DNA of 39,108 nt, taken from assembly GCA_903844385.1 (NCBI GenBank), contig CAIMTJ010000111.1, forward strand, positions 1 through 39,108, read 5' to 3'. This document shows, in pieces, positions 1 to 39,108 of the stretch; positions within the stretch are counted from its first letter, which is position 1; the number at the start of each line of letters is the position of its first letter. The notes beneath the pieces were generated by a model. It saw only the letters and a list, made by a program, of their open reading frames with translations, made no database searches and was not told the DNA's origin. Made by a program: the position numbers and the translations under genes. Source of the DNA: an uncultured Burkholderiales bacterium (lineage in GTDB: Bacteria; Pseudomonadota; Gammaproteobacteria; Burkholderiales; Burkholderiaceae_C).

Positions 1-1
1 G

Positions 2-268
2 ATGGGTGACTCGATTGAGATCGGTGAAGGCGCGCAAGACGTCGCCATTCACCTGCGTCTTTTAAATGCCCAAGGCGCACGTGCTCGACTCCACACCAGC
101 CCCCTTCTCCTGGCTCCAACCGAGATGGGCCTCATCGAGCATGCCATCGAGGTCAAAGAGTTCAAGATCACACCACACAGTGGCCACAGCTGGTTTTTCC
201 TTGAGCTGTATGATGAAACTGGGCGATTGAATCTCATGACCAACCCGATTTATTTTGACAAAAAATAG
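2..268 (+). CDS. C-terminal end of a metallohydrolase-like protein (partial)
   Basis: The reading frame is open from the window edge to TAG at 268, so this is the last 88 or so residues of a longer gene whose true start lies outside. The Met at position 2 is probably internal. The sequence has no signal peptide or catalytic motif. It ends in a beta-rich pattern with WFFLELYDETGRL followed by TNPIYF. That resembles the C-terminal beta-sandwich tail of CehA/McbA or PHP-type metallohydrolases, which often end in a TNPIY-like motif, but the active-site part is not visible. It converges with cysK across a 50-bp gap. The family is a tentative inference; the presence of a coding 3' end is firm. Confidence 0.45.
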   Translation: MGDSIEIGEGAQDVAIHLRLLNAQGARARLHTSPLLLAPTEMGLIEHAIEVKEFKITPHSGHSWFFLELYDETGRLNLMTNPIYFDKK

Positions 269-279
269 CTTCACCTGAA

Positions 280-312
280 ACGTTGCGCGCCCAGACTGAT
301 GTCTAGCAACGT
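280..312. terminator. Inverted repeat between convergent genes, possible bidirectional terminator
   Basis: ACGTTGC at 280-286 pairs perfectly with GCAACGT at 306-312, with a 19-nt loop. It sits exactly between the stop of the upstream gene and the stop of cysK, which converge. An A-tract (259-265) lies on one side and TTTAAA on the other, but no strong U-run follows the stem. Termination is inferred from position. Confidence 0.3.
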
Positions 313-318
313 GCTCGT

Positions 319-1293
319 TTAAAGAGGCAGACCCGCTGAATCGAAGAGCCCCTCAAAGAGGGCCGTGCTCAAGTAACGCTCACCAGAGTCGGGCAAGACC
401 ACGACAATGGTTTTACCCTTGTATTGAGGATCTTTGGCCAGGCGCAATGCCACGGCGGCGGCGGCTCCACAAGAGATGCCACACAAAATACCCTCCTCGC
501 GGGCCAGTCGTCTGGCCACTTCAATGGCCTCTTCGTTGCTCACTTGCTCGATCAAGTCGACCAAGGACATATCGAGCACGCCAGGCACAAATCCCGCACC
601 AATGCCTTGAATTTTGTGAGGTGCGGGTTTGACCTCCTGGCCCAGTCGCGTTTGGGTAAGCACTGGACTGGCAGACGGCTCCACCGCCACACTCAAAATC
701 GCTTTGCCCTGGGTCTTTTTAAGGTAACGCGTAACGCCTGTGATCGTGCCGCCAGTACCCACCCCCGAGACAAAGATATCGATTTCACCACCCGTGTCTT
801 CCCAAATCTCTGGGCCGGTGGTGGTTTCGTGAATAGCAGGGTTGGCCGGGTTTTGAAACTGCTGCAAGAGCACATATTTGGGGTCACTCGAAGCGATTTC
901 TTCGGCCTTGGCGATGGCGCCTTTCATCCCCTTGGCGCCTTCGGTGAGCACAATCTTGGCGCCATAAGCCACCAACAGTTTTCGCCGCTCGATGCTCATG
1001 GTCTCGGGCATGGTGAGCGTAATGGGTATGCCCTTGGCCGCGGCAACAAAGGCCAAGGCGATGCCGGTGTTGCCACTGGTGGGTTCGACAATTTCTTTGC
1101 CCGCTGAGAGAAGGCCTTTTTTCTGAGCATCCCAAATCATGGCCGCACCGATTCGACACTTGACCGAATAAGCCGGGTTTCGCCCTTCAATTTTGGCCAA
1201 CACCGTGGCGTGTCCTCCTTGGTTGATGCGGTTCAAGCGAACCAAGGGCGTGCGTCCAATCGAGAGTGAGTTGTCTTCAAAAATATGCGTCAT
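319..1293 (-). CDS. cysK: Cysteine synthase A (O-acetylserine sulfhydrylase)
   Basis: This is a cytoplasmic PLP enzyme that makes L-cysteine from O-acetyl-L-serine and sulfide, the last step of assimilatory cysteine synthesis. The 324-aa length is normal for CysK. The PLP lysine is K45 in the SVKCRIG motif. The substrate-binding loop PTSGNTG is at residues 71-77, and the glycine-rich cofactor phosphate loop GVGTGGT is present mid-protein. The SVKCR and PTSGNTG context fits CysK better than cystathionine beta-synthase, because no CBS domains follow. The ATG at 1293 has a GGAG Shine-Dalgarno 8 nt upstream. It is divergent from the zinc dehydrogenase and apparently monocistronic. A CysB-type regulator lies 35 kb away at 35998, but no CysB site was identified here. 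Confidence 0.95.
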
Positions 1294-1512
1294 GTCAATG
1301 TCTCCGTTCGTGGTCCTGTGACTATAACAAGACTCTTTGGCTCATGAACCCATCGCAGGCAAGACGGGTTCAATTCATGGGTTTTCCCTAGGGGTCGACC
1401 TCCACAGAGAGCGTGAAGCTTCTCGACAACGAACAAGAGCTGGTTCACAATGGCAAACCCCTTCAATCCTCCTTGGATTGAGGATTCAACTCCTTCATCA
1501 CGGATACACACC
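1294..1512. promoter_or_regulatory. Divergent control region between cysK and the dehydrogenase
   Basis: The region must contain promoters for both flanking genes. A TATAGT element reading leftward at 1326-1321 could be the -10 for cysK, but its -35 is poor. TGAACCC (1345-1351) and GGGTTCA (1366-1372) form a 7-bp inverted repeat with a 14-nt spacer, a possible operator or hairpin. No riboswitch was recognised. A second potential ATG for the dehydrogenase lies inside the region at 1450. Confidence 0.3.
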
Positions 1513-2571
1513 ATGATCACTCAAGAACTCACCGACTGGGGTCGTCCTTTGCAACAAGCCATTCGCCCTGACCTCGTGCCACAGGGCAGTGAGGTCTTGG
1601 TCGGGGTGAAGTTCTGTGGGATTTGTCACTCTGACGTGCACATTCGAGAAGGATTTTTCGACCTCGGTGGCGGGCGAAAATTCAACATGGGGGAGCGCGG
1701 CATGAAGCTGCCCACGGTTTTGGGACATGAACCCTATGGGGTGGTCCTTGCGGCTGGGCCCGATGCTCAAAACGTCCCCCTTGGAGAGGATCGCTTGGTT
1801 TATCCGTGGACCGGTTGTGGGCACTGCCCTGTGTGCGTCTCGGGCCAAGACAACTGGTGCCAGCAGCCGCAATACATTGGCATTCAGCGCCCAGGCAGCT
1901 ATGCCACCCAGGTCTTGGTCCCCCACCCCCGATATTTGGTCGATGCCAGCGGGATTGAGCCGAGTTTTGCTCCCATCCTGGCTTGCTCGGGTCTCACCAC
2001 CTACAGTGCCATTCAAAAGCTTTTGCCCACCTCCCCCGACCATTGGATCGTGGTGATGGGTGCTGGTGGCCTGGGGCTGATGGCCGTGGCCATCCTCAAG
2101 GCGCTCGGACACGAGAGCATTGCCGTGTGTGAAATCGATGAAAGCAAGTGGCCCAGTGCCCTGGCGATGGGCGCCAAGGCCACCTTCAACCCCAGTGATG
2201 AAAGCTGTCTGCAGTCTCTGAAAGCCTTGCCCATGGGCATTCACGGGGTGCTTGATTTTGTGGGTGCCCCCAACACCGCCAGCCTGGGTATCGCCTCACT
2301 CAGAAAAGGCGGGCGCTATGTGATCGTCGGTCTTTTTGGGGGAGAGTTGCCCATTTCTCTGGTCACCTTGGCCCAACGGGCTGTTTCGATCATGGGCAGT
2401 TATGTGGGCTCTTTACAAGAATTGCATGAAGTGGTGGCGCTGGCCAAAAGCGGGCATCTCAAATCCATCCCAACCCAGACTTGTGCGATGTCGGAGATTT
2501 CCTCCGTCTTGGATCGTCTCTTGGCCGGCACGGTCCAAGGCCGCATCGTCGCTCAAATGCAGACCCCTTGA
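1513..2571 (+). CDS. Zinc-dependent alcohol dehydrogenase family protein
   Basis: This is a medium-chain dehydrogenase/reductase that should oxidise an alcohol or reduce an aldehyde with NAD(P) in the cytoplasm. From the ATG at 1513 it is 352 aa. The catalytic zinc ligands are C38 (in CGICHSD) and the GHE motif at H72. The structural zinc cysteines are C102, C105, C108 and C116. The Rossmann segment contains GAGGLGLMA. An in-frame ATG at 1450 would add 21 residues (373 aa). I prefer 1513 because the GroES-like domain of the family begins close to it, but neither start has a clear Shine-Dalgarno. The substrate cannot be read from sequence, and no operon partner is evident. Confidence 0.85.
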   Translation: MITQELTDWGRPLQQAIRPDLVPQGSEVLVGVKFCGICHSDVHIREGFFDLGGGRKFNMGERGMKLPTVLGHEPYGVVLAAGPDAQNVPLGEDRLVYPWTGCGHCPVCVSGQDNWCQQPQYIGIQRPGSYATQVLVPHPRYLVDASGIEPSFAPILACSGLTTYSAIQKLLPTSPDHWIVVMGAGGLGLMAVAILKALGHESIAVCEIDESKWPSALAMGAKATFNPSDESCLQSLKALPMGIHGVLDFVGAPNTASLGIASLRKGGRYVIVGLFGGELPISLVTLAQRAVSIMGSYVGSLQELHEVVALAKSGHLKSIPTQTCAMSEISSVLDRLLAGTVQGRIVAQMQTP

Positions 2572-2630
2572 GAGACAAGCGTTGCCCTACAATTGAGACT
2601 GCTTGACCTTTTGAGACCACTCTTCCTACT

Positions 2631-4784
2631 ATGCAAGACATGACCGGCAAAGATTTCCTTGTTCACGTGACCGCCCAAGCTCTCGCGGCTCGTTTGGCGC
2701 CACTTTGTCTGTGCGCTGGCTTACTTTGGGCTGCAATCCCCTCGGGTTGGGCACAAGATGCAGCGGCTGCACCGGCCAAGACTCCCCCCATTGATTTGAG
2801 CCGCTACGCTGGTCCTTCGGGCTTGGATTTAACAGGTCGCGATCTGAGCTTGAGTCCTAGCCAAGACCTGTTCAAATCGATGAATGGCCAGTGGCTCAAG
2901 ACCACAGAGATCCCCAGTGACAAATCCTCCTATGGCACGTTCATGGAGTTGCGCGATCTCTCGGATCAACGCCTTCAAACCCTCATCACCGAGCTGCAAG
3001 ACAAAAAACACCGTCACACGGCCTCCGAGGCCAAAGTGGCTCGTTTTTTTGAAACCTTCATCGACACCTTGACCATTGATCGCCAAGGACTCACCCCACT
3101 TCGCAGTCAACTCAAGGCCATTGAGGGCATCCAATCGGTGAGGGATTTGGTCCAATACTTGGGCGCCAATTTATACCGCATCAACTCCCCCTTGGAGATT
3201 GGCATCTCGCCTGATGAAAAAGAGCCCACCGTCAACCGCACCATCATTGCCCAAGGGGGCTTGGGAATGCCCGACCGGGATTACTATTTGAAAGCCGATG
3301 ACGCGCGATTGGCCAACGCCAAAGCCCAATATCTGGTCTACCTGAGCACACTGGCTCAACTGAAAACGGACCCCCTGCACACCGGCTCGCCCAGTCCCAG
3401 TGACATGGAGCAAGCGCAACGGGTGTTGGCCTTGGAGAGCAAGATTGCGCAGGTTCACTGGAGTCGCATCCAAAACCGTGACACTTTGAAGCGCTACAAC
3501 CCGATGAGCCTTGAGCAATTGCAGCAATCCGCCAGTGCTTGGGACTGGGCTCTTTATCTCCAAAGCGCCCATTTGGGCAAGGTCAAGCGCGTGATCGTCT
3601 CTCAGCCCGATGCGATTGAACAAATTGCCCAATTGTTGCTCAAAGAGCCCTTGCAAGACTGGAAGGATTACTTGACGCTTCAAGCTCTGAACTTGAACGC
3701 GTCGGTTTTACCCAAGGTTTTCAGACAAGCCCACTTTGAGTTTTACGGCAAAGTGCTCTCGGGTGCCAAGTCCCCCTTGCCGCGATGGCAAGAGGGCATT
3801 CAAGCGCTCAATCACACCTTGGGTGAAGACATTGGCAAACTCTATGTGGCTCGATATTTCAGCGCCCAAGACAAAGCCCATGTCCAATCTTTGGTGGCCG
3901 ACTTGATGCAGGCTTACAAGGTCTCCATTGACTCGCTTTCTTGGATGAGCGCAGCGACCAAACAAAGGGCCCAAGAAAAATTGGCCACCTACACGATCAA
4001 AATTGGATACCCCGATCGTTTCCGAGACTATTCGGCTCTACAGATCAAGGCAGCCAACGCCCTGGGCAACCGGGAGAGATCGCTGGCGTTCGAATATGCC
4101 CGAGCGGTGGCCAAGGTGGACGGCCCAGTTGACAAAACTGAGTGGCACATGAACGCACAAACCGTGAACGCCTATTACAACCCCACACAAAACGAGATTG
4201 TGTTTCCTGCCGCCATCTTGCAGCCCCCGTTTTTCAACGCCAAAGCAGACGATGCGGTGAACTATGGCGGTATTGGTGCGGTGATCGGCCACGAGATCAG
4301 CCACGGCTTTGATGACCAAGGCTCTCAGTATGATGGCCTGGGCAAACTCAACAATTGGTGGACCCCCGAGGACCGCAGTGCCTTTGAAAAAGTCACTCTC
4401 GCCTTGGTCAATCAGTACGATGCCTATGAACCCATCCCCGGCGCACACGTGAAGGGCCAACTCACCTTGGGTGAGAATATTGCTGACCTCTCGGGCTTGC
4501 AAATCGCCTTCAAGGCCTACCAAGCGCACCTGGGCGCTAAACCCTCCCCCGTGATCGATGGCTTGACGGGCGAGCAGCGCTTTTTCCTGGGATTTGCACA
4601 AGTTTGGCGCAGCAAAAGCCGTGAACAAGCCTTGCTTCGACAAGTCACCACCGACCCGCATTCACCCCCCGAATTCCGTGCCAATGGAGCGGCGATCAAC
4701 CATGACGCCTTTCAAGAGGCCTTCAAGACAAAGCCCGGTGACGGCATGTACAAGGCACCTCAGGACAGAATACGGCTTTGGTAA
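2631..4784 (+). CDS. M13 family zinc metalloendopeptidase (neprilysin/PepO type), exported
   Basis: This is a 717-aa secreted or periplasmic zinc peptidase that should cleave small peptides. A hydrophobic N-terminal segment ending near GWAQDA looks like a signal peptide. The large N-terminal M13 domain is followed by the conserved VNAYYNP segment. The zinc site HEISH is at residues 554-558, within GHEISHGFDDQG. The third ligand motif ENIAD is at 615-619. The protein ends in RIRLW, matching the family's Arg-x-Trp end, so it is full length. It follows the dehydrogenase by 59 bp on the same strand and could be cotranscribed, though no functional link is obvious. The start has only a weak Shine-Dalgarno, and an in-frame ATG at 2640 is possible. 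Confidence 0.93.
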   Translation: MQDMTGKDFLVHVTAQALAARLAPLCLCAGLLWAAIPSGWAQDAAAAPAKTPPIDLSRYAGPSGLDLTGRDLSLSPSQDLFKSMNGQWLKTTEIPSDKSSYGTFMELRDLSDQRLQTLITELQDKKHRHTASEAKVARFFETFIDTLTIDRQGLTPLRSQLKAIEGIQSVRDLVQYLGANLYRINSPLEIGISPDEKEPTVNRTIIAQGGLGMPDRDYYLKADDARLANAKAQYLVYLSTLAQLKTDPLHTGSPSPSDMEQAQRVLALESKIAQVHWSRIQNRDTLKRYNPMSLEQLQQSASAWDWALYLQSAHLGKVKRVIVSQPDAIEQIAQLLLKEPLQDWKDYLTLQALNLNASVLPKVFRQAHFEFYGKVLSGAKSPLPRWQEGIQALNHTLGEDIGKLYVARYFSAQDKAHVQSLVADLMQAYKVSIDSLSWMSAATKQRAQEKLATYTIKIGYPDRFRDYSALQIKAANALGNRERSLAFEYARAVAKVDGPVDKTEWHMNAQTVNAYYNPTQNEIVFPAAILQPPFFNAKADDAVNYGGIGAVIGHEISHGFDDQGSQYDGLGKLNNWWTPEDRSAFEKVTLALVNQYDAYEPIPGAHVKGQLTLGENIADLSGLQIAFKAYQAHLGAKPSPVIDGLTGEQRFFLGFAQVWRSKSREQALLRQVTTDPHSPPEFRANGAAINHDAFQEAFKTKPGDGMYKAPQDRIRLW

Positions 4785-4810
4785 TGTGCAAAAGTTGAAA
4801 AAAGCGCAGT

Positions 4811-4836
4811 ATTCAAGAGCGCTTGAACTCTTGAAT
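4811..4836. terminator. Hairpin after the M13 peptidase gene
   Basis: ATTCAAGAG at 4811-4819 pairs perfectly over 9 bp with CTCTTGAAT at 4828-4836 around an 8-nt loop, 27 bp after the stop. It has no immediate U-run. GCGCTTTTTT follows near 4871 and can pair with AAAAAAGCGC near 4798, giving a larger cruciform-like structure. It is a plausible but unproven terminator. Confidence 0.4.
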
Positions 4837-4978
4837 TCAGCGTCGATAGGCCTCATGTCGTCAAGATGAAGCGCTTTTTTACTCATCAATGACACCCTCG
4901 AGTTCATCCCTTTCGCGCCTTGCCCAGAGGGCAAGCTTTAAAATACCGGGTACTTGCAATCAGACAAAGGAATCACCC

Positions 4979-5344
4979 ATGAAAAATACCACTTTCTTGT
5001 GCGGCTTGAGCGTAGCGGCCCTGCTCCTGGGCTGCGCGGGCGCCACTTATCGCCCCATTGTGGACACCCAGGGGCTTGACTTGAACCGCTACGAGGCTGA
5101 CCTTCAAAGCTGCCAGCAGTATGCCCGGCAAACTGCCGATGGCGTGACCTCTGCAGCCGTGGGTGCTGTGGCCGGGGCTGCTTTGGGCTCGGTTTTGGCG
5201 GGTATTGCCGGTGGAGACCGACGCGCGAGCGGCAGTTTTGCGGCGATTGAAGGCGGCATCATCGGGGGTGCGAGCGGTGAGACCAACCAGCGCAACATCA
5301 TCCGTCGTTGTTTGGCTGGTCGAGGCTACCGGGTTCTTCAGTAA
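4979..5344 (+). CDS. Glycine-zipper outer-membrane lipoprotein (small)
   Basis: This is a 121-aa predicted lipoprotein. A short N-terminal hydrophobic segment ends in a lipobox-like LLLGC around residue 18. The mature part starts with ATYRPIVDTQG, followed by a Cys-containing stretch and a glycine/alanine-rich zipper segment (AAVGAVAGAALGSVLAGIAGG). Glycine zippers of this kind occur in Omp/SlyB-like envelope proteins and can insert in or pack against membranes. The start at 4979 is supported by AAAGGA 8 nt upstream. A longer in-frame start at 4889 is rejected because it would bury the lipobox. Exact function unknown; envelope maintenance or stress is the usual inference. Confidence 0.85.
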   Translation: MKNTTFLCGLSVAALLLGCAGATYRPIVDTQGLDLNRYEADLQSCQQYARQTADGVTSAAVGAVAGAALGSVLAGIAGGDRRASGSFAAIEGGIIGGASGETNQRNIIRRCLAGRGYRVLQ

Positions 5345-5440
5345 TCACCGCCTGGGCTCAACTTGGGTGCAGTGGGTGGCCAACTCACTGGAGCATGGGT
5401 TGCATTCGCTTAGACAGTATTTTGAGCCTGAAGGCTCAGA

Positions 5441-5731
5441 TCATGCGCCTTCGATGATGCGGATGTCTCGCTGTGCGCCGTCTCCCAAGGCCGCCAAGGC
5501 GGTGGCGTATTGTTCACTGTCGTGAACGGCCACGGCCTGGGCAACACTGTCAAACTCAATGAGCACCACACGCTCGTGCAGGCCGATTTCATAGACTTGA
5601 CTGGGCATGCCACGAGCGAGGAATTTGCCACCACCGGCCAAGATGGCAGGACCGGCCAATCGGCCGTACTCAGCCATTGCTTCTGGTTTTGAAATGGAAC
5701 GGTAGGTAGCAACCCAATAAGCTTTTGCCAT
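5441..5731 (-). CDS. DUF1330 family protein
   Basis: This is a 96-aa cytoplasmic protein of the DUF1330 family, a small ferredoxin-like (dimeric alpha/beta barrel) fold. The opening MAKAYWVATYRSI, the GPAILAGGGKFLARG block and the VVLIEFDSVAQAVA block are the diagnostic parts. Family members have no established reaction. Length is typical. It lies alone between two genes on the opposite strand, 96 bp after the lipoprotein stop (convergent), and is probably monocistronic. Confidence 0.88.
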   Translation of the reverse strand: MAKAYWVATYRSISKPEAMAEYGRLAGPAILAGGGKFLARGMPSQVYEIGLHERVVLIEFDSVAQAVAVHDSEQYATALAALGDGAQRDIRIIEGA

Positions 5732-5850
5732 GTCTAGTCTCCTGCGGTGTTGACGATGGAATCATTCTAAGCTGAAACTTTCAGGCGGTGAGACCAAACC
5801 AAGCTCTGAAGACATCCCACCCCCCACACGCAGAGTCGTGTGGATTCGAA

Positions 5851-5880
5851 CACAGTCGGGCACAGTCGGGCACAGTCGGA
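5851..5880. repeat. 10-bp tandem repeat, three copies
   Basis: CACAGTCGGG is repeated at 5851-5860, 5861-5870 and 5871-5880, with a single final-base change in the last copy. It lies about 100 bp upstream of the DUF1439 gene in an otherwise featureless 247-bp gap (5732-5978). Such a tract can change copy number by slippage and would then alter promoter spacing. Confidence 0.85.
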
Positions 5881-5978
5881 TCAGTTCCATCTCGAAGCTT
5901 CATGCGTTAAGATGGCCAAAGCCCCCAAAAATGGCAACAGGGTTCGTTTTTTTTAATTATCTTTTGCGATTGCTGACC

Positions 5979-6464
5979 ATGACCTTGACTAGGATTCGTA
6001 TTGTGCTGCTCAGTTTATGCCTGCTTGGATTTTCAAGCTTGAGTGCGGCGTTTTCACTGCCCATCCCCAAAGGCGTGATCGACAAAGCCTTGGAGAGCAA
6101 ATTCCCCAAAGAGCGTTACGGCATCAAACTTGAAAGCCCTGTGACTCGCTTCAAAGCCGATGTTCAAAAGGTGGAGTTGTGCGGTGTGTGGCGCTTGAAA
6201 TTGCCGGCCAAGAGTGGGGAGTTTTGTGTGGACTTTCGCCCCCTGTGGAACAAGGAAAAGGGTGACATTGAATTGTCGGCCTTGAACATTTTGAAGCTCA
6301 CTGCGGGCAGCGATCAAGAACTGCCCAGTCAAACCGCCCAGTTGCTCAATGCCATGGTCTTGCCTGTTTTAGACGGCAGTGCTCTCTACCACGTCCCCGA
6401 CATGGTGGGCAAACGCCTAGAGTCCTTGAGAATTGACACCAATGCATTTGAACTCGTTTTTTAA
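5979..6464 (+). CDS. DUF1439 family exported protein
   Basis: This 161-aa protein has an N-terminal signal sequence (basic TRIR then a leucine-rich core ending SLSAAFS). The remainder has the DUF1439 pattern: a stretch predicted to bind along a groove, with VEL-CGVWRL and a two-Cys pair. The family includes E. coli YceB-like lipoproteins of unknown function, but this copy lacks an obvious lipobox Cys, so it is more likely periplasmic. The ATG at 5979 is chosen because the signal peptide begins there; the open frame extends 47 codons upstream without signal-like sequence. No good Shine-Dalgarno precedes it. The downstream exported-protein gene overlaps its last 23 bp, suggesting cotranscription. 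Confidence 0.72.
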   Translation: MTLTRIRIVLLSLCLLGFSSLSAAFSLPIPKGVIDKALESKFPKERYGIKLESPVTRFKADVQKVELCGVWRLKLPAKSGEFCVDFRPLWNKEKGDIELSALNILKLTAGSDQELPSQTAQLLNAMVLPVLDGSALYHVPDMVGKRLESLRIDTNAFELVF

Positions 6465-6918
6465 GCGTCGAGACTTCAATGCTCTCACGGCTGGCTTGAC
6501 CTGCTGGTCTTGGGCAGGAACGGGTGGGGCCATTTGCACCCTGGTGCTCATGGTTTTATCGCCTGCCCAAGCCGCCAAAAAATACACCCTGTATCAATGC
6601 GGAAGCCAAACCAATTTGGACAACTGCACACAAACCTGCGTCCAAGCCAATCGCTATGACCCCATCACCATTGAGTTCATACCGCGAGAAATGAGTGGCG
6701 AAGTGATTGCCAAAAAACACATCTTGGGGGGCATTGTGGCGAGTACCTTCAAAGGCTGCAGCATCTTTGATGAAGAGAGCTGGAACTGTAAAGAAGAGAT
6801 CGATATTGGGGACTTGCACTTGGTCATCAAAAATGCATTGACCAATGAGCTCTACACCTCCATTGAGGTGGCATCCAACCGCAGGGTGACCTCGTCGTGC
6901 GCAAAACCAAACCCCTAG
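6442..6918 (+). CDS. Unrecognised small Cys-containing exported protein
   Basis: This predicted 158-aa protein has an N-terminal basic region, a hydrophobic segment and a cleavage-like SPAQAAK site near residue 45. The mature part holds about six cysteines (YQCGS, DNCTQTC, KGCSIF, WNCKEE, SSCAK), which suggests periplasmic disulfides. I do not recognise the family. The ATG at 6442 overlaps the end of the DUF1439 gene by 23 bp; a TTG at 6433 is an alternative. The overlap suggests translation linked to its neighbour. It converges with the next gene across 51 bp. Confidence 0.6.
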   Translation: MHLNSFFKRRDFNALTAGLTCWSWAGTGGAICTLVLMVLSPAQAAKKYTLYQCGSQTNLDNCTQTCVQANRYDPITIEFIPREMSGEVIAKKHILGGIVASTFKGCSIFDEESWNCKEEIDIGDLHLVIKNALTNELYTSIEVASNRRVTSSCAKPNP

Positions 6919-6969
6919 CGCTCAGCGGGTCATCAAGCCCGTGGCCAGCGTGTTCAATGCATCAGTTGT

Positions 6970-7437
6970 TCAATTGGACGGACACATCTTTTTGATGATG
7001 TCGCTTTGGCCAGTGAGGACGGATTCGATCACTTTGAAGTCCACACTTTTGGCAAAATAGGCCTCAATCAACGTGTGGGTGATGGCAATTTTGTTGTACA
7101 AATCCAGGTTAATGGGTTTGCCAACCACAAAATGCTGTTCTTGCCAGATGACTGAGCAGGTCTCTTGTGCAGAAGCTTTCTCAAGGGGCGCCACCACCTC
7201 TTTGCTGTACTTGTCCTTGCAGTACTCGCGAATCACGGCCACCGCAGTCTCGTTTTTGCTGCCATCGCCTTTGAGCACTTTCAAACGCTCCTTGAAGCAC
7301 TCATCGTAATTGGAGTAACTTTGTGACTTGTTGATTTGCCCCCAAGCCGCGAGCGTGCAGCACTGCAGTGCCACCATGATGCCCAAAAGCAAGACACGCC
7401 GCAAAGACTCCGTCCTCGAATTCATGATGCAGTTCAT
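6970..7437 (-). CDS. Unrecognised small exported protein
   Basis: This is a 155-aa protein from the ATG at 7437, chosen because GGAG lies 6 nt upstream. Longer (7467, 7443) and shorter (7425) in-frame starts exist. Residues 1-35 look like a signal peptide (SLRRVLLLGIMVALQCC, cleavage near AAWGQ). The mature part is rich in Lys, Asp and Glu with four spaced cysteines (DECFK, REYCKDK, ETCSV, KKMCPSN), consistent with disulfides in the periplasm. No family recognised. Same strand and similar style as the next lipoprotein gene, from which it is separated by 202 bp with no other gene. Confidence 0.6.
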   Translation of the reverse strand: MNCIMNSRTESLRRVLLLGIMVALQCCTLAAWGQINKSQSYSNYDECFKERLKVLKGDGSKNETAVAVIREYCKDKYSKEVVAPLEKASAQETCSVIWQEQHFVVGKPINLDLYNKIAITHTLIEAYFAKSVDFKVIESVLTGQSDIIKKMCPSN

Positions 7438-7639
7438 TGACATCTCCGTTGTTGAACGCCAAGCCATTGGATTTTGCGCTGAGGTTGTTCAGGCCGATGG
7501 GCTTCTAAGCCAAGGGGGTTTCAACGTGCCCCAATTTTCACTTCGCACCCCAACACCACCCACAAGCGGCCTTCGGCGCCCCCCAGAATTGGTCGACCTC
7601 TCTCGATTATCGACCAAAATCGGCCCTTTGGCGCCACCC

Positions 7640-8116
7640 TCAATGCTTATTCGAGCGTTGACACTGGCCACTGAAGATCGAATGAGTTTGAATCTTGAGG
7701 GAATTGCTCAAAGCGGTTCTTTTGATCTCGACAGTGACCTGTAAATTTTGGCGGTTCAGGTCAAAATCCTCTTCAAAACTTTTCTTGATCGCTTTGTCCT
7801 TGGACTTGGGGTGATCCTGCACCCCACAATGAATGTGGTGTTCCTCCCATTGGTCACACATGACGGCGTTGAGCGTTTGCTGAATCAGGGAAAAGTGACG
7901 TCGTGCGTCCAGTGTGGTGTCCTCAGTCTGAACCACCCCAAAGCGATCGGTCTGGGTGTGGTTCACCTCCGTGCCTTGGCAATCGAGCTCAAAACTCACC
8001 TCTTGCTGAGAGCATGAACTGAGCACCAGTGCACACCAGCACAGCGAAAAAACCAGGCCTGCAGGGTGTAGACCCCTGCCCTCAAAGCGTGCAATGACGC
8101 TCAAGTCTCTCCTCAC
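7640..8116 (-). CDS. Putative small lipoprotein, unrecognised
   Basis: This is up to 158 aa. The N-terminus carries a hydrophobic run (GLVFSLCWCALVLSSC) with a lipobox-like LSSC, so it is probably a lipoprotein. The mature domain has spaced cysteines (ELDCQG, VMCDQW, IHCGV, GQCQR) and is hydrophilic. The GTG at 8116 overlaps the stop of the upstream ThDP-enzyme gene (GTGA). An in-frame TTG at 8104 has AGGAG 4-5 nt upstream and is a serious alternative start, shortening the protein by four residues. Function unknown; the overlap says only that it is probably transcribed with the enzyme gene. Confidence 0.55.
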   Translation of the reverse strand: MRRDLSVIARFEGRGLHPAGLVFSLCWCALVLSSCSQQEVSFELDCQGTEVNHTQTDRFGVVQTEDTTLDARRHFSLIQQTLNAVMCDQWEEHHIHCGVQDHPKSKDKAIKKSFEEDFDLNRQNLQVTVEIKRTALSNSLKIQTHSIFSGQCQRSNKH

Positions 8117-9891
8117 TGTGGTCCCAAAACCTGCGTTGAAACGGGCAAAGTGACGACATCCACGACCGCGCTCTTGCCCGATCTCACCCAGCTCAAGGCT
8201 TCGAGCAAGACACTTTGGAGCTGCGCGATATCGTCGACTCTAAAAGCCCCCGCCCCAGACGCTGCTTGGGCAATGTCGGCAAAACGGGACTGCGCGCCCA
8301 TCGAGATCCAATAATGGTCGGTGTTTTTGGCGACACCCTCCGGATGGACCAATAGCGTGGAGACTTTGGGCGCCCCCCAGCCTCGGTTGTTAATGACGAT
8401 GCACAACTGAGCCGCGCCATAGGTCTGCGCCACCCAAAATGCGCTGCTGGGCACGCCAAAAAGATAGCTGCCGTCGCCCACAACAGCAATCACCTCGGCT
8501 TGCGGTCTGGCCAACTTGATGCCGATGGCGGCGTTGATTCCCCACCCCAGGCCACTGCCCCCGTTGGCATAGTAACTCCCGGGTTGACTCATCTGGAGGG
8601 TGTTGAGCAGTCGTTCGGTGGCCGTGGGTGCTTCAAACACGATCACGGTGTGCTCATTGACCAACGCTTTGATCGCCTCACTCAAGCGCTGGATGTTGAT
8701 GCGCCCACTCTCGGGGGTGGGCATATCGGGCAAAGCTGTGGCGGCTTTGGCCGATTCAATCCAGTGCTTGCGTGCTTGAACAAGTTCGGCATCGAGGCTC
8801 AAACTCAGGGCTTCATGGTGCAGTTGTGCCAAGCACAGGGCACTGTTGGCTCCCCAAGTTTTTTCACTCGGGAAGTGCCAAAAGCCCAAATTCGATTTGA
8901 TCGGGTCAGCGTCGATGAAAAAGAGTCGACAATGGGCCTGAGGGCTCACTCGCGAGACGATCCAGGGCACATCGATGTCGATCATCAGTATCAGGTCCGC
9001 TTGCTCAATGAGGGAGTTTCTGCGATAACCCACATGGTGAGGATGGTTGCCGGGGAAGTTCATGTATTGCGGATTGAGCTCACACACCGCCACGCCCAAG
9101 GTCTCTGAGAGGGCCACCAAGTCCAACACGGCCTGGGTGTTGCGTCCCAAATAACTGGTGAGTACCAAAGGACGCTGGGCTTTGGCGATCAAAGTCACCA
9201 AGGCTCTCGCGTCGTCTGCGCCCATCCCCAGGTCTTGCACGGCGGGCCAATGGTCGCTTTGGCGCCTCAGACCCATGCTGGGCTCTTCCCAAACTTCACG
9301 AGTACCCGTCAAATACACCGGGCCCATTGGAGAGGAATTGGCAATTTGTCGCGCTCTCAAGAACACCTCATCGATCATCTCCCCGGCCCTCACCTCATAG
9401 CACCACTTCATGTACTGGGCTACGATCTCGCTTTGTCGGTGGGCGTCTTGGGTGTAGTGAATGAACTCGCTGCGGGCACCGACTCGAGTGCCATCGGTGG
9501 TGACCGGTGAGAGACCCGCCACGATGATGCAAGGCACTCGTGAGCGCGCTGCGTTGCTCACGCTGCAGCCCAAGTTTTGTGTGCCCACATCCACATGGAC
9601 CAACACCATTTGTGCTTGTTGATGGACCAATGCGTAGCCGTGCGCAGCACTCAAGGCGGTCATCTCATGCGGGCAAATGATGATGTGAGGCATCTCCAAG
9701 CCCTCTTGATGCAGCTGCGCCAAGGCCTCGATAAAGGCGGGGTGATCCGAGCCCAAATTCACAAAAAGGTATTTCACCCCCAAGCGCTTCGCTTCTTGAA
9801 GCAGTCTCTTGGCGGCTGTGTTCGTTGAAGGACTCGCCGGGGGATGAGGGGTCGCCGCGAGCGGGCTCGTTGTGTGTGAAGGATTGTTCAT
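8113..9891 (-). CDS. Thiamine diphosphate-dependent enzyme, acetolactate synthase/benzoylformate decarboxylase type
   Basis: This 592-aa cytoplasmic enzyme has the three-domain ThDP layout. The N-terminal Pyr domain carries the activating glutamate at E76 in the PHEMTA motif. A central Rossmann-like domain follows. The C-terminal PP domain carries the Mg/ThDP motif GDG (472-474) followed 26 residues later by NN (501-502). Members decarboxylate 2-keto acids or join two of them. This divergent branch, often annotated 'thiamine pyrophosphate-requiring protein', has no assigned substrate. The first 25 residues are Pro/Ser/Thr-rich and look disordered. No FAD-binding signature is evident, arguing against a classical IlvB. 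An amidohydrolase gene lies 157 bp upstream on the same strand, suggesting a shared catabolic pathway. Confidence 0.82.
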   Translation of the reverse strand: MNNPSHTTSPLAATPHPPASPSTNTAAKRLLQEAKRLGVKYLFVNLGSDHPAFIEALAQLHQEGLEMPHIIICPHEMTALSAAHGYALVHQQAQMVLVHVDVGTQNLGCSVSNAARSRVPCIIVAGLSPVTTDGTRVGARSEFIHYTQDAHRQSEIVAQYMKWCYEVRAGEMIDEVFLRARQIANSSPMGPVYLTGTREVWEEPSMGLRRQSDHWPAVQDLGMGADDARALVTLIAKAQRPLVLTSYLGRNTQAVLDLVALSETLGVAVCELNPQYMNFPGNHPHHVGYRRNSLIEQADLILMIDIDVPWIVSRVSPQAHCRLFFIDADPIKSNLGFWHFPSEKTWGANSALCLAQLHHEALSLSLDAELVQARKHWIESAKAATALPDMPTPESGRINIQRLSEAIKALVNEHTVIVFEAPTATERLLNTLQMSQPGSYYANGGSGLGWGINAAIGIKLARPQAEVIAVVGDGSYLFGVPSSAFWVAQTYGAAQLCIVINNRGWGAPKVSTLLVHPEGVAKNTDHYWISMGAQSRFADIAQAASGAGAFRVDDIAQLQSVLLEALSWVRSGKSAVVDVVTLPVSTQVLGPQ

Positions 9892-10048
9892 GAAACTCCA
9901 ATGAGAAAGCTATACAAAGGGTCTTGGGCAAGATGGCCTGGACCTGGGCTTGGGCCTAGTCCTATCCAACGCCACACGCTCAGTCTCATCAAGGGCTCCA
10001 ATCTGGCTCGCCCAAGCGAGCTCACACACACCGATCGTGGTGAGCGCA

Positions 10049-10906
10049 TCACCTAAGCCGTGGTTCAAAACCAAACAATTGTTTCGGACTGTGCCAAAAC
10101 AGTTGAGCGCGCTCACTGACACTCAGGTGCCCTTCGAGCAATTTGATCATGGGCCCATAGTCAAGGCGCGAGGTGGCTTTCAAATAGGGCCAGTCAGACG
10201 CCCAAACACATCGCTCTAATCCAAAAGCCTGGAGCAAGGCATCCATGTAGGGCCGTGTGTCGGCAAAGGGGTAAGCTTCTTGGCTGAACTTGGCCAAGCC
10301 TGACAATTTAATCACCGCGTCATGGCTGCGCCCCAAGTGCAGCAGGGCTTGAAACCCCGTTTGCGCCAATCCATCGGCATGGGGTGATAAATTGGGCCGG
10401 CCACAATGGTCCACCATGACCCGAACCCCGGTGCGCTCAATCCAAGGCAAGACCTCTGTGAGTTGATCATCTTGGACTTGAAACTGCGCCCAAAGTCCGA
10501 GTTTTTTCAATCGATGAAGCAGCGGCTCGACATTGCTGTAAAACGCGACACCCTTGAGCGAGATGTTCAAAGCAATGCCGATCACGCCCTTGGCCTTCAA
10601 ATCCTTCAATTCGTCTTCAGAGCAGTCATGGGCCACCACGGCGATGCCCTTGAACACCCCGGGGTGCTGGGCAATGGCCGCGAGCATGGCGCGGTTGTCA
10701 AGGTTGTAGCCAGAATTGGGGCCCACCAAAAGGGCATGGCGCACACCGTAACAGGCCATGACCTGGGTGAAATAGTCGGCACTCCCGACCTCTTGGCCCT
10801 TGGGGTGATAGGGGTTGTCTAGGGGATAGGGGTATGCCAAAGGGTCGAGGATGTGGCAATGGGAATCAATTTTGGGTTCTTCCAAAATCGAGTGAACTGG
10901 GGTCAT
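10049..10906 (-). CDS. Amidohydrolase_2 family metal-dependent hydrolase (PDC-hydrolase-like)
   Basis: This 285-aa TIM-barrel hydrolase belongs to the amidohydrolase_2 group that includes 2-pyrone-4,6-dicarboxylate lactonase (LigI) and related decarboxylases. The first metal motif DSHCH is at residues 14-18 and DHCGRPN lies mid-protein. Late in the barrel, WASDWPY supplies the conserved Asp. The ATG at 10906 has GGAG about 10 nt upstream. It precedes the ThDP enzyme by 157 bp on the same strand. The pair may act on one aromatic or keto-acid degradation route, but neither substrate can be read from sequence. Confidence 0.85.
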   Translation of the reverse strand: MTPVHSILEEPKIDSHCHILDPLAYPYPLDNPYHPKGQEVGSADYFTQVMACYGVRHALLVGPNSGYNLDNRAMLAAIAQHPGVFKGIAVVAHDCSEDELKDLKAKGVIGIALNISLKGVAFYSNVEPLLHRLKKLGLWAQFQVQDDQLTEVLPWIERTGVRVMVDHCGRPNLSPHADGLAQTGFQALLHLGRSHDAVIKLSGLAKFSQEAYPFADTRPYMDALLQAFGLERCVWASDWPYLKATSRLDYGPMIKLLEGHLSVSERAQLFWHSPKQLFGFEPRLR

Positions 10907-11074
10907 CTTGAAGTTACTCCGATGTCGGCCGTCAAACCAAGCTCAGCGCTCAGTGGGCCTGCCCAGCATTTTGGCATAGCCAAGGACCCAGAAGTCTGGG
11001 TCTTCATCAGGCAACTGACCCGGCGACAGAACTGGGCGTTACCCAAAAAACTTGCGCTGAAGGTGAGCAGCCAT

Positions 11075-11100
11075 AAAAAAAACGATCCGAAGATCGTTTT
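11075..11100 (-). terminator. Rho-independent terminator with UUCG loop
   Basis: Read leftward, AAAACGATC is followed by TTCG, then GATCGTT and a run of eight T (A at 11075-11082 on the + strand). A 7-9 bp stem, a stable UUCG tetraloop and a long U-tract make a textbook intrinsic terminator, 50 bp after the stop of the DUF6447 gene that it should end. Confidence 0.88.
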
Positions 11101-11149
11101 GGGGTGTCCTCGGTCCATTGAGCCGGTGAGAGCTCAACAAAGAGGTGTC

Positions 11150-11350
11150 TCAATGGCTGGTGGCTGCGACGGGAAGCAACTCATTCAAAGCCCGTGCATA
11201 GGCCATTCGCGCTGTTTGAGCAATCGCCATGTCACGTTGGAGTTCAGCAATTTTGGCGTCGGTGGCTTGCAAAGAGAGCAATTGAGCCCGTGCATCCTCG
11301 CTCAACTCAGAAAACTTGTACTCTTTGTCGTCAATCTTAATGGTGTCCAT
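11150..11350 (-). CDS. DUF6447 family small protein
   Basis: This is a small cytoplasmic protein, 66 aa from the ATG at 11350. It has the pattern I associate with DUF6447: IKIDDKEYKFSELS, then a helical coil ending QTARMAYARALNELLP. No catalytic motifs. In-frame starts also exist at 11383 (TTG), 11377 and 11356. A TATAAT lies only 5 nt before the ATG at 11377, so that longer form would be nearly leaderless; the family's conserved region starts right at 11350, preceded by a weak GAAAG. Function unknown. A strong terminator follows, so it is probably a single-gene transcript. Confidence 0.75.
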   Translation of the reverse strand: MDTIKIDDKEYKFSELSEDARAQLLSLQATDAKIAELQRDMAIAQTARMAYARALNELLPVAATSH

Positions 11351-11382
11351 CGTCATACTTTCATAAAAAGAATTCATCTTCA

Positions 11383-11388
11383 ATTATA
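11383..11388 (-). promoter_or_regulatory. Consensus -10 element before the DUF6447 gene
   Basis: A perfect TATAAT reads leftward at 11388-11383, so transcription would begin near 11377-11376. No good -35 hexamer is present 16-18 nt upstream. The same GCTATAATTGA string occurs at the cruR start (29911-29925). Confidence 0.5.
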
Positions 11389-11732
11389 GCGGACAAGCTG
11401 CGTTTTGAATAGACGACCTGGGTTTTCTTCGACGTGGCGGTATGGCCTAGACACCCCTGCCACTGGGGCACCATGGCGAACTCTGCTCTTCAAAGCGGCC
11501 GCCAACCAGTTGCCAGGCCTGTGACCATCAAGCCGCCCATCCCTGCAGGACCCCTTTGACGCTCCCGTCATCGTTGGACTCGCTTCAAGACCACCCAAAA
11601 CTCTAGACATAGGCTGGCCAAAGTTGGCCACTGTGCTTGACCGTCTCCTCATACGCCTCAGGGCCAAGCGCCTTTATCTCCAAAATCGTTGGCTGGCTGA
11701 GAAACATTCTCAGTGCATATTTCACTTTAGAA

Positions 11733-11746
11733 AACTTATATAAGTT
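11733..11746. repeat. 14-bp perfect palindrome in AT-rich DNA
   Basis: AACTTATATAAGTT is its own reverse complement. It is followed at once by TATTG and a TTTTATATATATAAA tract. It could be an operator half-site pair or an easily melted segment. Confidence 0.8.
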
Positions 11747-11773
11747 ATTGTTTTATATATATAAATATTGATT

Positions 11774-11797
11774 AATTGAGCATTCAATTGAGCATTC
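11774..11797. repeat. 12-bp tandem direct repeat
   Basis: AATTGAGCATTC occurs at 11774-11785 and again, exactly, at 11786-11797, followed by AAT. It lies at the right edge of the AT-rich segment, 232 bp before the start of the unknown gene. Confidence 0.9.
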
Positions 11798-11846
11798 AAT
11801 GGAGCTCCCCTTCGTGCACACCACCAAGCCAAGGGGCGGACAAGAA

Positions 11847-11875
11847 TTGCCGTAACAAGCGTAATCGGCCATAAT
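11847..11875 (+). promoter_or_regulatory. Sigma70-like promoter for the unknown gene at 12029
   Basis: TTGCCG (11847-11852) and CATAAT (11870-11875) are spaced by exactly 17 bp, matching the -35 and -10 consensus at four and five positions. The start point would fall near 11882, placing most of the GTAAY array in the transcribed leader. Confidence 0.45.
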
Positions 11876-11935
11876 TTGCCGTAACACGGCGTAATCATCG
11901 GTAACCCGCCGTAATCAATCGTTACCGAAGTAACG
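11852..11935. repeat. Helically phased GTAAY repeat array
   Basis: GTAAC/GTAAT words start at 11852, 11861, 11881, 11891, 11901, 11911 and 11930. ATAAT at 11871 and GTTAC at 11921 fill the two gaps, giving nine positions at 9-10 bp steps over 84 bp. TCGGTAAC (11898-11905) and GTTACCGA (11921-11928) also form an 8-bp inverted repeat. The phasing of about one helical turn suggests a protein lining one face of the DNA. No binding protein is known. Confidence 0.85.
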
Positions 11936-12028
11936 CGTCACATTGTCCGCTCCTTTTGAACGCTTGCCCCGCAAGCACCGGATTTTTGAAGCGACAGCAC
12001 GGCCTCTGGCCACCACGAAGGAATCAAC

Positions 12029-13102
12029 ATGATCAATAGCGCCACGCACAGTCCGAGGCTCATGGGCAGCAGTTATACCCCCCCGGTGGGGCAGCAACAG
12101 GTGGAATTCAAAATGGCCGGTGGTTTTAAACCCCCCGCCATGGCACCCGATGTGCAAAGCAAGTTCCCGCCAAAGCCCGCCTTGGCACCGCCCCCAGACA
12201 TGGCCAAAGGTCTTGACGCGCTCAATTTAACACCGCCAACAGGCATCCCCCAACCCCCGCCTGCTCCTGCCCAAAGCCACCTCAATCCTCTGTCCCACGA
12301 AACGGTCAATGGGGCCTATGTCAAATTGGGATTTGAGAAGCTGCACGCCCACATCAATGACACGGTTGCGCAGCAAAGAAAAATGGCTCAAATCGCTTTC
12401 GAGCGCAAAGTGGTGGTCAAAAAAAGCAGTCACCACAAGGTTCAAATCTTCAACTCCAGTTTGAGCATGGTTGAGCAAATGAATCAAAAAGCCTTTGACG
12501 CTCAACAAGTCACCTCCAGCGCGCAAGCCTTGAAGGCCTACGTCAACACCATCAGTGATCACAAAAACGCTCGACAATTGGAAGCCAAGAGCCAAGTGAG
12601 TCTTCAAATAGGTCAAGCCACGCTCGACAACAACCTCGCATCAGAAAAAGTCGCGCACTATAGCCGCACCATTGAGGCGCAAAACTCCAAGGACAACGTC
12701 AAAGACAATCAACGGGTGAGCAAGGATCAAAACCGCGAAAGAATCCTCGCTGGCAATCAGCACTACAAAGCACAAATCAACGACAAAGCGCTTGTGCATC
12801 ACCAAAGCTTGGACTCCACCAACCAAACGCTCAGGCGCACCACACTGGCTCACCGTGCCTATTCACAGCATGTCAGTGATGCTCATGTTGTTTCAAAAGC
12901 CAAGAACATTTACCATTCGCAAGGCGAGCAAATCAAGGTTGAAAAGCAAAAAACAACCCACAACCGCGAAACCGCCATCCACGACCATTACCAAGCGTCT
13001 GACTTCAAGCGAGCTGCTGCGGCTCAACTCTACAGCGCCAACGATCGCGCAGGCAGCAAAGCCTTGACCATCAAGGACCGCTCGGGGGCGATGGCTTACT
13101 GA
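12029..13102 (+). CDS. Unrecognised 357-aa helical protein with proline-rich N-terminus
   Basis: I do not recognise this protein. Residues 1-95 are rich in Pro, Gly and Ala, with PPP and PPAPAQ tracts, and look disordered. Residues 96-357 are strongly hydrophilic, Gln/Asn/His/Lys-rich and mostly helical in pattern, with probable coiled coil. No Cys or Trp is present, and there is no signal peptide or membrane segment. The ATG at 12029 has AAGGA 6-7 nt upstream. It stands alone behind the phased-repeat leader and before a CCTCAACA repeat. The composition could fit a secreted effector, a structural filament protein or a nucleoid/DNA-binding protein; nothing visible decides between these. Confidence 0.75.
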   Translation: MINSATHSPRLMGSSYTPPVGQQQVEFKMAGGFKPPAMAPDVQSKFPPKPALAPPPDMAKGLDALNLTPPTGIPQPPPAPAQSHLNPLSHETVNGAYVKLGFEKLHAHINDTVAQQRKMAQIAFERKVVVKKSSHHKVQIFNSSLSMVEQMNQKAFDAQQVTSSAQALKAYVNTISDHKNARQLEAKSQVSLQIGQATLDNNLASEKVAHYSRTIEAQNSKDNVKDNQRVSKDQNRERILAGNQHYKAQINDKALVHHQSLDSTNQTLRRTTLAHRAYSQHVSDAHVVSKAKNIYHSQGEQIKVEKQKTTHNRETAIHDHYQASDFKRAAAAQLYSANDRAGSKALTIKDRSGAMAY

Positions 13103-13103
13103 G

Positions 13104-13127
13104 CCTCAACACCTCAACACCTCAACA
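13104..13127. repeat. 8-bp tandem repeat, three copies
   Basis: CCTCAACA occurs three times in a row at 13104, 13112 and 13120, followed by CCTTAG. A partly complementary AAGGGTGTTGAAGG follows near 13146, so the transcript could form an imperfect hairpin just after the unknown gene. No U-run is present. Confidence 0.85.
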
Positions 13128-13258
13128 CCTTAGTAGTGAGCTGGAAGGGTGTTGAAGGATAGGTTAAGAAGGATGGGCGCGAGAGCCTTGAATCGGGACT
13201 GAGCACTCGAGCCTATCCATCTTGAGGGGTCAGCGGGCAAGGCGAGTGCCCTTGGGTC

Positions 13259-14455
13259 TCAATGCACCACGTCGATCACGTCACGCTTGCCGCCCTTATA
13301 GGTGTAGAGCGTCAAGGCGCCGTTTTTAATGTCCCCCTTGGCATCAAAGCTGATCGTACCCGTCACCCCTTTGAAGCCTGAGGTTTGAGCCATGAGTGGC
13401 AAATACTTCGCGGGTTCAGACGAGCCAGCCTTGACCATTGCCGCCACCATCACTTGTATGGCGTCAAACACATAAGGGGCATACAGTTTCACATCGGTGC
13501 CAAAACGCTTTTGATAGCGTGCGGCAAAATCGTCGAGCTCTTTCCTTTGGTCCTTGCCCACACCACCGGCCTCAGCACAGACGACCTGACCATCGAGCAT
13601 GGCTTCACCAGAGAGTTTGGACAACTCGCTCGTGCAGATACCGTCTCCGCCCATGAACTTGGAACTCAGGCCCAATGATTTCATTTGTTTGAGCATGGGC
13701 CCACCCACCGCATCCATCCCCCCAAAGAAGACAATGTCGGGCTTTTTGGCTTTGATACTGGTCAAGATGGGACTGAAATCGGTGGACTTGTCGGTGGTGA
13801 ACTCTCGCGCCACCACCGTCCCACCAGCCGCGACCACGGCTTTGGCGAACTCATCGGCCACCCCTTGGCCATAGGCCGTGCGGTCATCAATGACTGCAAT
13901 CACACGGCCCTTGAGTTGTTTCACCGCGTATTGCCCCAGCACGCCCCCCAGTTGAACATCATCGGCCACCATTCGAAACGCTGTGTTGAAACCTTGACGG
14001 GTGTACTTGGGGTTGGTGGCGGAAGGCGATATTTGCGGCACCCCCTCGTCGTTGTAAATTTTAGAAGCTGGTATGGTGGTGCCGGAGTTCAAATGGCCAA
14101 TCACCCCTTTGACATGGGCGTCCATCAGCTTTTGCGCCACCGCGGTGGCTTGTTTGGGCTCAGAGGCATCGTCCTCACTCAAGAGTTCAAGCTTCACCTT
14201 CTTGCCACCAATGACCACCCCCTTGGCGTTGAGTTCTTCAACAGCCAAGCGCGCCCCGTTTTCATTGTCCTTGCCCAAATGCGCAATGGGCCCACTCAAG
14301 GGTCCCACATGGCCAATCTTGACCACCTCTTGCCCTTGCGCGCAGACGCCAAAACCAGCACCCACTGACAAAGCCAACCAGGTCAAAGAGGCCAAGGCCA
14401 GCTTGGAGCGCACTGGGCGGGGGGTGAACAAACCGGTGCCAAAAGGTGTCGTCAT
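13259..14455 (-). CDS. Branched-chain amino acid-type ABC transporter substrate-binding protein (LivK-like)
   Basis: This 398-aa periplasmic binding protein is of the type I fold (Peripla_BP_6). A signal peptide covers about the first 42 residues, with cleavage near CAQGQE. The mature start VVKIGHVGPLSGPIAHLG is typical of LivJ/LivK, and SGTTIPASKIY and SATNPKYTRQG are ligand-domain hallmarks. The ligand could be a branched-chain or other amino acid, or an amide or aromatic acid. The ATG has GGAG 7 nt upstream. No LivHMGF permease or ATPase genes are adjacent, so it is an orphan that would have to share a transporter encoded elsewhere. Confidence 0.92.
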   Translation of the reverse strand: MTTPFGTGLFTPRPVRSKLALASLTWLALSVGAGFGVCAQGQEVVKIGHVGPLSGPIAHLGKDNENGARLAVEELNAKGVVIGGKKVKLELLSEDDASEPKQATAVAQKLMDAHVKGVIGHLNSGTTIPASKIYNDEGVPQISPSATNPKYTRQGFNTAFRMVADDVQLGGVLGQYAVKQLKGRVIAVIDDRTAYGQGVADEFAKAVVAAGGTVVAREFTTDKSTDFSPILTSIKAKKPDIVFFGGMDAVGGPMLKQMKSLGLSSKFMGGDGICTSELSKLSGEAMLDGQVVCAEAGGVGKDQRKELDDFAARYQKRFGTDVKLYAPYVFDAIQVMVAAMVKAGSSEPAKYLPLMAQTSGFKGVTGTISFDAKGDIKNGALTLYTYKGGKRDVIDVVH

Positions 14456-14620
14456 AAAAAAACTCCAAAGTCTGAAAGGATCAACTGAACAGGATACTCA
14501 ACCCACAGGGATGGCGAGGACCTCTCGCTCGCTTCTGGGGCAAAGGAGCCTCCAATATAAACCAAGATGGCCCGCCTGCTGAAAAAGAGTGCCCGCTTGA
14601 ACGCTCACGCTTAGTCTTTC

Positions 14621-15463
14621 TCACTTCAACTCAAAACCCAGATGGTGGAGGTGGGTTTTGAGATTTTCACGCCCCCTCAACGCCTTCTCGCCTGACAAGC
14701 GACTCAAGGTGTGGAGATCCCACTCGCCTGGGGTGTTCATCTTTTGTTCGGTGTAAAAACGGTTCATGATGGTGTTGTACTCTCGAGTGGCTGAGTCAAA
14801 CGCCAAGGGGTTGTACTGTTCGTGGTGAAGCACGGCGGACATGGGGAGCCTGGGCTTGACACTGGCAGGGCGCTTGGGGTCGGGATAGCCCACGCACATG
14901 CCAAATGCGGCAAAACTCGAAGGCGGCAGTCCCAGCTCCTTGGCCACCACCTCGGGCGAGTTTCGAATCCCGCCAATGTAGACCACTCCCAGGCCCGCCG
15001 CTTCGGCGGCGACTGCGGCGTTTTGTGCAGCCAAGGACGCATCGATGTTGGCCACTAAAAAAGCCTCCAAATAGTCCAAACTGCCATGTGGGACTTGGCG
15101 TTGTTCACCCAGCATTCTGAGCCGCGCCATGTCAGCGATCCAAACCAAAAAAAGAGGGCACGCGTCAATTTGTTTTTGTTGGCCTGAGACCGCATTCAAC
15201 CGCGCTTTGCGCTCAGGATCGGTCACACTCACCACACTCCAGGTCTGAAAATTCGATGAGGTTGAGGCCGATTGAGCCGCCGCCACCATCATCTCCACCG
15301 TGTGCTCAGGCACGGCGCGTGTGTCAAACGCACGCACAGAGCGGTGCTGAAGTAAGCCGTCAAAGGTGTGATTATGGAAGTCACTGAGCTCAGTCTCACT
15401 CAAGTGCGCCAAAGGATGATCGTGAGAGCCGTAGCGGGCGTTCAAGCGTGCGGATAGGGTCAT
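14621..15463 (-). CDS. Nitroreductase family FMN oxidoreductase (NfsA-like)
   Basis: This 280-aa cytoplasmic flavoprotein should reduce nitroaromatics, quinones or similar acceptors with NAD(P)H. The FMN-binding HRSVRAF block sits at about residues 39-45, AAAQSASTSSNFQTWSVV follows, and a GLGVVYIGGIRN segment lies mid-protein. The C-terminal part (YNPLAF, EYNTIMNRFY) resembles the NfsA-type subgroup. The ATG at 15463 is used; the open frame also starts at TTG 15517, which would add 18 hydrophobic residues not expected in this family. No clear Shine-Dalgarno. It is separated from its neighbours by more than 150 bp on both sides. Confidence 0.87.
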   Translation of the reverse strand: MTLSARLNARYGSHDHPLAHLSETELSDFHNHTFDGLLQHRSVRAFDTRAVPEHTVEMMVAAAQSASTSSNFQTWSVVSVTDPERKARLNAVSGQQKQIDACPLFLVWIADMARLRMLGEQRQVPHGSLDYLEAFLVANIDASLAAQNAAVAAEAAGLGVVYIGGIRNSPEVVAKELGLPPSSFAAFGMCVGYPDPKRPASVKPRLPMSAVLHHEQYNPLAFDSATREYNTIMNRFYTEQKMNTPGEWDLHTLSRLSGEKALRGRENLKTHLHHLGFELK

Positions 15464-15832
15464 GAAGGGTGGGGTCAATGTTAAAAGGAATAAAACCAAG
15501 ACGGCCTCAAAACTCAATGGGGTCTTGGAACTCCCCTGTGCTTGAGACGGGGTTTATTTTAGTCAAGTGCGGGGCTCGTGCACTCAGGGATTGTGCTCAC
15601 CATCTTGGCGATCGTTGGGATGCGCTCAAGGGGGATTGGAATGCAGCGCTTGAGACGGCCAGGCTCGGGTTCAGTGCTTTGAAGTGGGCTCATAAAAAGC
15701 GCAGATCACGGCGCGGTGATGCAGACTGTAGGCTCGAGGCCTCAAGGCCGCAAGGCCTCAAGGGCATCAAGGGCCTCAAGCCCTCAAACTCTCAAGCCCT
15801 GCCTGGGGTGTCAAACGCACCACGCCAGCGTC
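15464..15832. other. 369-bp gene-free stretch with CTCAAG-rich repeat
   Basis: No ORF with coding character was seen. It must contain the promoter of the nitroreductase gene. From 15731 to 15800 it is low-complexity DNA built from GGCCTCAAG-like units. The rest shows nothing recognisable. Confidence 0.55.
15731..15800. repeat. Degenerate CTCAAGGCC-type tandem repeat
   Basis: Units of about 9 bp related to GCCTCAAGG recur seven to eight times with substitutions (CTCGAGGC, CTCAAGGC, CGCAAGGC, CTCAAGGG, ATCAAGGG, CTCAAGCC, CTCAAACT, CTCAAGCC). It lies just after the stop of the gene at 15833. It may be a slippage product or an extended stem former. Confidence 0.7.
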
Positions 15833-16309
15833 TCACGAGCGCTCCCCTTGCTCAGGCCCGCGCAAGACCTCCTCCAAGGTCGAGGCGATGAGCTCAGGCA
15901 AAATCGCCTCCAACTGATCCATCACACGGTGAGTGACCTCCTGGGTGATCATCCTCAAGTGCGTGTCTTGGATTTGGCTGGGCGTGGGTATGCTGGAGTC
16001 CATGGTCCCGCCCGGCATGAAGGCTGCTCGCGGGCTATCGCTGGCAGGCGTGCTGAGCGTTGAAGGCTGGAAAGCCTGAGCGCTCACAGCTTCTTGATGG
16101 ACCGCATCCACCTGATGAGCTCTCGCCATGGCAAAAGAGTGCTCAGGGCTACTCGCGTTTTGGGGGCTGAGGGTGGGAACTCGCTCTAAAAAACCTGGGT
16201 CTTGTAAGACCTTCAAGGACAACAAATCCTCTTGGGCTTTCAAGTCATGGGTTTGCCATTGCGTGGATGGGGCACGCGAGTGGCTCTCATGTTCATAGGC
16301 ATCATCCAT
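15833..16309 (-). CDS. Small protein encoded downstream of holC, possibly DUF2486-like
   Basis: This 158-aa hydrophilic protein has no signal peptide. The N-terminal two thirds is Ser/Pro/His-rich and looks disordered (ASSPEHS, PSTLSTPASDSP). The last 45 residues are a well-formed amphipathic helix region (RVMDQLEAILPELIASTLEEVL). A disordered body with a short conserved C-terminal helix, placed directly after holC, fits the DUF2486-type proteins I recall at this spot in Burkholderia, but I cannot confirm this. The ATG at 16309 has AAGGA 8 nt upstream. It is 77 bp after holC on the same strand and likely in the pepA-holC transcript. Confidence 0.6.
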   Translation of the reverse strand: MDDAYEHESHSRAPSTQWQTHDLKAQEDLLSLKVLQDPGFLERVPTLSPQNASSPEHSFAMARAHQVDAVHQEAVSAQAFQPSTLSTPASDSPRAAFMPGGTMDSSIPTPSQIQDTHLRMITQEVTHRVMDQLEAILPELIASTLEEVLRGPEQGERS

Positions 16310-16386
16310 GCAAGGGGTCCTTGATTGTTCAGGAATCGGTGTGGGGGGTTCTCAAGAGATCATGGAGAGACCTTTTGGGCAAGGGT

Positions 16387-16833
16387 TCAAGCTGAAGCCG
16401 TTTTGGCTTTCAAGTCATGCTTGATGATGGCATACCCGCGGTCTTGGTAGGTTTTCCAGCGCGCACGTGCAAACTCGCGGTCCATTTTTTCCAGGCTCAC
16501 CAGTTCAATCACCCGCTCGAACTTCTCAAAACCCACGGGCACCACATCCTCCAAGTTCAAAAGAATCTGATGGTGCGGCAGCGCATGCAAGTCGCTCACT
16601 TGGTCAGCCAAGACGATGGGCGTGCGCTCCAAGACATAGGACGGGGACTCGAGCATGCAATGAGGAATGAAGTCTTGCGCACTCAGAGTCCACAACGCAA
16701 GGTCCAAATTCTCCAAGTTCGAAGCCGTCCCGGTCACCATCACGTTCGCTTGCAAATGGTAGGCCTTGCGCAAAAAGCGACAGGCGTACTCCATCTTGTC
16801 TTGTGCATTGAAGTGAAAGGTGATCTCGGTCAT
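16387..16833 (-). CDS. holC: DNA polymerase III subunit chi
   Basis: This 148-aa cytoplasmic protein is the chi subunit of the clamp-loader complex. Chi pairs with psi and links the loader to single-strand-binding protein during replication and primer hand-off. The opening ITFHFN, the CRFLRKAY segment, LDLALWTLSAQDFIPH and the ending FARARWKTYQDRGY are the HolC pattern, and the length is normal. It starts 18 bp after pepA on the same strand, the usual pepA-holC order of proteobacteria, so it is expressed from the pepA transcript. Confidence 0.93.
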   Translation of the reverse strand: MTEITFHFNAQDKMEYACRFLRKAYHLQANVMVTGTASNLENLDLALWTLSAQDFIPHCMLESPSYVLERTPIVLADQVSDLHALPHHQILLNLEDVVPVGFEKFERVIELVSLEKMDREFARARWKTYQDRGYAIIKHDLKAKTASA

Positions 16834-16851
16834 CGAGTGTGCCCAGGCGAC

Positions 16852-18447
16852 TTAGCGCTTGGCCGTTGTTTTGCCCAATTTCTTATTGTTGAGGGATTGG
16901 GGCGCTTTTTGGGTCCCCGGCGAGGCGGTGGCTTTGGGGGCCGTCAAAGCGGGCTTGGGCTGCTTGGACTGCTTGGCCTGATCAATCAGGAAAGACAAGA
17001 CCATCGGCAGTGGCCGGGCCGTGGCGCCCTTGGCCGGCCCCGAACTCTTCCAAGCCGTCCCTGCAATGTCCAGATGCGCCCAATTGAGCCCCTGAGTGAA
17101 ACGCTCCAAGAACTTGGCCGCGGTGATGGAGCCCGCACTGCGGTCACCAATATTGGCGGTGTCGGCAAAATTCGATTTCAAGCCCTCAGCGTACTCCTCG
17201 TCCAAGGGCAGTCTCCAGCAAGGATCAAGCGTTCTCTCGCCAGCAGCCAACAACGCTTGGGCCAACTCATCGTTGGGCGTGAAAAGACCACTGCGCAAAT
17301 GACCCAAGGCAATGATACAAGCCCCAGTGAGTGTGGCCATGTCGAGCACCAAGCTGGGCTTGAAGCGGCGGGCATAGGTCAGTGCGTCGCACAAGATCAA
17401 GCGCCCTTCTGCGTCGGTATTCAGAATTTCAATGGTTTGACCACTCATCGAGGTGACCACATCGCCAGGTTTGATGGATTTGCCATCGGGCATGTTCTCG
17501 CACGCGGGAATCAAACCGATCACGTTGATCTTGGGCGAGAGTTCCCCCAAGGACTTGAACACACCCAAAACCGTGGCGGCCCCACACATGTCAAACTTCA
17601 TCTCGTCCATGCCAGCGCCTGGCTTTAAGGAGATGCCGCCGGTGTCAAAGGTAATGCCCTTGCCGATGAGCACCACGGGAGGCGACTTGTCCTGAGCTCC
17701 TTTGTAGTGCATCACGATGAAGCGCAACGGCTCATTCGAGCCCTGAGCCACCGACATGAACGAGCCCATGCCGAGTTTGGCGACTTCTTTGGGTCCGAGC
17801 ACTTGAACGTCGATTTTTTTGTAGCTCGCCAGCGTCTTGGCCGCCTGTCCCAAATGGGTCGGGGTTGCATGGTTGCTCGGGCGGTTGCTCCACTCCTTGG
17901 TGAAATTCATCCCTTGCACGCGAGCTTTGCCCTCGTCAAAGGCCTCTTGCAAGGCGATTTGATCCAAAGATCCCTTAAAAAGCGGCTCCACACAGAGCAC
18001 CGCCGTGGCCAATTTGGCCAATTTGGCCGACGGCTTGGTGGTCGTGTAGACGTACAAGCTCTCACTGAGGGCTTGCATGGCCGATGGCACCCGCTCTTGA
18101 GCGATACTGGGCAAGTAAAGAGACAAGTGTTTACACTCGGGGCTGGCGTTTTTGGCCTCTTTGGCCGCAGCCGTCACGGCCTGGCGCACTTGTTTGGCCG
18201 TGCCCAAACCGCAATGGGCCAAGATGACTGGGTTGGCTTTGACACCCGCCACGTTCCATAAAGTCAAGGTTTTACCCGCCTTGGCCTCCAGATGGGCTTT
18301 TTGAAGCGCATGAGAGACGGCTTGCTCGATCGCACTTTGGGGCTCGTGGGACGACGCCAAATGGTCGTCATCGATCAAGATCAGCAAAATTTCGGTTTTT
18401 TGCTGATGCAAAGAAGTCAAGGATAGTTGTTTCAGTTCAAAGTTCAT
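16852..18447 (-). CDS. pepA: Leucyl aminopeptidase (M17)
   Basis: This 531-aa cytoplasmic two-metal aminopeptidase removes N-terminal residues, Leu preferentially. In E. coli it also acts as a DNA-binding factor. Metal and catalytic motifs are GKGITFDTGG (262-271) and NTDAEGRL (343-350), both intact. An N-terminal macro-like domain precedes the catalytic domain. The protein is longer than the usual ~500 aa because of a Lys/Pro/Ala-rich tail (about residues 490-531) that looks disordered and basic. No strong Shine-Dalgarno before the ATG at 18447. It is divergent from lptF across only 25 bp, so their promoters must overlap or lie within the other gene. Confidence 0.95.
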   Translation of the reverse strand: MNFELKQLSLTSLHQQKTEILLILIDDDHLASSHEPQSAIEQAVSHALQKAHLEAKAGKTLTLWNVAGVKANPVILAHCGLGTAKQVRQAVTAAAKEAKNASPECKHLSLYLPSIAQERVPSAMQALSESLYVYTTTKPSAKLAKLATAVLCVEPLFKGSLDQIALQEAFDEGKARVQGMNFTKEWSNRPSNHATPTHLGQAAKTLASYKKIDVQVLGPKEVAKLGMGSFMSVAQGSNEPLRFIVMHYKGAQDKSPPVVLIGKGITFDTGGISLKPGAGMDEMKFDMCGAATVLGVFKSLGELSPKINVIGLIPACENMPDGKSIKPGDVVTSMSGQTIEILNTDAEGRLILCDALTYARRFKPSLVLDMATLTGACIIALGHLRSGLFTPNDELAQALLAAGERTLDPCWRLPLDEEYAEGLKSNFADTANIGDRSAGSITAAKFLERFTQGLNWAHLDIAGTAWKSSGPAKGATARPLPMVLSFLIDQAKQSKQPKPALTAPKATASPGTQKAPQSLNNKKLGKTTAKR

Positions 18448-18472
18448 GTTTAAGGTCTTCTAGAATCAGGCC

Positions 18473-19612
18473 ATGTTGTTTCAATCTTCAATCCGTCAAG
18501 AGCTCACCAAGAGTTTTGGTGCCACCGTGGTGGTGTTGATCACCATCGTGCTCACCATGATGCTCATTCGCACCTTGGGTCAGGCCTCCAGAGGCTATGT
18601 TAACCCCTCCGAGGTGAGTTTGGTGCTGGGCTACACGATGTTGGGGCATTTGCAGACCATTCTCACCATGAGCTTGTTCATTGCCACGGTCTCCACCCTA
18701 TCTCGCGTGCACCGCGACAGCGAAATGGTGATTTGGCTGTCTGGTGGCGCCAAGTTGCTTGATTTTTGGCGTCCTCTTTTTTCGTTTGCTTGGCCCATTT
18801 TACTTTTAATCTTCGTCTTGGCCATCTGGGTGTGGCCATGGTCCTATGAACAAAGCCAGGACTTGAAAGACCGTTTTGAAAAAAGGGGAGACTTGGAGCG
18901 TGTGGCACCCGGCCAATTCCAGGAATCTTCCAACGGTCAGCGTGTGTTTTTCATTGAAAAAAATCTCGCCAGTGACAAAGAGGGGAAAAATGTCTTCATC
19001 GTGAGCAATGAGCGCGATCGACAAACCATCACCACGGCGCGCAGCGGCCACATTGAGCAGCAAAACCAGGTGCGGTTTTTGATGCTGAGCAATGGGCAAC
19101 AATTGGAAATCTCCAACACCGACCACAGCCTCAAACTCAGTGAATTCACCGAATACGCCACCCGCATCGATCACGACGCGTTCGCCAAAAATCCCCCGAT
19201 TGCCCGCACCACCTCCACTTGGGACTTGATCAAAGAGCCGAGCTTGAATCACCTCGGAGAGTTGAGTTGGCGTCTCGGTGTGGGCTTGGCCGCGTTCAAC
19301 CTCGTGCTCATCAGCCTCACCTTGGCCCAAGTCAACTCACGCAATGCGCGTGGGCGACAAGCGTTGTTCGCACTCTTTATCTTCATCACTTATGAAAACA
19401 TGGTCAACCTGGGACAAAACTGGATTGAGCAAGGAAAAATGGCCTTTGGCCCCTTGATGCTGAGCGTGCATTTGAGTGTGACCCTGGTGTGTGTGTTGAT
19501 ATTGTGGGCCCGCAACAAGGGATTGGGTACAGAATTGAACTCAGCCAGTCTCTTTGGCTCAGTGGCCAAAGTCTCGCGTTGGGCGTTTCAAACCAAAAAA
19601 ATCGTCCCATGA
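18473..19612 (+). CDS. lptF: LPS export ABC transporter permease LptF
   Basis: This is the inner-membrane subunit of the LptB2FG complex that extracts LPS and drives it to LptC and the outer membrane. The 379-aa protein has the expected layout: three N-terminal transmembrane segments (about 15-35, 50-75, 95-120), a periplasmic beta-jellyroll domain (roughly 125-260), and three C-terminal segments. The opening FQSSIRQELTKSFGATVVVL is LptF-like. Its stop overlaps the lptG start by 4 bp (ATGA), so the two are translationally coupled and made together. It is divergent from pepA, the common arrangement in proteobacteria. Confidence 0.94.
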   Translation: MLFQSSIRQELTKSFGATVVVLITIVLTMMLIRTLGQASRGYVNPSEVSLVLGYTMLGHLQTILTMSLFIATVSTLSRVHRDSEMVIWLSGGAKLLDFWRPLFSFAWPILLLIFVLAIWVWPWSYEQSQDLKDRFEKRGDLERVAPGQFQESSNGQRVFFIEKNLASDKEGKNVFIVSNERDRQTITTARSGHIEQQNQVRFLMLSNGQQLEISNTDHSLKLSEFTEYATRIDHDAFAKNPPIARTTSTWDLIKEPSLNHLGELSWRLGVGLAAFNLVLISLTLAQVNSRNARGRQALFALFIFITYENMVNLGQNWIEQGKMAFGPLMLSVHLSVTLVCVLILWARNKGLGTELNSASLFGSVAKVSRWAFQTKKIVP

Positions 19613-20772
19613 AAACCATACAACGACTCATCTACAAAGAGATTGTGAACGCAGTGAGCTTTGTGATTGTGGGCTTTTTGGGGCTTTTTTTCTTCTTTGA
19701 TCTGATCGATGAACTCCAATGGGTGGGCAAAGGGGTGGGGTTGAACCCGGCGGGCAAACTCGATTTGGATAAAATTTACCTGCTACCCCAAGCCTTCTCC
19801 TATGTCACGTTGATTGTGCCCAGTCACATCTACGAGCTCATGCCCATCGCGGTGCTCATTGGCACCATCTTTGTGATGGCACGTTTAGCGCAAAGCTCGG
19901 AGTTCACCATCTTGCGCACATCGGGTCTGGGGCCAGTCAAGGCCTTGCGAGTGCTCTCGGGTTTGGGGCTGGTTTTTGTTGTCCTCACCTTTGTCGTGGG
20001 TGACTACGTCTCACCCTTTTGTGACAGACAAGCTCAGCTGCTGCGCTCGAAATACTTGGGTCAAATCACTGTGGGTCAAACAGGTGCATGGTTGAATGAG
20101 AAACAAACCCTCACCCGCCAAGCGGTCAATGTCGGATCCATCACCCCGGAGGGCAACTTGAAAGAGATCCGGGTGTATGAATTCAGCACCCAAGGCCAAT
20201 TGTTGTCTCTCACGCAAGCTCACCTTGGTGAATTCGTCCCTGAGCAAGACTCTTGGCTGATGCACGACGTTCAACGCGACGAATTCGATGGCCAACACGA
20301 CACCCAAAGCTTGAGCCCGGACTTGAACATCAAAGTGGTCAAACGCCGGCAACTCGATACCCTCTTGTGGCCCACGACCATCAAGCCCGAGATGGTGGCG
20401 GTCGCACTCTTGAAGCCAGAGCGCATGAGCACCATTGACCTGTTTCAATACATCCAGCACCTGCAATCGAATGCTCAAACTGCCCAACGCTACGAGATCG
20501 AGTTCTGGAAAAAAGTCTTCTACCCCATCAGCTGCTTGGTGATGGTGATGCTCGCGCTGCCCTTTGGCTATTTGCATTTCCGAAGTGGCAACATCGCCAC
20601 CATGGTGTTTGCAGGGGTCATGATTGGAATCAGTTTTTTCCTCATGAACAACGTTTTTGGCTACATTGGCAACTTGAATCAGTGGGTACCGTGGTTGGCC
20701 GCGGCGGCCCCGGGCCTCATTTATTCTGTCATCTCGCTCACTGCCTTTGGTTGGCTCGTGCTCAAGCAATGA
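19609..20772 (+). CDS. lptG: LPS export ABC transporter permease LptG
   Basis: This is the partner permease of LptF. At 387 aa it has three N-terminal membrane segments (about 12-35, 60-85, 100-125), a periplasmic jellyroll and three C-terminal segments. The opening MKTIQRLIYKEI and the coupling-helix region around MARLAQSSEFTILRTSG match LptG. The ATG at 19609 is chosen because it overlaps the lptF stop as ATGA and begins the conserved N-terminus; an upstream in-frame start at 19489 would lie inside lptF. The LptB ATPase is not in this window. The next gene begins 169 bp later and is functionally unrelated. Confidence 0.94.
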   Translation: MKTIQRLIYKEIVNAVSFVIVGFLGLFFFFDLIDELQWVGKGVGLNPAGKLDLDKIYLLPQAFSYVTLIVPSHIYELMPIAVLIGTIFVMARLAQSSEFTILRTSGLGPVKALRVLSGLGLVFVVLTFVVGDYVSPFCDRQAQLLRSKYLGQITVGQTGAWLNEKQTLTRQAVNVGSITPEGNLKEIRVYEFSTQGQLLSLTQAHLGEFVPEQDSWLMHDVQRDEFDGQHDTQSLSPDLNIKVVKRRQLDTLLWPTTIKPEMVAVALLKPERMSTIDLFQYIQHLQSNAQTAQRYEIEFWKKVFYPISCLVMVMLALPFGYLHFRSGNIATMVFAGVMIGISFFLMNNVFGYIGNLNQWVPWLAAAAPGLIYSVISLTAFGWLVLKQ

Positions 20773-20941
20773 ACCCTGGGTGCACCAGCGAGGCCCTCTC
20801 CAATGTCCTCGGGCATCAAGGGGTATGTCACACAAATGACATGTGAGTTTTCATATACTTGTCAAATTCCTTTCACACTTTGTCTCCAACTTTTTTCATC
20901 TGAGGCGTCATGCCTGCAGTGACTGGACTTGACAAACCTTC

Positions 20942-21853
20942 ATGCACAAACGTCTCGTCTCTCACGCACTGATCGCTTGGGGCTGCAGTCTACTGGCCTC
21001 TTGCGCATCTGTTGAACAGCAGTTGCTGCAAACGGCTGGCAACGCCATTGCTCTACAAGGTGGTGCCAGCGAGGACGACTTGGAAATTGCGCAGCATGCC
21101 AGCGCTTTTTACATCAAACTCAGCGAATCCATGTTGAGTGCAGCACCCGCTCATCTGCCACTGGCCTTGTCCACCACTTCCACCCTCACGCAATATGCCT
21201 ATGCCTTTGTCTCGACACCGGCCGACCAAATCGAGTCACAAAACGCCAAACAAGCCTATGCGCTGAGAAAACGCGCAGCCTTGCTCTACGCCCGTGCCAA
21301 GTCTCACGGCCTCAAAGCCTTGGAGTTGCAGCAACCCGGTCTCATCGCTGCGCTTGCAGCTGGGAGTGCTCCACCCACACCAGCGCTCAACCACCAGCCA
21401 CATCTCACGCTCAAACCCGAGCTCACCGGCTTGGCTTACTGGAGCGCAGCGTCTTGGGCGGGAGAGATCTCACTGTCCAAAGACTCACCCGAGGTCGTTG
21501 CTGATTTACCCCAAGTCATCGCCTTGGCGTCCCTGGCCTATGCAGCCCAACCCCAGTACGGTGATGGGGCATTGGCCTCGCTCATGGGCACCTTGGAAAT
21601 GGCCAAAGCCGGGGGCAACAAAAAAAAGGCCCTGGACTATTTTGATTTGGCGCTCGAGATCAGCCAGCGCAATGATCCCGCCGCCTTGGTCTCCAAAGCT
21701 GAAAATTACGCCTTGGCCATGTCCAAGCCCGAACTCTTTGAGAGCTTACTCAAAGAGGCACTGGCATGCACCCCCCACAAAAACGATGTCGCCACCCAAG
21801 TGATGCGAACACGTGCGCGTTGGCTTCTTGAACACCTTGAGGATTACTTTTGA
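20942..21853 (+). CDS. TatT-type TPR lipoprotein of a TRAP transporter
   Basis: This 303-aa predicted lipoprotein has a signal sequence ending in a lipobox (LLASC, Cys at about 21). The body is a helical repeat protein with TPR-like stretches (KKALDYFDLALEISQRNDPAAL). It fits the TatT family (TRAP-associated TPR protein, first characterised in Treponema), which binds the DctP ligand-binding protein at the periplasmic face. That call is supported strongly by position: its stop overlaps the DctP gene start, and a fused DctQM follows. No good Shine-Dalgarno precedes the ATG; the 169-bp upstream gap holds a TTGTCA element but no convincing -10. Confidence 0.85.
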   Translation: MHKRLVSHALIAWGCSLLASCASVEQQLLQTAGNAIALQGGASEDDLEIAQHASAFYIKLSESMLSAAPAHLPLALSTTSTLTQYAYAFVSTPADQIESQNAKQAYALRKRAALLYARAKSHGLKALELQQPGLIAALAAGSAPPTPALNHQPHLTLKPELTGLAYWSAASWAGEISLSKDSPEVVADLPQVIALASLAYAAQPQYGDGALASLMGTLEMAKAGGNKKKALDYFDLALEISQRNDPAALVSKAENYALAMSKPELFESLLKEALACTPHKNDVATQVMRTRARWLLEHLEDYF

Positions 21854-22899
21854 AGAACTTGATCAATGCGCCTTCTCCATTGAACACCCGATTTTGGCGG
21901 TGCACGCTCGCGCTTGTCGTGTTGTCGGGCTTGCACGCCCCAAGCGCTCTGGCAGCTTTGGCACAGCTCAAAATTGGCAGCTTGGTGCCCAAAAACTCCC
22001 TTTACCATCGTCAAATTCAAGACATTGGTGAGGTCTGGAAAAAAGGTCAAGACGCTAACGCCAAGCTGGTGATCTATCCAGACGGCTCGCAAGGGGGTGA
22101 GGCGGAAATGGTGAGGAGACTGCGCATTGGACAGCTCCAAGGCGCATTGCTCTCGGTGGTCGGACTCAGTGAGATTGAGCCCTCCATCTCGGCCCTCCAA
22201 GCCATGCCACTCCTCTTTAAGAACTGGGAGGAGTTGGACTATGTGCGCGAGCAAATGCGCGCCGGCATGGAGAAGCGCTTTTTGGACAAAGGCTTTGTGG
22301 TGTTGGCCTGGGGTGACGCGGGTTGGGTGCGATTTTTCTCAAAAGACGCCGCCTTCAGACCCGATGATTACAAGAAAATGAAGTTCTTTGCCTGGGGCGG
22401 TGAAAACGCCCAACAAGAGCTGATGAAATCTCTGGGCTACACCCCGGTTCCCTTAGAGCCCACCGACATCTTGCCCTCCATCCAAACCGGCATGATCAAT
22501 GTCGTGCCGTCCACCCCCTACTTTGCGCTCGCGACTCAAATCTACACCACCGCCAACAACATGCTGGAGATCAACTGGGCACCCATCGTGGGCGCGATCG
22601 TGATCACCAAAAAAAGCTGGGACGAGATGAGCCCATCCTTGCAAGCGCAGATGCGAGCGGCTTGTGACACGGCAGGCGCCAACATCCGCGTACAAGCGCG
22701 CAAAGAAGTCGATGAGGCCGTGCAAGCCATGCAAAAAAGAGGTTTGCATGTGAACAAACCCAATGCCGAACAGCTCAAAGAATGGAGTGATTTGGCCGAC
22801 AAGTTGTACCCCAAAATCCGCGGAACCTTGGTGCCAGCCGACACCTTTGACGAGGTGTTTGCTCACCTGAAGGCCTACCGGGCCCAGCACGCCAAATGA
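21850..22899 (+). CDS. TRAP transporter substrate-binding protein DctP
   Basis: This 349-aa periplasmic binding protein (DctP fold) captures an organic acid and delivers it to the membrane unit. The signal peptide runs to about residue 36. LKIGSLVPKNSLYHRQIQDIG is the usual first strand and helix, and an Arg lies in AAFRPDDYKKMKFF. The start is a TTG at 21850 that overlaps the TatT stop (TTGA), with AGGA 6 nt upstream. No ATG occurs in the first 80 codons, so TTG is well supported. Substrate not predictable; known relatives carry C4-dicarboxylates, keto acids or hydrophobic ligands. Confidence 0.92.
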   Translation: MKNLINAPSPLNTRFWRCTLALVVLSGLHAPSALAALAQLKIGSLVPKNSLYHRQIQDIGEVWKKGQDANAKLVIYPDGSQGGEAEMVRRLRIGQLQGALLSVVGLSEIEPSISALQAMPLLFKNWEELDYVREQMRAGMEKRFLDKGFVVLAWGDAGWVRFFSKDAAFRPDDYKKMKFFAWGGENAQQELMKSLGYTPVPLEPTDILPSIQTGMINVVPSTPYFALATQIYTTANNMLEINWAPIVGAIVITKKSWDEMSPSLQAQMRAACDTAGANIRVQARKEVDEAVQAMQKRGLHVNKPNAEQLKEWSDLADKLYPKIRGTLVPADTFDEVFAHLKAYRAQHAK

Positions 22900-22975
22900 G
22901 CCTGCTGCTTGCTCCCTGCCTGCATGGCCGCCGCTTGAGGCCGGGTGTTCAAAGGCCTATGCTTGGGCGAGCCTC

Positions 22976-24910
22976 ATGATGCCCAACTCCACAAACCGCT
23001 CACTGGACAATGCATTGGCCGGCGGCGCTTTGCTATGCATGATGCTCATTCCTGTGCTGGAGATGCTGCTGCGGCCTTGGCAAGCGCGCGGCATTGACAA
23101 CGCGGCCTCTTTGGTGCAACACCTGGGACTGGGGATGTCCATGCTTGGTGCACTGGCGGCAGAGCGTCATGCCGGACTTGCTCGGTTGGGCAATGTCGGG
23201 CGTTATTTCAATCACCCCCGGGCGAGCCTTTACACACAGACGGCTGGCTTGGTCTTGAGTGCCGTGATGTGCGGAGGACTGAGCTTTGCGGGCTTGGAGC
23301 TCGCTGTCTCCGAATGGAACTCAAACCACACCTTGTCCTATGGAATGCCCTTGGCCTATGCCCAGGGATTGTTGCCCTTGGGCTTCGCACTCATTGGCAT
23401 GCGTTTGGGTGCTCGCGCAGTCATGGCTTGGGGTGGCGACGCCCTGCCGGGTCTCCCGGGTCTCACGGGTCTCACGGGTCTCATGGGTTTGAGGGGTCTG
23501 GGCGCTTCAGTCTTGGCCCACGCGGGGGCGTTGGCCATGTGTGCTCTGGGTTACACCATCGCTCAAATGGGCCTCGTCGAAGATGCCCCCAAGGTCTTGG
23601 TCTATGCCGCACTCATCACCATGCTGGCCTTGGATGCGCCGATATTTGCCGTGATGGCGGGCCTGGCTTGGGTGCTTTTTGCCGGTGAAGGTCTGCCCTT
23701 GGCATCGTTGGCCTTGTCGCACTACCAAATCACCATCAATCCCTCATTGCCGGCCTTGCCGCTCTTCACCCTCGCCGGACTGCTCTTGGCCAGTGGCCAA
23801 TCATCGCAGCGACTGAGCCGTCTTTTCATCAGCATTTTTGGTGCCGGACAAATCGGCACCATGATTGCTGTGGCGGTGCTTTGCAGTTGTTTCACGGCCC
23901 TCACAGGCGGATCGGGCGTCACGATTTTGGCCTTGGGGGGGCTGCTCATGCCGCTCTTGACCCAGGCCCATTATCCCGAGCGTCAAAGCATGGGCTTGAT
24001 CACAAGTGCCAGTGCACTGGGTGTGCTGTTGGCGCCAGCTGTTCCCCTCATCATGTACGCCATCATCGCCAAGATCCCGATCAACACCATGTTTGTGGCG
24101 GGCATCGTGCCCGCCATCGTGATGGTCACTTGCTTGGTGGTTTTGGGCTTGGTGCTCAATCGAGGCCAGCGGGATCGCTCCAACCCCGCAGACCCGACAA
24201 GCACAGCGCAAGACCCAGCAGCGGCACCACCGTCCAGAGTCGCGCTGGTGATGCAATCGGCGTGGGATGCGAGATGGGAATTGTTCGCGCCCGTGGTGGC
24301 CATTGGGAGTTTGGTGAGTGGTCTCACCACACCCACCGAGAGTGCGGCGATCACCGCACTGTATGCGGCCCTTGTGCAAGTCGTCTTTAAAAAAGATATC
24401 GACGCCAAAGCATTCTGGGCATGCCTGACCCAAACGGCTCAACTCATCGGTGGTGTGATGCTCATCATGGGTTTGGCCCTGGGTCTGACCAATTACTTGA
24501 TCGATCAAGGTATTCCAGACCAAGCCATCGAGCAGTTTCAAAGCATCACGCACAACAAGTATTGGTTCTTGCTCGGGTTGAATGTGTTTTTGCTCATCTG
24601 CGGGGCATTGATGGAGATTTATGCCGCCCTCATTGTGCTCGTGCCCTTGTTGCTGCCGCTTGCCATGAGCTATGGTGTCGATCCGATGCATTTTGGGATC
24701 ATCTTTTTGGCCAATTTAGAGATTGGTTTTTTGTGTCCCCCAGCCGGCATGAATATCTATTTTGCCTCTGCGGTTTTTCAAAAACCCATCCATGAGGTGG
24801 TGCAATCTGTGCTCACGCCAGCGCTTGCGTTTTTCTTGGGCTCACTCATCTTGTCTTGCGCCCCGATCTTGGTCACCTTTTTACCCGACCTCTTTCAAAT
24901 GAGCCGTTAA
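22976..24910 (+). CDS. Fused TRAP transporter permease DctQM
   Basis: This 644-aa inner-membrane protein joins the small DctQ and large DctM subunits. Residues 1-155 are DctQ-like, with four hydrophobic segments. From about residue 180 follows the DctM part with many transmembrane segments and conserved GGSGVTILALGGLL and TTPTESAA loops. Between them lies a Gly-Leu repeat linker (about 157-176). Transport is sodium- or proton-coupled. The gene starts 76 bp after dctP, so TatT, DctP and DctQM make a complete three-part TRAP system. An adjacent ATG at 22979 is equally possible. A hydrophilic, Ala/Pro-rich insert (about residues 400-425) is unusual but compatible with a cytoplasmic loop. Confidence 0.92.
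   Translation: MMPNSTNRSLDNALAGGALLCMMLIPVLEMLLRPWQARGIDNAASLVQHLGLGMSMLGALAAERHAGLARLGNVGRYFNHPRASLYTQTAGLVLSAVMCGGLSFAGLELAVSEWNSNHTLSYGMPLAYAQGLLPLGFALIGMRLGARAVMAWGGDALPGLPGLTGLTGLMGLRGLGASVLAHAGALAMCALGYTIAQMGLVEDAPKVLVYAALITMLALDAPIFAVMAGLAWVLFAGEGLPLASLALSHYQITINPSLPALPLFTLAGLLLASGQSSQRLSRLFISIFGAGQIGTMIAVAVLCSCFTALTGGSGVTILALGGLLMPLLTQAHYPERQSMGLITSASALGVLLAPAVPLIMYAIIAKIPINTMFVAGIVPAIVMVTCLVVLGLVLNRGQRDRSNPADPTSTAQDPAAAPPSRVALVMQSAWDARWELFAPVVAIGSLVSGLTTPTESAAITALYAALVQVVFKKDIDAKAFWACLTQTAQLIGGVMLIMGLALGLTNYLIDQGIPDQAIEQFQSITHNKYWFLLGLNVFLLICGALMEIYAALIVLVPLLLPLAMSYGVDPMHFGIIFLANLEIGFLCPPAGMNIYFASAVFQKPIHEVVQSVLTPALAFFLGSLILSCAPILVTFLPDLFQMSR
23447..23503 (+). repeat. In-frame 9-bp tandem repeat in the DctQM linker
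   Basis: GGTCTCACG-like 9-bp units repeat about six times and encode a P/T/M/R-GL series (residues about 158-176). Two copies are identical and the others differ by one or two bases. Because the unit is three codons long, copy-number change would lengthen or shorten the linker without breaking the frame. Confidence 0.85.
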
Positions 24911-25027
24911 AATGGGTGTCCAAGAGGCGGGCTTTGGAGCGGGTCAGGATGGGCCATTGGAAGACCACCACCCCACCCCACCCGACTCGTCACCCTGTTG
25001 TGCTGTCTATGATTGAACTGAGCTGCC

Positions 25028-25393
25028 TTGAAATCCACCATCCTCTTCGCCCATGGCTCGCGTGACCCCTTGTGGCGAGTCCCCATCGAGTCCATTGCCA
25101 AGCGGATTCAAGAGCTCGACCCCCATGAGTTGGTGGGTCTGGCTTACCTCGAGCTCAATGAACCCGATTTGAAGGCCTGCCTTCAAGACTTGGTCCAGCG
25201 CGGTGCCACCGAGGTGAGAATTTTTCCGCTATTTTTGGGGGTGGGCAAACATGCCAGACAAGATTTGCCCGTCTTGGTCGGTGAAGTCAAAGCGCTGCAC
25301 CCGAGCGTGCGAGTCGACGTGTTGCCCTCCGTTGGAGAGATGCCCCAAGTCATTGATTTTTTGGCCCAACTGGCCTTGAGCCCAAAAGATTAA
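25028..25393 (+). CDS. CbiX/sirohydrochlorin chelatase-like protein
   Basis: This 121-aa protein is about the size of CbiX-S, the single-domain, half-size chelatase that inserts cobalt or iron into sirohydrochlorin. The opening ILFAHGSRDPLW has the metal-binding His, and a second motif GVGKHARQDLP carries another. FPLFLGVGKH is typical. The start is a TTG at 25028; the only nearby ATG (25009) is out of frame. No other cobalamin or siroheme genes are near, so the exact metal is open. It follows the TRAP operon by 117 bp. Confidence 0.85.
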   Translation: MKSTILFAHGSRDPLWRVPIESIAKRIQELDPHELVGLAYLELNEPDLKACLQDLVQRGATEVRIFPLFLGVGKHARQDLPVLVGEVKALHPSVRVDVLPSVGEMPQVIDFLAQLALSPKD

Positions 25394-25415
25394 TGGATCG
25401 ACAACCAAGACGCCA

Positions 25416-25847
25416 ATGACACTGTCGGTCACACTCGAGCGCAGATTACTTGTTTTCATGCTCTTGGCGGCAGTGAGCCTTGCTGCGCAGGCCTGGAACC
25501 CGTTCACCCCCAAAAGTGACAATGAAGAGTTGCCACTGTCGGTGGAAGAATTAAAAAAAGTCCAAGAAAATGCCGGCTGGGCCAAAGAAGACGACAAGAC
25601 GCTGATCTTTGAAGTTCACAATGACCTCAAAGGCCCAATTGCCTGCTCAGGAGCTCAGGTTGAACTCCATGATGGCAAACACATGTCCAGAGGCTTCACC
25701 CCCAAGCTCTTTGTCGCTCCTGGAAACTCTCGGTTTGCCAGCTTTCCCGGCATTGTCAAAGGCACCATGAAGTCCTACGTGGTGACTTGTTCTTGCTTTA
25801 AAAAGCAAGGCAAAGGTGAGTGCATCAACCCTATGGCAAAACCCTGA
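25416..25847 (+). CDS. Unrecognised small exported protein
   Basis: This 143-aa protein has a signal peptide (ERRLLVFMLLAAVSLAAQAW) and a mature domain of about 115 residues. The mature part contains an internal Cys, a CSCF motif and a final CINP, suggesting disulfides. The pattern LPLSVEELKKVQENAGWAKEDDK reads as a surface helix followed by beta strands. No family recognised. It starts 23 bp after the CbiX-like gene on the same strand and converges with the BNR gene across 37 bp. Confidence 0.6.
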   Translation: MTLSVTLERRLLVFMLLAAVSLAAQAWNPFTPKSDNEELPLSVEELKKVQENAGWAKEDDKTLIFEVHNDLKGPIACSGAQVELHDGKHMSRGFTPKLFVAPGNSRFASFPGIVKGTMKSYVVTCSCFKKQGKGECINPMAKP

Positions 25848-25884
25848 GTCCTCCTAGAAGAGTCCTCTCATTGGGTCTATAGGC

Positions 25885-27111
25885 TCAGGGGTCCAGACGC
25901 ATCAGTTGATAACCATTGAGTCGAGTGAGCCAAGAGACATAAACCCGATGGCCATCCTTGAGCAGCAAAGGGTGATCAGAGTAGCCCCGGGTGGTCATCA
26001 ACTCTTGAGCGGGCGACCACGTCAAGCCTTGATCGGTGGAGAGCATGGAATGCAGGCTTGATGTTTCACCATCAAACTGCTTCCACACCAACCACACCGA
26101 GCTGCCGCTTGAGAGCACAAAGGCGCGACTGGGGTTCAAGGCCGGGTTGCCGATTGGCATGGGCTCAGAGAAAACTTGGGCCCCCGGCAAGGCGTGAGCA
26201 TAATAAAGACCCGATCGAATGGATCCTTGGGTGAACCAAGTCACATGCATCGCACCTGTTTCAGACACCGACACCGATGGCCCTTGATGAGGACAAACAT
26301 CGGTTTGCCAGTGGTCGATCGAGACCCGCTGGAGCGCACTTGGAAGGTATTGATCACTCACCGATTGGATGGCGTGGTCTCTCACGCCACCGGCAAAAAG
26401 AGCCCGGTAAGCCAGGACGGCTCGATCATTGGAGTCGATGGCCAGCCCGATGCGGCAACACTCACAACTCTCGGGGTTGATGATGATTTCCTTTTTAAAG
26501 GTTTGACCCCAATCGCTGGTTTGCGTATAGGCGATAGAACCACCCAGAGCCACTTTGCCCGATTTGTTCTTTTGTGCAACCACGCGTTTATCAACCCAAG
26601 CCATCGAGACCACACCTTGTTTTTGAAGGCCCAGCACCGGGAAACGCTCACTGTCACCACTCTTTGAGATGGCCTTGGGCAAGGTGAAATGCTCAGCAAA
26701 ATCAGTGGACAAGGAAAAATTCACCTTGGCATTCCATTGGGTGTCCTTGAAATACCCATAAACCACCAGGACATGGCCATCGTCATGGGCAATGATTTGA
26801 GCTCGGGCATCGGCACCCGTGTCAAGATTTTTCTGGTGCTCGGCAATTTCAACTCTCGGGCCAAAGGAGCGCCCCCCATCACGGGACTTGGCCACGGAGA
26901 CGGCCCCTCCAGCGGTCCAAACCACAGCCAAGGTCCCGTCTGCGAGCCATGCGGGTGATGCCGCATTGGCGCAAGCCAATTCTTTCGAATGACAAGCCAG
27001 CGTTGCAGCCACGGTGGGGAGGTGGTGAGACGTCAACTCCTGCGCACCCAATGATGCACAGCATGACATGGCCAGACAAAGAAGGCCCTTCAAAAAATTC
27101 AATAAATTCAT
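25885..27111 (-). CDS. Exported BNR/sialidase-fold protein, third gene of the CruR operon
   Basis: This 408-aa protein has a signal peptide (about residues 1-23). The mature part is a beta-propeller with clear Asp-box repeats: SRDGGRSF (76-83), TSDWGQTF (198-205) and STDQGLTW. That fold occurs in sialidases and in many non-enzymatic proteins; the sialidase Arg triad is not evident, so I do not call an exo-sialidase. A striking SCECC at 215-219 and a DVCPHQ at 272-277 could bind a metal. It lies 78 bp after the TonB receptor and matches the position of bp2921 in the Bordetella cruR operon. A periplasmic role with copper is inferred from context. Confidence 0.8.
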   Translation of the reverse strand: MNLLNFLKGLLCLAMSCCASLGAQELTSHHLPTVAATLACHSKELACANAASPAWLADGTLAVVWTAGGAVSVAKSRDGGRSFGPRVEIAEHQKNLDTGADARAQIIAHDDGHVLVVYGYFKDTQWNAKVNFSLSTDFAEHFTLPKAISKSGDSERFPVLGLQKQGVVSMAWVDKRVVAQKNKSGKVALGGSIAYTQTSDWGQTFKKEIIINPESCECCRIGLAIDSNDRAVLAYRALFAGGVRDHAIQSVSDQYLPSALQRVSIDHWQTDVCPHQGPSVSVSETGAMHVTWFTQGSIRSGLYYAHALPGAQVFSEPMPIGNPALNPSRAFVLSSGSSVWLVWKQFDGETSSLHSMLSTDQGLTWSPAQELMTTRGYSDHPLLLKDGHRVYVSWLTRLNGYQLMRLDP

Positions 27112-27189
27112 CCTGTCACCTTTTGTATTTCATCGCCGAACATTGACCCACACCGCCAAAACTGAGGCCTCCACGGCCCCAGAGTTGAT

Positions 27190-29421
27190 TTAAAAAAGAT
27201 GCTTCAAACCAAGACTGATGGTCCTCGGTGGCGAGAGCGTCTGCGATTGTGGGCTTGTGATGGTGTAAGTGCCGTCTTGGTATTGACGATTGAACAGATT
27301 GACCGCATTGGCAAAAACATCCGTCGCCGCGTCGACCTTGAAGCTCAAGCTCGCGTTGTAAACCACATTGGCGCCTTGAACCGCGTTGAGGGTGCTGCTT
27401 TGATAAAAGGAAAGTGCTCCGATGTAGCTCACTTGACCATAGATCCGAACACGGCGATCAGGATACCAAGTGCCCGCCAGTGAGGCAGTCTGTTGTGGGA
27501 TGCCAGCGAGTTGTGTCTGAGTTGGCGTCGTGACACCATTCCAAGTGGCGGTGAGATGCGTGTTCGTGTAGGCATAAATGGCATCCACGGTGAGATCAGC
27601 GCGGGCTTTCCACTTCTCGCTCAATTCCACACCTTGCGATTGACCATTTTGATCGTTCGAGTAAAAACTCACCGAGGCCCCACAGTTGGTCAAATTTGGC
27701 GTGCCCCCCAAGGGTGCTGTGCTGCACAAATTGACGACCGGTTGCGGCAAGATGTTCGCCGTTGTGTAGGTGGACGTGGCGATCATGTTGTTGATGTGAT
27801 TCAAAAAATAGGTGGCACTGAAGTCACTGCTGGGCGATTTGATGTCCACCCCCATCTCCCACCCCGTGAGTGTTTCTGGCATCAAATTGGGGTTGGCAAT
27901 GGTGCTGCCATAACTGCGGGTTTGATTGTTCAGTCCTGGGGCTCTGAAGGCCTTGTAGAGCGAGGATCTCAACGCCACGGCGTTTGAAACATCGTAATGA
28001 ACACCCACGGCAGGGTTGAACTGCGTTTTAGAGTTGTCGCCATAGGGGCCACTCCCGGGTGAAACACCATGGGCTGGCGTGGTGAGGCTGAAGCTGCGCA
28101 GGGTGTTGGTCCAATTGTCCAAACGCGCACTCATGGTCAACAGCAAAGAGTCGGCTGGCTGCCATTTCGTTTGAACAAAGGCGCCCGTAAATGTTTGTGT
28201 GCCCTGACCATAAGCTGTGCCGGTCACATTCTGAGGAAATGCGCTCGTCGGCGCACCATCGTACTGCTCGGTATCTTGAACGGCCAGTTGCCGAAGATCG
28301 GCACCGAATTGAACATCACGCAGCGTGGCATTGAGGGTCTTGGAGTAGACCGTGGAGGCGCCTTTTTCTTGATAAGACTGCCGACCATATTGAGTGAAAT
28401 AATTCACGACGGGAGAGCCTCTTTGGGACAAAGAGGGTAGCGTCGACGACCCGCCATTCAAGCACGATGTGGCACTCACCAAATAGCAGCTCGACCCATT
28501 GGTCTTGTTGAACATCACGCGCTGAGCCCAGATGGTGCTGTCCAAACTGCCCCCACTGGCCAGATCAAGGGTGAGACCCCCACTCAGATTGGGCGCCTTT
28601 TGCAGGTTTTGGCCATAAACGCCATACAAATCTTGGTTTTGAGTGAAGTCATTGAGTTTGAAAAATCCTTTCACATCGGATGAAGGGCTGAAATAGGCCG
28701 ACAGTTGATAGCTGGTGGTGCTATCGCTCGGCGCTGCTTTGCCGGGATACAGATCTAGGTACTGAGGCGGTGTGACTGGGTAGCCGTGCGTTTGAAACTG
28801 ATGGGCTTCAAGCGCCAATCTCAGTGCATCAGAGACCACGACATTTTGAGTCAAGGACAAATTGGAGGTGTTGAACGATCCGTAGCTCAAAGCGAATTGA
28901 CCCGAGTTCTCATGGGGGGTTTTGGTGATGACATTGATCACGCCCCCCACGGCCATGCTGCCCCAAAGACTTGATGATCCTCCTCGAACGATTTCGACCC
29001 TTTCGATCGTGGACAAGGGGACCCTGAACCATTGGGTGGTCAGGTAAAACGGGTCGACCATGGGAACACCATCGACCAGCACCAAAACTTTGGCATTGCC
29101 CAGGCCTCGCACCTTGGTTTGGGTGCCCGTGGGATCACTCAAATAGGAGGGGGCCCCCGAGAAATTAAAGCCTGGGATGGTCTTGAGCAACTCGTCCAAG
29201 GACTGAAACGGTGACTTCTCTAAATCTTCAAGGTTGATGATCGTCGTGTGAACTGGCATATCGGCAAGACGGCTCGCATTGCGACTGGCCGAGATGGTGA
29301 TGGGGGCGAGTTGCGTTGGCGCGGTCGCATCGTAAGCCTCCTGCGCTTGTGAGTGCAGAGAGCCGCAAACGCCAATGGACAAGGCGGCCAAAATCAGCCC
29401 ATTGAAGGTGAACTTTTTCAT
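27190..29421 (-). CDS. TonB-dependent outer-membrane receptor, candidate copper-linked (BfrG-like)
   Basis: This 743-aa receptor has a signal peptide to about residue 27 and a TonB-box-like ITISAS near 41-46. The plug domain contains DELLKTIPGFN, KVRGLGNAKVLVLVDGVPM and ERVEIVRGGSSSLWG, and a 22-strand barrel ends in LGLKHLF. The ending with terminal Phe is typical of outer-membrane proteins. Two cysteine pairs (near SSCYLVSATSC and NLCST/NCGAS) lie in predicted surface loops. Its GGAG Shine-Dalgarno is 5 nt before the ATG and directly follows a 9-bp hairpin. Placement after a CruR-like gene suggests a copper-related ligand, but sequence alone does not fix it. Confidence 0.93.
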   Translation of the reverse strand: MKKFTFNGLILAALSIGVCGSLHSQAQEAYDATAPTQLAPITISASRNASRLADMPVHTTIINLEDLEKSPFQSLDELLKTIPGFNFSGAPSYLSDPTGTQTKVRGLGNAKVLVLVDGVPMVDPFYLTTQWFRVPLSTIERVEIVRGGSSSLWGSMAVGGVINVITKTPHENSGQFALSYGSFNTSNLSLTQNVVVSDALRLALEAHQFQTHGYPVTPPQYLDLYPGKAAPSDSTTSYQLSAYFSPSSDVKGFFKLNDFTQNQDLYGVYGQNLQKAPNLSGGLTLDLASGGSLDSTIWAQRVMFNKTNGSSCYLVSATSCLNGGSSTLPSLSQRGSPVVNYFTQYGRQSYQEKGASTVYSKTLNATLRDVQFGADLRQLAVQDTEQYDGAPTSAFPQNVTGTAYGQGTQTFTGAFVQTKWQPADSLLLTMSARLDNWTNTLRSFSLTTPAHGVSPGSGPYGDNSKTQFNPAVGVHYDVSNAVALRSSLYKAFRAPGLNNQTRSYGSTIANPNLMPETLTGWEMGVDIKSPSSDFSATYFLNHINNMIATSTYTTANILPQPVVNLCSTAPLGGTPNLTNCGASVSFYSNDQNGQSQGVELSEKWKARADLTVDAIYAYTNTHLTATWNGVTTPTQTQLAGIPQQTASLAGTWYPDRRVRIYGQVSYIGALSFYQSSTLNAVQGANVVYNASLSFKVDAATDVFANAVNLFNRQYQDGTYTITSPQSQTLSPPRTISLGLKHLF

Positions 29422-29432
29422 AATAACTCCGA

Positions 29433-29456
29433 GAACTTGGTAGATGAACCAAGTTC
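29433..29456. promoter_or_regulatory. Hairpin before the TonB receptor start
   Basis: GAACTTGGT (29433-29441) pairs over 9 bp with ACCAAGTTC (29448-29456) around a 6-nt loop. In the leftward transcript it forms immediately upstream of the receptor's GGAG Shine-Dalgarno. A weaker stem, CCATTG/CAATGG, lies at 29473-29494, also between cruR and the receptor. This 112-nt spacer is where Rho-dependent termination would be expected by analogy with Bordetella. Confidence 0.65.
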
Positions 29457-29533
29457 AAACATCAAAATTTTTCCATTGGCAATGCGCGCAATGGAGGACG
29501 ACGTCGAGTGCGTTGCATCGACAGCGACGAAAT

Positions 29534-29911
29534 TCAGATGTCGGCTGGAGGAGCCCTTGAAGACTGAGATGACCAAGCAACGCGGGTGCTGATGCGCTGG
29601 GATTGACCCAAGAGTAAGCGCACTGATGACGCATTGAGCCCCAGTACAACCTCGGGGTGAGGATCAAAGGACAATGCCACTGGGAGTTGGCACAAGGGAC
29701 AATGGTCAACAACCTGAGCAGGGTGAGGCACCTTGCCAGACTCTGGGTCAACATGAACGAGCTGAACGCCTTGGGCCGTACACACCTCGAGGGTCAACAA
29801 GTGGCTTGGGCTCGAGCCCCAGAGCGTAGCAGCACTGGGCAACACAAAGGCGAAGAACAACACCCAGGGCATTGCCAGTTTGGCCAGGCTGAAGACTCGA
29901 AGATGTTGCAT
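29534..29911 (-). CDS. cruR: CruR-type DUF2946 copper-responsive upstream ORF
   Basis: This 125-aa protein is of the DUF2946 family. A hydrophobic N-terminal segment (about 12-30) is followed by LEVCTAQG, then HCPLC with the CXXC at 71-74, and a C-terminal RAPP at 119-122, five residues from the end (codons at 29557-29546). In Bordetella pertussis, CruR senses copper through the CXXC of the nascent chain. Without copper, translation arrests on RAPP and the downstream genes are made; copper relieves the arrest and Rho ends transcription. The same operon order holds here. The ATG at 29911 has an in-frame TGA two codons upstream, so no longer start exists. Confidence 0.9.
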   Translation of the reverse strand: MQHLRVFSLAKLAMPWVLFFAFVLPSAATLWGSSPSHLLTLEVCTAQGVQLVHVDPESGKVPHPAQVVDHCPLCQLPVALSFDPHPEVVLGLNASSVRLLLGQSQRISTRVAWSSQSSRAPPADI

Positions 29912-29917
29912 CTCTCA

Positions 29918-29926
29918 ATTATAGCA
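29918..29926 (-). promoter_or_regulatory. Extended -10 promoter of the cruR operon
   Basis: TGCTATAAT reads leftward at 29926-29918: a consensus -10 with the TGn extension, and no good -35. Only 6 nt separate it from the cruR ATG, so transcription should begin at or next to the start codon. That gives a leaderless or nearly leaderless message. Confidence 0.7.
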
Positions 29927-29975
29927 GAGGCTTGATGAACCATCGTTTCGATTGCAATGCATGCGCACTCCAACC

Positions 29976-30003
29976 CATCAAAGCATCAAAGCATCCAAAG
30001 CAT
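29976..30003. repeat. CATCAAAG tandem repeat
   Basis: CATCAAAG occurs at 29976 and 29984, then CATCCAAAG at 29992 and CATCGAGG at 30001. It lies in the 179-bp gap between the radical SAM gene stop and cruR, about 50 bp upstream of the cruR -10. It could move an upstream activator site by slippage. Confidence 0.75.
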
Positions 30004-30090
30004 CGAGGTCACCCCGAAGTGTCAAGCCTTGTCAATGGCATCCCTGGCCAAACTCAACCCAAGCCAGTGCTCAGACCTCAAGGACTCTCG

Positions 30091-31734
30091 TCAACGCTTT
30101 GTTGGGGTATCGCCATGCCGATCTTGACGCTCTCGCAAAGACCGTCGTTTCGCTTTGAACACCTCTTTAGCACCCAGGCCGTCACGCCCGCTTCCTAGGC
30201 GCAGACTTGCATGCGATAAACATCGGGGTCGCGCTCGAGAACCACTGGCCACATAGTCCTCCAACACCAACGCTCGAACATGCTCACTTGGCAATCCACG
30301 CTCCTGGGTCAAGTGCTCAAAAATAGCGTCCGCCAAATCTTCAGGTGACAAGCCATAGGTTTTTCCAAAAGCAGACCACATCGAATCCGACAAACCCATG
30401 AATGACCAAAATGCTGAAAACTTTGGCGAGTAGGTCTCCAAAATCAATGGCATTGTTTTCTTAAAGCGTCCCGAGTTGGCCACCAAATCCCAATACTTGG
30501 CCATGCGTGTAAAGCGCTGAATGCTGCGGGCATCGATATCTTGGGTTTGTTGGATGGCATAGGGAGGATTCGGGTCATAGACCATGGCATGCGTGAGGGT
30601 ATGGCGCGCAATGGGCGTTCCTCGCAAACGCTTTAATATTCCCAACTGAATTTCTTGAGGGCCGATGGATAACAGTCGATCAAAGCCCTGTGCAAAGCTT
30701 TCCATGGTTTCACCAGGCAGGCCAAAAATCAAGTCGGTGTGCAAATGCGCGTGCGATGCGCTCAATAACCAACGCAAATTCAGCTCGGTCTGAACATTGT
30801 CTTGACGCCGAGAAATGCGTTGCTGCACTTCCGCGTTGAAACTTTGAATGCCCACTTCAAACTGCAAGACCCCGGGTGGAAACTCGGTGATCAAACTCTT
30901 GAGGCGATCGGGTAAATTGTCGGGAATCACTTCAAAGTGGACGAATAATTCAGCGCCTGAGCCTTCGGTCAAACGATCTAAAAAAAACTGAAGTATTTGG
31001 ACTGAGGTCTCAATTTTGAGGTTGAAGGTGCGATCCACAAATTTGAAATTGCGTGCACCTCGTTGGTACAGGATGCTGATCTCTTGAAGAAACAAGGCCA
31101 GATCAAAGCCCCAGGCTGTTTTATCGAGTGAGCTCAAACAAAATTCGCATTTGAAGGGACAACCTCGAGAGGCCTCCACATAAAGCACGCGGTGAGCCAA
31201 ATCGCTGTCTGTGAAGTGCTGATAGGGCAACTCAATTTGATCCAAGGGCGGCTGCTCACCCACGATCATTTTTTGCAAAGGTCTGGGCCCCTCGATCAAT
31301 GCCCGACACAATTTCGGAAAACTCACATCTCCCCAACCCGAGATGACATAGTTGGCAAGCTTGACAATTTCCTGTGATTGGGCCTCATGGCTCACTTCCG
31401 GCCCACCAAGCACCACTTGAACAGCCGGTCGACGCGCTTTGAGCTCACGCACCAGTTCTGTGGTTGGGGTCACATTCCAAATGTAGACACCAAAACCAAT
31501 GATCTGAGGTTGCCCCACTTGCTCAGGGCCCAATTGATTGAGCAACTGCTCGAGCATGTCGCTAATTTGGAGCGAAAGCGTGAATTCAATCAGTTGGGTT
31601 TGATTGGCAATGGCGGGACTGCCATGTCGAGCCATGTTCGCGAGCAAATAACGCAGTCCAAGTGACGCATGGATGAACTTGGCGTTGAGGGTGCACAGAA
31701 CAATGGAGGTTGGCAAAGTCGCGTTAACGGGCAT
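30091..31734 (-). CDS. B12-binding domain radical SAM protein with DUF4080-like C-terminus
   Basis: This is a 547-aa cytoplasmic enzyme from the ATG at 31734 (an ATG at 31809 would give 572). Residues 1-150 look like a cobalamin-binding Rossmann domain (VVLGGPEVSHE). The radical SAM cluster CPFKCEFC follows at about C192, C196 and C199. A HemN/elongator-like barrel comes after, with FEVGIQSFN and TDLIFGLPGE, and a C-terminal helical part resembles DUF4080. The later start is preferred because homologous N-termini begin near SIVLCTLNAKF; neither start has a Shine-Dalgarno. The substrate is unknown. The 3' end is basic and low in conservation, running close to the cruR promoter gap. Confidence 0.87.
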   Translation of the reverse strand: MPVNATLPTSIVLCTLNAKFIHASLGLRYLLANMARHGSPAIANQTQLIEFTLSLQISDMLEQLLNQLGPEQVGQPQIIGFGVYIWNVTPTTELVRELKARRPAVQVVLGGPEVSHEAQSQEIVKLANYVISGWGDVSFPKLCRALIEGPRPLQKMIVGEQPPLDQIELPYQHFTDSDLAHRVLYVEASRGCPFKCEFCLSSLDKTAWGFDLALFLQEISILYQRGARNFKFVDRTFNLKIETSVQILQFFLDRLTEGSGAELFVHFEVIPDNLPDRLKSLITEFPPGVLQFEVGIQSFNAEVQQRISRRQDNVQTELNLRWLLSASHAHLHTDLIFGLPGETMESFAQGFDRLLSIGPQEIQLGILKRLRGTPIARHTLTHAMVYDPNPPYAIQQTQDIDARSIQRFTRMAKYWDLVANSGRFKKTMPLILETYSPKFSAFWSFMGLSDSMWSAFGKTYGLSPEDLADAIFEHLTQERGLPSEHVRALVLEDYVASGSRARPRCLSHASLRLGSGRDGLGAKEVFKAKRRSLRERQDRHGDTPTKR

Positions 31735-32040
31735 GTCGTTGGGGTGGAATCTGACAAGTTGAGAGTGCAGACGGTCAGGTTGACCGCGGGCAAGCCCATT
31801 TGAACACATCTTGAGTGCAACAACCGTGACGCCGAGCGTTTCAAGACCGGGGGTACACGTGGATTATCCTTGAACTCTTGAATGTCTTCACAAAGCTCTC
31901 AGTCATGCCATTACTATGTGGATTTGAGACTGGTGTGGTGACCTGACATCTAAGATTGAAATATATGAATTTGAATTTAACTGTGTTTCAATATACAATT
32001 TTGATAAAATATTTTCAATAACCAATTTGGGAGATTATTT
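31735..32040. promoter_or_regulatory. AT-rich region upstream of the exported gene at 32041
   Basis: About 306 bp without a gene. From about 31950 it becomes very AT-rich. TTCAATATACAATT (31987-32000) and AATAACCAATT (32017-32027) occur here and again exactly upstream of the LysR gene at 35979-35992 and 35953-35963. GATAAAAT near 32003 could be a -10. GGGAG 7 nt before the ATG at 32041 is a good Shine-Dalgarno. Confidence 0.4.
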
Positions 32041-32826
32041 ATGAAAAAGTGCTTCATATCACTTGCAATGTTGTCAATTACTAATATATATGCGACAGAC
32101 TTATATAACAGTTCGAATGCTCAGTTGACAATTCCATCTGTCAATGTCTCGGGAACTAATTACAACAATGTTGTTATAACTGTGGGAAAAGTTATAAACA
32201 TTGGTGGAACTGGAGGATTTGCGTTACAAAACTTTTTGGCTAACCTTTATAGCAAAACAAGAAAAACCGTTTTAACAGCGCAAGATAGTGCAACGCCGCC
32301 TAATCAATATGTTATAACCCAAACTCTTACTCCTGGTAACGATACAATTTTTGAAAATAAAACAGTAAATACAATTGATGTGACTTTATCAGCGACAATG
32401 AACGGTGCATTACTTGGAACTTTTAGCGCCCAGTATTACTACACAAAAGGGAATTTCAACAGTCAAGTAGGTGTAAATGGTTTTGGAAGCTACAAAGTTT
32501 ACAGTAATAATGTTTTACCAATAAACGATAGATTGAATATCGGTGATTTTTTATTTCTTAATTCAAGTTTTAGCTATAAAGATAGCACTAAAAAGTCCAT
32601 CAATAATTACTCGGTTTATTATTTGTCTTTAGAACAATCCAGCGATGCTAATTCTGCTTATTTGTGCACTACGGAAAACCAAATTGAACCCGGTGATGTT
32701 AATACAATACCACCTGTCAATAAGCAATGCTATCAAGTTGACAATAATGGAACATTATTGGGTTCTGTGAATGGTTTAATGAATATAAACAATACTAACT
32801 TGTATGCCACTGGAACAATAAAGTAA
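32041..32826 (+). CDS. AT-rich unrecognised secreted protein, likely acquired
   Basis: This 261-aa protein has a short signal peptide (MKKCFISLAMLSITNIYATD) and a beta-rich mature body full of Asn, Ser and Thr. It includes SNAQLTIPSVNVSGTNYNNVVITVGKV, a pattern I have seen in exported proteins of unknown role in Burkholderiales. Codons are A/T-ending to a degree unlike any neighbour, and the flanks are also AT-rich. That points to horizontal acquisition. No transposase, tRNA or integration signal is next to it. The start has a strong Shine-Dalgarno. Two C-terminal cysteines (YLCTTE, KQCYQ) may pair. Surface or secreted location is inferred; function unknown. Confidence 0.75.
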   Translation: MKKCFISLAMLSITNIYATDLYNSSNAQLTIPSVNVSGTNYNNVVITVGKVINIGGTGGFALQNFLANLYSKTRKTVLTAQDSATPPNQYVITQTLTPGNDTIFENKTVNTIDVTLSATMNGALLGTFSAQYYYTKGNFNSQVGVNGFGSYKVYSNNVLPINDRLNIGDFLFLNSSFSYKDSTKKSINNYSVYYLSLEQSSDANSAYLCTTENQIEPGDVNTIPPVNKQCYQVDNNGTLLGSVNGLMNINNTNLYATGTIK

Positions 32827-32838
32827 TTACACCAATTC

Positions 32839-32852
32839 AACACCACGGTGTT
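32839..32852. terminator. Short inverted repeat after the AT-rich gene
   Basis: AACACC and GGTGTT (32839-32844, 32847-32852) form a compact hairpin 13 bp after the stop, followed by TCATTTC. Possible terminator, but the loop is very small and the U-run is interrupted. Confidence 0.35.
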
Positions 32853-32935
32853 TCATTTCACCATCTGCCTCACTCTTGATGGATGAATTGGGCAAGGTCA
32901 CCGACGCGGCGACGAGATTGGAATTAAAATGGGGC

Positions 32936-33430
32936 ATGATCCATCCGCCTTTTAAAGTTTTGTTTGTCTGCATGGGCAACATCTGTCGCAGCCCCACCGC
33001 TGAGGGTGTTTTTCGACAAAAAGCACTCCAACACCGATTGGGAGATCGATTGGAGATTGATTCTGCAGGAACTCATAACTTTCACCCCAACTCGCCTCCC
33101 GACCTTCGCAGCCAGGCCCATGCGCTCAGGCGCGGCTATGATTTGTCCCAACTCAAAGCTCGTGCCGTCACACCCCATGATTTTGAGCATTTTGATTTGT
33201 TGCTGACCATGGACTGGGACAACCGAGCACTTTTGGAAGAACGCTGTCCAGCGCAGTTTCGACACAAAATCAAAGGTTTTGCTGAGTTTTTAAGCGTCAG
33301 CACAGCCACTGTCATTGCGGACCCTTACTACAGTGCAGAAGAGGGATTCGAGCAAGTGCTCGATTTGATTGAAGAGGCTTCGTCGGGTTTACTTGAATTT
33401 GTTCAAAAAAGGGCTCTCCGACATGAGTGA
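32936..33430 (+). CDS. Low-molecular-weight protein tyrosine phosphatase
   Basis: This is a 164-aa cytoplasmic phosphatase from the ATG at 32936. The P-loop CMGNICRS is a CX5R signature (C12, R18) right at the N-terminus. The general-acid Asp lies in the conserved DPYY segment near the end. It should remove phosphate from tyrosine residues, often in control of exopolysaccharide or stress pathways; no tyrosine kinase or capsule genes are here. An upstream ATG at 32879 (183 aa) is possible, but the shorter start matches family length. It overlaps the DUF2237 gene by 8 bp, so the two are cotranscribed. Confidence 0.92.
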   Translation: MIHPPFKVLFVCMGNICRSPTAEGVFRQKALQHRLGDRLEIDSAGTHNFHPNSPPDLRSQAHALRRGYDLSQLKARAVTPHDFEHFDLLLTMDWDNRALLEERCPAQFRHKIKGFAEFLSVSTATVIADPYYSAEEGFEQVLDLIEEASSGLLEFVQKRALRHE

Positions 33431-33791
33431 ACAAACCTTGAATGTCTTGGGCGAGCCTTTGGTGCCCTGCTCCTATGACCCGTTGACAGGTTATTACCGC
33501 GATGGATGCTGCAATACCGATGAACAAGACCAAGGGCGCCATGTGGTGTGCGCCCGGGTCACCCAAGAGTTCCTGGCGTTTTCGCTCCAGCATGGCAACG
33601 ATCTCTCAACCCCTCGTCCGGAATACCGTTTTGCGGGACTCAAGGCGGGAGACCGTTGGTGTTTGTGCGCTTTGCGGTTCAAAGAGGCCCTTTTAGCCGG
33701 GTTTGCTCCCAAGGTGGTGCTTGAATGCACCCATGCCAAAGCACTCGAGTTTGTGAGCCTAGAGCAACTTCTCTCCTGCGCTCAGGTCTGA
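33423..33791 (+). CDS. DUF2237 family protein
   Basis: This 122-aa protein opens with NVLGEPLVPCSYDPLTGYYRDGCCNT, the DUF2237 signature, and continues with CARVTQEFLAFS and WCLCALRF. Several cysteines (PCSYD, GCCN, WCLC) are conserved in the family, which has no established reaction. It overlaps the phosphatase stop by 8 bp. It is full length. It converges with the TauD-family gene across 28 bp. Confidence 0.92.
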   Translation: MSEQTLNVLGEPLVPCSYDPLTGYYRDGCCNTDEQDQGRHVVCARVTQEFLAFSLQHGNDLSTPRPEYRFAGLKAGDRWCLCALRFKEALLAGFAPKVVLECTHAKALEFVSLEQLLSCAQV

Positions 33792-33819
33792 AGCCAAGTC
33801 TGTGATCTTGGGGGCCGCA

Positions 33820-34695
33820 TTACACGGGCACATCCCCCACCACAGCAACTCGTTCCATGCGTCGCCGGTTCGGGTAATAGTCATTGCAAGCGTAGTGCTG
33901 GGTGGACTGGTTGTCCCAGAAGGTGATCGTGCCTGGACTCCATTTCAGACGGAACTGGTACTCTGGCACGTGGGCTTGCTCGCACAGGAGCGCCAAAAGT
34001 GAGGCACTCTCTGGCCCACTCATGCCCTCAATGTGTTTGGTAAATTGTGGGTTGACGTAGATGGCTTGCCCCTGAGTCACGGGATGGGTTCGGACCACAG
34101 GATGAGAGGGATTGGGGAACTTGATCTCCATTTCTCTCAGGCGCGCGCGATCCTCATCCGTGTCTTTGAAAAGCGCCCTGAAGTTGAGGAAGTCGTGGAC
34201 CGCGCGAAGTGGCCGAATCATGTCTTGCACTGCTGGACTCAAACCGGCAAAAGCTGCTTGCATATCCGCCCACAAAGTGTCTCCCCCCACTTGGGGGCAG
34301 ATGTCACACTTCAAAATAGAGTATTTCGTCGGTTGAAATCGAAACGTGGTGTCGCTGTGCCACACGTCTGTGGACAGCACAGGATTGTCTTTGTGGTTGT
34401 CAAGCACCATGATTTCAGGGTGAACACCCTGGGGGCGAAACGGATGAACTTCCAACTCACCAAACAAATAGCCCAGCGCCACATGCTCAGCTGTGTTGAG
34501 GGTTTGATCCCGCGCAAAAATAACTTTGTGCGTGATGAGTGCGCTCTCAAGACGGCTGAACGTCTCCTCATCCAAGGGCTTGGCGAAATCGATGCCATGC
34601 AACTGTGCACCAATGTTGGGCCCCAGGGGCTCAATTTCAAAACTTTGACGTTTTGCCTGTGGACTGAATGAACGATTCTGTAATGAGGACAGCAT
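33820..34695 (-). CDS. TauD/TfdA family Fe(II)/2-oxoglutarate dioxygenase
   Basis: This 291-aa cytoplasmic dioxygenase is of the TauD type: it uses 2-oxoglutarate and O2 to hydroxylate a substrate such as taurine, an alkylsulfonate or an aryloxyacid. The iron-binding HxD is WHSD (H113, D115), and the distal His lies in STQHYACNDY. The late Arg that holds 2-oxoglutarate is in the RRRMERVAV region. The ATG at 34695 is chosen because AAGGAG lies 7 nt upstream; a longer frame begins with TTG at 34719. It follows the Bug binding protein by 65 bp and is divergent from a CysB-type regulator, a setting that fits organosulfur use. Confidence 0.92.
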   Translation of the reverse strand: MLSSLQNRSFSPQAKRQSFEIEPLGPNIGAQLHGIDFAKPLDEETFSRLESALITHKVIFARDQTLNTAEHVALGYLFGELEVHPFRPQGVHPEIMVLDNHKDNPVLSTDVWHSDTTFRFQPTKYSILKCDICPQVGGDTLWADMQAAFAGLSPAVQDMIRPLRAVHDFLNFRALFKDTDEDRARLREMEIKFPNPSHPVVRTHPVTQGQAIYVNPQFTKHIEGMSGPESASLLALLCEQAHVPEYQFRLKWSPGTITFWDNQSTQHYACNDYYPNRRRMERVAVVGDVPV

Positions 34696-34760
34696 AGGAA
34701 TACTCCTTGTGAAAATCAACGGTTGACAAGCGTCGGTTCATGCCAAGCACATGGCCTGAT

Positions 34761-35807
34761 TCAAAGTGGCTGAATGCCGGCACTTTTAACGGCTTCGCGC
34801 GTGCGCAAGGCCTCGGCTTTCAAGAGCGTTTGGGCTTCTTCAGGACTTGTGCCCTTGATCTCGACCCCCAAGTCTCGCAAGGTGGTTTGTACCGGGGAGA
34901 GCTTCAAAACGGCTTTGATTTCAAGCGAGAGCTTTTGCACCAGCTCGCCAGGGGTTCCCCCCGGCGCATACATCCCAAACATGGGGCCTGAGACGATGGT
35001 GGGCAGGCCTGACTCGGCAAATGTGGCAATGTCTGGTAACGCATCCAGACGCCTTTCACTGGCCACCGCTATGGGCACCAACTCCTTGCTGCGAATTCGG
35101 GGGATGGCATTGATGGTGTCGGCAAACATCATGTCCACACGCCCGCTTTCGACATCCGTGAGCATGGGAGGAAAACCCTTGTAAGGCACATGCAACAACT
35201 GCGTGCCCGCGACTTGATCAATCATCGCCCCAGTGATGTGTCCGGTGGTCCCCTGCCCTTGTGAAGCAAAGCTCAACTTATTGGGAGAAGACTTGGCGAC
35301 TGCCAAGAACTCAGCCACAGTTCTGAAACTCACACCGGGCCACGCAATCAAGACGTTGGGCGCAATCGCCACGATCGAGATGGGGCTCAAGGCAGTTTGA
35401 GCGTCATAAGGCATTTGTTTGGTCAAAAAGGGGGCGGCCGTGATGGGCGCTTGAACACTAAAGAGCAAGGTATAGCCGTCTGGCGCGGACTTGGCCACAT
35501 AATCGGCACCAATCACGCCACCTGCGCCCGCGCGCGCATCGATGATGAATGGCACTTTGAGTCTCACGGACAAGTTTTCTGAGAGCAGTCGAGCGAGCTG
35601 ATCCAAGGCGCCTCCGCCTAAAAAAGGCACCACCACGCGAACCGCTTTACTGGGATAGGCAGATTGCGCCAACACCGGTTGAGTCAAAAGCCATGCACCA
35701 CACCAGAGCACTAAAAAGCATGAAGTTATGCCAAGGGCCGTGGTTTTGAAGCGAGTGTGAAGGCCAGTCCAGGCTGGGGGTTGGGAAGTGTTCAAGCACG
35801 GGGTCAT
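34761..35807 (-). CDS. Bug family tripartite tricarboxylate transporter substrate-binding protein
   Basis: This 348-aa periplasmic binding protein (TctC/Bug fold) has a long signal peptide (about residues 1-48, ending VLAQSA). YPSKAVRVVVPF and the RAGAGGVIGAD segment are family hallmarks. Bug proteins bind carboxylated ligands and are hugely expanded in Burkholderiales; most lack linked TctAB membrane subunits, as here. The first gene after the divergent control region, it heads a likely two-gene operon with the TauD-family dioxygenase. An organosulfonate or related acid is a fair guess at ligand, but it is only a guess. Confidence 0.92.
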   Translation of the reverse strand: MTPCLNTSQPPAWTGLHTRFKTTALGITSCFLVLWCGAWLLTQPVLAQSAYPSKAVRVVVPFLGGGALDQLARLLSENLSVRLKVPFIIDARAGAGGVIGADYVAKSAPDGYTLLFSVQAPITAAPFLTKQMPYDAQTALSPISIVAIAPNVLIAWPGVSFRTVAEFLAVAKSSPNKLSFASQGQGTTGHITGAMIDQVAGTQLLHVPYKGFPPMLTDVESGRVDMMFADTINAIPRIRSKELVPIAVASERRLDALPDIATFAESGLPTIVSGPMFGMYAPGGTPGELVQKLSLEIKAVLKLSPVQTTLRDLGVEIKGTSPEEAQTLLKAEALRTREAVKSAGIQPL

Positions 35808-35997
35808 GGGTGGTCCTCATGGATTCAGGTGGGATTGGTTTTGCGATTATGGCCAGACCCTGCTCCGCATGTACAGTCACGATAACCCTCACCACAAAAC
35901 GCTTGGGGCCAAGCGCCAGCCCCTTGACAAGGCGACGATGGGCAACAATAGAAATAACCAATTGATCTATTAAATCAATTCAATATACAATTGAGTT
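35808..35997. promoter_or_regulatory. Divergent control region of the LysR regulator and the Bug-TauD operon
   Basis: A 190-bp gap with an AT-rich end near the LysR start. AATTGAT (35960-35966) and ATCAATT (35974-35980) form a 7-bp inverted repeat spaced by 7 bp, as expected for a LysR-type site. TTCAATATACAATT at 35979-35992 and AATAACCAATT at 35953-35963 also occur upstream of the gene at 32041. Confidence 0.45.
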
Positions 35998-36933
35998 ATG
36001 AACCTGCACCAATTCAAATTCGTCCACGAGGCGGTCAAACACAACCTGAACTTGACCCTGACGGCTCAGGCCTTGCACACGTCTCAACCGGGTGTCTCCA
36101 AAGCCATACTTGAATTGGAGGCGGAACTGGGCATCGAAATCTTTGGTCGACATGGCAAACGCCTCAATCGCATCACCCAGCCAGGCGCCCAAGTGATCAA
36201 AAGCATCGAGGTGATTTTGGCTGAGCTCAACAATTTAAAGAAGATTGGTCAAGACTACAGCGCTCAAGATTCTGGCACCTTGAGCATCGCCACCACCCAC
36301 ACCCAAGCACGCTACGTTTTACCCCCCGTTCTCACGCAATTGAGATCCGGTTACCCCCAGGTCAACATCAGTCTTCACCAAGGCACGCCCCAACAAGCGG
36401 CCAAGATGGTCATGGAAGAATTGGCCGACATTGCCATCGCCACCGAATCGTTGGCTGACTTTGATGAGCTCGTCACCCTGCCTTGCTACCATTGGCAACA
36501 TGTATTGGTGCTCCCTGCCGACCATCCTTTGAGCCTGCAAAAAAAACCGATCACTCTCAAACAACTCAGCACCTACCCCTTGATCACCTACCATCCGTCC
36601 TTCACTGGTCGACAACGCATCGACAGCGCCTTTGCCAAGCAACATCTCACGCCCAATATTGCGCTAGAAGCCATCGACTCGGACGTGATCAAAACCTATG
36701 TTCGCATCGGCATGGGGGTGGGCATTGTGGCCGAAATGGCCATTCAAGCCCAAACAGACAAAGACCTGGTGGTCAAACCCGCTTGGGATCTTTTTGGTCA
36801 AAACTTAGCCCGTGTGGCATTTCGACGCGGGACGTATTTACGCCAATATGTTCTCGATTTTGCCCAACTCCTGAGTCCTGAACTCACGTCAGCCACCATC
36901 CTCAAGGCCCTGGATACGCCGCTTGGAACTTAA
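35998..36933 (+). CDS. CysB/Cbl-type LysR family transcriptional regulator
   Basis: This 311-aa regulator has an N-terminal winged helix-turn-helix (about residues 1-60: LHQFKFVHEAVKHNLNLT, SQPGVSKAI). The ligand-binding domain opens with TTHTQARYVLPPVL and GYPQVNISLHQGTPQQ, the CysB/Cbl pattern. CysB binds N-acetylserine or O-acetylserine; Cbl responds to sulfur starvation. Length is near Cbl (316) and CysB (324). It is divergent from the Bug-TauD operon and is the likely controller of it. Confidence 0.92.
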   Translation: MNLHQFKFVHEAVKHNLNLTLTAQALHTSQPGVSKAILELEAELGIEIFGRHGKRLNRITQPGAQVIKSIEVILAELNNLKKIGQDYSAQDSGTLSIATTHTQARYVLPPVLTQLRSGYPQVNISLHQGTPQQAAKMVMEELADIAIATESLADFDELVTLPCYHWQHVLVLPADHPLSLQKKPITLKQLSTYPLITYHPSFTGRQRIDSAFAKQHLTPNIALEAIDSDVIKTYVRIGMGVGIVAEMAIQAQTDKDLVVKPAWDLFGQNLARVAFRRGTYLRQYVLDFAQLLSPELTSATILKALDTPLGT

Positions 36934-37234
36934 GGCCCGCGCTTTGAACACCACTCTTGAGCGATGAACACTGTCCCGATTGGGCTCTTCGTGTGCTGTA
37001 TGCTGGCCTAGGGGATGAACCTGGCCGCTCAGTTGAACCCGTACCAAGATGAAATAAGTCGTTTCATCCTATTCAATAGGTCTTCATTTCGCGGTAAGCT
37101 TATGCGCACGGCAGTGGCTGTGCAATGAGCCCTCAAGGCGGTTGAGACCGGGTAACCCAGCGTGGAAGTCACCGAGCTTGACCTGAGCACCATGCCCAAC
37201 CCCATCAAGTGAACCCCAAGAGAATCGAACTCAC
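36934..37234. promoter_or_regulatory. 301-bp leader region of the aminotransferase gene with hairpins
   Basis: No gene seen. GATGAAA (37048-37054) pairs with TTTCATC (37062-37068), a 7-bp stem with a 7-nt loop, and CCTATT-C-AATAGG follows at 37068-37080. Together they form two adjacent stems about 155 bp before the start codon. I do not recognise a known riboswitch. Confidence 0.4.
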
Positions 37235-38395
37235 ATGACCCCTATTCTTGAGAGCAAGCTGCCCCAAGTGGGCACCACCATTTTTACTGTCATGTCCGCA
37301 CTGGCCACTGAGCACCAAGCGGTGAACTTGGGACAAGGCTTTCCTGATTTCGCCTGCGACCCAGAGCTAGTCCAGCACGTGAGCGACGCGATGCTCGAGG
37401 GCTTGAACCAATACCCCTCGATGTTGGGTGTGCTCGAGCTCAGGAATGCGATTGCAAGCAAAGTCCAAGCCCTTTACGGCGCCCACTACGACGCGGCAAG
37501 TGAAATCACCGTCACAGCCGGTGCAACGCAAGCCATCTTGAATGCAGTGCTGGCCGTGGTGCGTTCGGGTGACGAAGTCATGGTTCTCGAGCCTTGCTAC
37601 GACAGCTACATCCCCAACATTGAACTCGCTGGCGGCGTGGTGGTTCGAATCCCTCTCGATGCGGGGACTTTCAAGGTGAACTTTGAGCGCATCGCCAGCG
37701 CCATCACCCCCAAGACCCGTGCGCTGATCATCAATTCACCGCACAACCCAAGCGGCACCATATGGAGCCGAGAAGACTTGCTGGAGCTCCAAGAGCTCCT
37801 AGCCTCGACCAACATTTTCTTGATCAGTGACGAGGTCTATGAGCACATGGTGTACACGCCGCACGTGCACCACAGTGTGGCGAGCTTCAAGGGACTGGCC
37901 GACCGAGCTTTTATCATTTCCAGTTTTGGTAAAACCTACCATGTCACCGGCTGGAAGGTGGCTTATTGTTTGGCCCCACCGGCGCTCACCAGTGAATTTC
38001 GCAAAGTCCACCAATTCAATGTGTTCACCGTCAACACCCCGGTTCAGCACGGCTTGGCGCGCTACATGAGCGACGCATCACACGCCAACCATTTGAGCGC
38101 GTTTTATCAACGCAAGCGTGACTTGTTTCGCTCTGGTCTTGAGAACACTCACTTCAAGCTGTTGCCGTGTGAGGGTACGTATTTTCAGTGTGTGAGAATA
38201 GACGACTTGAAGGTGAGCGAGAAAAGCTTGAGCGAGTCCAAGTTTTGCGAGTGGCTCACAGCCGAAGTCGGCGTTGCCGCCATCCCGCTGTCGGCCTTTT
38301 ACGCCCATGGGGACGATCACGGTATTGTTCGATTTTGTTTTGCCAAAAAAGATGAAACCTTGCAGCTCGCTTTGGAGCGCTTGGCCAAACTTTGA
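37235..38395 (+). CDS. Methionine-type PLP aminotransferase (YbdL-like)
   Basis: This 386-aa class I/II aminotransferase opens LPQVGTTIFTVMSALATEH and QAVNLGQGFPDF, typical of the YbdL/kynurenine aminotransferase group that prefers methionine. The substrate segment NSPHNPSG and the PLP-lysine motif SSFGKTYHVTGWK are intact. It would transfer the amino group from methionine or an aromatic amino acid to a keto acid, in the cytoplasm. The ATG at 37235 has only AAGAGA as a weak Shine-Dalgarno. It sits after the CysB-like gene, in keeping with sulfur-related metabolism. Confidence 0.9.
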   Translation: MTPILESKLPQVGTTIFTVMSALATEHQAVNLGQGFPDFACDPELVQHVSDAMLEGLNQYPSMLGVLELRNAIASKVQALYGAHYDAASEITVTAGATQAILNAVLAVVRSGDEVMVLEPCYDSYIPNIELAGGVVVRIPLDAGTFKVNFERIASAITPKTRALIINSPHNPSGTIWSREDLLELQELLASTNIFLISDEVYEHMVYTPHVHHSVASFKGLADRAFIISSFGKTYHVTGWKVAYCLAPPALTSEFRKVHQFNVFTVNTPVQHGLARYMSDASHANHLSAFYQRKRDLFRSGLENTHFKLLPCEGTYFQCVRIDDLKVSEKSLSESKFCEWLTAEVGVAAIPLSAFYAHGDDHGIVRFCFAKKDETLQLALERLAKL

Positions 38396-38527
38396 TCCCC
38401 GATTGAGCGGCGCGAACAGGTCGCCAGACTTGGGGGTGATGGCGCCAATCCCCATCAACAAAAACCTTGGGGCCATGGGCCGAACCTTGAGCAGTCGAGT
38501 CCAGAGCAAAAGGGTTTGCACTCATGG

Positions 38528-38560
38528 GTTTACCCCATGAACGCCATAGAATGGGTAAAC
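38528..38560. terminator. Inverted repeat after the aminotransferase gene
   Basis: GTTTACCC (38528-38535) pairs perfectly with GGGTAAAC (38553-38560) around a 17-nt loop. The flanking bases can extend it, with CAT and ATG also complementary. It lies 133 bp past the aminotransferase stop, without a U-run. Transcript end or operator for the VOC gene are both possible. Confidence 0.35.
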
Positions 38561-38679
38561 TGTCTTCATTGATCTCAAGCTCTTGTGAGCTCGGCTTGGG
38601 TTGACTGACCCCATGTGAGTCCATCCCTGCCACCCGGATGGGCCAACCCCATTGACCTTGATTTACCCTCTCAAAACAC

Positions 38680-39108
38680 ATGCAAACACCCCAAAATCAA
38701 CGCTACGATGTCGGCGGAATCTGGTTTCAACAGCCTTTTAAAGTGAGGCGTTTGGGCCACTTTGGCCTCAATGTTGACGACACCCAAGCCACATTGGCTT
38801 TTTACTGTGATCTTTTGGGTTTTCGGCTGTCGGACCCCTTGGATTTGGCCGCTCATTTACCCAATGGGGCAGAGCTCAAAAAAGTCGGTGATACCCATTT
38901 GTACTTCACACGCCACGGCACCGACCATCACTCCTTTGTCTTTGGTGACCGCAAGGTGGTCAATGCCCGCGGTGAAAACCTCCCCGATGACGTGACGGTC
39001 AATCAACTCACCTGGCAAGTGGGAAGTTTGGGCGAAATATCGGGTGGTATCGATTACTTCAAGTCCCTGGGTATTCCCATCCAGCGCGTTGGACGCGACA
39101 TGCCTGGC
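38680..39108 (+). CDS. VOC (glyoxalase/extradiol dioxygenase) family protein, 5' part
   Basis: The frame starts at ATG 38680 and runs open to the window end (143 codons), so it is cut off. RRLGHFGLNVDDTQATLAFYCDLLGFRLS is the classic first beta-alpha-beta module of the VOC fold, and the HLYFTRHGTDHHSFVF stretch supplies the metal-ligand His of an extradiol-type site. The next module begins as the sequence ends (QLTWQVGSLG). It would be a glyoxalase, bleomycin-resistance-type protein or catechol-type dioxygenase; the substrate is unknown. No strong Shine-Dalgarno. Confidence 0.85.
   Translation, partial: MQTPQNQRYDVGGIWFQQPFKVRRLGHFGLNVDDTQATLAFYCDLLGFRLSDPLDLAAHLPNGAELKKVGDTHLYFTRHGTDHHSFVFGDRKVVNARGENLPDDVTVNQLTWQVGSLGEISGGIDYFKSLGIPIQRVGRDMPG

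Follow-up and report, generated by a model that had tools for sequence, protein, structure and literature searches.

The analysed window, a stretch of 39,108 nt from an uncultured Burkholderiales bacterium, probably carries a CruR-type attenuator in which a leaderless leader ORF would set the expression of a TonB-dependent receptor and a cysteine-rich BNR/sialidase-like partner, two proteins that probably serve copper acquisition. All three ORFs lie on the minus strand and are separated by gaps of 112 nt (leader ORF/receptor) and 78 nt (receptor/BNR-like gene) (Table 1). ORF and Pfam analyses bore out the sequence-only reading as to gene content, namely a DUF2946 ORF with CPLC and a C-terminal RAPP, a TonB receptor and a BNR gene in this order on one strand. 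The locus appears to be of a known kind with unreported features, these being an apparent leaderless start, a BNR-like partner with conserved cysteines and a hairpin at the receptor Shine-Dalgarno (SD) site.

Table 1. Features of the leader ORF, receptor and BNR-like genes, in order of transcription
Feature	Position	Strand	Evidence
Extended -10-like element (TGC-TATAAT), its end 6 nt upstream of leader ATG	29918..29926	-	similar hexamers in genus copies
DUF2946 leader ORF (CruR-type), 125 aa	29534..29911	-	DUF2946 profile, motifs, dN/dS 0.28 against L066
CPLC codons (residues 71-74), CXXC motif proposed to bind copper	29690..29701	-	
RAPP codons (residues 119-122), motif at which arrest is proposed	29546..29557	-	
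112-nt leader ORF/receptor gap, proposed termination region	29422..29533	-	equal length in L087
9-bp hairpin, ending 2 nt before receptor SD site	29433..29456	-	z -4.5; L087, L088 and L089 share the stem but differ in its bases
GGAG, SD-like site of receptor gene	29427..29430	-	
TonB-dependent receptor, 743 aa	27190..29421	-	Pfam Plug and TonB_dep_Rec_b-barrel, both above cut-off
BNR/sialidase-like protein, 408 aa	25885..27111	-	BNR_2 27.4 bits, cut-off 31.4
CECC codons, residues 216-219	26455..26466	-	C216, C218 and C219 in 49/49 aligned BNR-like sequences
CPH codons, residues 273-275	26287..26295	-	C273 in 49/49; H275 in 41/43 near and 1/6 distant relatives

The nearest relative (L066), the one locus recovered by a related-locus search with the leader ORF, carried the trio in identical order, with dN/dS values of 0.28 for the leader ORF, 0.14 for the receptor and 0.18 for the BNR-like gene; the kept order and these values therefore indicate that the trio is more than a chance arrangement. 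Besides the window, three genomes of the genus carried the trio. L066 and G031/L087 appear to be one and the same contig, so L066 and L087 count as one case. A same-strand gene (30091-31809) precedes the leader ORF and ends 179 nt upstream, the -10-like element lying in between.

The leader ORF scored 31.6 bits against Pfam DUF2946 (curated cut-off 23.7). ORFs were taken as CruR-type where a C-terminal RAPP followed CXXC by 45 residues (plus or minus one or two), and the leader ORF falls within this group, with 44 residues from CPLC to RAPP and only ADI between RAPP and the stop. Of two further marks of the type, the long gap to the next gene is present (112 nt) and the first operon position is predicted from the sequence; a hydrophobic stretch at approximately residues 14-31, recognized by eye, may represent an N-terminal export signal. 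Across 50 loci, the BNR strand near the BNR gene carried 10 short ORFs with CXXC-(35-55)-R[AGS]PP at their end, and 10/10 matched the DUF2946 profile. The family occurred in 108 of 300 Burkholderiales genomes (98 above cut-off), and more than 2000 DUF2946 homologues, mostly from Proteobacteria and often ahead of TonB-dependent transporter (TBDT) genes, have been published (Roy et al. 2022, PMC9426467); the proposal that occurrence outside the described host was itself news thus fell away. As the CruR mechanism is likewise published, the window by itself contributes a single additional host.

Since family, motifs, spacing and position all fit CruR, control of the receptor by a copper-relieved arrest at RAPP is the best reading of the leader ORF. 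In Bordetella pertussis CruR, RAPP and CXXC are both required (PMC9426467), and arrest at RAPP is demonstrated in vitro in a second report (PMC12992588). By analogy, a ribosome stalled at RAPP under low copper would shield the C-rich message from Rho, with transcription continuing into the receptor and BNR genes. With copper present, the nascent chain would bind the metal through CPLC, the stall would be relieved and the ribosome would leave, after which Rho would terminate transcription within the 112-nt gap. That the leader product is instead an ordinary small exported metal-binding protein, such as a chaperone, with no role in cis is highly improbable: the dN/dS of 0.28 shows an ORF kept as a protein, but the constant spacing between CXXC and the R[AG]PP ends, together with the long gap and the C excess, fits control in cis, and complementation with cruR in trans was unsuccessful in B. 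pertussis (PMC9426467). The C-over-G excess at the ORF end, a signature of Rho utilization, was modest in the window (0.077) and pronounced across the family (median 0.103, n = 82, versus 0.0 in controls, n = 440). The peak of this excess was 17.9, above the window's 95th percentile of 16.7, and we rejected this C-over-G bubble as proof of Rho action in the window because a higher peak (23.1) lies inside the receptor gene.

The leader ORF looks leaderless. A -10-like element preceded its ATG in 6/6 genus copies examined, among them TAAAAT likewise 6 nt upstream in L087, L088 and L089, and GATAAT 7 and 9 nt upstream in L206 and L207. Across the family, -10-like hexamers stood 6-10 nt upstream of 38 of 82 leader starts versus 26 of 249 control ORFs (open frames of at least 300 codons on both strands, some of which are not genes). 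This peak was seen in a first set (20/43 starts; 66 loci, 54 with a profile match and 43 with ATG) and again in a fresh set (18/39 starts; 40 loci, 39 with ATG). The remaining 11 five-nt bins held such hexamers before 2-10 of the 82 leader starts each, and the 6-10 nt bin held them at 1/45 receptor starts and 6/33 BNR starts. SD-like tetramers were found at 2/82 leader starts versus 23/45 receptor starts and 77/249 control ORFs; with similar sequences removed, the leader counts were 33/73 for the -10-like hexamer and 2/73 for SD-like sites. A TGn ahead of the hexamer was rejected as a general rule, being present in only 8/38.

Whether the start is leaderless was judged apart from the other questions, and we consider it rather unlikely that the leader ORF follows an ordinary leader on its message, with the -10-like element not a promoter in use. 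The cruR start of B. pertussis, mapped in a recoded strain 45 bp before the presumed initiation codon (PMC9426467), speaks against leaderless starts as a rule, and at 44 of the 82 family starts the 6-10 nt bin is empty of -10-like hexamers; a sigma-70 consensus scan of the region also found no site with a -35 (2.3 expected in shuffles), leaving the -10-like element without a -35-like partner. Against an ordinary leader stand the recurrence of the positional peak in the fresh set, the near absence of SD-like sites at leader starts and the conservation of the element in the six genus copies. Were transcription to start at or beside the leader ATG, as the sequence predicts, ribosomes would have to load without an SD site. 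For the class, we see roughly even chances that CruR-type leader ORFs in Burkholderiales are leaderless, with the -10 abutting the start codon, SD sites avoided and the first ribosome trailing RNA polymerase from the 5' end; in the window such an ORF would control a receptor and a member of a family of four-cysteine sialidase-like copper proteins not described as such. A leaderless start of the sensor, if true, would be new and would tie copper sensing to an SD-independent start pathway, and it would help explain why B. pertussis cruR is hardly translated despite its first position (PMC9426467).

An SD-like site preceded the next gene at 51 of 86 leader loci. In 4/4 genus loci a hairpin abutted the receptor SD, its bases changed and its pairing kept; in the window it begins approximately 77 nt past the leader stop. 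Within the control region it may act as a pausing or termination element, protect the message end or shield the ribosome site. Such a stable, conserved structure would also suit control of the kind known from Rhodobacter capsulatus CutF, which acts through a stem-loop shielding the SD of cutO (PMC9973294): copper would prolong the arrest, open the receptor ribosome site shielded by the gap structure and so raise expression. We consider this quite improbable, given that the motif is CXXC rather than the CxxxC of CutF, that the R[AG]PP end is CruR-like, that the hairpin lies far downstream for a RAPP-stalled ribosome to unwind, and that an uptake system would hardly gain from more receptor when copper is in excess.

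The two downstream products bear on which metal the preferred CruR-type device would answer to. The receptor matched CrtA (9rvq) only over residues 29-186 (E 2.7e-8), with CirA (1.7e-19) and BtuB ranking higher, and placement in the CrtA group was rejected as whole-protein similarity to 9rvq was absent. TIGR01778 (OprC-type) was not among the 25 listed of its 29 NCBIfam matches, and among the matches listed its closest families were heme and others, all with weak scores below cut-off.

BNR-like sequences were drawn from 47 genomes, of which G063 was left out and G000 is the window. The label 'BNR' is weak, the BNR_2 score being under the cut-off; a PDB sequence search with the protein gave a best E of 0.31, and a structure predicted from an alignment of two rows (the proteins of the window and of L066) had a mean pLDDT of 39.7, so 'beta-propeller' stays a mere family label. 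Four cysteines were invariant in 49/49 aligned sequences, and through them the protein may receive or handle copper. Plasmid relatives had a copper gene nearby in 6/6 records, and PCuAC occurred in 2 of 61 scanned neighbours (the Pfam scan covered 61 of 95 downstream ORFs listed). These copper associations argue against the distinctly unlikely alternative that the same arrest-and-release device is tuned to another metal or to cysteine oxidation, the receptor then serving a different metal chelate, as does B. pertussis bfrG, which responds to copper, not to iron and only moderately to zinc (PMC9426467). That alternative draws on the weak receptor scores, on a zinc-regulon table that includes two DUF2946 genes of Caulobacter (PMC4176598) and on the statement, in the CutF report, that certain CutF-like proteins may respond to metals other than copper and may bind nickel or cobalt (PMC9973294). 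The BNR-like partner was not named in the CruR literature searched, and these proteins, annotated as sialidases, are a candidate copper protein family and a target for studies of copper handling after the outer membrane.

Each of the named systems shares part of this arrangement. The 'sialidase family protein' of copper islands (NZ_AP019784, NZ_CP084957, NC_015728 and others) has the four cysteines in common with the BNR-like protein, at only 23-27% identity and with His275 and His289 in 1/6; no TonB receptor or DUF2946 was annotated in the island stretches listed. R. capsulatus cutF-cutO-cutG (PMC9973294) likewise has a nascent, exported DUF2946-like protein whose cysteines bind metal and whose end is rich in proline, and a structured gap close to the next gene's SD; CPLC places the leader ORF outside the CutF group, in which copper raises expression and the next gene encodes a multicopper oxidase. 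Pseudomonas aeruginosa PA0433-PA0434 pairs a DUF2946 gene with a TonB receptor gene, a likeness taken from a table listing (PMC9431628) and not from sequence, and PA0434 belongs to the CrtA group (PMC12914433), unlike the receptor here. The fourth system is B. pertussis cruR-bfrG(crtA)-bp2921 (PMC9426467; PMC12914433). The order claimed to be preserved from that operon holds for the first two genes; the third is PepSY_TM there (PMC9426467) and BNR-like here, so that the gene set of cruR-crtA-PepSY_TM is not kept, and the receptors differ in group by sequence. The gap measures 112 nt here against 162 in B. pertussis, and the start is predicted to be leaderless here against one mapped upstream there. 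What stands of the CruR-type reading is the DUF2946 family and both motifs, CXXC and the C-terminal RAPP, at a spacing of 44 residues (45 in B. pertussis) and with three residues after RAPP in both, ahead of a long gap and a TonB receptor as the second gene.

A minus-strand trio of DUF2946 leader ORF, TonB-dependent receptor and BNR protein, running from 29911 to 25885, had been described in the sequence-only reading, and its coordinates and content proved correct (table below). By sequence, the leader ORF belongs to the group of CruR, the nascent leader protein that senses copper in Bordetella pertussis, with CPLC separated by 44 residues from RAPP and its three-residue tail. A CruR-like mechanism therein is likely to operate, its action being judged from these features. 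The next ORF downstream of the BNR gene (25416-25847) lies on the opposite strand, and the BNR gene should therefore be the operon's last. This facing 143-aa ORF, for which neither Pfam nor NCBIfam gave a match at E 0.1, has a conserved counterpart at the corresponding position in L066, a locus of the nearest relative. Also shared with L066 is the same-strand gene ahead of the leader ORF (30091-31809 in the window), whose product is a B12-binding radical SAM protein carrying a DUF4080 domain.

Features of the trio and of the TGPP-bearing leader ORFs
Feature	Position	Strand	Remarks
DUF2946 leader ORF, 125 aa	29534-29911	minus	start of trio; DUF2946 31.6 bits, cut-off 23.7
TonB-dependent receptor, 743 aa	27190-29421	minus	second gene; 112-nt gap after leader ORF
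BNR/sialidase-like protein, 408 aa	25885-27111	minus	78-nt gap after receptor gene
TGPP leader ORF	L206:1843-2214 (G646)		same genus, same operon
TGPP leader ORF	L207:2110-2487 (G616)		same genus, same operon

The best-supported new point is a predicted leaderless start of the leader ORF. In the window, a TGC-TATAAT element ends 6 nt before the leader ATG, and three genus relatives carry TAAAAT at exactly this distance; in the two TGPP copies, GATAAT stands 7 and 9 nt ahead of the start, which a -10-like element thus still abuts. Among DUF2946 ORFs picked by profile, with the nearest ATG before the profile taken as the start, a -10-like hexamer (A2, T6 and at least 4/6 matches to TATAAT) ended 6-10 nt before the ATG in 20/43 of a first set and 18/39 of a fresh one; in the remaining 11 five-nt bins, reaching out to 60 nt, counts per bin ranged from 2 to 10 among the 82 leader starts. 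As controls, 26/249 frames of at least 300 codons, 1/45 receptor starts and 6/33 BNR starts had the hexamer in the same bin. SD-like tetramers preceded 2/82 leader starts, 23/45 receptor starts, 10/33 BNR starts and 77/249 control frames. With only one kept of any sequences >50% identical (73 leader starts), the hexamer was found in 33/73 versus 26/249 control frames (Fisher P 4e-10) and SD-like tetramers in 2/73 versus 23/45 receptor starts (Fisher P 4e-10).

Against a leaderless start count the 44/82 leader starts missing the hexamer from this bin, and the B. pertussis cruR start mapped 45 bp upstream, in a recoded strain (PMC9426467). An outside hint towards leaderless starts comes from Cupriavidus metallidurans, in which 4.67% of primary starts are leaderless and czcI2 is named among the leaderless mRNAs (PMC7563307), CzcI2 being counted as like CutF, the DUF2946-like Rhodobacter capsulatus counterpart of CruR, by PMC9973294. 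None of the main texts of PMC9426467, PMC9973294 and PMC12992588 contains the word 'leaderless', nor do the papers naming CruR among the matches listed. That leaderless starts are the rule for this leader-ORF class in Burkholderiales we regard as an even call.

Occurrence outside the described host, put forward earlier as news, cannot stand as such, since DUF2946 is present in 108/300 genomes of the order, 98 exceeding the cut-off. Relatives of the window's own leader ORF were found in 4/61 genomes searched (its own, 36 of the genus and 24 others of the order), all four genus members; beyond the window's own genome, the remaining three (G031, G025, G033) have leader, receptor and BNR genes in that order. 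BNR-protein relatives occurred in 9/81 genus and 47/300 order genomes (own counted in both); 45 of the latter 47 (two with two loci each) and three genus genomes supplied 50 BNR loci. Directly upstream of the BNR gene, 33 of these had a receptor resembling the window's, six a long but dissimilar frame, three a contig edge and eight none. A DUF2946-profile ORF lay upstream on the same strand in 15/50, including L071 and L073, where it precedes the receptor frame by ~1.3 kb. Left out of the 15 were L093 and L094, weak BNR relatives with short open frames (~200-225 codons) near a DUF2946 gene on the other strand.

Comparison of 18 leader ORFs (these 15, the window's and those of two further genus loci) gave the C-terminal motifs RAPP (7), RGPP (4), QAPP (2), QEPP (2), TGPP (2) and AAPP (1). 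In B. pertussis CruR, the R139A change in this motif abolished arrest in vitro (PMC12992588). Both TGPP copies have CCVF in place of the window's CPLC, and sensor and arrest motifs are therefore altered together there. Elsewhere in the order, receptor-BNR pairs are preceded by leader ORFs ending in AAPP, QEPP or QAPP (L067, L071, L073, L082, L098).

The leader-receptor gap measures 112, 113 and 133 nt in the genus loci L087, L088 and L089, and in these and the window a 7-10 bp stem of differing bases ends 1-3 nt before GGAG (z from mononucleotide shuffles -4.2, -2.2 and -3.5; window -4.5). Values of z < -2 were obtained for 20/51 family gaps versus 18/135 controls, and for 15/44 outside the genus with repeated segments removed (Fisher P 0.003). 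Because the CutF paper already sought stem-loops in such gaps (PMC9973294), the hairpin as such is not new. The C-over-G excess, measured over the leader ORF's final 200 nt together with 100 nt more, had a family median of 0.103 (n = 82) and a control median of 0.0 (n = 440), with 0.077 in the window, where the receptor gene's peak is higher than the leader region's; the excess is consistent with Rho use and may partly be a product of protein composition.

Second in support among the new points is the four-cysteine BNR partner. Invariant in 43 aligned sequences, window included, were C216, C218, C219, R220, C273, P274, G277, H289, R176, R236, R244 and D245, with H275 in 41/43. Six distant plasmid relatives all retain the four cysteines, each of the two histidines being kept in one. 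Each of the six plasmid records found has a copper gene annotated within the stretch shown: in Methylomagnum, CopC adjoins the partner-family gene; two Rhodobacterales plasmids, alike in layout, have copper oxidase and plastocyanin-like genes near it; and the other three have a multicopper oxidase. Since metal genes abound on plasmids, this neighbourhood is only suggestive of a copper link. The partner family, annotated 'sialidase family protein', combines four invariant cysteines with positions behind receptor genes and near plasmid copper genes. Of 61 ORFs located after BNR genes, 11 gave matches to AhpC-TSA, 8 to TonB, 6 to receptors and 2 to PCuAC. In several order genomes the BNR gene has a small AhpC-TSA/thioredoxin-like gene as its immediate downstream neighbour (L067:3604-4077, L082:8788-9246, L099:6486-6947 and others); the window has none at this place.

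Full-text search gave, among the matches listed, no paper linking sialidase with copper, TonB-dependent receptors and DUF2946, and neither 'BNR' nor 'sialidase' occurs in the main texts of PMC9426467, PMC12992588 and PMC9973294. The B. pertussis leader ORF precedes bfrG and, in third place, a PepSY_TM gene (PMC9426467); the window shares with it a CruR-group leader ORF but differs in both the receptor and the third-gene partner.
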